A DNA stretch of 64,000 nucleotides from Candidatus Kuenenia stuttgartensis (GTDB lineage Bacteria > Planctomycetota > Planctomycetia > Pirellulales > UBA1268). The stretch lies in NCBI GenBank assembly GCA_945870505.1, contig CAMBSN010000003.1:1-64000 (forward strand), given 5' to 3'. The stretch's first letter is position 1. Every line of letters begins with the position of its first letter. Of the stretch, positions 1 through 64,000 are shown one piece after another. The notes under the pieces are model-generated. The model saw only the letters and a program-made list of their open reading frames with translations, had not been told where the DNA came from and did not search any database. A program made the translations under genes and the position numbers.

Positions 1-1934
1 TGCGTGAGTGCACCAAGGACAGCCAGATTGCGGTCCAGCAGTTCGACTTCGTTTGCGTTGGTGTAGAGCCGGCCGGCGGAGGCAAATCCAACGTATGACG
101 AAGTTTTACCGACTGTGAGTTTCCCTCCGTCGGCCTCGATCCATGAACCGTAGGCGGCGGACACATCGCCGGAGATCGCACCAGTGCCCAGAACGTTTGC
201 GCCCGCGCCGAGGGAGATACCGTTGGCAGCGAGAATCGTGCCGCCCGTGAGCGTCGACAGGCCGTTGACGTAGGCGAGGCCCTTCGACTTCAGTTCCAGC
301 GTCGCCGCAGAAGCCGCCGCGAGGCTGCCGGTGGTCGAAAAGCCATTGACGCTCGCGGTGCTGCCCACGATCAGCCGGCCCGCAGTCGCACCGAGGCCGC
401 TGGTGAAAGAGGTTTGACCCGTGAGCGTTGTGGTGCCCGTGCCAGCGTTCTGGACTGTGCCTGTGCCGCTGATGACGCTCGTCGAGTAGGTCAAAGCATC
501 GGAACGATTGAACGCGAGGGCAGCGTTGTTGACCACATTTCCGGCGATGAACCCCGTCGTTCCGCCTGCACCGACTTGCAGCGTGCCATCACTGATCGTC
601 GTGCCGCCCGTGTAGGAGTTGTTCCCTGATAGCGTCAGCGTGCCGGCGCCCTGCTTCGTCACTGCGCCAGTCCCGCTAATGACGCCTGAGTAGGTCGAGG
701 CGTCGGAACGGTTGAACGTGAGGGTGGCGTTATTGACCAAGTTTCCTACAATGGCCCCGGTCGTTCCGCCTGCACCAATCTGGAACACGCCGTCACCGAT
801 CGTCGTGCCGCCCGTGTAGGAGTTGTTCCCCGATAGGGTCAGCGTGCCGGCACCTTGCTTCGTGAGAATGCCGGTGCCACTGATGACACCCGAATAGGTC
901 GAGGCATCGGAGCGGTTGAAGACGAGCGTCCCATTATTAACGAGGCTGCCCGTGCCGCCGAGGAGTACTCCGCTTGTGGTTCCGACACCTATCTGGAGCG
1001 TGCCACCGGCGTTGACGTTGATGGTGCCATACGTGCCCTTCGAGAGCGTGCCGCCGACCGTTACAAGGCCACCCGTCATCAAGAATGTGCCGGTGCCGCT
1101 GCTGCTGCCCACGGCGAGATTGCCGCTGGTGGCCCACGTACCGCTCGACACCGTGGCCGTGCCGTTACTGCCGGCGTTGCTGCCGATATAGCCGGTTGTG
1201 TTGGTGACACTACCGCCGTTCACGTTGAGCGTGCCAGTGCCGCTGCTACCGACGAACAGATTGTTGTTACTCGCCCACGTACCGCTCGACACCGTGGCCG
1301 TGCCGTTACTGCCGGCGGTGGAGCCGAGAACGCCGGACGCGCTACTGACACGTCCGCCCGTCACGTTGAGCGTGCCGGTGCCGCTTCTGCCGACGGTGAG
1401 GTTACCGCTGTTAGCCCACGTGCCGCTGCTCGCCGTGGCTCTACCGTTGCTACCGGCGTAGAAGCCGAGATAGCCGTATGTGTTGGTGATGCTGCCGCCG
1501 TTCACGTTCAGCGTGCCGGTGCCGCTGCCGCCGACCCAGAGGTCGCCAGTTCCCGAACGAATCCACAGCAGCCCCGACGACGCAGAGGTGGTCATGTCCA
1601 GCACAACGGTATTCGCAGCAGCCGACGTGCCGGTCAGGTTCAGTGTGCCGGTGTTCGTCAGCGATAGCGTGCCAGTGCCCGAGATCGTGTTGCTAATGGT
1701 CAGGGTGTTGCCGCTTGACTGATTGAACTGCAGCGTGCCGTTGTCGGTGATGTTGCCCGTGACTGATGCGCCGTCGTTCAAGAGCACGGTGGCGCCGGAA
1801 GAGATCGTCCCTCCCGCATAGACGCCGGTGTAGGTCGTGGTCGCAGCCGTCGAGGAGTCTGCGCAGAGCGAGAGTAGCGAAGCCACGAAGGCGACGAGAG
1901 CAGACCGACATAAACGTGCTCGACCGTCAGCCAT
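1..1934 (-). CDS. Secreted beta-strand-repeat protein (autotransporter-associated / PEP-CTERM-associated repeats), C-terminus beyond left window edge
   Basis: Manual translation from ATG at 1934: MADGRARLCRSALVAFVASLLSLCADSSTAATTTYTGVYAGGTISSGATVLLNDG..., signal peptide then repeats such as GTGTLNVNGGSVTNTTGYIGSNAGSNGTATVSSGTWA and ISGTGAVTKQGAGTLTLSGNNSYTGGTTI; open to the edge, hence absent from the ORF track. Confidence 0.85.
   Translation of the reverse strand, partial: MADGRARLCRSALVAFVASLLSLCADSSTAATTTYTGVYAGGTISSGATVLLNDGASVTGNITDNGTLQFNQSSGNTLTISNTISGTGTLSLTNTGTLNLTGTSAAANTVVLDMTTSASSGLLWIRSGTGDLWVGGSGTGTLNVNGGSITNTYGYLGFYAGSNGRATASSGTWANSGNLTVGRSGTGTLNVTGGRVSSASGVLGSTAGSNGTATVSSGTWASNNNLFVGSSGTGTLNVNGGSVTNTTGYIGSNAGSNGTATVSSGTWATSGNLAVGSSSGTGTFLMTGGLVTVGGTLSKGTYGTINVNAGGTLQIGVGTTSGVLLGGTGSLVNNGTLVFNRSDASTYSGVISGTGILTKQGAGTLTLSGNNSYTGGTTIGDGVFQIGAGGTTGAIVGNLVNNATLTFNRSDASTYSGVISGTGAVTKQGAGTLTLSGNNSYTGGTTISDGTLQVGAGGTTGFIAGNVVNNAALAFNRSDALTYSTSVISGTGTVQNAGTGTTTLTGQTSFTSGLGATAGRLIVGSTASVNGFSTTGSLAAASAATLELKSKGLAYVNGLSTLTGGTILAANGISLGAGANVLGTGAISGDVSAAYGSWIEADGGKLTVGKTSSYVGFASAGRLYTNANEVELLDRNLAVLGALT
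480..930 (-). repeat. Exact 204-bp-period (68 aa) coding tandem repeat, about 3 copies
   Basis: The word taggtc at 487, 691 and 895 (spacing 204, 204) inside conserved blocks encoding FNRSDA.TYSGVISGTG..TKQGAGTLTLSGNNSYTGGTTI. Confidence 0.8.
1080..1540 (-). repeat. Exact 141-bp-period (47 aa) coding tandem repeat, about 3-4 copies
   Basis: cacgtt(g/c)agcgtgcc at about 1221, 1362 and 1503 (spacing 141, 141); encodes GTGTLNV.GG...G..GSNG.ATVSSGTWA..NNL.VG.S. Confidence 0.8.
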
Positions 1935-2086
1935 TGCCACGCTCCGCCCAAATGGTGCCCGGGGAGTCTGTACGCCATCCCTTACATGCGGGGTGTGCAC
2001 ATTGTGGCTATCGCGGCCAAGGGGTCAACGTTTCGGCAGGAATAGACGGCATACGAGTGCAGAAGCCGACCAGAAACTGCGCAGCC

Positions 2087-2347
2087 TCACCCCCACCGCC
2101 ATCTCGGAGGCTCGCCCTTCCACCAGCAGATCACGATAAAGGTGGCGATGAGCGTGCCAAACCCAGCCCAGAACCAGTTGGGATGGCGATCAGCGGGGAC
2201 AAGCACGCAGGGGCCGATGAGCAGGCCGACATAGCCCCCGAGCACGACCCATGCCTGCCATGTGCTCGGCAGGCCCCAACCCCAGCCGTAGGTCTTCGCC
2301 GGGAACCAGTGGCGGGGCTTCGGATGGGGCGGATCCTCAGATGACAT
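2087..2347 (-). CDS. Small membrane protein, hypothetical
   Basis: 86 aa with hydrophobic segments WVVLGGYVGLLIGPCVLV and WFWAGFGTLIATFIVICWW. Confidence 0.5.
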   Translation of the reverse strand: MSSEDPPHPKPRHWFPAKTYGWGWGLPSTWQAWVVLGGYVGLLIGPCVLVPADRHPNWFWAGFGTLIATFIVICWWKGEPPRWRWG

Positions 2348-2416
2348 TGGGTTGTTGGCAGTGGGCAGCGGCGGGAAATGCGAACGGCACCGGGCCGGCT
2401 AAGAACACTGACTTAT

Positions 2417-2774
2417 GCGCACGCTGAATTGACAACAATATCGCCGCGGATGAAGCAGTGTGGTCGCCGGGTACTGCTTTACTCACCCCGTTTCTGAGTC
2501 AGGGCCCATGCTCGCGATGACCGCAGCCCATCCCGGCGGCTATCTGTGAGGCGAGCCGGACCTGACCAACCCTGATTCGCGCAGCCAAGCCCGCGCACGC
2601 CACCATGATCGGCCCCGAAGGCTTGTTGGGCAGAACGCGGCCGCAGTGCTTTTGATGCCCGTGCAGTCCGGCCAGCCCAAGCCCGAGCCAATTCACTGCA
2701 CAGGCACTAGTATTAAGTTTTTTCCCGCACCCTGAGAAACCTACCGGCGTCTTTGTTGTCAATTCAACGCACGC
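2417..2774. mobile_element. Candidate MITE-like element bounded by inverted repeats, no ORF with transposase character
   Basis: Perfect 14-bp inverted repeat TGAATTGACAACAA (2425-2438) / TTGTTGTCAATTCA (2753-2766), extendable to about 22 bp with 3 mismatches. Confidence 0.45.
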
Positions 2775-3000
2775 CCCATGTACACAGCCGGCGTTCGCTT
2801 GCGCTCGCCACCCCATGCGCTACGATGGCGGCATGAGTCACGGACGAGCCACGAGGGCCGGCTTGGGGGCGTCGTTGTGCTGCCGGCGGGTGAGCATGGG
2901 GTCGAGCCAAACAAGCCCTCTGGTAAGCGCTGGGAGCCCTTCTCGGTGGTGTTCGCGGGGAGGGCTGGGCTGGAGCGAACTGGGCGACGTCGTGGGGCAT

Positions 3001-3327
3001 ATGCGGCTCACGCTGCCGCCCGCCAAGCCCGTGGTCGTGAGGGCGGCTACACTGGATCCCGGGCTATTGGGAACGTGTGCGCGGCGGCCGGAGAGGTTCG
3101 TCATCAGGCTGAATAAGGCCCTGACGGACGCCGAGGCCACCGAGACGCTGCTCCACGAATGGGCCCACGCATTGGCATGGAGTTTCACCTTCGACAGACT
3201 GGCTAGAACTCCTGACACCACCCGGGAAGCCTTTGAAGCCGCCGCCCATGACGAGGCTTGGGGGTGCGCTTATTCGCGGGTGTGGCGGGAATACGTGAGG
3301 ATGCACGATGCCGAAGATGCCAAGTGA
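3001..3327 (+). CDS. Putative small zinc metallopeptidase-like protein (HExxH)
   Basis: LLHEWAHALAW motif; start at ATG 3001 (MRLTLPPAKP) more plausible than the 2815 start. Confidence 0.5.
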   Translation: MRLTLPPAKPVVVRAATLDPGLLGTCARRPERFVIRLNKALTDAEATETLLHEWAHALAWSFTFDRLARTPDTTREAFEAAAHDEAWGCAYSRVWREYVRMHDAEDAK

Positions 3328-4069
3328 AGAGATTGACGTAAAGGCTGGGGAGTCGAATCTCCTGCCAATACTGGACCACCTCGCGTGGCTGGCCGAGCGC
3401 GTTGCCGACAAGGCCAACGCCGGCCGGGCCTATGATGCCGCGCTGCTGACCTACAACGCCGCGGTCATGCTGGAGTGGCGATTTAGGTTTCCGCTTGGCG
3501 ATTGGGCTGTCCCACCGGATAGCCCTCGATGGGCCGAGGCCGCCAAACTCGTGGACGACCTCTCGATGTCGTCCCGGGCGATCGTCGAGAAGGTTGAGGC
3601 TGCGCCGAAGAAGAAAGCCGACGCCTACCGGCCCAAGTTGAGGATGCTCATCAAGAGAGTGCTCAAGAAACTACCGGCCGTACTCTCGGTGCGAACTCCG
3701 AAGCCGGCTTATATGCCCGCGCTGGACTGGTCGCCCAACGTCCGGCTGCTCATGGACGAGTTTCTGGACGCCCATCGGCACGAGTACGCCGACGCGATCA
3801 AGAAGGGCTTGGCTGCCGGCAAGGCAGACAGCGTCGGCCCGGAGGCGGCCCTGAGCGAAGCCATCGCGAGCCTCCTGTACGTGCACACCTCGCAAGGTAT
3901 GGCAGCCCAGTCTGTAGACCACCGCCGCTCGCTCGGCCAAATGGCGTCGGGATTTCTCAAGACCGCCGTCGAGGACCTACCGGATGGCGTGCCTGCAGCC
4001 CAGAAGAAGCGATGGCGCCGGTTGGCCAAATGGTTCGCTGCCGATAGCGCCGACGCCAAGGTGAAGTAG
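3308..4069 (+). CDS. Hypothetical protein
   Basis: 253 aa ORF overlapping the end of the previous gene by 20 bp, same strand, operon-like. Confidence 0.5.
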   Translation: MPKMPSEEIDVKAGESNLLPILDHLAWLAERVADKANAGRAYDAALLTYNAAVMLEWRFRFPLGDWAVPPDSPRWAEAAKLVDDLSMSSRAIVEKVEAAPKKKADAYRPKLRMLIKRVLKKLPAVLSVRTPKPAYMPALDWSPNVRLLMDEFLDAHRHEYADAIKKGLAAGKADSVGPEAALSEAIASLLYVHTSQGMAAQSVDHRRSLGQMASGFLKTAVEDLPDGVPAAQKKRWRRLAKWFAADSADAKVK

Positions 4070-4079
4070 CCCTCGCGCC

Positions 4080-5096
4080 ATGGCCAAGAAAAAGAAAAAA
4101 GCCGCCAAGCGGGTGGCGAAGCGGGCCGGGAAACGATCCACCAAGCGTGGGCAAGTGGTTGCGAAGCGCGCGGCACGGAAGAAGTCCGAGGGGCCGGCTG
4201 TGGATCGGTCGCTTCCTGAGAGTCACGTGGCGCTTCCGCAGGCCGACGCGCTCAAGACGCTAGCCGATGCCGTGCTTGGCCTGACGGCCAGCAACGAACA
4301 AATCGTGCGGGAACAGCGCGAGCATCGCCTTACCTTGGAGATGCTCTTGGAGTCCGTCGCCAAAGGCTCCGCTGCTATGGACCGCATCGAGGCGGCCCAG
4401 CAGGCTCCACCGCGAGACCCGAGCCTTGACGTGCCGGCGAGCGTGGCAGTGAAGCGATTCTTTTTTGCCGGGGCGTGCGCACATCTAAACCTCGTTCGGC
4501 CGACACCTGCGATCGTCGGCCGAGCGATGCACACCACCAACGCCACCTCTCGCACAACGGCGAGGAGTCCGTATGTATTGTTCAACGAGATCCACACATC
4601 GATGCTACTTGCGTTCGGCCTGAAGGCATCGACTCCCGCGGCCCCTGTGACGACGGCAAGAGACTTCATTCACCTCGACGCGGAAATGGTTGACGTGATA
4701 GAGGACCGATCCAAGCGACCAAAAAAGAAACATTGGAAGTTCTACGAAAGCCAGTTGGGGCCGCGCCTCCGGCTTCTTGTGAACATGAGGCTTGCCAACG
4801 TTGACCCGAACAATGTGGGAGAGCGGATCGATTACGACCGCTACCTAACGAAGTTGGGGCAAGAGTTGTTCGACGGCTGGCCGGACTGGAACGACACGAC
4901 TGGCGGAATTGGCATCTTGGACGACGTTCCGGCATCAATAATGGGTGTGTCCAAGGTGGTAGGGCCGGCTGGATCGAAGCCCACTCCTGCAACTATGACT
5001 ACACCTGCGCCAGAGCCCGCGCCCGAATCTGCGCCCACACCTGCGCCCAAGCCCGACGCTGGCGCCGAGCCTGAGCCTACTTCGCCGGCTCCGTGA
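4080..5096 (+). CDS. Hypothetical protein with Lys-rich N-terminus and Pro/Glu-rich C-terminus
   Basis: 338 aa; MAKKKKKAAKRVAKRAGKRSTKR... start and PAPEPAPESAPTPAPKPDAGAEPEP end; 11 bp after previous gene. Confidence 0.5.
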   Translation: MAKKKKKAAKRVAKRAGKRSTKRGQVVAKRAARKKSEGPAVDRSLPESHVALPQADALKTLADAVLGLTASNEQIVREQREHRLTLEMLLESVAKGSAAMDRIEAAQQAPPRDPSLDVPASVAVKRFFFAGACAHLNLVRPTPAIVGRAMHTTNATSRTTARSPYVLFNEIHTSMLLAFGLKASTPAAPVTTARDFIHLDAEMVDVIEDRSKRPKKKHWKFYESQLGPRLRLLVNMRLANVDPNNVGERIDYDRYLTKLGQELFDGWPDWNDTTGGIGILDDVPASIMGVSKVVGPAGSKPTPATMTTPAPEPAPESAPTPAPKPDAGAEPEPTSPAP

Positions 5097-7569
5097 CCGT
5101 GACCTTGTCGGCCTTGCTGAACGACCGGCGGACCTCGGTCTCGACGCGGACGTTGGCGCCGGGCACGACCGTCTGCATGCCCGTGATCATGAGCCGCTCG
5201 ATGTCGGCGATCTTGGCGGGGAGAGTCTCGTCCTCGGGCACCTCGATGATGACCTCGTCGTGGATGAAGTTCACGATCGTGTAGCCGGCGCGCATGAGGC
5301 CCCAGAGAGCGTAGATGGCACCGTCGGCCGCGAGCCCCTGCATGATGCCGTTTCTGCACGCGGCGTAACTGGCGTTGGCCCGGAGCCTACCCGTCGCTGT
5401 GATGACCGGCTCGCGGCTATAGATCCTGCTGACGGCATCCCGGAGCCGCTTCGAGGGCTTTCGCTCTCGAAGGGCGTCGCAGAGTTTGTCGTCCAGTTCG
5501 TCGGTGGGGAGCCGTGCCGCCGCCTGCCAGAAGTACTCGATCTCGGCGGCTGAATATGGGCGGGGCTGGTTGCCGGATTCCGGGAGCGGGTTGGTCATCG
5601 GGGCGGGTGACTCAAGCACCTTCAGAAGCATGCCGCCGAGCCACCCCGCGGGCAGGTCGTCTTCGGGCTTGGGGAATAGCCGAGGTTTGCCTGTCGCCGC
5701 GTAATAGGCCGCCGGCGTGAGCCCCAACGCGCGGGCAATTTCGAGGCCCCCATTCACCCGCTCGCTCAAGTGCGCGGTCAACTCGGGGCACAGGGTCTCG
5801 TACGCCTGCATGCGTTCCCGGACCTGCTCCTCGGTCAGGTCGACACCGTAGTCGTTCTTGGCCTGCTTCTGGATGGTCTTCCCACCCAGACCTCCGGGGC
5901 GGCCGAGCGACACCGGTTTGGCGGCGTTACGCTCATCATCGGTCACGTCCTCCGGGGCCTTGCCGAGCACGTACGCCGCGATCAACCGGTGCATGTCGCC
6001 GCCGCCCGCAATGATGTCATGCAGGCTGCCGCCGAAGCCGAGTTGGTGTTTCCAAGCCCAACCCAGCGTGACTAGTTCAATCGTCTTGTAGTCCAGCACC
6101 ACAAACACGTTCCCCGGGGCCGGCACGAAGCAGCCCCGGATCGTCGTGGCGTGGTTTTCAGTGGCGGCCCGTTCCTTCGGTAAGTTCTGGAGATTGAACC
6201 CGCCGACGTCTTTCTTGCCGCCGTTGCAACTCGTCCGGCCGGTGTTCATGAGGTACTCGAAATTTCCGTGGACGCGTTTCCCGGACACCATCTTCTTGGC
6301 GTAGGTCGAGAGGAGTTTTGTGGCCTGCCGGTGCCTGAGCAGGACTTCGAGCACTGGGTCCAAGCCGGCGAGTTCCTTCAGTTGCTCCTCGCTCGTCGCA
6401 ATCTGGCCGGTCTCTGTATAGATCAGTGGTAGGGTTTCGCCCGCCTGCTTGTGCTCATTGGCTAGCCGTTCGATGCGTTTGACGAGGGCGGAGGTCTTGC
6501 CGGCGCCCTCAACAGGAAGTCCAGCCAGAGCGAGCGTTCGGCGGGTCTCGGCGACGATCTGTTCGAGGACGGCCAACTTTTCCTCGCGGCGGGCTTGGTC
6601 GATGAGGACCCCCGTGCGCGAGATCTTGTCCGTGACGATGCTAGCCCTGAGTTGGATGTCGTGGGTGCCGGGGCCGTGTTTCTTCCGCTGTTCGGCGAGC
6701 CATTTTTCACCCGCATAGCCATAGGCCCCGACCGCGATGGTTTTGATGACGTCTAGTTCGGGCTTCAGTCGCTCGAACAGAAGCCACGTCGCTACCGGGT
6801 CTCCTGCGGCGTATTGGAGGTATTGGGCCGGGTACGCTTCGAGGGGCTTGCCGTGGTACCTGCCGAATGTGAGCCGGACAGATTCGCCGTCCGGAGTCTT
6901 GTCGTCCTTGGGGAGCGACAGGGAGAGGTAATGGCTCGCGCAGTAGTCGAGCGAGCACTGGTTCCGCGCCGAGTGCCCAACCGTGCCGAGCGAAAGCAGC
7001 CGGGCGAGGATCAGCGTATCGGCTACTCTTCCGGCCTCGACGCGGGAATAAACGTCAATTGAAAGCCCTCTCCGATCGTGAGCCGCCTGCAGTACCGGCA
7101 GATCGAAGGCGGCGTTGTGGAAGATGAGCGGGTTGGCGGGGTGGCTGGCCAAGAAGGCGGGCATGTCCGTGGCCAAGATGAACCAGCCCTGCCGCCCGTC
7201 GAAGGCTGCTCCCAAGACGAGCGTGGGCACGTGCGCTGGGCGCGTGTCGTCGATCTTGGTCGTTTCAGTGTCCAGTGCGAAGCGGCCGGTGATGACGCGG
7301 CCAAGGGTGGGTTCCCAGAGGCGGAACAGGTACTGGTCGGGCCCGAGGGTGAGGACGAAGCCCCCGGAGGGTGAAAGGGTGAAGCAGGGCGAAGTGAAGT
7401 TTCGGGGCACTTCACCCTCGTTTGGGCCTTGTTTTCCAGTGTTTTTCGCACTTGGGTGAAGAGGTGAAGTGAAATCAGCATCTCTTCGGCCTAGATGCAC
7501 ACACTCCTCCCCATGCCCATATCCAAGACTGAGAGATTTTTCCTTTACAGATTTTGGTTTTGACTTCAC
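5077..7569 (-). CDS. Family A DNA polymerase with 3'-5' exonuclease domain (phage/mobile-element type); start uncertain, may lie well downstream of 7569
   Basis: Exo motifs FALDTETT and FHNAAFDLPVL; Pol motif A VVLDYKTIELV, motif B RNAAKPVSLGRPGG, motif C FIHDEVIIEV; no 5' nuclease domain. Confidence 0.88.
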   Translation of the reverse strand: MKSKPKSVKEKSLSLGYGHGEECVHLGRRDADFTSPLHPSAKNTGKQGPNEGEVPRNFTSPCFTLSPSGGFVLTLGPDQYLFRLWEPTLGRVITGRFALDTETTKIDDTRPAHVPTLVLGAAFDGRQGWFILATDMPAFLASHPANPLIFHNAAFDLPVLQAAHDRRGLSIDVYSRVEAGRVADTLILARLLSLGTVGHSARNQCSLDYCASHYLSLSLPKDDKTPDGESVRLTFGRYHGKPLEAYPAQYLQYAAGDPVATWLLFERLKPELDVIKTIAVGAYGYAGEKWLAEQRKKHGPGTHDIQLRASIVTDKISRTGVLIDQARREEKLAVLEQIVAETRRTLALAGLPVEGAGKTSALVKRIERLANEHKQAGETLPLIYTETGQIATSEEQLKELAGLDPVLEVLLRHRQATKLLSTYAKKMVSGKRVHGNFEYLMNTGRTSCNGGKKDVGGFNLQNLPKERAATENHATTIRGCFVPAPGNVFVVLDYKTIELVTLGWAWKHQLGFGGSLHDIIAGGGDMHRLIAAYVLGKAPEDVTDDERNAAKPVSLGRPGGLGGKTIQKQAKNDYGVDLTEEQVRERMQAYETLCPELTAHLSERVNGGLEIARALGLTPAAYYAATGKPRLFPKPEDDLPAGWLGGMLLKVLESPAPMTNPLPESGNQPRPYSAAEIEYFWQAAARLPTDELDDKLCDALRERKPSKRLRDAVSRIYSREPVITATGRLRANASYAACRNGIMQGLAADGAIYALWGLMRAGYTIVNFIHDEVIIEVPEDETLPAKIADIERLMITGMQTVVPGANVRVETEVRRSFSKADKVTVTEPAK

Positions 7570-7665
7570 CTCTTCACCCTCCGCATGAAAGTGCCTTGTT
7601 TTCTAGATCCAAACGAGGGTGAAGTGAACTTTTTGGGCACTTCACCCTGCTTCACCTCTTCACCC
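7370..7665. repeat. Iteron-like array of ten GGTGAAG/CTTCACC heptamers with mirror symmetry; candidate replication origin
   Basis: Heptamers start at 7378(+), 7410(-), 7455(+), 7463(+), 7564(-), 7572(-), 7618(+), 7640(-), 7650(-), 7658(-); several pairs are symmetric about ~7517. Confidence 0.7.
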
Positions 7666-9633
7666 TCGCCCCGGCCCCCAGAGGTCATCCTCCTGCCCCT
7701 CGCCGGCAGCCTCGGGCTCGCCTCGGCCACCGTCGCCGTCACGATCTCTATTACCCCCGCTGACCTCAGGCCCCGGCGGCAGGAGGGTGATGGCGTCGGA
7801 GTCGGCGCAGCCGGTCGGGGTCGCCTCCGCGCCAGCACCGCCGTCACCGCCCTCCGCGTCCGTGCCCTTCACCTCCGACAAGCCCTTCACGGCGAGAGCG
7901 TAGGCCACGCGGCGTCCCCCGAGCGGCCGGCTTACGATCATCGCCTGCACCGTCCGCTCGCCCACCTCGACCTCGACGGGCACCTTGAGCACCCCGTTGA
8001 GGTACTGCGAGGCGGCGGTCTTCTGCTTATCCGGCGTCGTGCATGCGGCCGTGATGACGCCGGCGCCGGCAAGGTAATGCACCCAGTCCTTCTGCTCCCT
8101 CGGGTTCGCCGGCCGGGGTCCACGCTTAAACTCGTCGTCAGCGGCCTCGATGTCACCTTCGACCTCCAACACGAACGACTTATCCCTGCTGTCAATTAAG
8201 CGCTCCGCGATGGCGACCAACTGCTGGTGCGTCGTCGAGTGCTGGCGCACCTCCTCTCGGGCGTTTGACAGGAAGCCCGGCAGGCCGTTAGCGGCAAGGA
8301 TGCTGCCGACGGTGTTGCTGAACTTCTCGAACCGACCCGGCGTGTGGACTATTATGCGGCCGGCATCAAGCCACCGGCGCACCATCCCCGCCGCCTCGGC
8401 CAAGATCCCCGCCCGGTTCGTCTTCACGAACCCGACGACCTCGTCCTCGGTCACAGCGTATTGGTGTGCGCCCGGATCACCTTCGTAGTGCATCCGAATG
8501 TGGATGCACCGTGACAAAAGGTCGTCGCTCGGGGCCCCGTTGTTTGTTGTAAACAGCCAGAGGATGTCATTTGGCTTTCGAATCTTGTTTTGGGTGAAGA
8601 ATCCGCGAGGACCGAGTTCGGAATCCGTTATGTTTGCCTCAAGTGTCGGGTGGTTGATCTTCCCCTTCTGGTTGTCGAAAAACAGCGTCGTGCGGCCATC
8701 GTTCAGTTCACTAGCGATCTGGTTTTCGATCTCCCTCGCACCGCTCTCTAACGACGTAGGTGCCGCTTGCTTGCCGTCCTTGAGGATGGCGAGGCACTGC
8801 GCCGCCAAGGATTTGCCGATGCCGGGCTTGTTGCCCCAAAACATCATGGCGGGGTGTCCGGCTTCGATGAACAGGGGCATCAGTACGGTCATCAATGGCC
8901 CAGCGATGCAGTTGATGAGATCGATCGGCGACTTCCAGTGAAACCCCCGCACCCACTCGCGCATCAATGGCGGTAGGCGATCCAGCACCTCCCTGACGGT
9001 CGCCGGCGCCGTGAGGCTCAATCCCAAGGGTGGCAAGTCAATTGGATCGAAGGACTCCCCGCACACGAGAATGCGCTGGCTCTCGTGGTAGCCCGCGTCG
9101 AGCCAGACGAAGTCGTTGTCGAACACCGGGTGGCTCGTGAGGAGCCTCGCCTCAGGGATCGACGCCATGAAGTTGTCCATGACGACCACCTGCTGGAGCA
9201 CCGATTGTGGCACTGGAAACTGCACGGGATACACCGAAGGTTGATCCACCTTCGCGCCCTTGCCGGTCGAGTTCGCCTTCATCTCCCGGCAATAGACGAC
9301 GTTGCTTACCAGCGCGGACGCAGTCTTGGTGGCGACGCCATCGACGGCAAGTGGCGTGACGTGGCAGGCGCCTTCGGGGAGATGGCCGTTGGTCAGGAAG
9401 ACAACCGTGTTGCCTTGACGGAACACTCGACCGCAGTCTTTGAGGCAGTTCCTGATCGTATCGAGCGTCTCGGTCGCCTCGCCGATGATCAAGCCGCTCG
9501 ACGTGACGTTGGTGATCAGCCGGGGGCCGGTGACGCCGCGGGCCATGGCGACCGCGGCAGACCGAGCCTGCCGCAGATCACGCATGATCCAGTTGTGGGC
9601 GCCGCGGCGGTTGAAGTCTGCAAAACTAACCAC
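7660..9633 (-). CDS. AAA+/SF3-like replicative helicase (primase-helicase C-terminal type)
   Basis: Walker A MMFWGNKPGIGKSLAAQ, Walker B TTLFFDNQKG, ILWLFTTNNGAPSDDLLSRCI sensor-like region; GTG start at 9633 (VVSFADFNRRG) gives a short overlap with upstream gene ending at 9626. Confidence 0.7.
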   Translation of the reverse strand: MVSFADFNRRGAHNWIMRDLRQARSAAVAMARGVTGPRLITNVTSSGLIIGEATETLDTIRNCLKDCGRVFRQGNTVVFLTNGHLPEGACHVTPLAVDGVATKTASALVSNVVYCREMKANSTGKGAKVDQPSVYPVQFPVPQSVLQQVVVMDNFMASIPEARLLTSHPVFDNDFVWLDAGYHESQRILVCGESFDPIDLPPLGLSLTAPATVREVLDRLPPLMREWVRGFHWKSPIDLINCIAGPLMTVLMPLFIEAGHPAMMFWGNKPGIGKSLAAQCLAILKDGKQAAPTSLESGAREIENQIASELNDGRTTLFFDNQKGKINHPTLEANITDSELGPRGFFTQNKIRKPNDILWLFTTNNGAPSDDLLSRCIHIRMHYEGDPGAHQYAVTEDEVVGFVKTNRAGILAEAAGMVRRWLDAGRIIVHTPGRFEKFSNTVGSILAANGLPGFLSNAREEVRQHSTTHQQLVAIAERLIDSRDKSFVLEVEGDIEAADDEFKRGPRPANPREQKDWVHYLAGAGVITAACTTPDKQKTAASQYLNGVLKVPVEVEVGERTVQAMIVSRPLGGRRVAYALAVKGLSEVKGTDAEGGDGGAGAEATPTGCADSDAITLLPPGPEVSGGNRDRDGDGGRGEPEAAGEGQEDDLWGPGRG

Positions 9634-10462
9634 GGGAGTCCTCTCTCTTGTCGAGGAACGTGGGGGAATAGAAGAGGTACACCATCGCGGCGGCATCCAC
9701 CCGCCCGCACTCGTAGCACTCGACCTGCCAGTTACCGACGACCCCCAGCGTGTGGGTGGTCGCTCCGCACAGTGGGCAGGGCGACGCTCGCTCGCCGCCG
9801 AAGAACAGCCGCATCCACAGGCGGGCCGGAGCGTTTGCCAACCGCTGGTTAAGGTCGAGGATCTCAGCGCGAGTGATCGGCTCGCCCTTGCGCAGCACCC
9901 GAACCTTCCTAGGCGGGTCGACCTTCGTGTTGCGTGCCCCGACCGGCCGGGTCATAGCGACGATGCCGTTAAGGCTCGGATCACCCGGCAGCACGTTCCG
10001 CAGCCCTCGGGCGATCTTGTCCCAGTGGCGAGCGTCGTCGCCGGCACAGATGATCGGCTCGTCCAGCATCAGGAGCACGTGCAGGCCGTGGCCGCTGTCC
10101 CGGACCTGCGCTTTGGCGAGCACCGGGTCGCGGTCGAGCCAGTGTCTGACGTGCTGCTTGTATAAGGCTGCCGGCGACCGAACGCATTCCTCGCCGACGA
10201 TGGCGGGGTCGAGGATCTTGCAGTCGAGGTCCGACATGAAGGCATGGATCGAGGCGACCTCTTCGACCTTCGTTGCGATCTGATTGGCTGGGCCGCATTC
10301 GCGCCCGTTCACGAGCGACTCCCGCTCGTCGTTGGCACCGTGATCGTGAGCCCGCGAATGGGTGGCGGCGGAGTGTGGCGGCTGACCGGGTACGCCTCCA
10401 TCTAATTGCTGCTCGTCACGGTGCTTGGTCGCCCGCTTCGAGCGACCCTTCTTCTCTCGCAT
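9626..10462 (-). CDS. Primase-like protein with zinc finger
   Basis: HVLLMLDEPIICAGDDARHWDKIARGLRNVLPGDPSLNGIVAMTRPVGARNTK..., CPLCG...CYECGRVDAAAMVY zinc ribbon; probable start ATG 10462 (MREKKGRSKRATK). Confidence 0.6.
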   Translation of the reverse strand: MREKKGRSKRATKHRDEQQLDGGVPGQPPHSAATHSRAHDHGANDERESLVNGRECGPANQIATKVEEVASIHAFMSDLDCKILDPAIVGEECVRSPAALYKQHVRHWLDRDPVLAKAQVRDSGHGLHVLLMLDEPIICAGDDARHWDKIARGLRNVLPGDPSLNGIVAMTRPVGARNTKVDPPRKVRVLRKGEPITRAEILDLNQRLANAPARLWMRLFFGGERASPCPLCGATTHTLGVVGNWQVECYECGRVDAAAMVYLFYSPTFLDKREDSRG

Positions 10463-10563
10463 CTCGATGTCTCCGTTCTTCGTGTTCGACGGCGGCGTGC
10501 ACGTCGTTCCCCCAACATGGCGATATCGCCGGCGATCGCAAGAGACTTCGGACGTTCGATCGC

Positions 10564-10618
10564 GAGTCGACTCCCGTGTTGAAGGGAGTCGGACTCCCAA
10601 ACACAAGGGAGTCGACTC
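10564..10618. promoter_or_regulatory. Symmetric three-site palindromic array GAGTC(G)GACTC (operator or parS-like centromere)
   Basis: GAGTCGACTCCC 10564-10575, GGGAGTCGGACTCCC 10584-10598, GGGAGTCGACTC 10607-10618; outer centres 22.5 bp either side of the middle centre; between divergent primase and ParB-like genes. Confidence 0.75.
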
Positions 10619-10734
10619 GCTCGCGCAACCATTCCCAAGTCCAACTCCGCCGCTACCCTCGAAGTTGTCGTGGTCGAAGTGCACCACGACGAAACCTTCA
10701 CGGCCGCGCAACGCGGCAGGAAACGGAGCGAGTT

Positions 10735-11478
10735 ATGTCGGCGACGACGATCGAGATGAGCGATGCAGCAGTAGTTGATGCGCCGGTGGCGGCGACGTTG
10801 ATCGTGGTGAACGACGGGACGACGGCGGCCACGACGCCCGCGGCAGCCATGGAAGCGATGGTGGTTCGCGGCACTCCTTTAGTACCGGCCGCCGACGGTG
10901 AGCGTGGCGGCAACGGCGATGGTGGAGGCGGGGCGGAACCATATAAGGAGTCCGCGCCTCCGCCCTTGGAGGTCATCGGCGGCTATACAGTCCACCCGGT
11001 GGCCACGCTGTTCCCCTTGATGGCCGGCGACGAGTTCGAGGGCCTAGTCGAGTCGATCGGTAAGAACGGCCTCCGAGACCCGATCGTGCTGCAGGGGAAC
11101 ATGCTAATCGAGGGCCGCAACCGCATGCGGGCCGTCGAGTTGCTCAAGGCCCGGGGCGTGAACGTCACCTTGCTCACGGTCCCGTGGCAGCCGCGACCGG
11201 GTGAGACCGCCGCGCAGTACATCACCGACAAGAACATCCATCGGCGGCACCTCACCGACGCCCAGCGAGCCCAGATCGTCGCCGAGATCGTCCCCGTGAT
11301 CGAGGCGGAGTTGGCGGCGGAGAGGGTGAAGACCCAGATCAAGTCGGGGGAGGACTTCAATGCCCGCGTCGAGCGGGCGTGGGAGCACATCAAGGCGGCC
11401 CACTTCAGCGTCGAGGAGCACGAGCGGCTGCGGGAGGTGCTCGCGGCGAGGATCGAGGAGGGTGTGAGAAATGCGTGA
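10735..11478 (+). CDS. ParB-like nuclease/partition domain protein
   Basis: GDEFEGLVESIGKNGLRDPIVLQGNMLIEGRNRMRAVELLKARG ... ITDKNIHRRHLTDAQRAQIV; start ATG 10735 (MSATTIEMSD) chosen over 10273. Confidence 0.8.
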   Translation: MSATTIEMSDAAVVDAPVAATLIVVNDGTTAATTPAAAMEAMVVRGTPLVPAADGERGGNGDGGGGAEPYKESAPPPLEVIGGYTVHPVATLFPLMAGDEFEGLVESIGKNGLRDPIVLQGNMLIEGRNRMRAVELLKARGVNVTLLTVPWQPRPGETAAQYITDKNIHRRHLTDAQRAQIVAEIVPVIEAELAAERVKTQIKSGEDFNARVERAWEHIKAAHFSVEEHERLREVLAARIEEGVRNA

Positions 11479-11713
11479 GAATGGCAACGTGGACTCAGAT
11501 CGTGAGACGCTATTGGATGAGCGGGCCGCCGCGAGGTTCCTCGGCATCTGTCCTCGGAAGTTGTGGGGTCTCGCGAACAAGGGTGTCGTCCCCTTCATCA
11601 GGATCGGCGTAAAGTCAAAGCGATATTCCCAAAAGGATCTCGAAGACTTTATCGCGGCGAGCCGTCAAAGATCACCCGAACCAGCCGGTACCCAACAAGA
11701 CGATGTCGTCTAA
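11471..11713 (+). CDS. Excisionase-like helix-turn-helix protein
   Basis: LLDERAAARFLGICPRKLWGLANKGVVPFIRIGVKSKRYSQKDLEDFIAASR; immediately upstream of integrase. Confidence 0.75.
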   Translation: MRENGNVDSDRETLLDERAAARFLGICPRKLWGLANKGVVPFIRIGVKSKRYSQKDLEDFIAASRQRSPEPAGTQQDDVV

Positions 11714-11752
11714 CACGTCGATCGCTACAACGAATAAAAGGAGGAGTAAGCA

Positions 11753-13201
11753 ATGGCTTCGATTGGAAATGATCCCGGGGGCCGCCGCCGGATATTGTTT
11801 GTTGGTATGGACGGAAAACGGCACACCGTCCGCTTGGGGAAAATGCCAAAGCGTGCCGCCGAAGAAGTGAAGCGTCGTGTCGAGGAACTGATTGCCGCGC
11901 AAATCAGCCGTAGTCCGATCGACGCAGAGACCGCGCGCTGGGTGGCGGACCTGCCCGAGACCATGGTCACCCGCTTTGCCGCGGCTGGACTGGTAGCCGC
12001 ACGGGAGCGGAAGGTCACGGTGCCGCTCAAGAAGTTTCTCGACGCCTTCGTGGAGCGCAAGCGGAGGGTGAAGCCCGCCACCAAGGAAATCTGGGGGCAG
12101 GTCATCCGGAATCTCATCGACTGCTTCGGCGCGGATCACGACGTCGCGGCGGTAACCGAGGAGGACGCTGAAAAATTCAAGGATTATCTGATCGATCAGA
12201 AACTGGCCCGAACCACCATCTCGAAGCGGCTGCAGTTCACCCGCGGATTCTTCAAGTTCGCCGTCAAGAAGAAGTTGATCGTGCAGAACCCGTTCGCAGA
12301 GGTGTCCGAAGTCGCCGTCGGCCTGCCGAACACGAAGAGGTTTATTTCACATGAGGAGACGACGGCCCTGATGGCGGCCAGTGACCTGATGTGGCAGACC
12401 ATCATCGCCCTTGCCCGTTATGGCGGGCTTCGGTGCCCGAGCGAGGTTGCTTCGCTGCGGTGGGAAGACATCGACTGGAACAGTGGCCGCATGACCGTCA
12501 CGTCGCCAAAAACCGAGCATCACGAAGGGAAGGAGACTCGTGTGCTGCCAATCTTCCCGGAACTGGCCCCTGTGCTCGCCGCCGCTTTCGAGGCCGCAGA
12601 GGACGGCGCGGTTTACGTGATCGGCGGCAATGTACGGGCCAAAGCGTTGCAGCCACGCGGATGGCGATCGTGCAACCTGCGGACTCAGTTCGGCAGGATC
12701 ATCAAGCGGGCCGGGCTGAAGGCGTGGCCGCGCCTGTTCCACAATCTCCGCGCGAGCCGGGAGACCGAGTTGCTCCGCGAGCACCCCATCCACGTCGTGA
12801 CGGCGTGGCTGGGTAACTCGCCGCGGATCGCCCTCAAGCACTACTGCATGGTCACCGACCACGACTTTGACCGTGCCCGAGGTGTGGCTGCGGCCGCCGT
12901 CAACCAGGGAGTCGGTTCCGCGACACCTCCCATCGAACCGGCCGCCTTAAACACCCAGTCCTCTATAGAGGTATCGGCACCGGAGGGGCGCGGCACAGAA
13001 TCCGGCACAGTCGTGGCACAAAATGCGGCACAGCAACCGCACGCAGCCACTAGTAAGGTTTCGCACGCTTCGGGCGCAAAGCCTTCGCCCACCGTCACTT
13101 CTGCGAGTTCCTGCGACTCGCTGCGAAACCCTGCGAAACCCAAAAACGGAGAGGGCGGGATTCGAACCCGCGGTCCAGCTTTTGACCGGACACGTCTTTA
13201 G
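11753..13201 (+). CDS. Tyrosine-type site-specific integrase
   Basis: GGLRCPSEVASLRWEDIDW (Arg I), HNLRASRETELLREHPIHVVTAWLGNSPRIALKHYC (HxxR and catalytic Tyr); 3' end lies inside tRNA-Ser. Confidence 0.93.
   Translation: MASIGNDPGGRRRILFVGMDGKRHTVRLGKMPKRAAEEVKRRVEELIAAQISRSPIDAETARWVADLPETMVTRFAAAGLVAARERKVTVPLKKFLDAFVERKRRVKPATKEIWGQVIRNLIDCFGADHDVAAVTEEDAEKFKDYLIDQKLARTTISKRLQFTRGFFKFAVKKKLIVQNPFAEVSEVAVGLPNTKRFISHEETTALMAASDLMWQTIIALARYGGLRCPSEVASLRWEDIDWNSGRMTVTSPKTEHHEGKETRVLPIFPELAPVLAAAFEAAEDGAVYVIGGNVRAKALQPRGWRSCNLRTQFGRIIKRAGLKAWPRLFHNLRASRETELLREHPIHVVTAWLGNSPRIALKHYCMVTDHDFDRARGVAAAAVNQGVGSATPPIEPAALNTQSSIEVSAPEGRGTESGTVVAQNAAQQPHAATSKVSHASGAKPSPTVTSASSCDSLRNPAKPKNGEGGIRTRGPAFDRTRL
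12991..13032 (+). repeat. Four (C/T)GGCACA direct repeats spaced 12/11/12 bp
   Basis: cggcaca at 12991, 13003 and 13026, tggcaca at 13014. Confidence 0.6.
13101..13140 (+). repeat. Four 10-bp-phased CTGCGA direct repeats abutting the tRNA-Ser attachment site
   Basis: ctgcgagttc|ctgcgactcg|ctgcgaaacc|ctgcgaaacc at 13101-13140, 7 bp before the tRNA 3' end. Confidence 0.8.
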
Positions 13202-13236
13202 CAAAGACGCGCATTCGACCACTCTGCCACCTCTCC
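13148..13236 (-). tRNA. tRNA-Ser(GCT)
   Basis: Reverse complement GGAGAGGTGGCAGAGTGGTCGAATGCGCGTCTTTGCTAAAGACG...GCGGGTTCGAATCCCGCCCTCTCC; anticodon loop TTGCTAA; long variable arm. Confidence 0.95.
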
Positions 13237-13396
13237 TGCACCGGATCGCCTCCCAGGCCGACGCGACTTTCCCAGACGGGAAGGTCGCCCCGGACTCGGC
13301 CGACGGAACCGGGAAGAAACCCCGTGGTCCGGGGAAATCCTTCGCCGACTATTCTGGACGCCACTCTGGCGTCCCGCAAGGAGGCAGCGCCGAACC

Positions 13397-14731
13397 GTGT
13401 CGCACACACCCTCTTCACCCGGCAACACACCCCGCCCAGGCCGCAGGCTCGCCTGCGCAGCGTTGGCGTTCGGGCTCGCCGCAGCCGCCACTTCCGCCGC
13501 CTCTACGGCCGCAGAGATGATGTCGGCTGCCCACGCCACGATCCGGGCATCGGATGCCGGCCGCCACGTGGGCGTATTGGCCGATGACTCGTTCGAGGGT
13601 CGGGAAGGGGGCAGCCGGGGCGGCCGTGCCGCAGCCACCTACATCGTCGAGCAACTTACCAAACTCGGGATTCCGCCGGCGGGCGACTCCGGCACGTATT
13701 ACCAGCCATTCGGCGGCATGCGCAACATCCTCGCCCTCATCGACGGGAGCGATCCGGAACTGGCGAAGGAGGTGATCGTAGTGGGCGCCCACTACGACCA
13801 CGTGGGCTACGGCAACGCCGACAACAGCTACGGCCCCTTCGGCTACGTCCACAACGGAGCCGATGACAACGCGTCGGGAGTGGCCGGGCTCCTGGAAATG
13901 GTCGAGGCCATCGGCCACCTCCCGGAACGCCCTCGGCGGTCGATCCTGATCGCCTTCTGGGATGGCGAGGAGAAGGGACTGCTGGGGTCTTACCACTTCC
14001 TCCGCGTCGCGCCCCAGGGGATGGCGGGCCGGCGGGTGGTGCTGTCGGTCAACCTCGACATGATCGGACGCCTGCGGGGCAACCGCCTCGAAGTCTACGG
14101 CAGTCGCACGGCACACGGCTTGCGGGAGATAGTCGTTCAGGCCAACAACCGCCCGTCGCATGCCGCCGGGCTCGATCTGTCTTTCGTCTGGGACATCGAG
14201 GAAGACTCCGACCACTATCCGTTCATCGCCGCCCGAATCCCGACGGTGATGTTCCATACCGGCCTCCACGACCACTACCACCGGCCCAGCGACGACGTGC
14301 ACCTCGTGAACCTGCCTGGCATCGAGCCGGTGGCGCGGCTCGCACTCGGCTTCGTGGCGGCCGTCGCCAATGACCCGGCATCGATCCCGCCATTTCGCGG
14401 CGAGTGCCGTACCGAATCGAACACCACTCGCAACCGGCTCGAAGCGGCAATCCCGGACACCGACGGTAGTCCTCGAGGCCGCTGGGGGATCGGCACGCGA
14501 AACGACTCAGGGGAGCCCGATGCACCCGTGATCATCCGCGTATGGCGTGATTCTCCGGCGAATCGTGCCGGCATGATGCCAGGCGACCGAATCATGGCCA
14601 TCGACGACGCCAGGATCTCATCGCACGCCGACATGCTTGAGCGGCTGAAGGCCGCCGGCACGACCACCGTCATCGACGTGGAGCGGCGGGGGCATGTCAC
14701 CCGCCTCGAACTCAGCGACACGGCCCCCTGA
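13397..14731 (+). CDS. M28-family metallopeptidase with C-terminal PDZ domain, secreted
   Basis: Signal-like N-terminus; VVGAHYDHVGYG, NGADDNASGVAGLLE, AFWDGEEKGLLGS; PDZ-like NRAGMMPGDRIMAIDDARISSHADML. Confidence 0.88.
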   Translation: MSHTPSSPGNTPRPGRRLACAALAFGLAAAATSAASTAAEMMSAAHATIRASDAGRHVGVLADDSFEGREGGSRGGRAAATYIVEQLTKLGIPPAGDSGTYYQPFGGMRNILALIDGSDPELAKEVIVVGAHYDHVGYGNADNSYGPFGYVHNGADDNASGVAGLLEMVEAIGHLPERPRRSILIAFWDGEEKGLLGSYHFLRVAPQGMAGRRVVLSVNLDMIGRLRGNRLEVYGSRTAHGLREIVVQANNRPSHAAGLDLSFVWDIEEDSDHYPFIAARIPTVMFHTGLHDHYHRPSDDVHLVNLPGIEPVARLALGFVAAVANDPASIPPFRGECRTESNTTRNRLEAAIPDTDGSPRGRWGIGTRNDSGEPDAPVIIRVWRDSPANRAGMMPGDRIMAIDDARISSHADMLERLKAAGTTTVIDVERRGHVTRLELSDTAP

Positions 14732-14765
14732 CCAGTCGCGAGCCCCTGCCACACACATCAGCCGG

Positions 14766-14794
14766 GAAAAAAGACGGGCCCCTCATCGGGGCCC
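14766..14794 (-). terminator. Rho-independent terminator for the acidic protein gene
   Basis: On the minus strand GGGCCCCGATGAGGGGCCC hairpin followed by GTCTTTTTT. Confidence 0.75.
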
Positions 14795-14854
14795 AGTTTG
14801 CGTGAGCAGGTCGACCGAGTTCGCCGACAAAAGAGCGGACTCGGGCGATGACGA

Positions 14855-15346
14855 TCAGTCGTCATCGTCGTCATCTTCCTCGTCCTCATCCTCGTCTTCC
14901 CAGTCCTCGTCGTCGTCTTCCCAGTCCTCGTCCTCTTCCTCTTCCTCGTCGTCCTCTTCCTCTTCTTCCTCGTCATCTTCCTCGTCGGAGTCGTCTTCGT
15001 CTTCGACCTCCTCCCACTCCTCCTCCTCCTCGTCCTCGTCGTCTTCCTCCTCTTCGTCTTCGTCCTCGTAATCGTCGTCTTCTTCATCCTCGTCGTCGTA
15101 ATCGTCGTCTTCGCCACCATCCTTGTCGGCTTCGTCACCGGCAGCGACGAGCCTGTCGTCTCGAAGCGTCCACCTGCCGTCCAACGTTGCGTCATCAGCG
15201 CGGTTGCCCGTAGCGACCGGCTCGCACGACGTCCCACATGCGTCGAAAAGGTCTACTGCGGCGAGCAACTCAGGCAGTTCGTTCCACGAGAACACGTCTG
15301 CGTCCCGAACATCTCGATGCTCACGGCCACTTGCAGCGATCGTCAC
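14855..15346 (-). CDS. Hypothetical protein with extremely acidic Asp/Glu-only C-terminal tail
   Basis: 163 aa, tail DDDYDDEDEEDDDYEDEDEEEEDDEDEEEEEWEE...; GTG start preceded by AGGAGG at 8 bp; terminator downstream. Confidence 0.75.
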   Translation of the reverse strand: MTIAASGREHRDVRDADVFSWNELPELLAAVDLFDACGTSCEPVATGNRADDATLDGRWTLRDDRLVAAGDEADKDGGEDDDYDDEDEEDDDYEDEDEEEEDDEDEEEEEWEEVEDEDDSDEEDDEEEEEEDDEEEEEDEDWEDDDEDWEDEDEDEEDDDDDD

Positions 15347-15526
15347 GGCAAAAACCTCCTAGAACTGATCAACAACGACACCACCGAACATTTCTCTACC
15401 TGATCGCTCCAGCATCGTCCAATCGACAGGCGAAAAAACACCTGTCTTCGGAAAGCTGCGGGCGGCCCGGCGAGGCAGACAGTGTGTCCACCGCCCGCGG
15501 AGCGTGCAAGTCGCTCGCCCGAGGAT

Positions 15527-16261
15527 TCAGCCGCCGCCAGCCCCCGTCTCGCTGGCATCGCCCTCGGCATTCCCGGCAGCGGACTCCACGGCAGGCAGAT
15601 CCTCGATCCTGGCGAGCCCAAAAGACCCCAAAAACCGCCGGGTCGTGACGTACACGTTGGGCCGGCCGAGGTCCTCGGCCCGCCCGCCAACCGCGACAAA
15701 ATCGCGTTCCAGCAGATGCCGGAGCATCTCCTCGCTGCCGACCCCACGGATCGCCTCGATCTCGGCCCGGGTGACCGGCTGCCGATAGGCCACGATCGCC
15801 AGCGTTTCGAGGGCCGCCGCGGACAGACGGCTCGCGGAAGGCTGGTCGAGGAGCCGGCGAACCCAGGGTCCGAATGGACCACGGGTGAGCAGTTGGTATC
15901 CGCCGGCAATGTGCTCGACGCGAAACGCCGCGCCGGAGGCGTCGTGAAGCCGACGCAGTTCCCGGAGCAGTGCCCGCGCCCGCGTGCCATCTGGCAGCCC
16001 TGCAAGCTTCGCCAGTCGGCGGGTCGTCAAAGGCTCGCGGGCCAGGAACATGGCTGCTTCGAGGCGGGCCAGTTCGTCAGTCCGCACGTGCTGGCCGAGC
16101 GCCGGGTGCTCCTTGACCGCCTGGTCGGTCCGGTCGCCCAGAAACCACCGCCGTCGGCCTGAGGACAGCCCCGTCACCAACGACCCCGCCCCTGGTGCCG
16201 CAAGGCACGAGGCGAGCGTCTGTGTCGTGCCGCGTCGACCATGCATCGCGAACGGGTTCAT
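15527..16261 (-). CDS. scpB: Segregation and condensation protein B
   Basis: LEAAMFLAREPLTTRRLAKLAGL..., LSAAALETLAIVAYRQPVTRAEIEAIRGVGSEEMLRHLLERDFVAVGGRAEDLGRPNVYVTTRRFLGSFGL. Confidence 0.88.
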   Translation of the reverse strand: MNPFAMHGRRGTTQTLASCLAAPGAGSLVTGLSSGRRRWFLGDRTDQAVKEHPALGQHVRTDELARLEAAMFLAREPLTTRRLAKLAGLPDGTRARALLRELRRLHDASGAAFRVEHIAGGYQLLTRGPFGPWVRRLLDQPSASRLSAAALETLAIVAYRQPVTRAEIEAIRGVGSEEMLRHLLERDFVAVGGRAEDLGRPNVYVTTRRFLGSFGLARIEDLPAVESAAGNAEGDASETGAGGG

Positions 16262-16285
16262 GGAATCATCGAATGGCGATCGGGA

Positions 16286-16849
16286 TCAGAACCGCAGCGG
16301 TTGCCCGCCGGCGCGAGCCGGCTCGGCCGCCGCCCGTTGCAGGCCAGCTCGATCCCTCCAGGCCACGACGTCGTCGAGCAAGCAGTTTGCCGCAGCGTGT
16401 GCGTCGCCACCGGTGACGTGAAACACACGCAGCAGTTGCCCCGAGCCGTCGAGCGGCACACTACAACTCGCCATGTGCTCGCCACCGCCGCCGGCGATTG
16501 GCCGGCACTCGAAGCCGATCGCACCGAGCCGGGCGAGCCGCCCCAACACGTCGTTGCCATCCGCCTCCACGGCGGCGACCAGCGGAGTAGCCGGGCCGGA
16601 CGCCGGGCCAACGGCTGAGCCGACGGCGACGGCCGTGGCGACCACAGGCCCTTCGGCGCTCGTTGATTCCTTCCCGTCTGCCATTCGACCGCCCCCCTCG
16701 GTGGAACGCGGCGGCCACAACGCAGCCGTGAGCCGGCCCACCTCGTCGCGGATCGAGCGGCGGACATCGGCGGGGATACGGTGCGAAAACATGGCCGCCG
16801 CGGGCACGGCAATCATGAACGCCACCAGAAGTGCTGATCGGATCTTCAT
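16286..16849 (-). CDS. Hypothetical membrane-anchored/secreted protein
   Basis: MKIRSALLVAFMIAVPAAAMF N-terminal hydrophobic segment; ORF upstream of scpB on the same strand. Confidence 0.5.
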   Translation of the reverse strand: MKIRSALLVAFMIAVPAAAMFSHRIPADVRRSIRDEVGRLTAALWPPRSTEGGGRMADGKESTSAEGPVVATAVAVGSAVGPASGPATPLVAAVEADGNDVLGRLARLGAIGFECRPIAGGGGEHMASCSVPLDGSGQLLRVFHVTGGDAHAAANCLLDDVVAWRDRAGLQRAAAEPARAGGQPLRF

Positions 16850-16992
16850 GCAGGATGCAAGGCCTCAACGCGGGGCGGGGAGGCTAGCGGCCATCCGTCG
16901 CCACGGCAATCGTGAAACCCCGCCGGACGCGGAGACTGCGCAAGAAGGGGGCACGCCGTAGAGAGGGTTTTTCAATGCCCTGGCCTGCCTCG

Positions 16993-18030
16993 CTACTCGC
17001 CGCCCTCGACGATGATCCGCCTGGGATCGGGACCGTCGGCCGGCGTGGCGGGATCGAAGTGTGCGACGCCCGGTGTGTAGGTCACCGGGGTCGCGGCCCG
17101 GGCCTTTGCCAACAGATCACGGATGAGCTGCGCGGCCATCATTTTCTCCAGACCGGGCCGGACGGCATCGAGTCCGATGCGTCCGGGCTCCACATCGATC
17201 ACCTTCACGAGGTGGACACCGAATGGTGTCATGATCGGCTTCGACACATTGCCTTTGGCGAGAGTGAACACCGGTTTGTTAAACGCCTCGACCATTGGGC
17301 CGGAGCGCGTGATCCAGCCGACGTCGCCCCCCTTGTGGCGGCTAGGCCCGGCCGAGAACCGTCGCGCCGCCTCGTCGAACGCGATCTTTCCTTGGAGGAT
17401 GTCGCGGCGAATCACCTCCGCCTGGCGCACCTGACGATCGACCCCCTCGGTATCGACGATGTCGGGCCGCAGCACGATGTGGCTGACTCGCAGCCGCGTG
17501 CCGTCGAACTCGCGGCGGTTCTGCTCGAAGAATGCGTTCACCTGGTCGGCGGTCATCCGCGGCCTGATGTACTTGTCGATTGCAAGTTCGAGCCGGATCT
17601 GTTCGCGGAGCCCCCGCTCATCGCGGCCCGACTCCGCCATGAACGCCTCCAGCGTGACACCCCGCGATGCCAACTGTCCGCGGAGGCGCTCGACCCCCGC
17701 CTGAATCTCACCATCGGCAACCTCGACGAGTTGATTCGCGAGTTCGGCGCGGAGCAGCGCCTCATCGACGAGCTGCTCGAGCACCGACACCTCGATCTGC
17801 CGGCGCTGCTCGCCGGACGGCTTCGACACCGGATGCAGCCGACGGATCACGAGGCCGATCGCGGCACCGTCGATCGGCATATCGCCGACAAACGCGAGGG
17901 GCGGGCCCTTCTCTGGTGGCGCGTCATCGGCCCCGGAGGCCGCCCCCGAACCAGCCGCAGCCAGCATCAACAGCGATGCCACCGCACAAGGCCAGCGCCG
18001 CCGACTGGTTGGTGTTCGAAGTCCGATCAT
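16993..18030 (-). CDS. Parvulin-type peptidylprolyl isomerase (SurA/PpiC-like), secreted
   Basis: VSHIVLRPDIVDTEGVDRQVRQAEVIRRDILQGKIAFDEAARRFSAGPSRHKGGDVGWITRSGPMVEAFNKPVFTLAKGNVSKPIMTPFGVHLVKV; probable start ATG 18030. Confidence 0.88.
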   Translation of the reverse strand: MIGLRTPTSRRRWPCAVASLLMLAAAGSGAASGADDAPPEKGPPLAFVGDMPIDGAAIGLVIRRLHPVSKPSGEQRRQIEVSVLEQLVDEALLRAELANQLVEVADGEIQAGVERLRGQLASRGVTLEAFMAESGRDERGLREQIRLELAIDKYIRPRMTADQVNAFFEQNRREFDGTRLRVSHIVLRPDIVDTEGVDRQVRQAEVIRRDILQGKIAFDEAARRFSAGPSRHKGGDVGWITRSGPMVEAFNKPVFTLAKGNVSKPIMTPFGVHLVKVIDVEPGRIGLDAVRPGLEKMMAAQLIRDLLAKARAATPVTYTPGVAHFDPATPADGPDPRRIIVEGGE

Positions 18031-18188
18031 GCCATCTCCTGCCGCACTCCCCCGCATGGTACGCGACCGATGGGCGGTCCAGAAGCACCGCCGCGGGGCC
18101 GCTGGCGAAACCGCGGTCCTCCGGCGACAATCCGATGCTGCGAGGGCCGCCACTTCGGCGCGACCCCAGCGTCCTCGGCCACCCTCCC

Positions 18189-19277
18189 GTGTCCCGAATC
18201 GCCATGAGTCTGTGCGGTGAGGGCCGTGGCCACGCGACCCGTGTGAGCACGCTCGTTGGCCGTCTGGAGGCCGACCACGATGTCCTCGTCTGGACTTCCG
18301 CCGACGCCCTCGCCTTCCTCCGACAGCAGTTCGCGGTGGGCCACCCGCGGGTGAGGGTCGAGGAGATCCCGGGCGTCGTCTTTGAGTACAGCGGCGGGCG
18401 TCTCGACGTCATGAAGTCGATCGCCGCCGGGCTCGATTACCAGGCGCGGCTCCTGGGCCCGCTTGTTGACCGGATGCTGCTTGAACTCGAGATCTTCGAT
18501 GCCGATCTGGCGATCACCGACTTCGAGCCGGCCCTGCCCCGGGCGGCGGGCCGCATGGGCATCCCGCTCCTCAGTGTCGATCACCAGCACTTCCTCCTCA
18601 CCTACGATCTCGACTCGCTCCCCTGGTCGCTTCAGTGGAATGCATGGTTCATGAGCCACGCCGTCTGGATGTATGTGATGGAGGCTTCCGACACGGTGGT
18701 GTCGGCGTTCTTCAGGCCGCCGCTCCGCCGTGGCTGGGAGCATGTGGTGCAGGTCGGGCCTCTTCTCCGCCGTGAGATCGTCGAGGCCAAGCCTCGCGAC
18801 GATGGCTTCATCCTCAGCTACCTCCGGCGCCACACGCCATTTTCGGCGATCGAGGCGTTGGCCGACTGCGGCATGCCTGTGCGGGTCTACGGCCTTGGCC
18901 AGCGCAACGCCGTGGGGCAGGTGTCTTTTCACGCGATCGACGAGCGGGCCTTCGTGGCCGATCTCGCAGCCTGTCGCGGGCTCGTGTCGGCCGCCGGCAA
19001 CCAACTGATCGGCGAGGCCCTTCATCTCGGCAAGCCGCTGCTCGTCCTGCCCGAGCGGGCGCACTCCGAGCAGATGATGAACAGCCATTTCCTCCGCTCG
19101 ATGGGCTGCGGCGACTTCTGCCTGCTCGAGGATGTGACGCCTGGGGTCGTGCGGGCCTTCGTCGATGGCCTTGACCAGTTCGCCGCGCCGCTGGCGGCCG
19201 TCGCCGGACGGATGGACGGAACCGACGACGTGCTGCGAGTGATCCGCCACCGGCTGGAAAAAATATCGCCGGCCTGA
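18189..19277 (+). CDS. Glycosyltransferase-like protein (MJ1255/GtrA-type UDP-GlcNAc transferase family)
   Basis: RIAMSLCGEGRGHATRVSTLVGRLEADHDVLVWTS... GLVSAAGNQLIGEALHLGKPLLVLPERAHSEQMMNSHFLRSMGCG; start GTG 18189 or ATG 18204. Confidence 0.7.
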   Translation: MSRIAMSLCGEGRGHATRVSTLVGRLEADHDVLVWTSADALAFLRQQFAVGHPRVRVEEIPGVVFEYSGGRLDVMKSIAAGLDYQARLLGPLVDRMLLELEIFDADLAITDFEPALPRAAGRMGIPLLSVDHQHFLLTYDLDSLPWSLQWNAWFMSHAVWMYVMEASDTVVSAFFRPPLRRGWEHVVQVGPLLRREIVEAKPRDDGFILSYLRRHTPFSAIEALADCGMPVRVYGLGQRNAVGQVSFHAIDERAFVADLAACRGLVSAAGNQLIGEALHLGKPLLVLPERAHSEQMMNSHFLRSMGCGDFCLLEDVTPGVVRAFVDGLDQFAAPLAAVAGRMDGTDDVLRVIRHRLEKISPA

Positions 19278-19282
19278 AGCCG

Positions 19283-19903
19283 TCAGGGGCCGCCGCCGAA
19301 GGCCTGCACGATCAGCGGAAGCATCGCCCGCATCGCCCGTGCGCGGTGGCTGATCACGCTCTTGACCGCCAGGGGGAGCTCACCGAACGTGCGGTGGTAC
19401 TCCGACACGATGAACAGCGGGTCGTAGCCAAAGCCTCCGGAGCCAGCCGGTGATTCCGCGATCCGTCCGTGGCATGTTCCCGAAGCGACCGCGACGACGC
19501 GTCCACCGGGATCGGCGAGCGCTGCATGGCAGGCGTAGTGGGCCGACCGCTCGCGACCGGTGCGGCCCGCGAGCCGCTCGAGCAACAGCGCGCTGTTCCG
19601 CCGGTCGACGGCCTCGCGATCAGCACCTTCCGCCGGTCCCGAGAACCGAGCCGAGAGCACGCCGGGGTCACCGCCGAGCGCAGACACCACGAGACCGCTG
19701 TCTTCGGCCAGCACCCAGCGACCGAGGGCCACCGCCTGAGCGGTGGCCTTCAGCCCGGCATTTTCCGCGAACGTCGATCCGGTCTCTTCGACATCGACCG
19801 CGGCTGCAAGGCCAGCGAGCGATGTGCAGCCAATGCCGTGGGGCTCGAGCAACTCCAGAAGCTCGCGAAGCTTGCCGTGATTGGTGGTGCCGAGCACGAG
19901 CAT
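19283..19903 (-). CDS. rdgB: RdgB/HAM1-type non-canonical purine NTP pyrophosphatase
   Basis: MLVLGTTNHGKLRELLELL..., STFAENAGLKATAQA, VLAEDSGLVVSALGGDPGVLSARFSG, GGFGYDPLFI; start ATG 19903. Confidence 0.9.
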   Translation of the reverse strand: MLVLGTTNHGKLRELLELLEPHGIGCTSLAGLAAAVDVEETGSTFAENAGLKATAQAVALGRWVLAEDSGLVVSALGGDPGVLSARFSGPAEGADREAVDRRNSALLLERLAGRTGRERSAHYACHAALADPGGRVVAVASGTCHGRIAESPAGSGGFGYDPLFIVSEYHRTFGELPLAVKSVISHRARAMRAMLPLIVQAFGGGP

Positions 19904-19907
19904 GGGA

Positions 19908-21083
19908 TCACCGCCGGCCGGCCGGCGATCGCGGCACGTCGATCGGCCGCGGCTGGACGTCAAGCATGATGCCGTCGAACGCCCTCGGCATGATCTGCCC
20001 ACGGGCGAGCGCCGCGGGGTCAGGCCCGAGCGCCGCCACAATCCTCGCCACCTCGGGATGGGGCATCTTCCGCCCCCCGGGCCCAGGCAGCGCGAGCTGA
20101 TCGATGTTCCCCACGCAGACGATGCTCGAATCGCGGTCGTGAAACTCCCACGCCGGCCAGCCGTTGCGACGGAGCGCCTCCGTGAGGCGATGAGCCTTGT
20201 CGGCGGCGTCCACGAGCCGGCTCTCCTCCTCGACGCCCCGGAGCTGGGGATCCTTCCAACCGTTGCCCTTGAGCACCTCGAGGAACCGGTTGACGTCGAC
20301 GAGGCTATCGTCCTCGGCCTCAGGCTCGACCTGGCTGGAGCCGGTGTTGAACGTGCCAGCACCAGTGAACGTGGCGACGCGGACGGTGTACCGCCCCGGA
20401 CAGTCGAGAAGGCTGTGGGTCACGTCCGCGTTCATCTCCATCACGAACTCGTCGATCTGCTGCCGTGAAAAGTAGTCGGCCGGAAGGAGCGGATTGGGGA
20501 TCAAGAGCGCGGTGTGGAGCGGCGGCTTCGTGGCCCCGGCACCGCCCACATGGTCGCGGTTCGCCTGGATGAAGTCGCTCTCGAGCCGGTTCGCCTTCGT
20601 GCCCTCGAGTGAGTTAGGCCGGAGCTGTTTGACCTTCTGGAGCATCTTCTGCGCCCGCGGATCCTCCGCCGACGCGAAGTCGCCGACCAGCACGGCCACC
20701 TCCACCACATGCCCCTCGTTGGCATACCGCATGCGCTTCGGCGTGCCGTCGGGATTGAGCCCCATGCCCCGCTGCTCGCCGGTGTAGTCGAATGCCTTCT
20801 CGTGCGTGAACGCCGTGAGCCGGTGGCTACCGCGGAGTTCCTGGACGAGCTTCCTGGCGTCCTCGCGGGCCCCCTCGCCGCGGAAGGTGGTGGCAAGCAC
20901 AAGCCAGGGGCCATCCTTTTCGGCCAACGGATACATCGCCTTCGGGTCGACGTCGCCACCGGTAAACCAGGTGGTCGGCAGCCAACCGCTCTGGGCGAAC
21001 GAAGGCTGGGGCGCAGGCAAGGCCAGCACCGCGGCCGCGATGAACACGCTCCGGATCGCAGGGTCGAAAAGGCAACGGCGCAC
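19908..21083 (-). CDS. Hypothetical secreted protein
   Basis: 391 aa with signal-like N-terminus IRSVFIAAAVLALPAPQPSFAQ; 4 bp from rdgB start. Confidence 0.6.
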   Translation of the reverse strand: MRRCLFDPAIRSVFIAAAVLALPAPQPSFAQSGWLPTTWFTGGDVDPKAMYPLAEKDGPWLVLATTFRGEGAREDARKLVQELRGSHRLTAFTHEKAFDYTGEQRGMGLNPDGTPKRMRYANEGHVVEVAVLVGDFASAEDPRAQKMLQKVKQLRPNSLEGTKANRLESDFIQANRDHVGGAGATKPPLHTALLIPNPLLPADYFSRQQIDEFVMEMNADVTHSLLDCPGRYTVRVATFTGAGTFNTGSSQVEPEAEDDSLVDVNRFLEVLKGNGWKDPQLRGVEEESRLVDAADKAHRLTEALRRNGWPAWEFHDRDSSIVCVGNIDQLALPGPGGRKMPHPEVARIVAALGPDPAALARGQIMPRAFDGIMLDVQPRPIDVPRSPAGRR

Positions 21084-21217
21084 TGGTGGAACTCCTCGTC
21101 ATCACCGTGGTGGCGGGGCCGGTCCGCCGCTGGCGGCGGACCACAATCGGGTCGGGACGGTAGCAGGGCGGGCGGGGCGATGCCAGACTAGAACACCCTG
21201 GGGAAACAGGGCACTGT

Positions 21218-21712
21218 GTGGCAACGGCGAACTCTGGCGACACCTGGCAGGGAATCGGCATGGCGGCAGGCAACAATCCCCGGCGAAGACGACATGCTGC
21301 GTGGGCGCGGGCGTTCGCTGTGCTGGTGATCACCTGCTGGCTCGCCGCGGTCGTCGCACCTCCGCTCGCGCTCGTTGCCTGGCGCGACCGCCGGCTGGCG
21401 GAGGTTGCCAGTCCCGAAGCTCAGGCGGAATGGGACGCCTTCCGCGCCGACATGCGAAGGCAATCGGGCCGCGAAGGCCCGGTGCAACGAAAGGTGCCGA
21501 GGAGTGCCGAGCCACCCGAGTTGGTCTGGCTCCGCGACTACCTCTCCCTCGCCATTACGGCCTGGGTCACTCTGGTAGGGGTGCTCGGCGGTTTTCTGGC
21601 GGCCATGGCGCTGGGCCTGGCGCGGGCAGCGTCAGCGGCCGAGGATGGCGCGGCCGGTGGCCGCCACGACCAGAAACAAAACGAGCGCGATACCCAGCAC
21701 GCCGACGAATGA
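21218..21712 (+). CDS. Hypothetical membrane protein
   Basis: 164 aa, TM segments AFAVLVITCWLAAVVAPPLALVAW and LAITAWVTLVGVLGGFLAAMALGLA. Confidence 0.45.
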   Translation: MATANSGDTWQGIGMAAGNNPRRRRHAAWARAFAVLVITCWLAAVVAPPLALVAWRDRRLAEVASPEAQAEWDAFRADMRRQSGREGPVQRKVPRSAEPPELVWLRDYLSLAITAWVTLVGVLGGFLAAMALGLARAASAAEDGAAGGRHDQKQNERDTQHADE

Positions 21713-21829
21713 CGACACGGCTGACTCCCGAACTCCGACCTCGCTGCGGCATGGGACAACCCCGTTCCGCGATGGCGGGATAGTAGACGGGAGTCCGCGG
21801 CCCCACAAGGCGACCCGGGACCGCCACCC

Positions 21830-22453
21830 TCAGCCCCCCGGCGCGGTCCGGAAGACCTCCTCTGACACCACCATCTGACCGGCCCGGCCGATGTCGTTGA
21901 GCGTCCGCCGCTGGCCCACGGTATGCCACGGGGTGACGTCTGAGAGTTCCGGCATGATCTCGAGAATCTGCTCGATCAGCATCGTCACCATGCGGCCGAC
22001 GGGCTCGCCTTCCGTCCGCTCGCGGATCGCCGCGGCGGTCTTCATGAGCTTCACCATCCTCGACCGCTCGAGCACTGGCCCTGAGAGTTGTCCGTCGCCT
22101 TCGACGAGCAGTTCGGCGACTGGCACCTCGAGCACCTCCTGCCAGCGGTGCAGGTCGGTGATCCGCAGATCGCAGTCGGGCTGCTCCTGTCGCCGTGCCA
22201 GCGGCAACGCGATGCCGAGCCGACGGGCCACGTTGCGGAGGGTCACGCCCTGACGCTGCCGCACCTCCGCGATCCGATGAAGTTGCTTGGCCTCACGAGA
22301 CGACGGCCGGGGCAGAGCATTGGAATACTCGAACTCGGCACGGGCCGCGTCGGAGTGTTCGGTGTCGGCGACCGCGAGGGGGTCGTCGCCGTAGCGGGAA
22401 TCGGAATCGTCATAATCGTCGCGGCATTCCTGGTCGTAATGCACGGTGGCCAT
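21830..22453 (-). CDS. XRE-type HTH transcriptional regulator-like protein
   Basis: RIAEVRQRQGVTLRNVARRLGIALPLARRQEQPDCDLRITDLHRWQEVLEVPVAELL; probable start MATVHYDQE. Confidence 0.65.
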   Translation of the reverse strand: MATVHYDQECRDDYDDSDSRYGDDPLAVADTEHSDAARAEFEYSNALPRPSSREAKQLHRIAEVRQRQGVTLRNVARRLGIALPLARRQEQPDCDLRITDLHRWQEVLEVPVAELLVEGDGQLSGPVLERSRMVKLMKTAAAIRERTEGEPVGRMVTMLIEQILEIMPELSDVTPWHTVGQRRTLNDIGRAGQMVVSEEVFRTAPGG

Positions 22454-22640
22454 GATTCGTTCTCCAGACCTTCTGACCATGTGGCGGGGCCGCGACCCTC
22501 ATGGCATCCTCATGGCATCCATGTCGTCGCGGTGAAATGAACTACGCAGGTCGCCGCGGGGTCGTTCGCGCCGGAATGAAAAAATCCGGCGGGTGCGGGG
22601 CTCCCCGGGGCGGGGCGGGGCGACGTGGTAGGGTGGGGGC

Positions 22641-23618
22641 ATGCAGCCCGCCTCCGGCCCCCACGGTCGCCCACCCCTTTTCCCGGCCGCCTCGTGGACC
22701 GACCTCGCCTCGCGCGGCACCGTCCGGGCCACCGGGGGAGCCGCCGCCACGTTTGTCGACAAGTTCACGACGGCGGCGGTGGGAACGCTGGCACCGGGCG
22801 ACGGAACAGAAGGGATGTTTGCCGACGTGCGGGGCTGGGTGATCGCGCTGGCTGCGATCCTCCGCACGGATGACGGCCTGCTAATCGACTGCGACGTCGC
22901 CGTCGCCGCCACCCTTCGCGACCATCTCGAGCACTACCACATCCGCGAGGACGTCGTCCTCGTTGATGCGTCAGGCGACGAGCGGTGCGTCGCCATCGTC
23001 GGGCCTGGGGCGGCACGATGGCTGGCGGATCGTCTCGGGAGCGACGTGCCCACGGGGCCGCTTCGCCACCGCTCGATCCACTTCGGCAGGACCGGCGCAG
23101 TCGTCGTCGCCGTCGACTGGTTCGGAGCGGATGGGTTTCTCGTTCGCGTGCCGGCGAACGATCTCTCGGCACTCCACGACTGGTTTGCGGCCGAAGGGCT
23201 TCCTCGCGGCGATGCAGCCGCCCTCGACGCGCTGCGGATCGAGCAGCGCTTTCCCCTGGCGCGAGATATCCCCGAGAAGACGCTGCCGCAAGAACTCGAC
23301 CGCACCGCCCGCGCGATCTCCTTCACGAAGGGCTGCTACCTCGGCCAGGAGACCGTGGCCAGGATCGATGCGCTCGGCCACGTAAACCGCACGCTCGTGC
23401 TCGTCGTCGTCGAGGGTGACGACGTGCCGCCTGCGGGCGCCGTCGTGTCGTGCGGTGGCAACGACGTGGGCACTTTCACGTCGTCGTGCGTGTCGCCACG
23501 GCTGGGGGCGTGCGGCCTGGCGATCGTCCATCGCCGTGGGCTCGAGCCCGAAGCCACGCTGACCGTCGCGGGCCGTGCGGCGCGGATCGTGAGTCGCGAC
23601 ACCTCCACGGAGGCTTGA
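22641..23618 (+). CDS. YgfZ/GcvT-like folate-binding protein
   Basis: FTKGCYLGQETVARIDALGHVNRTLV signature K-G-C-Y-x-G-Q-E. Confidence 0.9.
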   Translation: MQPASGPHGRPPLFPAASWTDLASRGTVRATGGAAATFVDKFTTAAVGTLAPGDGTEGMFADVRGWVIALAAILRTDDGLLIDCDVAVAATLRDHLEHYHIREDVVLVDASGDERCVAIVGPGAARWLADRLGSDVPTGPLRHRSIHFGRTGAVVVAVDWFGADGFLVRVPANDLSALHDWFAAEGLPRGDAAALDALRIEQRFPLARDIPEKTLPQELDRTARAISFTKGCYLGQETVARIDALGHVNRTLVLVVVEGDDVPPAGAVVSCGGNDVGTFTSSCVSPRLGACGLAIVHRRGLEPEATLTVAGRAARIVSRDTSTEA

Positions 23619-23620
23619 TC

Positions 23621-24262
23621 ATGGATGGCTTCGTCGACGGCGACGAAACCCTGCTCGAGGCGAGCCGCTTCACGGTGGTGCGCCGCCAGCAGCCGCTCGC
23701 CGGCGGCGCCACCAGGGTCCGAGAGGTCGTGCTCCATCCCGGAAGTGTCGTGGTCGTGCCGCTCCTTTTGGCCCACCAGGTGTGCCTGATCGATGTCGTC
23801 CGCACGGCGGTCGGCGCGACGCTCCTCGAACTCCCCGCCGGCACACTCGACCGCGAGGAGTCGCTCGCAGAAGCGGCGCGGCGCGAACTCCTTGAGGAGA
23901 CGGGCTACCGGGCCGGCCGGCTCGAGCATGCCGGCTCCTTCTGGATGTCGCCTGGGATCCTCCGCGAGCGGATGCACCTGTTTGTCGCGAGCGACCTCGA
24001 GGCAGGCCCGCAGGCCCTCGAGCCGGGCGAACAGATCACCACTCGGGTCGTTCCCTGGAACGAGGCGGTAGCGATGTGCCTCGACGGCCGCATCGAAGAT
24101 GCCAAGACGGTCGCCGGCATCCTGCTCGTTGATGCCCGGCGGACGCTCGCTTCGAAATCAGCAAGCCATCTCGAATCAGGAAGCCCGGTCGCGCAGCCAA
24201 GCCCACATCCCCTCGCTTCCGCTCGGGGCCTCCTGGCGGAGTCAGGAGACAGCGAGAGATAG
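23621..24262 (+). CDS. NUDIX hydrolase (ADP-ribose pyrophosphatase-like)
   Basis: ELPAGTLDREESLAEAARRELLEETGYRA Nudix box; start ATG 23621. Confidence 0.88.
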   Translation: MDGFVDGDETLLEASRFTVVRRQQPLAGGATRVREVVLHPGSVVVVPLLLAHQVCLIDVVRTAVGATLLELPAGTLDREESLAEAARRELLEETGYRAGRLEHAGSFWMSPGILRERMHLFVASDLEAGPQALEPGEQITTRVVPWNEAVAMCLDGRIEDAKTVAGILLVDARRTLASKSASHLESGSPVAQPSPHPLASARGLLAESGDSER

Positions 24263-24349
24263 CGAGAGGCTGCCCGTACCCGGGAGCCGGCGTTGCTGAC
24301 AAGCGCAGGCAGGATGGCGGAGCACAGTCGGCATCGAGTGAGTGGAGGG

Positions 24350-24450
24350 CAGGATGCCAATCCTGTTCGGCACGGCAGTTGCAGGGCGGGTCGACCCACG
24401 TCTGGCCTGGCTCTGGGCTGCCCACGTAGGTGCAGGTTGGCAACCTGCAC
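24350..24450. repeat. Intergenic palindrome cluster (REP-like)
   Basis: CAGGAT-GCCA-ATCCTG (24350-24365) and GTGCAGGTTG-G-CAACCTGCAC (24430-24450). Confidence 0.5.
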
Positions 24451-24673
24451 AAGTATCCCGCGGCGGCTCGGGGCTACCCACGCCCTCTCGCTGGACGTTC
24501 GTCTCGGCCTTCCCGGCCTCGAATCACTGCATGTCCGCTGCGCTTCGCCATCCTGGCTTCGCTTGCTCCCATAGCTCGCTCGAGGGCATGGGCAGCCCCT
24601 CGCTGAGTTCTCGTCTCAACTGCGCAGCAGCGAACCCCGCGTGCCGCTCAGGCCGTGGCTGCGCCGACGCGGG

Positions 24674-25120
24674 CTATCGTCGTGTTCGAATGAACGCCTG
24701 GAGTTCCTTGAGGCTGGCCAAGCCGATGAGCTCGTACTAGACCATCTGATACATCGCCCTATTCGGCTTCTCGCCCGTGTAGATCAGGATCAGCATGCAG
24801 ACGATCATGGCAAAGGAGGCTTGGATCTCGACGCCGTTGTGCTTGTCGGAGAACAGGTGGCCACAACCGAGAAGTTGCTTGAATGTCCGGAAAAACATCT
24901 CGATCACCCACCGCGCGACTCCGACAGAGACCCCAAGGATGCCCGGTTCACGCCGAGCCGCTTGCGGACCTTGTCGAGGGCACAGACCCGCTGCAGGTCA
25001 CGCAGGCTCTCGATCGCCGGGCTGAACAGACTGCCGGGTCGCCAGAGCGCAAATCCCTTGCCGAACAGCATTGGCAGGATGCCCGCAGCGAACGTCCGGC
25101 GACGGGGTATGGGCAGCCCC
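24674..25120 (-). pseudogene. Decayed IS4-type transposase remnant with internal deletion and nonsense codon
   Basis: N-terminal part SLRDLQRVCALDKVRKRLGVNRASLGSLSES joined out of frame to C-terminal part RWVIEMFFRTFKQLLGCGHLFSDKHNGVEIQASFAMIVCMLILIYTGEKPNRAMYQMV*YELIGLASLKELQAFIRTRR*. Confidence 0.8.
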
Positions 25121-25150
25121 GAGCGGCGCACAACGCAAGGTCCCCACGGC

Positions 25151-26161
25151 TTACGCCGTTGGGCTTTCCGACCGCGCCCCGCCGCGATCACGAGCCGACG
25201 TCGGCTCGCGATCGAGCAAGAAGAGCACGCCGCCGACGAGGCCGATGATGATCGTGCTCAGGCCCCACAAGAGGGCCACGCCGACGGCGCGGTCGCTCGG
25301 CACGCCCTGTTCGGAGAGGAGGAGCGTCATTGCGTTCTCGCGAACGCCGAAGCCGCCGATGCTGATCGGGAGCACCATCGCGAGAGCCACCAGCGGCACC
25401 ACCGCGAACCACAGCGAGAGCGGCTGATCAACGCCCAGCGCCCGCGCCGACAGTCCCACTCCCAAGGCGCCCCCGGCCTGCACGACAAACGACCAGGCGA
25501 CGGCCTTGGCGATCAGGCTCGGCCGCTGCTGGTAGGGGAGGAGTTGGGCGAGGAAACCCCGGACTGGGCTCCCTTCGGGCAATATCACCACGATCCGGTC
25601 AAGGAAGGAAACGGCGAGGAGGAACACCGCGAGGGCGACGGCGAGCAGGACTGTCGCGACGGCGAGCGTGACCGGCAGGGAGAGGTCGTACTTCCGAGAG
25701 GCGAAGGCGGCGCCGCCCAGCACGGCAAGGGCGGAAAGGCCGGTGAGCCGGTCGGCGAGCACCGAGCAACCGGCGAGCAGCCGCCGGGATGTCGTATCGC
25801 CAATGCGATACGCCTTGATCACGTCGCCGCCGATCGATGACGGCAGGCAGAGGCTGAAGAACATGCCTTCGAAAAACCGCCAGACGAAGAATCGTCGCGA
25901 GAACTCGAAGCCCAGCGGCCGGGCGAGCGCGGCCCAGCGGACACCCGCCACGGCCTGGACGAGCATGCCTGTCACCAAGCCGACCGCCCACCACCGCCAA
26001 TCGGCCTGCAGCAGCAGCGCGGTGAACTTCGGCCAGTCGACGCCCTTGAGCGCGTAGGCGAGCAGGGCCGCGGTGATGCTCAGCCGCAGCACGAGGTTGA
26101 GCCAGGGCGGCATCGGACGACGGCGATTCGACGGCGGCGCGGTATCCGGCGTGTCGTGCAT
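25151..26161 (-). CDS. Lysylphosphatidylglycerol synthase TM-region-like (flippase-like) membrane protein
   Basis: LRLSITAALLAYALKGVDW..., FFEGMFFSLCLPSSIGGDVIKAYRI, LPISIGGFGVRENAMTLLL. Confidence 0.82.
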   Translation of the reverse strand: MHDTPDTAPPSNRRRPMPPWLNLVLRLSITAALLAYALKGVDWPKFTALLLQADWRWWAVGLVTGMLVQAVAGVRWAALARPLGFEFSRRFFVWRFFEGMFFSLCLPSSIGGDVIKAYRIGDTTSRRLLAGCSVLADRLTGLSALAVLGGAAFASRKYDLSLPVTLAVATVLLAVALAVFLLAVSFLDRIVVILPEGSPVRGFLAQLLPYQQRPSLIAKAVAWSFVVQAGGALGVGLSARALGVDQPLSLWFAVVPLVALAMVLPISIGGFGVRENAMTLLLSEQGVPSDRAVGVALLWGLSTIIIGLVGGVLFLLDREPTSARDRGGARSESPTA

Positions 26162-26182
26162 GCGTGACTGTGAGCGTGTCCT

Positions 26183-27208
26183 GTGAACACGGCGGGTGGG
26201 TGCTTCCGACCGCCGGGACGGGTACCCTACACGAAATCGTCACTCAGCCCCACGCGTGTTCGGCAGCCCCCGATGGTCCACTGGTCGACCGGCTTTCCAG
26301 GAGCAGAACTGGTCCTGATCGCGATGGCATTCGCGTGGGGGGCGATTCTCGGCAGTTTCGTCAATGTGGTGATTCACCGTGTGCCGCGGAGAGAGTCGGT
26401 CGTCACCCATGGGTCGCGGTGCCCGGCGTGCGGTGCCGCCATTCGCCCTCGCGACAACATTCCGATTCTCGGCTGGCTGCTCCTCGGGGGCCGCTGCCGC
26501 GACTGCGGAGCGACGATCTCTGCGGGCTACCCGGCAATCGAAGCCGGCTGCGGTGTGATCGCGGCGATCATCGCTACCGCCGAGCTTGCGGGCATGGGGT
26601 CGCCCCTGCTGGCTGCCACCCGACCGGGGATCGACCGACTGCTTTCCGGCGAGTGGCGGATCGCGTTGGCATGGGCGCTGCACACGGTGATCCCGGTGGC
26701 GATGCTGGCGTGGAGCCTCACGGCCTGCATGGCCACGGCCGTCGGTGAACGCCCCGCGGCGGGCGGCCACGGCGCCGATGGCTGCCATGCGGCCGCACCG
26801 CTGGTGGCCGTCGTGATTGCAACGGTGACGGCCGTCCCCTCGGTCGGTCCACCCGGCTTCTTCATCGACGGCGGTTCCCCGGGGAGCCTGCATGGTTGGC
26901 AGGCGGCCCTCGTGGCCTCCTGTCTGGGCGCGGTGGCGGGGAGACTCGCGGGAGCAATCACGGCTCTGCCGGGCGACCGCTGTGGCCTCGCGGCCTTCGG
27001 GGCGGCAGCCGGATGGCAGGCTGTAGTGGTTGCGATGGTGGTGACGACGGGCATGAGGCTGCTTCTCGCCCTGATGGGGCCTCAGGGACTGGTCGCGCGA
27101 GTGGCGGCCGCGGCTGCCCCCGCAGTCGCGTCCACGGGCTTCTTTGCGACCTGGACACTGCTCGCGCGAGCCTGGGCTGAGTGCTGGCAAAATCTGGTGC
27201 CGGGGTGA
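26183..27208 (+). CDS. Prepilin peptidase-like protein (A24 family N-terminal domain)
   Basis: AWGAILGSFVNVVIHRVPRRESVVTHGSRCPACGAAIRPRDNIPILGWLLLGGRCRDCGATISAGYPAIEA. Confidence 0.82.
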   Translation: MNTAGGCFRPPGRVPYTKSSLSPTRVRQPPMVHWSTGFPGAELVLIAMAFAWGAILGSFVNVVIHRVPRRESVVTHGSRCPACGAAIRPRDNIPILGWLLLGGRCRDCGATISAGYPAIEAGCGVIAAIIATAELAGMGSPLLAATRPGIDRLLSGEWRIALAWALHTVIPVAMLAWSLTACMATAVGERPAAGGHGADGCHAAAPLVAVVIATVTAVPSVGPPGFFIDGGSPGSLHGWQAALVASCLGAVAGRLAGAITALPGDRCGLAAFGAAAGWQAVVVAMVVTTGMRLLLALMGPQGLVARVAAAAAPAVASTGFFATWTLLARAWAECWQNLVPG

Positions 27209-27296
27209 TTTTTGCACCCCCCTGTTCCGGCCACATGATTTCGTGTCAAACGGTGTGTATAGTTGGAGCATTCCGCCGGGGCGCGACTGAAACCGT

Positions 27297-28508
27297 ATGT
27301 CTTTTCCTTCACCCATTCTGCCGGCGAATCGGTCGCCTCGTCCGCAGTCGACACCAGATGTCGCCGCACAGCAGGCGGCTGTCAACACGGCGGTCGAAGA
27401 CGAAGGCCTGCTTCAGGGGGCCATGCGGCGGGCTCGTGAGTTTGTGGCCGACATGCGGCTGCCCGAGCAGCGGCTACCGTGGATCTTGGTCGGCGTCCTC
27501 TTGGCGCTGCTCTTCTACAGCTACTGGCCAAGCCTCGTGCAGTTGCCATCGTTCTGGGACAACCCGCAGTACCAGCACGGCTGGATCGTGCCGGTGTTCA
27601 CCTGCCTCCTGCTCTTCTGGTGGCGAAAACCGGTGGGGCCGGTCACGCCGACGGCGCGTGCCGCGGGCATCGGCCTGCTGGTGGCGAGCTTCGCGCTGCG
27701 GCTGTTCTGCGCGAGTTATCGCATCGTGACGATCGACATGTACACGTTTGTGCCGGCGGTGATGGGCGTGTTTCTGCTGGCCGGTGGCTGGAGCATGTTC
27801 CGCTGGTCCTGGGCTCCGCTCGCCAGCCTGATTTTCATGTACCCGCTGCCCGACGAAGCAACCCGCTACCTCTTGGGGCCGTTGCAGACTGTGGCGACTA
27901 TCGTCAGCACCTACACCTTGCAGACGATCGGGCTTGATGCGTACCGCGACGGTAATCGGATCATCCTTGGCGATGGCCAAGTCCTTGGCGTGGTCGATGC
28001 CTGCAGCGGCCTGAAGATGCTCACGATCTTCGTCTGGTTGGCGGCCATGCTCATGCTGGTTGGTGGTCTCGAGTGGTGGGAGAACGTGGCGATCGCGGCG
28101 AGCGCGATCCCGATCGCCCTGGTCTGCAATGCCTTCCGAATCACCACGGTGGGTGTGATGTACAACTACAAGATGTCGATCGCCGAGCACTTCCACGATA
28201 GCACTCCAGCGGCGATGCTGATGATGCTCCTGGCCGTAGGTTTCCTCGTCTTGGAGATGAAGATCCTCTCGTACCTCGTGGTTACGGAGGATCTCACGCC
28301 GACGATGATGGCATCGGGTCAGCGACCGTCCCCGCCGCTGAGCAACCGAGCGGGCCCGGCCGTCCAGCCACTGGCGGCGGCACCGCGGCCGATGACGCCC
28401 GCCGCAGCGGCCCGGCAATCGGGTGCGTTTCCCTCGATTCCATCCGGAAATAGTGCGGAGTCGAGGCCGAACTTGCCGCCGCGTGATGGCGACAAAAATT
28501 TGGGGTAA
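27297..28508 (+). CDS. Exosortase (planctomycete type, possibly XrtU)
   Basis: DACSGLKML (Cys), IALVCNAFRITTVG (Arg), AEHFHDSTPAAML (His), about 8 TM segments; followed by EpsI-like gene. Confidence 0.85.
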   Translation: MSFPSPILPANRSPRPQSTPDVAAQQAAVNTAVEDEGLLQGAMRRAREFVADMRLPEQRLPWILVGVLLALLFYSYWPSLVQLPSFWDNPQYQHGWIVPVFTCLLLFWWRKPVGPVTPTARAAGIGLLVASFALRLFCASYRIVTIDMYTFVPAVMGVFLLAGGWSMFRWSWAPLASLIFMYPLPDEATRYLLGPLQTVATIVSTYTLQTIGLDAYRDGNRIILGDGQVLGVVDACSGLKMLTIFVWLAAMLMLVGGLEWWENVAIAASAIPIALVCNAFRITTVGVMYNYKMSIAEHFHDSTPAAMLMMLLAVGFLVLEMKILSYLVVTEDLTPTMMASGQRPSPPLSNRAGPAVQPLAAAPRPMTPAAAARQSGAFPSIPSGNSAESRPNLPPRDGDKNLG

Positions 28509-28588
28509 ACTTAAGGTATCTTCAGTTGGGCCGAAGCGCTGCGAGTCTTCGGTCGATGGGCCGTGTAGTCCGTGAATAGTTAAAACAC

Positions 28589-30841
28589 ATGAGCGAGTCC
28601 GGTACACCCATGGACGGATCGTCTTCCGCGGCAACGGCTACCGCTGGTTCGGGTGCCGGTATGCTTGCGCCGATCCGCGACACGGTGCTGTCACCGCTGG
28701 GCGCGCCATCGTCCGCGGGGCCGTATGCCGGAATCGCCGACCCGCTCTCGGGCGGCATCGACTACCGGCGGGTGTGGCATGCATTCCGCCGCCGCTGGCT
28801 GCCGGCGACCGCACTGGCGCTCACGCTCGGCACCCTCGCCGGCATCCTCACCTTTCTTTTCCTGCCCCGCGGCTACGAGGCCGTGGCGTGGCTTCGCGTC
28901 CGCGACAAGTCGGGCATGTTCGGCGTCGGCGGCGGCCGCGATAACGCGGAATACGAAGCCTACCGGAAGACGCAGGTGCAACTCATCAAGAGTCCTTTCG
29001 TGCTCACCTCTGCCATTCGCCGCCCGGGTATCTCCGGGCTTTCGATACTGACCGACGAGGATGATCCCGTCGGCTATTTGGTGCGCAACGTGCAGGTTTC
29101 GGCTCCGATGGAGTCGGAAGTCGTGCAGGTTCGCATGCGCAGCGAAAATGCCAAAGAGGTGACCCAAGTCGTCAACGCGGTTACGAACGCCTACCTCACA
29201 GACGTCGTCAACAAGGAGAAGTCGGAACGTCTCCAGCGACGCGATAACCTGGAGCGGAAGTACAAGGAAAACATGGCCGAGGTACGGGCCAGCCTCGAGA
29301 CCTACAACAATCTCGCCAAGTCCCTCGGCACCGCCGACAGCGCCGAGGTCGCCACGCAGAGGAGCCTTCTGCTCGATCACTTGGGCACGCTCCGGGCTCA
29401 ACTCAACCAGACGCAGCGCGATCTGACTCTCATCGACGCCGAACTGGCGATCATGGATGCCAAGGATCGCGGCGAGATTTCGCTCGAGCAGTCGGTTCCG
29501 GAGGAGACGGTCGACGCGTTGCTGCTCCGCGATCCCGAGTTTGCCGAACTCCGGGAGCGGCTGTCGGGCATCGAGGAGTCGATGGCCTATCAGGGCGAGC
29601 GAAGCGCCCGGGGTGGCAACGATCCGGCGGTGAGGCGGCTCGAGGCGATGCGCGACGCGATGGTCAAGCGACTCGAAGATCGCAAGGAAGACCTCCGCCC
29701 GCAAGTTGTGGCCCAACTCTCCATGGATTCGTCTGCCCGCCGCACCGGCGCCGCGGCCGAGAGCCCCGTGGTCCTGCGGATGCGACGGGAAATCCTCTCG
29801 CAACAACTCGAGCAGACGACGAAGGATTTCGACCGGGTCGCCACCGAGGTGAAGGCCCTCGGAGCTGCCAATGCGGACCTGATGGCCCGCAAGCAAGAGA
29901 TCGAGCAGCTCATGAAGGTCACTGACCAGATGGGTGTGCAGCTCAACGCGACCGAGATTGACGTGAACATGCCAAACCGCGTGGAGCTCATCGAAGAGGC
30001 AAGCGTGCCCGAGGGTAGCGACGATCTGTTTCGCACGATGCTTTCAAGCCTCGCGGCACTCGCCGGCCTTGTGCTAGGCGGCGGCACCGTTGTGCTCTTC
30101 GAGTATCTCCGAGACCGGCTCAGCGTCCCCGAGGAGGTCTCCCAGCGGGTCGGCCTGCGGGTGATCGGCACGCTGCCACGGATTTCGCGTTCGCGGCGTC
30201 GGCCGAACGACGGGCACGTGGCGGAGTGCGTCGATGGCATCCGTGCCGTCGTCAGCCAGACCGGCCGCGAGTCTCCGAAGGTGATTCTCGTCACCAGTGC
30301 TGTCGAGCACGAAGGCAAGACCACTTTCGCGGCCCAACTCGCCGCGAGCCTCGCCCGGTCAGGCAAGCGCACCCTGCTGCTCGACGGCGACCTGCGTCAT
30401 CCGAACGTCCATCTTGCCCTCGGCCTCGATCTTCGGGCGGGCCTGCCGGAACTGCTTCGCGGCGAGATTTCGGCTGATGAGGCGGTGCAGCCCACTTCCA
30501 TCGACGGCCTGTTCGCGGTCACCGGCGGGGCGTGCGACTACGCAGCAATCACCGCACTCTCCCGCCCCGAGTCGGCGGCCATCATCAAGGGCTTTCGCGA
30601 GTCGTTCGACCACATCGTGATCGATGCCGGTCCGGTGCTTGCGTTTGCCGACGTGCTTCTCCTCGGCCAGCTCAGCGATATCGCCATTGTGGCAACGATG
30701 CGGGATGTGAGCCGTGTGCCGCAGGTGAACAGTGCCGTCGATCGGCTCCGCTCGGTCGGCATTCGCGTTCTCGGCACGGTGGTCAATGGGGTGTCCGACT
30801 CCGCTCCTCGGCGACTCTACGCGTCGCCCGCTCCGGTCTGA
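28589..30841 (+). CDS. Wzz-type polysaccharide co-polymerase fused to BY-kinase (CapB/Wzc-like)
   Basis: Wzz coiled-coil region; VILVTSAVEHEGKTTFAAQLAASLARSGKRTLLLDGDLRHPNVH; HIVIDAGPVLAFAD. Confidence 0.88.
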   Translation: MSESGTPMDGSSSAATATAGSGAGMLAPIRDTVLSPLGAPSSAGPYAGIADPLSGGIDYRRVWHAFRRRWLPATALALTLGTLAGILTFLFLPRGYEAVAWLRVRDKSGMFGVGGGRDNAEYEAYRKTQVQLIKSPFVLTSAIRRPGISGLSILTDEDDPVGYLVRNVQVSAPMESEVVQVRMRSENAKEVTQVVNAVTNAYLTDVVNKEKSERLQRRDNLERKYKENMAEVRASLETYNNLAKSLGTADSAEVATQRSLLLDHLGTLRAQLNQTQRDLTLIDAELAIMDAKDRGEISLEQSVPEETVDALLLRDPEFAELRERLSGIEESMAYQGERSARGGNDPAVRRLEAMRDAMVKRLEDRKEDLRPQVVAQLSMDSSARRTGAAAESPVVLRMRREILSQQLEQTTKDFDRVATEVKALGAANADLMARKQEIEQLMKVTDQMGVQLNATEIDVNMPNRVELIEEASVPEGSDDLFRTMLSSLAALAGLVLGGGTVVLFEYLRDRLSVPEEVSQRVGLRVIGTLPRISRSRRRPNDGHVAECVDGIRAVVSQTGRESPKVILVTSAVEHEGKTTFAAQLAASLARSGKRTLLLDGDLRHPNVHLALGLDLRAGLPELLRGEISADEAVQPTSIDGLFAVTGGACDYAAITALSRPESAAIIKGFRESFDHIVIDAGPVLAFADVLLLGQLSDIAIVATMRDVSRVPQVNSAVDRLRSVGIRVLGTVVNGVSDSAPRRLYASPAPV

Positions 30842-30894
30842 TCGTCGCCTTGCCGAGGGGTGCCGAATCCCCTGCCCCAGGAACCTGAATCGCC

Positions 30895-31746
30895 ATGAAG
30901 TCTTCGGCTTCGGGAATGCTCACGCTGGCAGGCACGGTGGCGCTTGTGCTTGGCGTCACAGTCGCCCAGGGTTTTCTGACGGAGCGATGGAAAGACAAGA
31001 GCGTCTCCAAGGATCTCCAGGAGGCCGCCAAGCTCCTCGAGGAGCGATTCCCCAAGTCGTTCGGTGGCTGGGAACTCGAACGGGAACTCGAGGCAGATCC
31101 GAAGGAACTTGAGCGGGCCGGAGCGGTGGGCCACATCTCGCGGCTCTACCGCAACTCTCGTTCGAAGGCACGGGTCTCAGCCTTCGTCGTCTGTGCCCGT
31201 CCACACGACGCCTCCGGCCACACTCCCGACCGCTGCTATCCCGGTGCCGGATTCGAGATTGGCGAGGCGGAGCACCGCCAGAAGATGCAGCTCTCGGACG
31301 GTCGCGAGGCGGAAACCTTTACCGGCACGTTCCGCAAAACCGGGCAGACGCTTCGCATCTTCTGGACGTACGGCATCCGCGACGAGGCCGAGATCGACAA
31401 GGAGAATGTGACGGCCCGCCGCAACTGGATTGCGCCGCAGATCGCCCGCATCGCGCTCGTGCATGAGCCCGCCGTCTACAAGCTCTACGCCATCGTTGAC
31501 GAGACGCGGCTCACCAGTTCGCAGGCGATGGTGGAGTGCGAGGATTTCATCTCCCAACTCCTGCCCCTGCTGGACACGGCGATTGCCGGCACTGAGGCCG
31601 AATCGCCGGCTGCCAGCCCAGCGGCCGAGGACGACCAGCCGGAGAAGCCCGCCGCCCGTGCACCAGAGTCTGCCGCGGGGGCTGAGACCGCTGCCCCGGG
31701 CGGGTTTATCCCGTTGACCCTTGGGGTCTGCCGCTGTCGCGGATAA
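30895..31746 (+). CDS. EpsI-like exosortase-associated protein
   Basis: Single N-terminal [38 protein letters not shown]...[24 protein letters not shown]. Confidence 0.75.
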
Positions 31747-31805
31747 CCTCTCTGGCTCGCGGCCCGCGCTGGATAGGGCGGACATCACCCGGGAGTGAGA
31801 ATGAC

Positions 31806-32858
<1,053 letters not shown>

Positions 32859-32862
32859 CCTC

Positions 32863-33834
32863 ATGGCAACGGCAGGATCACGCCTCATGATGAATCTTGC
32901 GAGCCAGCGGATCGTCGTCACCGGCGGAGCAGGCTTCCTCGGAAAGGCCGTGACCCGCGTGCTCCGTGACCGGGGCGTGCCCGACGCAAGTATCGTCGTG
33001 CCCCGCCGCCGTGACTTCGACCTTACGGTCGAGGCTGACGTTGCCCGGCTCTATGAGGTAGCCCAGCCAGATGTGGTGATCCACCTCGCGGCGGAGGTGG
33101 GGGGCATCGGAGCCAACATGGCCCACCCCGGAAGGTTTTTCTACGCCAACATGGCGATGGGCCTCCACCTCGTGGAGCACGCCCGCCGCGTCGGCCTGAG
33201 GAAGTTCGTCCACACGGGTACCGTCTGCGCGTACCCCAAGCACTGCCCCGTCCCGTTCCAAGAGGACGATATCTGGAACGGCTACCCGGAGGAGACGAAC
33301 GCCCCCTACGGTGTCGCCAAGAAGGCCATCTTCGTGATGCTCGACGGCTACCGCCGTGAGTACGGCCTCGCCAGCGCCGTGGCCTTGCCGGTGAACCTCT
33401 ATGGCCCCGCTGACAACTTTGATCCGGCGTCAAGCCACGTGATCCCGGCCTTAATCCGCAAGTGCGAGGAAGCCCGGTTGGCCGGAGCCCCGGAGGTGGT
33501 CTGCTGGGGCACGGGATCGGCGACCCGGGAGTTCCTCTATGTCGATGACGCCGCGGAGGGAATCGTCCGTGCCGCGGAGGTGATGGACGAACCCGTGCCA
33601 ATCAACCTCGGCGGCGGCATCGAGATCGCGATCCGCGACCTGATGACAAAGATCGCCGCGGCTTGCGATTATCGAGGCCGGGTCGTGTGGGACACCACGA
33701 AGCCCGACGGCCAGCCCCGCCGCGGCCTCGACATCTCTCGCGCCAAGTCGCTCCTGGGGTGGGCGCCGAAGCAGGAATTCGACGCCGGCCTGAAGGCCAC
33801 CGTCGAGTGGTGGCGGGTCCACGGCCGGTCCTGA
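32863..33834 (+). CDS. fcl: GDP-L-fucose synthase
   Basis: IVVTGGAGFLGKAVTRVL; HLAAEVGGIGANMAHPGRFFYANMAMG; NLYGPADNFDPASSHVIPALIRK; start may be internal (MMNLASQRIVVTGG). Confidence 0.95.
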   Translation: MATAGSRLMMNLASQRIVVTGGAGFLGKAVTRVLRDRGVPDASIVVPRRRDFDLTVEADVARLYEVAQPDVVIHLAAEVGGIGANMAHPGRFFYANMAMGLHLVEHARRVGLRKFVHTGTVCAYPKHCPVPFQEDDIWNGYPEETNAPYGVAKKAIFVMLDGYRREYGLASAVALPVNLYGPADNFDPASSHVIPALIRKCEEARLAGAPEVVCWGTGSATREFLYVDDAAEGIVRAAEVMDEPVPINLGGGIEIAIRDLMTKIAAACDYRGRVVWDTTKPDGQPRRGLDISRAKSLLGWAPKQEFDAGLKATVEWWRVHGRS

Positions 33835-33858
33835 CTCGGAGCGGACGTGCTGCGTGCA

Positions 33859-33884
33859 CGCCTCACACCGTCAGGCGTGAGGCG
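33859..33884. terminator. Hairpin between convergent fcl and uvrD/pcrA (putative bidirectional terminator)
   Basis: CGCCTCAC (33859-33866) / GTGAGGCG (33877-33884), in the gap between two convergent stop codons. Confidence 0.5.
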
Positions 33885-33902
33885 CATCGAAGCGGGACCG
33901 CA

Positions 33903-36323
33903 TCACTCCCCAACGGGTTCGAGGGCGCCATGGCCGAGGATGAACTTCCTCGTGCCGGCCGGGCCATCGAAGATCACCGTACCGATCGATCGTGGGCCGC
34001 TGCCGCTGATCCCGGCGATCACGCCCTCGCCGTATTCGGCGTGTCGCACCCGCTGCCCCTTCGCATACTCGCGCCGCGGCTTTCCTTCGCCGGCCATCCG
34101 CAGCGCCAGATCGGTGGCCCGCTCGATCGCCGCCTCGAAGCCCCGCCGCCGTCGTGGCGACGGTGGGGGCGGCAGCGACTCATCCTGCGAATCGTCGAGG
34201 TCGACCGTAAGACCGTCGCGACGCACCGCTGAGGTCCGCGGCCGCGGTTCGTTCTGCACGACATCTTCGAAGTCCTCAGCTTGCCGTGCCGCAGCGTCGC
34301 CGAAGGGATCGAAGTCGGCATCCCGCGGCGCCTCAGTGCCCACGACCACCGTTTCGGAACCCTGCATTTCGGCGAGAAACAGACTCGGTGCCGAGATTCG
34401 CCGCGTGCCACGGTAGTCCCGCATTCGGGCACAGCTGGCGTGCACCTCCTCGCGGCCCCGCGTGATCCCTACGAACACGAGCCGCCGCTCCTCCTCGAGG
34501 TGCTCCGGACGGTCGAGGCTCCGTTCGTGCGGAAGGATGCCGTCCTCCATGGCAACGAGATACACGACCGGAAACTCCAGCCCCTTGGCGGCGTGGAGTG
34601 TCATCAGCGCCACGCGGTCGGCCGAGGCGTCCCAGGCATCGGCATCGGCGACGAGGGCCGTCGTCTCGAGGAATCCGCCAAGCGGATCGACGGCCTCCGG
34701 ATCGGCCGCGGCCGCCGTGAAACCATCGTCGAACTGACGGGCCGCGGTCACGAGTTCCTCCACGTTGGAGAGCCGGTCCTGCCCCTCTTCATCCTCGTCC
34801 TGCTCATCCGCGAGCATCGCGCGGTAGCCCGTGCGCTCGAGCACCGTCTCGAGGATCGCGGCAACCGACGATTCCTTACCGGCCGCGGCCGCCAGCTCAG
34901 CCACGAGCCGCGCAAACCCGGCAAACGCGGTCGCCGCCCGCTTCGGCATCCCGGGAATCGCCGCGGCGCTCGCCACTGCGTCGAGTCGCGTAGCCCCGTG
35001 GTCCTCAGCCCAGGCTGCGAGCCGGTCGAGCGACTGACGGCCGATCCCGCGAGGTGGCACGTTGACGACGCGCAGGAGAGCCTCGTCATCCCGCGGGTTG
35101 CGGAGTAATCGTAGCCACGCGACCACGTCGCGGATCTCGCGTCGCTTGAAGAACTCGAGGCCGCGAACGAGCTGGTAGGAAACGCCCCGGGTCCGCAGGG
35201 CGATTTCGAACGAGCGGGAGAGCGCGTTGGCGCGGAAGAGAATCGCGAAATCCCGCGGCGCCCGGCGGCCTGCGAGCACGGCGGCGGTGATCTCTGAAGC
35301 AATTCGCTCAGCCTCCTCAAGGCCTGAGCCATCGAGCACAATTCGCACCGGCTCGCCGGGCCCCGCCGTGGTGACGAGTCGCTTGTGCTTCCGCTTGGAG
35401 TTGTGAGCGATCAGCCGATCGGCCGTCCCCAGGATGTTCGCCGTGCTGCGGTAATTGTCCTCCAGCTTGACGACCGTCGCAGTGGGATAGTCCCGCTCGA
35501 ACTCGAGGATGTTGCGAATGCTCGCGCCCCGCCATCCGTAGATCGCCTGATCGGGATCGCCGGTCACGGCAAGGTGCGGGTGGTCGATCGACAGGCCACG
35601 GAGGATCGCGTACTGAACGGCGTTGGTGTCCTGATATTCGTCCACGAGGATGAAGCGGTGCCGGGCGTCGAGTTCACGGCGGAGGTCGGGATTCTCCGCG
35701 AGAACAGTGGCCACGTGCACGAGCAGATCATCGAAGTCGACCGCATTGGCCCGCACGAGCATCTGCTGATAGACCGGCCAGACCCGCAGCGCCAGATCAT
35801 CGGCGGGCTTTCCCCAGCGGGGTTCGAACGTGGTCGGCGTGAGCAGGTCGTTCTTCGCCCGTGAGATGACCCCGGCGATGCGGTCGACCGGCGTGTGGGT
35901 GGCGGCGAGGCCGAGTGATTTCACGGCTCGCTTGAGCGTGGCGGCCGCATCGTCGGGGTCGAGGATCGAGTAGTCACTCGTCAGCCCCACGAGCCGGGCG
36001 TGGCGGCGGATCAGTCGGGCAGCGAAGCGGTGGAACGTGCCCATCTCAACCGGCTGCGGCCCCACGAGGTCGGTCACCCGGTGCCGCATTTCGCTGGCCG
36101 CCTTGTTGGTGAAGGTCAGGGCCACGATCCGCTCGGGTGGCACCCCCTCCGCAATCAGGTGGCCGATCCGTTGCGTGACCACGCGGGTCTTGCCGCTGCC
36201 AGGGCCTGCTAGCACAAGCAGCGGGCCCTCGACGTGGCTGGCAGCACGCCGCTGGGACTCGTTCAGGGAGGCAAAAGATGATGCTGGCACGGGTCTAGGA
36301 CGGAAAAACCTGGCACTGGGCAA
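33903..36323 (-). CDS. UvrD/PcrA-type ATP-dependent DNA helicase
   Basis: LNESQRRAASHVEGPLLVLAGPGSGKTRVVTQRI; IVALTFTNKAASEM; ILVDEYQDTNAVQY; GDPDQAIYGWRGA; LMTLHAAKGLEFPVVYLV. Confidence 0.96.
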   Translation of the reverse strand: MPSARFFRPRPVPASSFASLNESQRRAASHVEGPLLVLAGPGSGKTRVVTQRIGHLIAEGVPPERIVALTFTNKAASEMRHRVTDLVGPQPVEMGTFHRFAARLIRRHARLVGLTSDYSILDPDDAAATLKRAVKSLGLAATHTPVDRIAGVISRAKNDLLTPTTFEPRWGKPADDLALRVWPVYQQMLVRANAVDFDDLLVHVATVLAENPDLRRELDARHRFILVDEYQDTNAVQYAILRGLSIDHPHLAVTGDPDQAIYGWRGASIRNILEFERDYPTATVVKLEDNYRSTANILGTADRLIAHNSKRKHKRLVTTAGPGEPVRIVLDGSGLEEAERIASEITAAVLAGRRAPRDFAILFRANALSRSFEIALRTRGVSYQLVRGLEFFKRREIRDVVAWLRLLRNPRDDEALLRVVNVPPRGIGRQSLDRLAAWAEDHGATRLDAVASAAAIPGMPKRAATAFAGFARLVAELAAAAGKESSVAAILETVLERTGYRAMLADEQDEDEEGQDRLSNVEELVTAARQFDDGFTAAAADPEAVDPLGGFLETTALVADADAWDASADRVALMTLHAAKGLEFPVVYLVAMEDGILPHERSLDRPEHLEEERRLVFVGITRGREEVHASCARMRDYRGTRRISAPSLFLAEMQGSETVVVGTEAPRDADFDPFGDAAARQAEDFEDVVQNEPRPRTSAVRRDGLTVDLDDSQDESLPPPPSPRRRRGFEAAIERATDLALRMAGEGKPRREYAKGQRVRHAEYGEGVIAGISGSGPRSIGTVIFDGPAGTRKFILGHGALEPVGE

Positions 36324-36453
36324 GGCGAGCGCGGGTGGTCTCGCCGAAGCGATGTAGTCGATTCAAAGCCGATTGGAGTATATTCATCGCTTGCTCGCTG
36401 GGCCTCACGCCCGGGCGGCCACACATTACCTCGATTCGCACGGGAGGGACCCC

Positions 36454-36756
36454 ATGCCGCGAGTGCCATACAAAAACCTGATGCAGTCCGATGAAATGGC
36501 GGAGAAGCTCGAAATGAGCACGGCCGAGATCGGCCTCTCTGTTCGCACCACCAACTGCCTCGAGGAGAAGGGCATCTTCACGGTCCACGACCTGCTCAAC
36601 TGCACACGGGCCGATCTGCTGTCGATCTCGAACTTCGGCGAGAAGACGCTCGAGGAGGTCTACAAGTCTCTCGAGAAGATCGGTTTTTTCCGTGTGCAGT
36701 CATCCTCGGGCGAGTTGGCCGTACGGCAGCCGGAGGCGGCGGCCCGCTGCTCCTGA
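36454..36756 (+). CDS. Free-standing RNA polymerase alpha C-terminal domain-like protein
   Basis: EIGLSVRTTNCLEEKGIFTVHDLLNCTRADLLSISNFGEKTLEEVYKSLEKIGF; start ATG 36454. Confidence 0.82.
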   Translation: MPRVPYKNLMQSDEMAEKLEMSTAEIGLSVRTTNCLEEKGIFTVHDLLNCTRADLLSISNFGEKTLEEVYKSLEKIGFFRVQSSSGELAVRQPEAAARCS

Positions 36757-36789
36757 CCGGCTCCTGCCGAGGCGGCGAGGAGTTCACTG

Positions 36790-38130
36790 GTGAGATTCCC
36801 GCGGTTTTTCGGCAAGAAGCGCGGCCATCGCCGGACCGGCTCTCAGGCCTGGGCCTCGCTCGGTGACGCTGCGTTCCATGCAGCCCTGCTCATCGCGGGG
36901 ATTGTTTTCGCAGGCCTGCTCCTCTCCGGCGTGGCGGTTCCGGAGTGGCGAATCAACCAGCACTTCCTGGCGACCGACTGCACGGTTCTGGGCAAGGGCC
37001 TTGTGCGACGGACTATCGTCGCTACCGACCGAAGTAGTTCCTTTACATGGCAACCGTGCCTCCGCGTCCGCTACGAGGTGGCCGGCCGTTCGACGGAGTC
37101 GTGGAGCACTCCCTCCCGTAGCACCACCGCGAGCGACCGGACGCGGGCGGTCGCCGCGCTGTCGGCCTGGAAGTTGGGCGACACCGTCCCGGGATGGTAC
37201 GACCCCACGGCTCCCGCCACGGTCGTCCTGGAGCGGGGCTACAACTGGTGGATGTGGCTCCTCACGCTGCTGCTGCCCGGTGCGCTGGTCTCATTTGGCG
37301 GAATGGGCCTGGCCCGCGCGATCCGGCGATGGGGACGGTCGCAGGAGCGGTGCGCTGTGCCCTCCCGATTCTCCGATCTCCTCGATCCGCTCGCCGCCGG
37401 CCCGCGACAGGCGGCCGAGCATCCGGGGGTTCCGGCCTGCGATGACCTGGTCAACTCGCCGGGCACCGTTCTCGCCTACCGGCTCCCGATCGAGAGCGCA
37501 GACAACTGGACGCTCCTCGGCTTCGGACTATTCACCTTCCTCTGGAACTCGGTGCTGGCGGTCCTGGGCGTCGGGGCCGTCATCGACCTCCTCCGTGGAA
37601 AGATCGACTGGCTCCTTCTCACGCTGCTCGTTCCGTTCGCCGCCGTCGGCGTCGCCAGCCTGGTCCTGTTTATCAGGCGGGGGCTGCTCGCGACGGCCGT
37701 GGGACCGACACAGCTTGAGATCTCAGCCCAGCCGCTCCGCCCGGGTGGCAGGTACGAGGTGCTGCTTGCTCAGGGAGGGTCGGGAACGCTCGATTCGCTG
37801 CGGCTGGCGTTGACCCTCGAGGAGCAGGCCACCTTCACGCAAGGCACCGACACCCGCACCGAGCGGATGACCGTCTGGGCCCACGATATTCGGACCTGGG
37901 TCGACCTTCAGCTCACGCCCGGCGCACGGTTCGAGGCCCGAGAGGCATTCACGCTCCCGGCCGGTGCGATGCACTCGTTCGCGTCCGAGCACAACGCGGT
38001 CCGGTGGAGCATTGCCGTGCATGGCCAGCCCGCGGGCTGGCCGGGTTTTGTCCGCACGTTCCCGCTCGTTATCTTTCCGGCCGAGCCGGCGATCGACAAC
38101 GCTGGCCTGCGGCGGGAGGCTTTCCCATGA
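36790..38130 (+). CDS. DUF3592-like membrane protein
   Basis: Extracytoplasmic domain RVRYEVAGRSTESW...LGDTVPGWYDPTAPATVVLERGYNWWMWLLTLLLPGALVSFGG; further TM pairs and C-terminal beta-rich region. Confidence 0.65.
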   Translation: MRFPRFFGKKRGHRRTGSQAWASLGDAAFHAALLIAGIVFAGLLLSGVAVPEWRINQHFLATDCTVLGKGLVRRTIVATDRSSSFTWQPCLRVRYEVAGRSTESWSTPSRSTTASDRTRAVAALSAWKLGDTVPGWYDPTAPATVVLERGYNWWMWLLTLLLPGALVSFGGMGLARAIRRWGRSQERCAVPSRFSDLLDPLAAGPRQAAEHPGVPACDDLVNSPGTVLAYRLPIESADNWTLLGFGLFTFLWNSVLAVLGVGAVIDLLRGKIDWLLLTLLVPFAAVGVASLVLFIRRGLLATAVGPTQLEISAQPLRPGGRYEVLLAQGGSGTLDSLRLALTLEEQATFTQGTDTRTERMTVWAHDIRTWVDLQLTPGARFEAREAFTLPAGAMHSFASEHNAVRWSIAVHGQPAGWPGFVRTFPLVIFPAEPAIDNAGLRREAFP

Positions 38131-38555
38131 GCACTGCCACCGAGGGACTCCGCCCCACACCTCGCGTGATCGCACTGTTCTCACACGGCGACCGCCACTA
38201 CCAGCCTCTGGATCCGGTCGAAATACGCTACGAGGTCGAGGGCCTCGACGACGAGCCACCACGAGCCGTCGAGCATTCTGTGCTCTGGTTTACCGAGGGT
38301 AAGGGAGAGGAGGATCTCGGCGTGCACTTCTTCGAGCGGCTTGTCGCACCCGAACGCCTGCCGCCGACCGCCCCAATGGGCCAGTTCTCCTGCCGCCTGC
38401 CCCGCAGCCCGCTCTCCTACGAGGGAGTGGTCGTGAAGATCCGCTGGTGCGTTCGCGTTCGCTTCTTTTTCGAGAGCGGCCGAGACTATGTCTCGGAGCA
38501 CGAGTTCACCGTCGGCCTGCTCCCGCCAGCCCGCCCACTGATGGCCATGCCATGA
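38127..38555 (+). CDS. Small beta-rich protein, possibly arrestin-like fold
   Basis: ATGA overlap with upstream gene; SPLSYEGVVVKIRWCVRVRFFFESGRDYVSEHEFTVG. Confidence 0.6.
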   Translation: MSTATEGLRPTPRVIALFSHGDRHYQPLDPVEIRYEVEGLDDEPPRAVEHSVLWFTEGKGEEDLGVHFFERLVAPERLPPTAPMGQFSCRLPRSPLSYEGVVVKIRWCVRVRFFFESGRDYVSEHEFTVGLLPPARPLMAMP

Positions 38556-39178
38556 CGCCCGCTTCAGTTGGTGACGACGCAGTGCGAACCGCGTCCAGAC
38601 TGACCTCTGCGAATCCATTCTCGACCCGCTACACGAGACCGGGGGCCGTGCCTCCTCTTGATGCGAGCGGCCGACCACTCGATATCGGCCCACTGCTCGA
38701 CCGCGTCGTTTGCGGCTGCTGGGCGGTCGAGGGGCCACATGGCCGCGGCAAAACCACCCTGGTGCGAGCCCTGCTCGCCACGGCTGCGTCTGCCGGACGC
38801 ACCACGTCGTTTTCGCAGGTGCGGTCATGGGCCGATGCCTGGCCCACGCTGAAGTCCGTTTCGAGGGCCGGACCGGGCCACATCGTTGCCGTGGACGGCT
38901 GGGAACAGCTCCCCTGGGGCGTCGGCCTGGTGATCGTCGCCGTGGCACGCTGGCGGCGGACGGCCGTGATCGCCACGTCGCACGGACCGATCGGCCTTCC
39001 GGTACTCGCCCGCCGCGAGTCGTCACCGGCGCTGGTCGCCGCGATCATCGAGCGCCTGCCCGATCACCACGGCACGATCTCGGCCGCCGATGTTGAGCAG
39101 GCTTTTCGATACCATCGGGGAAACGTTCGCGATGCCCTGGCGAGCCTGTATGACCGCTTCGAGGAGCGGCGGCCCTGA
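38552..39178 (+). CDS. P-loop ATPase (AAA+-like)
   Basis: ATGA overlap with upstream gene; Walker A EGPHGRGKTTLVRALL, Walker B GHIVAVDGWEQL, RHRGNVRDAL-like C-terminus. Confidence 0.68.
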   Translation: MTPASVGDDAVRTASRLTSANPFSTRYTRPGAVPPLDASGRPLDIGPLLDRVVCGCWAVEGPHGRGKTTLVRALLATAASAGRTTSFSQVRSWADAWPTLKSVSRAGPGHIVAVDGWEQLPWGVGLVIVAVARWRRTAVIATSHGPIGLPVLARRESSPALVAAIIERLPDHHGTISAADVEQAFRYHRGNVRDALASLYDRFEERRP

Positions 39179-39371
39179 CGCATGGCCGCCGCGAGCGGGC
39201 CGAATATGGGGATCATGACGGAAGCGACGGTTGTGCGACGCCACCGAGCGAAATTCACGATGCGTCCACTGGTTTTTCGTCATGTCGCGACAGCCGCGCA
39301 ACCTACGCTTGCGTGTTGCCGTCGGTTCTGCGGGCATTTTCCCACAGCGGCGGCCAGCGGAGGAACGTGTG

Positions 39372-40547
39372 ATGACGATGCGTCGGATGTCCGTGGCCCT
39401 CGTGGCTGCAGTCGGCTTTCAGGTCATGGGCGGCCTTGATGCCCGGGCCCAATGCTGCTTCAACGACCTCTTTGCGGGCTGTGGTGCGTGCTTCAAGAAG
39501 CCGCCCGTCTACGCGGTAGCCCCCGTGGCCGCGCCGATGGTCGCGCCGGTGGTCGCACCCATCGCCGCCCCGATCGCGGCGCCACCGCCCCCCGTGATGG
39601 TTCCCGTCCAGCAGACGAGCTACGTGCCCGAGACCACCTACCGCACGCAGTACCAAAACGTGGCGGTCACCACGTACAAACCGTCCTGCGAGGTCGATCC
39701 CTGCACCGGCTGCTCCCGGGAGTGCATGCAACCCGTCACGCAGTACGTCCAGCAGGCTGTGAATGTGCCCGTGACGCAGTATCGGGCCGTCACCACGACC
39801 AAATATGTGCAGATGCAGCCGGGCTACGCTGGCGGCTATCCGGCGGCCCAGCCTGGCATGGCTGCCCCTGGCATGGCTGCCCCTGGCATGGCTGCCCCTG
39901 GCATGGCTGCCCCAGCCCCAGCCGTCAGCCCGTTCACTGCTCCGGTCCAGACAACGCCGCAGGGCTGGGGCGCCGCCGGCGCCGATATCCCGCAGCAACT
40001 GGTCCCCGGCTCGGCGCCGCCGGCTTCTGTGCCGCAGACCTATCAGCAGCCGATCACGCCCCAGACCGGGTATGCGATTCCCGTGGCACCGCAGGCCGGG
40101 ATCCAGCCGCAGCCGACGCAGCCGCAGCCCCTCTCGCCAACTCCGTCGATGGCGCCGGCACCGTCGCTGAAGCCCATTCCGGAACTGCCGAAAACAGCAG
40201 CGACCCCCGCGGCACCGGCGGTGGGCACTACCGCTCCAGCCGTCTCACCTTTTGCGACTCCGGCCCCCACCGGTACCACCACCGTTCCACCGCCGTCGGC
40301 GGGCATGAATGGTTTTAACTTCCCGGGTGCGGCCTCTCCGGCCGCCGGCGCGGCTCCCTCGACAGCACCGCTCGGGATGCCGGTCCTTCCCGGCCAGGGG
40401 CCGAAGGCTTCAACAAACGCCTTTCCGCGCCTCCTCGAGCCGACGAGCCACACCACATCGTGGCAGCCAGCCATGCTCGATCCGCTTCCCGGTGGGCGGC
40501 GTCCCGGCTATCCAACCGCCGCCCTACCGGCTCGACTCCAGCAGTGA
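39372..40547 (+). CDS. Secreted Pro/Ala/Gln-rich surface protein
   Basis: Signal-like MTMRRMSVALVAAVGFQVMGGLDARAQ; YVPETTYRTQYQNVAVTTYKPSCEVDPC...VPVTQYRAVTTTKYVQMQ; Pro/Ala-rich remainder. Confidence 0.7.
   Translation: MTMRRMSVALVAAVGFQVMGGLDARAQCCFNDLFAGCGACFKKPPVYAVAPVAAPMVAPVVAPIAAPIAAPPPPVMVPVQQTSYVPETTYRTQYQNVAVTTYKPSCEVDPCTGCSRECMQPVTQYVQQAVNVPVTQYRAVTTTKYVQMQPGYAGGYPAAQPGMAAPGMAAPGMAAPGMAAPAPAVSPFTAPVQTTPQGWGAAGADIPQQLVPGSAPPASVPQTYQQPITPQTGYAIPVAPQAGIQPQPTQPQPLSPTPSMAPAPSLKPIPELPKTAATPAAPAVGTTAPAVSPFATPAPTGTTTVPPPSAGMNGFNFPGAASPAAGAAPSTAPLGMPVLPGQGPKASTNAFPRLLEPTSHTTSWQPAMLDPLPGGRRPGYPTAALPARLQQ
39853..39912 (+). repeat. 15-bp tandem repeat ggcatggctgcccct (GMAAP) x4
   Basis: Direct reading: GMAAPGMAAPGMAAPGMAAP. 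Confidence 0.92.
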
Positions 40548-40648
40548 CCGTGAGCAGCGGCGGCTCCACCGCTTGTCGCCGCACGCCATTCCGCTGACAC
40601 TTCCGGTGGTCGGGATCCATCCCTCGACCCCTGGAGCGACGCGGCACC

Positions 40649-42418
40649 GTGACGAACTCCGAAATCGCTTCCGTCTTCGACCACGTCGCAGACCTGCTCG
40701 ACTATCAGGGCGGTAACGTGTTTCGGGTGCGGGCCTATCGCAATGCCGCCCACACCATCGGCGGGCTAGTCGAGCCGTTGGCGGCAGTTCGTGCCGACGC
40801 GAACCGGGCCCTGACCGACCTCGACGGCATCGGCGACGACCTCGCCGGCAAAATCGAGGAACTGCTCGACACCGGCAGGCTGCCCCTGCTCGAGGAACTG
40901 AAGGCTCAGGTGCCCGCGGCCGCCTTTGAACTGATGCGGGTGCCGGGGCTCGGCCCGAAGAAGGTGAAGCAACTCGTCGATGCCCTGGGGATCGACTCGC
41001 TCGAAGCACTTGAGCAGGCCTGCCGCGAGAAGCGGGTCGAGTCGGTGAAGGGCTTCGGGGCCAAAACGCAGGCGGCGATTCTGGACAACATTGCCTTCGC
41101 GAAGGATCCGGCCCATGCCCGGATGCTCTGGAACGACGCCGACTCCATCGTCCAGGACGTGCTCGGCTGGATGCGCCAGTGCCCGGAGGCTCGGCAGGTG
41201 GAGGGAGCGGGGAGTTGGCGGCGGGGGCGCGAAACCGTGGGCGACCTCGACGTGGTGGTCGACAGCTCGGCGACCGCCGCCGTGATGGACCACCTGGAGC
41301 GATGGCATGGCATGGCCGCGGTGCTGCAGCGCGGTGATACCAAGACGAGCATCCGCGGCCCGCAGGACATCCAGATCGACCTCCGCGTGGTGGCGGAGGA
41401 ATCGTTCGGAGCGGCGCTGCAGTACTTCACTGGCTCGAAGGAGCACAACGTGAAACTCCGATCGCGGGCCAGGGACCGCGGCCTGACGATCAACGAATAC
41501 GGCGTGCACAGGCTCAACGCCTCCGCCGACGGGCACCACACTCGCGGCGACACGCTGGCCGGTCGTACGGAGGCCGAGGTCTATGAGGCGGTGGGCCTCC
41601 CCTGGATCCCGCCCGAACTCCGCGAAGGGGGCAACGAGCTTGAGCGTGCCGAACGCCGTGGGCTGCCGACGCTCATTGAACTGGCCGACATCCGTGGCGA
41701 TCTCCACATGCACACAACTGCGACCGACGGCGAGGATACGCTCGCCGACATGGTGCGGGCCGCGATTGATCGCGGCCTCGAATACGTGGCGATCACCGAC
41801 CATGGCCAACGGGTGACCATGGCACGCGGGCTCGACCGCACGCGACTGCTGAGGCAGTGGGATGAGATTGACCGGCTCAACGAGTCGCTCGCCGCCGACA
41901 GCATGCCCCCGATCACGGTGCTCAAGGGGATCGAGGTCGACATGCTCGAGAAGGGTGGCCTTGACCTCCCGGACGAGATTCTCGCTCGGGCCGACTGGGT
42001 CGTCGCCAGCCTGCATTACGGCCAGCAGCAGCCCCGCGATCGGATCACGGCGCGAATCATCGAGGCGATCGAGAATCCGTTCGTCCGCGTGATCGGCCAT
42101 CCGACGGGGCGGCTGATCAACCGACGCCCCGCCTACGACGTCGACATCAACGCCGTGATCGAGGCGGCCGCCCGGACCGGCACCTTCCTCGAGATCAACG
42201 CCAACCCGTGGAGGCTCGACCTCGATGACAGGCATGCCGCGGCGGCGCGGAAGGCCGGCGTACCGCTCGTCATCTCAACCGACGCCCACTCGATCCGCGG
42301 CCTCGACGTCATGCGGTGCGGCATCCTTCAGGCCCGTCGTGCCGGCCTCGAAAAGGGTGACGTTGCCAACACGAGGTCGCTTGCCGACCTCCGCCGGCTG
42401 ATGGCGCAGAAGGGGTGA
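40649..42418 (+). CDS. polX: DNA polymerase/3'-5' exonuclease PolX with PHP domain
   Basis: HhH regions; GSWRRGRETVGDLDVVVDSS polymerase site; DLHMHTTATDGEDTLADMVRAAIDRGLEYVAITDHG PHP motif; GTG start. Confidence 0.93.
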   Translation: MTNSEIASVFDHVADLLDYQGGNVFRVRAYRNAAHTIGGLVEPLAAVRADANRALTDLDGIGDDLAGKIEELLDTGRLPLLEELKAQVPAAAFELMRVPGLGPKKVKQLVDALGIDSLEALEQACREKRVESVKGFGAKTQAAILDNIAFAKDPAHARMLWNDADSIVQDVLGWMRQCPEARQVEGAGSWRRGRETVGDLDVVVDSSATAAVMDHLERWHGMAAVLQRGDTKTSIRGPQDIQIDLRVVAEESFGAALQYFTGSKEHNVKLRSRARDRGLTINEYGVHRLNASADGHHTRGDTLAGRTEAEVYEAVGLPWIPPELREGGNELERAERRGLPTLIELADIRGDLHMHTTATDGEDTLADMVRAAIDRGLEYVAITDHGQRVTMARGLDRTRLLRQWDEIDRLNESLAADSMPPITVLKGIEVDMLEKGGLDLPDEILARADWVVASLHYGQQQPRDRITARIIEAIENPFVRVIGHPTGRLINRRPAYDVDINAVIEAAARTGTFLEINANPWRLDLDDRHAAAARKAGVPLVISTDAHSIRGLDVMRCGILQARRAGLEKGDVANTRSLADLRRLMAQKG

Positions 42419-42472
42419 TACGGATCACACGTGATCCTCGCGCTCGAGTTCGTGGCGAGTGAAAGCCGACCG

Positions 42473-42541
42473 GCCGTGAGGCCGCGGGCGAATAACGCTA
42501 GATCCGGCGTCTGTTGGTGGTTTACCCTTAGGCCTCACGGC
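42473..42541. repeat. Interrupted inverted repeat GCCGTGAGGCC...GGCCTCACGGC
   Basis: Perfect 11-bp arms 42473-42483 and 42531-42541, in the gap between polX and the convergent FGE gene. Confidence 0.75.
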
Positions 42542-42597
42542 GTGGGGCTTGGACAAACGGACTCGCAAGGCTCATGCGTAACCCGGATGAGAACCGC

Positions 42598-43743
42598 TCA
42601 CCGATCCGGCGGCTTCACGCAGCGGAAGCCGCAGTGGTTTGTCGCACTCGACACCTCCCCCTTGCCACGGGTGCCGACGATGTAGCGGGAACAGTACTGG
42701 TCACTGCACAGGAACGATCCACCCCGCTGGATCCGCTTCGCCTGCCCAGGCTCCGCCGGATCATGGCTGTCGGTCGGTCCGCGCGGGTTGAGCGCGACGC
42801 CCTCCGCGGCATCCCCGGCATACGTATCCGGGCGATACCAGTCGCTGCACCATTCCCAGACGTTCCCCGACATGTCGTGGAGTCCGTAGGCGTTGGCGGG
42901 GTAGCGGCCCACCGGTGCGATGCCCGGGAAACCATCGTCTGCGGTGTTCTCTCCCGGAAATCGCCCCTGCCAGATGTTGGCCATCCAGCGGCCGCCGGGC
43001 TTGAACTCGTTGCCCCACGGATAGGTCGCACCGGCAAGCCCCCCACGCGATGCACACTCCCATTCCGCCTCCGTGGGAAGCCGCTTGCCGGCCCACGCCG
43101 CGTAGGCTTCCGCGTCCTCGAAGGCAACGTGAACCACCGGTTGGTCGCCCTTGCCCTCGAGGTCGCTGTCGGGGCCCTCCGGATGCTTCCAGCAGGCGCT
43201 GGGGACATAGGCCCACCAGCGGAGGTGCGCTGTTCCGGTGGCATCCCTCAGCGGCACATCCGCGGCCGGCGGCGTGAACACGATCGATCCGGCGACGAGA
43301 TTCTCCGGCAGAGCGCCGGGGAAGTCCTCGGCCCGCGGTGGCCGCTCCGCCACGGTCACGTACCCGGTCGCCTTCACGAACTTTGCGAACTGATCGTTGG
43401 TGACCTCGTGCACGTCCATCCAGAAGCCATCCACCCCGACGCGATGCACCGGCCGGGCGTCGCGCATTGGATCAGTCCCACCGAACGGCACGCCACGGGG
43501 ATCGGAGCAGCCCATCGAGAACTCGCCGCCGGGCACCCAGACCATCCCTGGTGGTGACTGAGCCGACGCTTGACTCCCAGCAACGGTCGGCTGGAAGGGG
43601 CCTTGGGCCGTGGCGGTGTCGCGTCGCGGCCGGCCGGCCAGCCATACGCCCATGGCGAGGAGCAACGGCAGCAGCCAGATCGACCGTCCCCACGCTCCGC
43701 GATGCTTCGTCGGCTGCCGTTGTTTCACTCGTGCAGCAGTCAT
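42598..43743 (-). CDS. Formylglycine-generating enzyme (sulfatase-modifying factor) family protein
   Basis: MVWVPGGEFSMGCSDPRGVPFGGTDPMRDARPVHRV..., GLHDMSGNVWEWCSDWY, RGGSFLCSDQYCSRYIVGTRGKGEVSSATNHCGFRCV. Confidence 0.9.
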   Translation of the reverse strand: MTAARVKQRQPTKHRGAWGRSIWLLPLLLAMGVWLAGRPRRDTATAQGPFQPTVAGSQASAQSPPGMVWVPGGEFSMGCSDPRGVPFGGTDPMRDARPVHRVGVDGFWMDVHEVTNDQFAKFVKATGYVTVAERPPRAEDFPGALPENLVAGSIVFTPPAADVPLRDATGTAHLRWWAYVPSACWKHPEGPDSDLEGKGDQPVVHVAFEDAEAYAAWAGKRLPTEAEWECASRGGLAGATYPWGNEFKPGGRWMANIWQGRFPGENTADDGFPGIAPVGRYPANAYGLHDMSGNVWEWCSDWYRPDTYAGDAAEGVALNPRGPTDSHDPAEPGQAKRIQRGGSFLCSDQYCSRYIVGTRGKGEVSSATNHCGFRCVKPPDR

Positions 43744-44720
43744 GCCACCTTCCCTCGGAGGATTCGCTTGAGTTGCTGAGCGAGCGTTTCACGACGCGAG
43801 GCAGTCCACCAGCGGATGCAGTCACGACGGACCCGCTTCGCCGAGGCCGACTCCCGCCGGCTCGCGTCGAGGAGTGTCCGACGGGCGCGATCGTCCACTT
43901 GCCCCAGCGACCAGAGCCGGAGTCGCTCGGCAGCGGCCGCATGGTCGGTGACCTCGCCCAGCCGTGCCTGCAGTCGGCGGAGCGCACGAACGCAGGCAGT
44001 GACTTCCGCCGTCGGCGCCGCGGCGGTGAACAGTTCCAGCGAATACCGCAGCTTCTTCGTATGAACTCGCAGCCGGTGGATCCCGCGATCATCGTGGAGG
44101 GAATGGTCGAGGTGGGTGAGGAATCGCCTGACAAGCCGTCGCGACCGACGGCGGGCGAAGGAGACAACTGTCTCGGTCGTCGCCGCCGACTCGACAGCAA
44201 CGAGCAGCGCAGCGGCCTTGCCGTTCCAGTCGCGGGCTTGCAGGCTGGTGATCTCGTCCTCGAGGTCCCGTCGCGTCGGTGGCCGCTTCTTCGCCAGAAT
44301 CTCAGCCAGGTGCTTTCGGGCTACTCCACCGGCGGCGGATGACCGTGCCGCCGCTGCCGCCCGGCAACGCGTGGTGAGTACGTCGAGATCGCGGGCTTCT
44401 CCGGCCGCGCGGCGGATCCGGCGGAGCGACTTCTTAAACCAGCAACGCTGCCGCCGTGGCACGAACGACCGAAAGGCAGTGATGGCGGCAGCCGCACGAC
44501 GGGCGGAAATCCGGAGCCGATGCACGGCCTCCGCCCGCGGTTTTCCGGTGGCGACGGCAGCGATCGCTCGCGCAACGGCTCCAAGCCGCTGTCGAAGGAG
44601 CCGGCTGGCGACGTCCACGGCCGATGCTGCATGCGCCGCTCGAACGGTTCGCGACGCCATCAGAGAATTCACGAGCGGGTTGCACGGAACGGGGGCCGGC
44701 GTTCCGGCCCTCAGCGTCAC
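43740..44720 (-). CDS. CHAD domain protein
   Basis: AVHRLRISARRAAAAITAFR, LRRIRRAAGEARDLDVL, IHRLRVHTKKLRYSLELF, LQARLGEVTDHAAAAERL. Confidence 0.88.
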   Translation of the reverse strand: MTLRAGTPAPVPCNPLVNSLMASRTVRAAHAASAVDVASRLLRQRLGAVARAIAAVATGKPRAEAVHRLRISARRAAAAITAFRSFVPRRQRCWFKKSLRRIRRAAGEARDLDVLTTRCRAAAAARSSAAGGVARKHLAEILAKKRPPTRRDLEDEITSLQARDWNGKAAALLVAVESAATTETVVSFARRRSRRLVRRFLTHLDHSLHDDRGIHRLRVHTKKLRYSLELFTAAAPTAEVTACVRALRRLQARLGEVTDHAAAAERLRLWSLGQVDDRARRTLLDASRRESASAKRVRRDCIRWWTASRRETLAQQLKRILRGKVA

Positions 44721-44768
44721 TGTACGGGCGGTGCAGCGTGCATTCCAGCATCCACCCGCTGGAGCGGC

Positions 44769-45650
44769 TCAGCGGGCACCGACGGTCTGCGGCCCCGGCT
44801 GGGTCGCAGCGGAATCTGCCGGTGGACGCTTCGATACGACCACGTCGGAAACGAAGATTGTGCCCGCGCCCATTGCTCCCTCGCCCGTCCAAAGACGGCC
44901 CTTGACCTTGATCTCATCGCCTGTCGAGACGAGGTCGAGGCGGGCCGCGTCGATCGTCGCGATGGCATCCGCGTCGAGTTGCAGCGTGATCCTCCGCAGC
45001 TTGCCAGCATCCACGCGGAGCCCGACGAGGTTCTTTTGGACGCTGACGACAGTCCCGACGATCGTCTCCATGCGCTTCGGGCGAACGGCATCAGGAATGA
45101 AGCCCGCGGGCGGCGTGACGATCTCGAAGCTGGAAACTGGCTCGACAGCATACCCCTTGCCATCGACTTCCGCGCGGAGCCTGACGACCATTCCTGTCGT
45201 CAGGATGGACGCCGGCGCCCGCCCGCCGATTTGAAACCGGGTCACTCCGGCCGGGTGGAACTGGGCGATGAGCGGTTCGGCATGGCCCCCCGTGGCATCC
45301 GATTCGTCAAAGGCGACCATGCCGCCGGCGGCCTGGCCCACCACCGCTCGGACAACCCCCTTGAACTCAGCCTCGGGCAGTCGATCGATGACGAGTTGGT
45401 TCTCGGCGACGGGCACGGTAATCGCCTTGTTCGAACCGCGACACGCCCCCAAGTTCCAAAGCCGCTCGTAGCTCTGCTGGAGCTTCGCCGACTTGTAGAA
45501 CGTCCCCCAGTGGATCGTGCCGTCCGCTGCGAGTGGTGGCGGCGAATCCTGCGCGTCCGCGTACGGGTTGTACGGGGCGACTTGCCCGGGAGCAGCCGCC
45601 GCCCACACGGCAATGACCAACAGGGGAAGGCAGCAGAATCCGCGTGTCAT
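44769..45650 (-). CDS. Hypothetical secreted protein
   Basis: Signal-like MTRGFCCLPLLVIAVWAAAAPGQ; 293 aa. Confidence 0.6.
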   Translation of the reverse strand: MTRGFCCLPLLVIAVWAAAAPGQVAPYNPYADAQDSPPPLAADGTIHWGTFYKSAKLQQSYERLWNLGACRGSNKAITVPVAENQLVIDRLPEAEFKGVVRAVVGQAAGGMVAFDESDATGGHAEPLIAQFHPAGVTRFQIGGRAPASILTTGMVVRLRAEVDGKGYAVEPVSSFEIVTPPAGFIPDAVRPKRMETIVGTVVSVQKNLVGLRVDAGKLRRITLQLDADAIATIDAARLDLVSTGDEIKVKGRLWTGEGAMGAGTIFVSDVVVSKRPPADSAATQPGPQTVGAR

Positions 45651-45832
45651 GGAGTTGTCCTTGCGGGCAGCGACGTCCGCCCTGCTCTGACACTACTTCG
45701 GCACGGAAGCGACCGCAAAAAGCCTGGCGGCCCGGTCATGACGGCCGCACCAGATATGACGACGGGCGTAGCCCGGCTTCCGCCGCAGGCCACGCCCGTA
45801 TGGTCAAAATCGGTCCGTCCCGTCAGCGTAGG

Positions 45833-50173
<4,341 letters not shown>

Positions 50174-50322
50174 GGGCGATTCTCCTGGGGCCTTTCGAGG
50201 CGACTGTTGATCAACCTTGTGCTGTCTTGCTGGAGGCTTGACTGTCGTGCGACTCCGGGAACCAAAGGCCCCAGAAGGCTTCTAAGCGGGCGAAGGCCAC
50301 GATGGCTTCCGCCCGCGCGAAC

Positions 50323-53300
50323 CTAGATCCGTCGCTTCTCCAACTGCATATTCAACGCCAAACCGCGAATCTCATTGGTCAGCACGTCGAAGCTGGCGGG
50401 CGTGCCGGCCTCGAGCGTGTTCTCACCCTTCACCATGCTCTCGTAGATCTTCGTGCGGCCCTCCACGTCGTCGCTCTTCACCGTGAGGAGCTCCTGGAGG
50501 ATGTAGGCCGCGCCGTAGGCCTCGAGCGCCCAGACTTCCATCTCGCCAAACCGCTGACCGCCAAACCGGGCCTTGCCCCCGAGCGGCTGCTGCGTGATGA
50601 GCGAGTAGGGCCCGGTCGACCGGGCGTGCACCTTGTCGTCGACGAGGTGGTGGAGCTTGAGCATGTAGATGTAGCCCACCGTCGTCTCCTGCTCGAGCGG
50701 TTCGCCAGTGCGTCCGTCGAATAGCTGCGCCTTGCCGTGCCGCGGCAGATTCGCGTCGTCGAGAACCTTGTTGATGTCCTCTTCGCTGGCTCCGTCGAAC
50801 ACCGGGGTGATCGCCTGGAAACCGAGAATCTTTCCGGCCCAGCCAAGGTGAGTCTCGAGGATCTGACCCACGTTCATGCGGCTCGGCACGCCCAGGGGAT
50901 TGAGCAGGATCTGCAGCGGCGTGCCATCGGCCAGGAAGGGCATCTCCTCCTTGGGGAGAATCTTCGCGATCACACCCTTGTTGCCGTGGCGGCCGGCCAT
51001 CTTGTCACCCACGGAAATGACCCGCTTGGCAGCCACATAGACCTTCACCATCTGGAGCACGCCCGGACGGAGTTCGTCGCCCCGCTTCATGCTGTTGAGG
51101 CGGCGCTCCTTGCCGTCGATCGCTTCCTCAACCGCTGGCCACATCGTCTTGATGATCTTGTCGACGTCGGCCTTGCGTTGAGGCGAGCGGACATCGAATT
51201 CGTCCGGCTTGAACGCTGCGGCCCGCTCCGCCACGACCTTGTGGTCCTGGTTCCGCACGAGCGGGCTGCCGTCGTCGGCAGTCAGGGGCTTCTGGAGCAC
51301 CTTTTCCATCTCGGCAACCATCGCCCCGAAGGTCTCGGCGATCCGCAGATTGCCCTCGCTCTCGGCCTCCTTGAGCTGCTTCTGAAACTCCCGCCGCTCG
51401 TCCTCGGAAAGGCTCATCTGTCGCGAGAACTTTTCCGTGGCGGTGACGATGCCCTCAACGCCCGACGGCACCTCCAGCGAGTCGTTCTTCACGTCCTCGC
51501 CGGCACGGCCGAAGATGGCATGGAGCAACTTCTCTTCCGGCGTGAGTTCTGTCTTGCTCTTGGGGGAGACCTTCCCGACGAGGATGTCGCCGGGGCGGAC
51601 GTAGGTGCCGATGCGGACGATCCCGGTCTCGTCGAGGTTGTGCAGGGCCCGCTCGCCGACATTGGGGATGTCTCGGGTGAACTCCTCGCGGCCCAACTTC
51701 GTGTCGCGGATCTCGATGTCGTATTCCTCGATGTGGATCGAGGTGTAGACGTCATCCTCCACCAACTCTTCGCTGATGATGATCGCGTCTTCGAAGTTGA
51801 AGCCGTCCCACGCGATGAAGCCCACGAGCACATTACGACCAAGGGCGAGCTCGCCCTTGTACGTTGCAGCGCCGTCGGCAAGCACCTCGCCCTTCTCGAC
51901 CTTCTGGCCAAGTTGCACGATCGGCTTTTGGTTCTGGCAGGTCCGCTCGTTGAGGCCAACGTACTTCCGCAAATGATAAACGTCCGGGGCAGCGCCACTC
52001 GGGGGCGAGACCTCGATCGTCTCGGCGTCGACGTAGGTGACGGTGCCCTTCTTCGCGGCCCGCACCAGCAGGCCGGAGTTGGTGGCCACATCGCGCTCCA
52101 TGCCCGTCGCCACCACCGGCGGCTCCGTGACGAGCAGCGGCACAGCCTGTCGCTGCATGTTGGAACCCATAAGGGCGCGGTTGGCGTCGTCGTGCTCGAG
52201 AAAGGGAATCAGACCGGCCGACACGCCAACCATCTGGCTCGGAGCGACGTCGATGTACTCAATGTCCTCAGCGGGCACGAGCACAAAGTCGCCCTTGTAA
52301 CGGGCGATGACCGTGTCGCCAACGATCTTGCCGTCGACCACGGTCGCATCGGCCGGAGCAAGATGGGCGTCGTGCTCCTCGTCGGCCCGCAACCAGACGA
52401 CGTCATCCGTCAGCTTCGACTTCGACACCTTCCGGTAGGGGGTAACAAGAAACCCGTAGGAGTCAACGCCGGAGTAAATCGCCAGGCTGGAAATGAGGCC
52501 GATATTCGTGCCTTCCGGCGTCTCGATCGGGCAGATCCGGCCATAGTGCGAGATGTGCACGTCGCGGACTTCGAACCCGGCCCGCTTGCGGTTGAGGCCG
52601 CCTGGTCCGAGCGCGGAGAGCCGCCGCTCGTGCGCGAGCATGGAGAGCGGGTTGGTTTGATCGACCACCTGCGAGAGCTCGCCGCGGCCGAAGAAATACT
52701 CGATCGCAGCCGAGATGCTCTTGGGATTAATGAGGGTTCGCGGCGACATCTCCGCGACGTCCTTGAGGCTCATCCGCTCCTGCACGGTGCGGCGGAGCTT
52801 GAGAAAGCCCTTGCGGAGTTCATCGCTGGCGAGTTCATCGATCGTCCGCAGCCGGCGGTTTCCGAGGTGGTCGATATCGTCGACCTCAACCTCACCCTCG
52901 CCCTCACTGAGCTGCAGCATGTAGCGGATCGCGGCGATCATGTCCTCCGCCCGCAGCGTCATCTCCGTCTCGGGCACGTCGAGCCCGAGCTTGCGGTTGA
53001 TGCGGAAGCGGCCGACACGGCCAAGGCGATAACGGTTGGTGTCCTTGAACTTCTCGTCGAACAGCGCCCTCGCCTTGTCGAACGCCGGCGGATTGCCCGG
53101 CCGCAGCCGCTGGTAGATGCGGATCAACGCATCTTCATGGCTCGGCGCGACCCCGGTCCGCCGCTTCGACTCGTCGGCATCCTCGCGGAGGCTGTTGACG
53201 ATCAGCGGGACCTTCTGCTCGAGCATCACCTCGACACCCTTCAGACCCGAGGTGCAGATCAACTCGGCCTGATCGTGAGTGACTTTGCAGCCGGCGTCGA

Positions 53301-54078
53301 CGATGATTTCACCGGCCCGCTCGCTCCCCTTCGGATAGACGATGTCATCGACGGCGATCTTGCCCTCGATCTTGGCGACGTATCGGCTACCCTCCGTCTT
53401 CACCTTTTCGGTCGTGTAGAAGAGCTTCAGAATCTCGGCGTCGGAGGTGTACTTGGGGTCCATCGCCCGCAGGAGCGTGAGCGCCGAGAACTTGCCACTC
53501 TGGTCGATCCGCACTTGAAGCGTGTCCTTCTTCGACACGTTCAGCTCGATCCAGCTACCCCGCTCAGGAATGATGCGGCAGTTATGGGTTTTGCGATCGC
53601 TCGATTCGGTGTCGGCGACAAAGTCAATGCCGGGTGAGCGGTGCAGCTGACTGACCACCACGCGCTCAGCACCATTGATGATGAACTCGCCGCCCCCGAG
53701 CATGATCGGGACGTCACCAAGATAGACCTCTTCCTCAATCGGCTGCTCGCGAGTGAGCCGCAGCCAGACGCGGAGCGGACGACCGTAGGTGAGCCGCAAC
53801 TGGCGGCATTCATCGGGGCTATACCGCGGCTTGCCGAGCTCGTATCGCAGGTACTCGAGTTTCACCGTGCGGTCATAACTCTCGATCGGGAAGATCTCCC
53901 GGAGCACGCCCTCGATGCCCTCGTCCTTGCGCTTGGAGGCAGGCACGCCATACTGCAGAAACTTGTCGTAGAAACGTGTCTGGATCTCGGTGAGGTCTGG
54001 AATGAGATGACTGACGCGACGGCTGCCGAAGTGGCGAACTTCACTGGGCTGGAGACGGCGGACGGCGCGGGTTGCCAT
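50323..54078 (-). CDS. rpoB: DNA-directed RNA polymerase subunit beta
   Basis: [38 protein letters not shown]; start ATG 54078 ([18 protein letters not shown]). Confidence 0.99.
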
Positions 54079-54393
54079 TGACAGAAAACTCCTCGGGATG
54101 GTCTCGTGCGGCCGCGAACGGGTCGCGTTCCGTTCAGGGCACTGTCGAGTCAGGGCACTGTCGTGAATCGAAGCCGCCGCACTGCGACGGACCATCGACT
54201 CACCGTCGAGTCGACGAATCCTCCGATGGCGCGCAGGCCTCGGCGGACACAGCGACCTTCAGAGCCGGCTAAATACTCAGGAACAAATGGGGAGCTAGGC
54301 AGGATCGGCAGGGACGGGCAAGCAAACGCAAATACTATACCATTTGGCGATAAGGAGCAAACCTCCCAACACCAAACGGGGTTTTTCACGCGT

Positions 54394-54819
54394 TTACTTG
54401 ATCGCGACCTTGGCGCCGGCCTCTTCCAGTTCCTTCTTCAGCTTCTCGGCGTCGGCCTTCGAGATGCCTTCCTTCACCTTGGAAGGGGCGCCTTCGACCG
54501 TGTCTTTGGCCTCCTTGAGACCTAGGCCAGTCGCAGCACGCACCACCTTGATGACGCCGATCTTGTTGTCGCCGAACGCCTCGAGAATGACGTCGAACTC
54601 GGTCTTCTCGACGGCAGCTTCAGCCCCGGCACCGCCGGCAGCGCCACCGGCACCAGGAGCAGCCATCATGACCGCGCCGCCAGCCGCCGGCTTGATGCCG
54701 TGAACTTCGTCGAGGTAATCGGACAACTCCTTCGCTGCCTTCAGGGTGAGGCCGACGATCTTGTCGCCGAGGTCCTTCGTGTCCTTCGAGAATTCACGCG
54801 TCGCTTCAGCCGTTGCCAT
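54394..54819 (-). CDS. rplL: 50S ribosomal protein L7/L12
   Basis: [71 protein letters not shown]; start ATG 54819. Confidence 0.98.
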
Positions 54820-55014
54820 CGCTCGAGGTCCTTTCAGTTCAAAAATCGCGGTATCGCCGGACGATCCGGTGACCGCTGGATGTGGTGAAAAATGCCGAAT
54901 GTGGGGTGTCGTACCGTCGGTCCAAACTACCGTGGGCCCGGCAGCCGAGCCCTTTGTCATACCATGGGAAATCGTGGAGTGAAGCCCGTCCCAAAAATCT
55001 CGGGGCGAACCGGG

Positions 55015-55566
55015 TCAGGAAGCAGCCGCCTCCCCGCCACTAGCCTTTTCCAGGTCTTCGACCCGTGACTTGAGCTGGCCCGCCAGAGTGCCGCCAGCCG
55101 ACAGAATCTGTCCGGAAAGCGTGCCGCCGAGCGAGCTAATCTGCCCAGAGAGGATCGAGAGCTGCTCCGACCGCGTGGGCCACTTGGCAACTCGCTTGAC
55201 GTCTCCGGCATCGAGCTTTGCCCCATCGAGGGCTCCGCCACGGCACTCGAAGCCTTCGAAATCCTTCACTCCCTGGAGGCGGTCGAGTTCCTTCGCCAGA
55301 TCGACGACATCCTCGCCACCCCAGGCGATCGCCAGCATTCCCTCAGCCCGGTCAAAGGCCGGCGCGAGCGGCGTCCCCTCCATCGCTCGACGGGCGAGGC
55401 TGTTCTTCACGAGTTGCAGGCTGATTCGCTTCTTGCGAAGCGATTGCCGCAGTTGCGTGGTCTTTTGGGCATCGAGCTTCCCGAGGCTGACAACGATGAC
55501 GTCGCCAACTCCCGTGAGGCGGCCCTTGAGATCGTCGACCAGCATGTCCTTGATGGCTTTGCTCAT
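55015..55566 (-). CDS. rplJ: 50S ribosomal protein L10
   Basis: Position between rplA and rplL; LRQSLRKKRISLQLVKNSLARRAMEGTPLAP. Confidence 0.95.
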   Translation of the reverse strand: MSKAIKDMLVDDLKGRLTGVGDVIVVSLGKLDAQKTTQLRQSLRKKRISLQLVKNSLARRAMEGTPLAPAFDRAEGMLAIAWGGEDVVDLAKELDRLQGVKDFEGFECRGGALDGAKLDAGDVKRVAKWPTRSEQLSILSGQISSLGGTLSGQILSAGGTLAGQLKSRVEDLEKASGGEAAAS

Positions 55567-55613
55567 GGCAAACGGAATCCGGTGAAACGTGGAAGTGAAA
55601 GGTGAGGAGACTG

Positions 55614-56294
55614 TCAGACGGCGACCATCACGCCGGGCGTCATCGTGCCCGAAATCGAGATGCTCTTGAGGTACTGGCCGCGAACGCTCGACGGCTGCAT
55701 GCCGACGATGTGGTCGACGAAAGCACGAATGTTGTCGACGAGTTTGGTGGCGTCGAAGCTCGCCTTGCCGACGACGGCATGCACGATGCCCGTGGGATCG
55801 TTGCGGAACTCGACCTTACCAGCCTTGTACTCGCTCACCGTCTTCTTGATATCGGCGGTCACGGTCCCGGCGCGGGGGCTCGGCATCAGTCCTCGGGGGC
55901 CGAGCACCTTTCCGAGCGGGCCCACCAGGCCCATCATGTCGGGGGCGGCGATGCAGACGTCGAAGTCCGTCCAGCCTTCCTTGATCTTCTTGGCGAGGTC
56001 GTCGGCGCCAACTTCCTCGGCACCGGCGGCTTTCGCGTCATCGGCAAGGTTGCCCTTGGCGAAGACCACGACCCGCTTTGACTTCCCGATACCGTGGGGA
56101 AGCACGATCGAACCGCGGATGATCTGGTCAGCCTGCTTCGGATCAATGCCGAGCCGCAGATGGATTTCAACGGTCTGGTCGAACTTGGTCGGAGGAAACT
56201 TCTTGAGCACGGCGACTGCCTCCGCCACCGGGATGGCGTCGTCGGTCTTCGGCTTCACGGCGAGCATTGCCCGCATGCGCTTGTTCGTGGCCAC
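55614..56294 (-). CDS. rplA: 50S ribosomal protein L1
   Basis: [56 protein letters not shown] start 56294. Confidence 0.97.
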
Positions 56295-56355
56295 TATGAT
56301 CCTCGAATCTCGATTGGGGTGAACTGGTGTGAGTACGTGGATGGAAGCGAAGGCG

Positions 56356-56781
56356 TCAGCCCTCGACGACGATGCCCATGCTGCGGGCCGTGCCCTCGAC
56401 CATGCGGCGGGCATGCTCGCCATCGCGGGCGTTGAGGTCTGCCCCCTTTAGCCGGACGATATCATCGAGTTGGGCCTTCGTCACCTTGCCGACCTTGTCT
56501 TTGTTGGGCACGCCCGAACCCTTCGCCAGGCCAGCGGCCTTCTTGAGGAGCGCGGCGGCAGGAGGGCTCTTGGTGATGAACTCGAATGAGCGGTCGTTGT
56601 AGACCGTCACCACCACCGGGATCGGCATGCCGGCCGCCTCTCGGGTGCGGTCGTTGAACTGCTGCACGAACTGGCCGAGGTTAATTCCAAACCGACCGAG
56701 CGAGGTGCCCACTGGGGGCGCCGGGGTCGCCTGGCCACCAGGAACCTGAAACTTTGCCTGACCAACAACCTGCTTCGCCAT
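56356..56781 (-). CDS. rplK: 50S ribosomal protein L11
   Basis: [50 protein letters not shown]. Confidence 0.97.
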
Positions 56782-56887
56782 CTCGTCGACCTTTCTTCGT
56801 CAGCCGTCCGTTGATTCCGATCACCCAGTTCCGATTCACTGGCCCGTCGCGGGCCCGACTCTACTCTCGAACCGCACCGCGTGCCGC

Positions 56888-57613
56888 TCACACCGACTCG
56901 ATTTGCCAGTATTCAATATCGACCGGCGTTGATCGGCCGAAGATGCTGAGCATCACCGTCACGCGGCCGTTCGCCTCGTCGATCTGCTCGACCTCGCCTT
57001 CGAAGTTCTCGAAGGTGCCCTCGTTGATCTTCACGCGGTCGCCCTTCTTGAAGGTGATCTTCAGGCGAGGCTGGTCGTCGGTCTTCTCCTCGCTCTTGTT
57101 GAGGAGTTTGGCGACATCCTGGGGAAGCATGGGGCTGGGACGACCGGCCGATCCGGTGAAGTCTCCGATGCCCCCGGTCTCCCGGACCAGGTACCACGTC
57201 TCGTCGTTCAAGATCATGTTCACCAGGATGTATCCCGGATAGAGCTTGCGAGAAACGACGCGTTTTTTGCCCCCTTTGAACTCGGTGACCTGCTCCTTCG
57301 GCACGATCACTTCGCCGAACCACTTGTCCATGCCTTGCATGGAGATGCGGCGGAGGAGGGTTTCGCGGATCGAGTCTTCCCGGTTGCTCTGCACCTTGAG
57401 GATGTACCAGTGTCGTTCGCCCACCACGGGCGAGTCGTCGTCGGCCGCGAGCTCGATCGGCTTGGCGTTTTCGTCGCCGGCAAACGGGTCTGCGACCTCA
57501 GCGGGAGTGCCGTCATCCTCGACGTCGTCAACGGCGGGCGCGTCAACCGACGCAACCACCTCGTCGGCGGGCAGCTTCTCGTGCTCGTTCGTCGCGTCGT
57601 CGGTCATGGCCAT
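56888..57613 (-). CDS. nusG: Transcription termination/antitermination protein NusG
   Basis: HWYILKVQSNREDSIRETLLRRI; LYPGYILVNMILNDETWYLVRETGGIGDFTG; FKKGDRVKINEGTFENFEGEV. Confidence 0.96.
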   Translation of the reverse strand: MAMTDDATNEHEKLPADEVVASVDAPAVDDVEDDGTPAEVADPFAGDENAKPIELAADDDSPVVGERHWYILKVQSNREDSIRETLLRRISMQGMDKWFGEVIVPKEQVTEFKGGKKRVVSRKLYPGYILVNMILNDETWYLVRETGGIGDFTGSAGRPSPMLPQDVAKLLNKSEEKTDDQPRLKITFKKGDRVKINEGTFENFEGEVEQIDEANGRVTVMLSIFGRSTPVDIEYWQIESV

Positions 57614-57655
57614 CGGTCCGGCGTGTGGTGAAAAGATGAAGGAGTGGGGGAACGA

Positions 57656-58129
57656 TCAGCTCGTACGAAGCACAAGCCGGAGCACGAACCACCAAAACAG
57701 ATCGTAACCAGCAAGAATCGCGGCGAGCGCGAAGATCAGGAAGATGATGACGGCCGAACTCCGAATAACCTCTTCGGCGGTGGGCCACGACACCTTCGCC
57801 ACTTCCGACTCGACCGCAATCAGAAAGTCGGCAAACATCGGGATATTGACCAACCGGTAGCAGAGCCAGAGACCGAGCGCCGCCAGGCCGCCCGGCACCA
57901 GGAACCGCACCACGCCCAGATCGGCACCTCCAGCGAAACCCGCGAGCGAGTTGTCGCCACCGCCGTACTGGATCGCCAACAACTGCGAAAGCCGCCACAC
58001 GCCAAGCGCGACGATCGTCGCGAGCGCTGCAAACGTGACCTGACGGGTGACCCGCCCCTGATTCCGTTTGTAGACGGAAAAACTGAGGATGTCCCCCCAG
58101 ATACCTGCGGATTTGACGTTTTCCTGCAT
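57656..58129 (-). CDS. secE: Preprotein translocase subunit SecE
   Basis: FLIAVESEVAKVSWPTAEEVIRSSAVIIFLIFALAAILAGYDLFWWFVL; directly upstream of nusG; probable start ATG 58129. Confidence 0.9.
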   Translation of the reverse strand: MQENVKSAGIWGDILSFSVYKRNQGRVTRQVTFAALATIVALGVWRLSQLLAIQYGGGDNSLAGFAGGADLGVVRFLVPGGLAALGLWLCYRLVNIPMFADFLIAVESEVAKVSWPTAEEVIRSSAVIIFLIFALAAILAGYDLFWWFVLRLVLRTS

Positions 58130-58242
58130 GGCGGACCTCACGCGTTCCGTCGCCCGAATCCCATCCTGTGAAACCAGAACCAACAAACCCGGACCAATCG
58201 ACCTCTTCCCCATCCCACCGCGTGCCGCCGAGCGGCCGCGTG

Positions 58243-58315
58243 CAGGGGCGGCGGGGATCGAACTCGCAACCTCTGGTTTTGGAGACCAGCGCTCTGCCAG
58301 TTGAGCTACGCCCCT
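58243..58315 (-). tRNA. tRNA-Trp(CCA)
   Basis: AGGGGCGTAGCTCAACTGGCAGAGCGCTGGTCTCCAAAACCAGAGGTTGCGAGTTCGATCCCCGCCGCCCCTG. Confidence 0.97.
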
Positions 58316-58322
58316 GTGGAGT

Positions 58323-58353
58323 AGGAGGGGGCCCGATTGCCGGGCCCCCTCCT
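58323..58353 (-). terminator. Strong hairpin between tuf and tRNA-Trp, without U-tract (partial terminator/processing site)
   Basis: Perfect 13-bp stem AGGAGGGGGCCCG / CGGGCCCCCTCCT, 5-nt loop. Confidence 0.6.
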
Positions 58354-58360
58354 CTCGAAA

Positions 58361-59560
58361 TCAATCAAGGATCTTTGTGACCACGCCTGAGCCGACCGTC
58401 TTTCCACCCTCGCGGATGGCAAAGCGGACGCCGTCGTCCATGGCGATCGGCACCATCAGCTCGACCTCCATCTTGACGTTGTCGCCCGGCGAGCACATCT
58501 CGACGCCGCCGAGCAGCTTGGTCGAGCCGGTCACGTCGGTCGTGCGGAAGTAGAACTGCGGGCGGTAGCCGGCGAAGAACGGCGTGTGACGGCCACCCTC
58601 CTCCTTCGACAGCACGTAGACCTCGCACTCAAACTTCTTGTGGGGCTTGATCGAGCCCGGCTTGGCAAGTACCTGGCCGCGCTCAATGCCCTCGCGAGCG
58701 ATGCCGCGGAGGAGGCAGCCGACGTTATCGCCAGCCTGACCACGATCCAGCAGCTTCTTGAACATTTCGACGCCGGTCACGGTCGTCTTCTCGGCCTTGT
58801 CCTTGAGGCCGATGATTTCGACTTCATCACCGACCTTCACCTCACCGCGCTCGATACGGCCCGTCGCCACCGTGCCACGGCCTTCGATCGAGAACACGTC
58901 CTCGATGGCCATGAGGAACGGCTTGTCGAGCTCACGAATCGGCTCGGGGATATAGCTGTCGACCGCGTCGAGCAGGTCGGCGATGCACTTGTTCTTCGCC
59001 GGGTCGGCGGGGCTGTCGTAGGCCGGCTTGCCGGCACCACGAACGATCGGCACGTCGTCGCCCGGGAAGCCGTACTTCGTCAGCAGTTCGCGGATCTCCA
59101 TCTCGACGAGGTCGAGGAGTTCCGGATCGTCGACGAGGTCCACCTTGTTGAGGAACACGACCAGGGCAGGCACACCGACCTGCTTGGCCAGCAGGATGTG
59201 CTCCCGGGTCTGGGGCATGGGGCCGTCGGCCGCACTCACCACCAGGATCGCGCCGTCCATCTGGGCGGCACCAGTGATCATGTTCTTGATGAAGTCGGCG
59301 TGACCCGGGCAGTCGATGTGGGCGTAGTGACGCTTCTCGGTCTCATACTCCACGTGACTGACCGCGATTGTCACCGTCTTCGTATCGTCGCGGACGGTGC
59401 CGCCCTTGGCGATGTCGGCGTAGCTCTTGGCGACGGCCAGATTCTTGGCCGCCTGCACCGCAACCAGAGCGCCCGTGAGGGTCGTCTTGCCGTGGTCAAT
59501 ATGCCCGATCGTGCCGACGTTGACGTGCGGCTTGCTCCGCGTGAACGTGTCCTTTGCCAT
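58361..59560 (-). CDS. tuf: Elongation factor Tu
   Basis: [69 protein letters not shown]. Confidence 0.99.
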
Positions 59561-59622
59561 CGTTTCTCCCTGAGGGGTCCTCTTCTGGTGGTTATTGGGT
59601 TAGGGGGTACGAACGAACGAAA

Positions 59623-59695
59623 AGCTGCTGAAGGGACTTGAACCCTTGACCTCGTCCTTACCAAGGACGTGCTCTACCAACTGAGCTACAGCAGC
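59623..59695 (-). tRNA. tRNA-Thr(GGT)
   Basis: GCTGCTGTAGCTCAGTTGGTAGAGCACGTCCTTGGTAAGGACGAGGTCAAGGGTTCAAGTCCCTTCAGCAGCT. Confidence 0.97.
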
Positions 59696-59853
59696 GTGGT
59701 GCATCGAAGCGCCGCGGCCGCCGCGGCCCTGGATCCTGGGGTTGTATTTGGTGGTTGTTGTGGGGTGTGGGTGATGCTGATTCGGTTCGGGGTGTATCGG
59801 TGAGGAACGTGCGGGCGGTTGAGGAAGGGCCGTTTACTCCGGGAAACCGCCAA

Positions 59854-59924
59854 AGCGGGTAGAGGGAATCGAACCCTCGTCTTTAGCTTGGAAGGCTATT
59901 GCTCTACCATTGAGCTACACCCGC
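59854..59924 (-). tRNA. tRNA-Gly(TCC)
   Basis: GCGGGTGTAGCTCAATGGTAGAGCAATAGCCTTCCAAGCTAAAGACGAGGGTTCGATTCCCTCTACCCGCT. Confidence 0.97.
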
Positions 59925-59937
59925 GCGGGGATGAGAC

Positions 59938-60019
59938 TGGGGAGTGCAGGATTCGAACCTGCGAAGGCAATGCCATCAGATTTACAGTCTGACCCCTTTG
60001 ACCGCTCGGGAAACTCCCC
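59938..60019 (-). tRNA. tRNA-Tyr(GTA)
   Basis: GGGGAGTTTCCCGAGCGGTCAAAGGGGTCAGACTGTAAATCTGATGGC...GCAGGTTCGAATCCTGCACTCCCCA. Confidence 0.97.
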
Positions 60020-60230
60020 TCTCTGGTGAACTCTGAACTCCTCCGGATCTTTCCGGTGCGTGTGCTGGTGGTGACGGTCGTGTCTTCCGTATCGGGTGGA
60101 CGCTCGTGCTTCGCTCGCTGATCGATCAAGTAACGGGCCGCGAGGCCCCACCGCGGCTTGCGCACCGGCTGAGGCGAGTCGCCCGCACGATGCCCTCGAC
60201 CGGCTGTGCCGCGCGACGGCCGTCATGGTG

Positions 60231-60303
60231 AGCTAGCGGCGGGAGTTGAACCCGCAACCTGCTGATTACAAATCAGCTGCTCTGCCAATTGAGCTACGCT
60301 AGC
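60231..60303 (-). tRNA. tRNA-Thr(TGT)
   Basis: GCTAGCGTAGCTCAATTGGCAGAGCAGCTGATTTGTAATCAGCAGGTTGCGGGTTCAACTCCCGCCGCTAGCT. Confidence 0.97.
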
Positions 60304-60438
60304 GGCCGGTCGGAACCGCGAAACATTGAAGTGTACGGATTCGATCTTCGCCTGCAAGATGGGCGTTTTCACCGGCCAAGACCTGCATTTCGGCCCCGGC
60401 AATCCTCCCGCAAGCCCCGGCCGCCATGGGAATGCTGT

Positions 60439-61630
60439 TCAGGGGAAAACCAGCTCCAGCATCGAGAAATCATCGTGAAAATCGTCCTGCTGGGCCACGG
60501 ATCGCACCTTGGTGACCAGGGTGTCGATCGGGCTTTCTGACCCCATCGCTGGGGCAGTCAGCGTGGCCACAAACTCCTCAAACGGCCACATTGAGCCGTC
60601 GGGCCGGCTGATCTCGAAGGCCCCGTCGCTGTAGACAAAAACCCTTCCACCAGGGGGAACTTCGGCTTCGCTCGACTCAAACTCGAGTCCGTCCACCGCT
60701 CCGATCAACGGGCCGTCGGAATCGAGTCGCTGCGGGGCCGACGCCCCCGCGGCGATCAGGAGAGCAGGCGGGTGCCCGCCGCCTGCCCAGCGGAGCATCC
60801 GCGTACCGCGGTGAAACACTCCATACCAGATCGTGAAGAACATGTCGTTCTGCCGTTCCATTGGAAAGGCCTTGTTGAGGGCCGCGAGCACCGCCCCGGG
60901 ATCATGGAAGTCGGTGTGCGGGAGGGCCTCGCTGCGGATCGCATTGAGAGCCGATACCGATAGCAGCGCCGCACCCACCCCGTGGCCACAGACGTCGAGG
61001 AGGTAGACGGCAAAGTGGTCGGCATCGAGGTCGTGGTAGCCGAAGGCGTCGCCCCCGAGGGCGGCCGATGGGATGAACCGCCAATCGGCCCGCACGCCGC
61101 CACGCTCCTGTGGCGGGGGCAGCAGTGATCGTACGTAGTCAGCGGCGGTCGCCAGGTCGTTTGCCAGCACCTGCCGGCTGGCCTCGAGCGCCGTAAAGGC
61201 CTCATTCCGCTCGACCAGCGCCACATAGCCCCGTGAGTGGTAGCGGACGCGGGCAAGCAGTTCGAGCCGGTCGGGCAGTTTCACGACGTAGTCGTTGGCC
61301 CCGACCGCAAAGGCTTCGGCCTTCACTGCCGGCTCTTCCTTCGTCGAGAGCACGATGATTGGCACGTCGCGAAACCGCTCGTCAGCCCGGAACTGCCGCA
61401 CGAGCGTGAGGCCGTCGATCTCGGGCATCACGAGATCCTGCAGGATGACGGTCGGATGGACCTCGGCCGCCTTGGTTAGAGCAGCGGGCGCATCCTTGCA
61501 GTAGTGGAACGAGATGCCCTCCTCGCCAGAGAGCATTCGCCTGACAGCCTCGCCGATGATCGGCTGGTCATCAACAAGAAGCACGGTGACGCCCCTTTGG
61601 GGCGGGGCTTTCGAGGGGGCCACGGCGACG
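60439..61630 (-). CDS. Response regulator receiver fused to PP2C/RsbU-type serine phosphatase
   Basis: TVLLVDDQPIIGEAVRRML...ILQDLVMPEIDGLTLVRQF...IIVLSTKEEP; ALGGDAFGYHDLDADHFAVYLLDVCGHGVGAALLSV; start uncertain (near 61630). Confidence 0.9.
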
Positions 61631-61753
61631 GTTTCCTCGCGTATTTCAGATCTGTGGAGAATGCTATCACAGCCGGCAGGTTGCAGGATTCTGTGGGCCG
61701 ACGTTGAATCGTGGCATTCAGTCCCGGGCCCAAAGGACGTGGAGAACGAGCCA

Positions 61754-64000
61754 ATGGCAGGCGAAAAAAAGCAGTCGCGGTCGCGGACCAAGCCGCAGGA
61801 TCCGGTGCCCGCTGCCATCGAGGGGCTCGGAGTCTTCTACCTTGGGAAGAAGGTCGATGCCGACCGGGGGACGCCCACGGGCGAGCCCGTGCTCGTGGAT
61901 GCCAAGCGGTTCACGACCCACGCCGTCTGCGTCGGCATGACTGGCAGCGGCAAGACAGGCCTGCTCATCGGCCTCATTGAGGAGGCGGCGATCGACGGCA
62001 TCCCCACGCTGGTCATCGATCCCAAGGGCGACCTCGCCAACGTCCTGCTCTCGTTTCCCGACCTCGCCCCGACCGACTTCCTGCCATGGCTCGAGCCCGA
62101 GGCGGCGAAGCGCGATGGTATTTCGCTGGAGGAACTCGCCGACCACACCGCGAAGAAGTGGGCCGACGGCCTCGCCGCGAGCGGCCAGTCGGGCGAGCGG
62201 ATTCGGCGGCTCCACGAGGCGGCCGAGATGGCCGTGTACACGCCCGGCAGCCGCACCGGCCGTCCGCTGGCGATGCTCGGAAGCCTCGACGCGCCCCCCG
62301 CGGCGATCCTCGACGACCCCGAAGCTCGCCGCGAGCGGATCGAGTCGCTCGTCTCGGCGATCCTGGCGCTGGTCGGTATCGAGGGGGAGCCGGGCCGCAG
62401 CCGCGAACATGTGCTCCTCTCCACGATCCTCGACAACCTCTGGAAGAGCGGCCAGAAGGTCGACTTCGGAACGCTCGTGCGGGCGGTTCCGGCGCCGCCG
62501 ATCGAGCGGGTGGGCTTCCTCGACCTGGAAAACTTCTTTCCCGCTGGCGACCGGTTCGCCCTCGCCAGCCGGCTCAACACGGTGGCCGCAGCCCCTGGAT
62601 TCGACGCCTGGGTCGATGGCGAGCCCCTCGATCTCAACCGGCTCCTGTGGACGCCCGAGGGCAAACCCCGGGTGGCGGTGGTGTCGATCGCGCACCTCGC
62701 CGACGCCCAGCGGATGGCGTTCGTCACGCTGCTGGCCGGTGCCGCGGTCTCGTGGATGCGATCGCAGGGGGGCACCTCGTCGTTGCGGGCCCTGTTCCTC
62801 ATGGACGAGGTGTTTGGGTATCTGCCGCCCACTGCCAACCCACCAAGTAAGACACCGCTCCTCACGCTCATGAAGCAGGCCCGCGCGTATGGCCTCGGTG
62901 TGGTGCTGGCCACACAAAATCCCGTCGACCTCGACTACAAGGGCCTCTCCAACGCAGGCCTCTGGTTCCTCGGCCGGCTGCAGACCGCCCGCGACAAGGC
63001 CCGCGTCCTCGACGGACTCGAGGGGGCCGCGCAGGCCTCCGGGGGTTCGTTCGACCGCGGCCGGCTCGACCGCATGCTGTCGGGGCTCGAACAGCGGCGG
63101 TTCCTGATGCACAGCGTGCACGGCGACGAGGAGACGCTGTTTCAGACCCGCTGGACGATGGCCTATCTCCGCGGCCCGCTGCTTCGGGACGAGATCAAGC
63201 GGCTCACGGCGGCCAGCCCGGCAGCGGCGTCAAACGCGGCGGCTGCCACGCCTGCCGCGATGCCGTCTCCCGCGGCAGCATCGTGGCCTGATGGCGGCCC
63301 GCGGCCGATTCTCCCCCCGGGCATCCGCGAGGCGTTTCTCGCCCCGAGGGAGGCCGTGCCGCTCGAGGCGTCGATCCGCTACGAGCCCGCGATCATCGGC
63401 CGGGCCCGCGTCCGCTACGCGAAGGCGTCGGCCGGGATCGAGGTCGACCGCGAAGTCGTCTGCCTTGCCCCCGCCGGCGATTCCCTGGGTGAGTCGGCCT
63501 GGGAGTCGGCTGAGCAGTTCCCCGAGTCGCCGCAGATGGAGCCCGCGCCCCGCACCGGCTCGTTCGCGCCGCTCCCCTCCTCGCTCACGAATCCGCGGAG
63601 CTACGCCACGCTCGCCACGTCGCTCAAGAGCCACCTGGGCCGCACCTCGAAGCTCACCTGCTGGTCGGCCCCGGCGATCGGCGCCGTCTCGCGACCGGGC
63701 GAGAGCGAGGGAGACTTCCGCGTGCGGATCGCGCAGCGGGTGAAGGAGTGGCGCGACGGCCAGATCGACAAGGTCCGCGACAAGCACGCCGCCAAGCTTG
63801 CCGCGCTCGCCGATCGGATCGATCGGGCCCGCCAAAAGGTCGAGAAGGAGAAAGCCGAGGCCCAAAACCAGTCGATGCAGACCTATGTCTCGATTGGTAC
63901 CGCGGTGATCGGCGCCCTCTTCGGCCGCAAGAAGATCAGCGCCACCACGATTGGCCGGGCCGCCACGTCGATGCGGTCGGCCAGCCGAGCAACGCGTCAG
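61754..64000 (+). CDS. HerA/VirB4-like ATP-binding protein, C-terminus beyond right window edge
   Basis: Manual translation from ATG 61754: MAGEKKQSRSRTKPQDPVPAAIEGLGVFYLGKKVDADRG...FTTHAVCVGMTGSGKTGLLIGLIEEAAIDGIPTLVIDPKGDLANVLL; LRALFLMDEVFGYLPPTANPPSKTPLLTLMKQARAYGLGVVLATQNPVDLDYKGLSNAG; no stop before 64000, so absent from ORF track. Confidence 0.9.
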   Translation, partial: MAGEKKQSRSRTKPQDPVPAAIEGLGVFYLGKKVDADRGTPTGEPVLVDAKRFTTHAVCVGMTGSGKTGLLIGLIEEAAIDGIPTLVIDPKGDLANVLLSFPDLAPTDFLPWLEPEAAKRDGISLEELADHTAKKWADGLAASGQSGERIRRLHEAAEMAVYTPGSRTGRPLAMLGSLDAPPAAILDDPEARRERIESLVSAILALVGIEGEPGRSREHVLLSTILDNLWKSGQKVDFGTLVRAVPAPPIERVGFLDLENFFPAGDRFALASRLNTVAAAPGFDAWVDGEPLDLNRLLWTPEGKPRVAVVSIAHLADAQRMAFVTLLAGAAVSWMRSQGGTSSLRALFLMDEVFGYLPPTANPPSKTPLLTLMKQARAYGLGVVLATQNPVDLDYKGLSNAGLWFLGRLQTARDKARVLDGLEGAAQASGGSFDRGRLDRMLSGLEQRRFLMHSVHGDEETLFQTRWTMAYLRGPLLRDEIKRLTAASPAAASNAAAATPAAMPSPAAASWPDGGPRPILPPGIREAFLAPREAVPLEASIRYEPAIIGRARVRYAKASAGIEVDREVVCLAPAGDSLGESAWESAEQFPESPQMEPAPRTGSFAPLPSSLTNPRSYATLATSLKSHLGRTSKLTCWSAPAIGAVSRPGESEGDFRVRIAQRVKEWRDGQIDKVRDKHAAKLAALADRIDRARQKVEKEKAEAQNQSMQTYVSIGTAVIGALFGRKKISATTIGRAATSMRSASRATRQ

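Follow-up and report, generated by a model that had tools for sequence, protein, structure and literature searches.

The window analysed here, a stretch of 64,000 nucleotides, is the first 64 kb of the 76.9-kb contig C3 of a draft genome (3.35 Mb in 180 contigs), and its position 1 is the first base of that contig. Its left part holds a block of integration and replication genes beside a tRNA-Ser(GCT) gene, with the following features.

3–1934, minus strand: PATR-repeat secreted protein, running off the contig (PATR, 2e-23)
2087–2347, minus strand: predicted membrane protein of 86 aa, with a homologue in G002:C326
3001–3327, plus strand: orfA, SprT/M78-like with an HExxH motif (SprT-like, 1e-4, below cut-off)
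3308–4069, plus strand: orfB; G011 has a weak homologue (32%, 3e-4) in the corresponding place
4080–5096, plus strand: orfC, with a lysine-rich N-terminus and positional counterparts
5077–7410, minus strand: family A DNA polymerase with a 3'-5' exonuclease domain (DNA_pol_A 6e-29, exonuclease 4e-8)
7378–7664, no strand: iteron array and putative replication origin, with ten GGTGAAG copies, direct and inverted, placed about an AT-richer spacer
7660–9633, minus strand: AAA+/SF3-like replicative helicase (motifs; PHROG 10537, 1e-26)
9626–10462, minus strand: predicted AEP-type primase of 278 aa with a C-terminal zinc-ribbon-like motif (motifs, predicted fold)
10562–10626, no strand: three palindromic operator-like sites, GAGTCGACTC, GAGTCGGACTC and GAGTCGACTC (sequence inspection)
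10735–11478, plus strand: ParB-like DNA-binding protein (PHROG ParB-like partition protein, 3e-7 to 5e-6)
11471–11713, plus strand: excisionase-like helix-turn-helix protein (Pfam HTH_17 1.4e-7, PHROG excisionase 4e-5)
11753–13201, plus strand: tyrosine integrase (Pfam Phage_integrase 1.4e-10, PHROG integrase 2e-36)
13145–13163, plus strand: attR core AACGGAGAGGGCGGGATTC, the 3' end of the tRNA (19 bp, exact copy on contig C76)
13147–13236, minus strand: tRNA-Ser(GCT), the integration target (ARAGORN, Rfam tRNA)

The gene block described in the first-pass annotation proved real. ARAGORN, Pfam and PHROG recovered the tRNA-Ser(GCT) gene with the tyrosine integrase, the excisionase-like helix-turn-helix protein and the ParB-like protein on one strand, and Pfam and PHROG searches, motif alignments and the predicted primase fold agreed on a primase, an AAA+ helicase and a family A polymerase divergent from the integrase side. 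Three further ORFs are present beside the replication and integration genes, and no virion or conjugation gene was recognisable with Pfam or PHROG within 2.4–13.2 kb, as had also been claimed.

The integrase is about 40% identical to that of a tRNA-Met element in genome G018. Its frame crosses the att core into the tRNA gene (window 13145–13201), so that its last residues are tRNA-encoded and would change on excision. Integrase frames reaching through a tRNA end were also seen at L220:10258–11694, L077:4980–6713 and L212:15415–17148. The ParB-like protein had no Pfam match; homologues occur in elements of G044, G002 and G009, and ParA is absent. The palindromes at 10562–10626 are GAGTC-centred, weakly enriched (18/300 shuffles) and located in the divergent primase/parB promoter region, and are likely operators. 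Homologues of orfA, 56–61% identical, were found in loci of G009, G011, G018 and G008; orfB has a positional counterpart in G009, and lysine-rich ORFs occupy the orfC position in the G009 and G011 elements, a correspondence of position alone with no BLAST match.

Neither the primase nor the helicase gave a convincing Pfam match. The primase motifs are invariant in an alignment of eight relatives, and the top PDB fold matches of the predicted structure (pLDDT 77) were mostly AEP primase-polymerases, at weak significance (best 6zp9, E 4e-3); on its motifs and this weak fold match, 9626–10462 is predicted to encode an AEP-type primase. The helicase motifs are conserved among five to six relatives, comprising the Walker-type NKPGIGKS and LFFDN followed by LWLFTTNN and an Arg-finger-like SRCIHIR; the predicted helicase structure was set aside, its model quality being too poor. 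Remote matches to this protein, the probable initiator, were found in phages and small plasmids, and records matching it come from freshwater and estuarine planctomycete MAGs, some of them labelled Pirellulales. The polymerase, whose start is uncertain (7410 or 7569), retains the catalytic-type motifs DTET and HDE conserved in the alignment, matches Klenow/Taq in PDB profile searches (8e-40) and belongs to the phage-type family PHROG 17 (1.5e-75). Its relatives in IMG/VR are distant (about 21–37% identity, with one short segment at 49%), and pattern scans of IMG/VR, which reach only moderately diverged relatives, gave no match to the primase or helicase. No entry of the plasmid collection matched the primase sequence.

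The iteron array at 7378–7664 was absent from the first-pass annotation. Seven GGTGAAG copies fall within the 249-bp gap between the helicase and polymerase genes, compared with a shuffle mean of 2.23 (0/300 shuffles as high). The same gap contained 7-bp iterons in 8/8 loci examined, where it measures 197–397 bp, one gap being truncated where its contig stops, with a GC content of 0.37–0.53. Iteron counts exceeded those of dinucleotide shuffles in all eight gaps, each being equalled by 0 to 3 of 300 shuffles, and unit density was 68–322 times that of the surrounding sequence; the test was run after the repeats had been noticed, the best 7-mer being picked for real and shuffled sequences alike, and the gap had not been chosen blindly. 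Control gaps were mostly unremarkable; a poly-A run in G260 stood out, as did GC-rich repeats, though weakly. When the whole 64 kb was scanned without preselection, the helicase-polymerase gap ranked top, apart from one low-complexity gene. The window and G014 share the iteron GGTGAAG in a well-conserved array, and the overlapping AGGGTGA is used in G002:C341; the units found elsewhere are AGTTGAG (G002:C277), TTAACCT (G082), GTCCACC (G272), GGTTAAC with GGTGAAC (G260) and GTGAACC (G064). Most loci share a similar layout: closely spaced iterons lie at the stop codon of the helicase gene, followed by one copy in inverted orientation, two in tandem, a spacer richer in AT and finally an inverted pair. 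A variant module carries eight copies of TGACGAT after its replication gene. Replication origins of E. coli PICIs are described as an AT-rich region with one set of iterons on either side (PMC6092414), and by its architecture the gap is a putative PICI-like origin.

The primase profile matched 9/397 genomes of the order, the source genome included, and a search of 392 genomes drawn from the phylum added one partial match. At several primase loci the same helicase and polymerase follow; all three genes occur together in six other loci where the contig permits (G014, G002:C277, G064, G082, G260 and G272). The suggested search for this replication block in related genomes thus found it conserved. 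An integrase lies near the cassette in G082 and G064, and none was seen near it in G260 and G272. Other loci combine the same flanking genes with other replication genes, namely an NrS-1-like primase-helicase in G002:C7 and a DUF669 protein with a DnaB-like helicase in G009:C14. Elements that share their remaining genes have thus swapped replication modules.

Two elements in G018 are bounded by tRNA-Met repeats: a 43-bp repeat delimits one of 16.0 kb, and a 15-bp repeat one of about 38 kb. The larger, at tRNA-Met(CAT) on G018:C7 at about 146,250–184,150 (L220, L221 and L211), has the integrase about 40% identical to that of the window, an excisionase-like protein and a family A polymerase, together with a SIR2-like gene, and carries a BREX operon (BrxA, BrxB, PglZ, BrxL) as cargo; no integrase was recognised in the smaller. 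Capsid, portal, terminase and relaxase genes were not recognised in the two G018 elements (about 40 proteins scanned, a few large or boundary-crossing ORFs excepted) or in the G009 proteins scanned with them. Because contig C3 begins at position 1, these two elements stand in for the proposed look further left for structural genes, and they showed none that could be recognised. No att repeats were found for the G082, G002 and G009 tRNA-Gly elements.

The tRNA-Ser gene and its M28 peptidase neighbourhood are common to many relatives. A gene with a long acidic run (poly-D/E) lies downstream of the peptidase at window 14855–15346, and similar genes occupy the same place in relatives. The comparison proposed earlier, a search for an empty tRNA-Ser site, identified four relatives (G001, G007, G011 and G012) in which no integrase adjoins this tRNA, and other relatives carry different integrases there. 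The sequences flanking the tRNA form several groups, of which some are about 75–95% identical across species and even genera, as expected for an insertion hotspot. Collectively, these comparisons point to a repeatedly used insertion site that is apparently vacant in four relatives. At locus L058, two tRNA-Ser(GCT) genes (2484–2575 and 3536–3627) lie in a 99-bp identical repeat with starts 1.05 kb apart, and probably mark both termini of an insertion that has almost disappeared.

The core AACGGAGAGGGCGGGATTC has a single other exact copy in its own genome, at C76:2038–2056 on the minus strand, where there is no tRNA. The 16-bp core also occurs outside a tRNA in G009 and G002, and in 3/3 genomes (the C76 copy, G009 and G002) similarity to the tRNA ends exactly after GGGATTC. 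The C76 copy is flanked by a large serine recombinase on one side and by chromosomal-looking genes on the other; this recombinase (L244:3–1784) shares 81% identity with a recombinase that G016 carries close to tRNA-Ser (L066:2147–3259). No second copy of the core was found in window 1–13144, so the left end either was lost or is located to the left of where the contig begins. Since the contig starts at position 1, the window lacks a second core and a copy exists on C76, the element probably continues past the C3 contig edge. The C76 copy is a candidate rather than a proven left end of this element, because its flank is also similar to the terminus of a different integrase element, the gene on its chromosomal side does not neighbour tRNA-Ser in relatives, and it may be part of a second, tandem insertion. 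The left limit at 2417 given by the first-pass annotation, and with it a complete 11-kb unit, therefore found no support, the contig beginning at position 1 and the left end being unassembled.

Other candidate boundaries were also rejected. An imperfect inverted repeat at 2417–2446/2745–2774 (30 nt, 80% complementary, 298 nt apart) is single-copy in the genome and lacks the tRNA core, and was discarded as a MITE or att left limit. The orfA gene was rejected as a fixed end marker, adjoining the att repeat in the two G018 elements but being internal in G011, and nothing supported joining C8, a contig of the same genome with a nuclease fragment of this element family beside a PATR paralogue, to C3. 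The homologue of the 86-aa ORF in G002:C326 (72% identical in DNA) adjoins element-family genes and a PATR protein; since both occur beside such genes there, the 86-aa protein and the PATR protein may be element cargo.

We regard the element as probably an integrative, plasmid-like replicon, and the sequence evidence favours one that could start its own replication fork. The earlier description as a self-replicating, plasmid-like integrative element is thus well supported by the att core at a repeatedly used tRNA, the four relatives with no integrase there, the module of the relatives and the origin layout, apart from its end at about 2.4 kb. Weighing against this reading are the missing ParA, the weak fold match of the primase, the unassembled left end of this copy and the failure to recognise an integrase in the 16-kb G018 element. 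Int, aided by the helix-turn-helix excisionase, would move the element into and out of the tRNA-Ser 3' end via the 19-bp core. In the circular form, the helicase/initiator would bind the iterons downstream of its gene and melt the AT-rich spacer, the AEP primase would synthesize primers for extension by the family A polymerase that the element itself encodes, with the ParB-like protein regulating the circle or helping to maintain it. We infer excision, autonomous replication, the iteron-reading protein and the ParB role; the gene content, the att core copies, the occupied and apparently vacant sites, the iteron array, the module exchange and the absence of recognised virion or conjugation genes from the two att-bounded G018 elements are read from the genomes themselves.

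Among the alternatives, a phage satellite of the PICI/P4 type, replicating itself after excision and packaged in the particles of a helper phage, would share the integrase-excisionase-primase-helicase-origin set and the iterons flanking an AT-rich region as in E. coli PICIs (PMC6092414), and would fit the absence of own structural genes and the defence cargo of a relative. We consider this unlikely, as no small terminase or capsid-remodelling gene was recognised in the elements scanned, no helper phage is known, the 38-kb member is large for a satellite, and IMG/VR held no primase or helicase match. Possession of a polymerase and a ParB-like protein is also unusual for satellites. A domesticated or decaying genomic island, no longer mobile, would explain integrase remnants at the same tRNA in G013 and G018, the split polymerase frame in G064 and the lack of a left att in the window, but is very improbable given that all window genes are open, the catalytic-type motifs are intact and the iterons are well conserved with G014. 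Least probable is a reduced or defective prophage retaining integration and replication genes: the phage-type family of the polymerase (PHROG 17, 1.5e-75) and the remote similarity of the helicase to phage proteins speak for it, yet diverged elements repeatedly carry the module with no virion genes, two att-bounded sister elements show none, and IMG/VR gives distant polymerase relatives only and no primase or helicase relatives.

Beyond the integrative replicon itself, a broader proposal is possible, if somewhat short of probable: that these are members of a modular Pirellulales superfamily with common flanks, swappable replication cassettes bearing their own iterons in a similar geometry (orthogonal origin-initiator pairs) and BREX-type defence cargo, and the first family A self-synthesizing integrative elements. 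The common flanking genes of the family are the SprT-like orfA, orfB, orfC, the ParB-like gene and Int. No description of the family was found in titles and abstracts of the open-access literature, which is weak evidence of novelty since only open-access papers were covered; the element family of this order is apparently undescribed, and its larger members can carry anti-phage defence systems. Mobile elements of Planctomycetota are seemingly little described in the literature searched. The elements suggest a route by which defence genes and large cell-surface proteins could travel through the phylum without recognisable phage or conjugation genes. Their diverged initiator-iteron pairs of similar geometry would make origin recognition by AAA+ helicases directly testable, they may offer replicons for hosts with few genetic tools, and they would broaden the concept of the self-synthesizing integrative element beyond family B polymerases to those of family A.

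Several known systems share parts of this organization. With IMEs and ICEs the element shares a tRNA-targeting tyrosine integrase, accretion at one tRNA and variable cargo, but no relaxase, coupling protein or T4SS gene was recognised in the window, whose element has its left part unassembled, or in the proteins scanned from two att-bounded relatives. Unlike a temperate phage, it shows no recognised capsid, portal or terminase genes in the window and relatives scanned, the left part again being unassembled. In ICETh2 of Thermus, an integrative element, a primase-polymerase likewise lies beside a helicase, and Ppol was reported to be dispensable for element replication (PMC7693054). Small prim-pol plasmids also use a primase and an AAA+ helicase as replication proteins, and plasmid replication proteins from Saccharopolyspora, Streptomyces and Methanothrix show remote similarity to the helicase of the window. 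Judged by sequence, the likeness to PICI/P4 extends to integrase, excisionase, primase, helicase/initiator and two iteron sets around an AT-rich region (PMC6092414), whereas the window element has its own family A polymerase and a ParB-like protein and comes from a different phylum; terS and capsid-remodelling genes were not recognised in the window or in proteins scanned from two att-bounded relatives. Pipolins are likewise integrative, with their own DNA polymerase, a tyrosine recombinase and an excisionase-like protein (PMC7385651), and the core copies and att-bounded relatives show the same att direct repeats, one overlapping a tRNA, together with a recombinase. Restriction-modification components are common in E. 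coli pipolins (PMC7385651), comparable to the BREX cargo of the G018 relative. In contrast to pipolins, the window element has a family A rather than a primer-independent family B polymerase (piPolB), a separate primase and helicase, and an iteron origin. Only partly covered by the tested definition of either, the element is PICI-like in its origin layout and pipolin-like in owning its polymerase.
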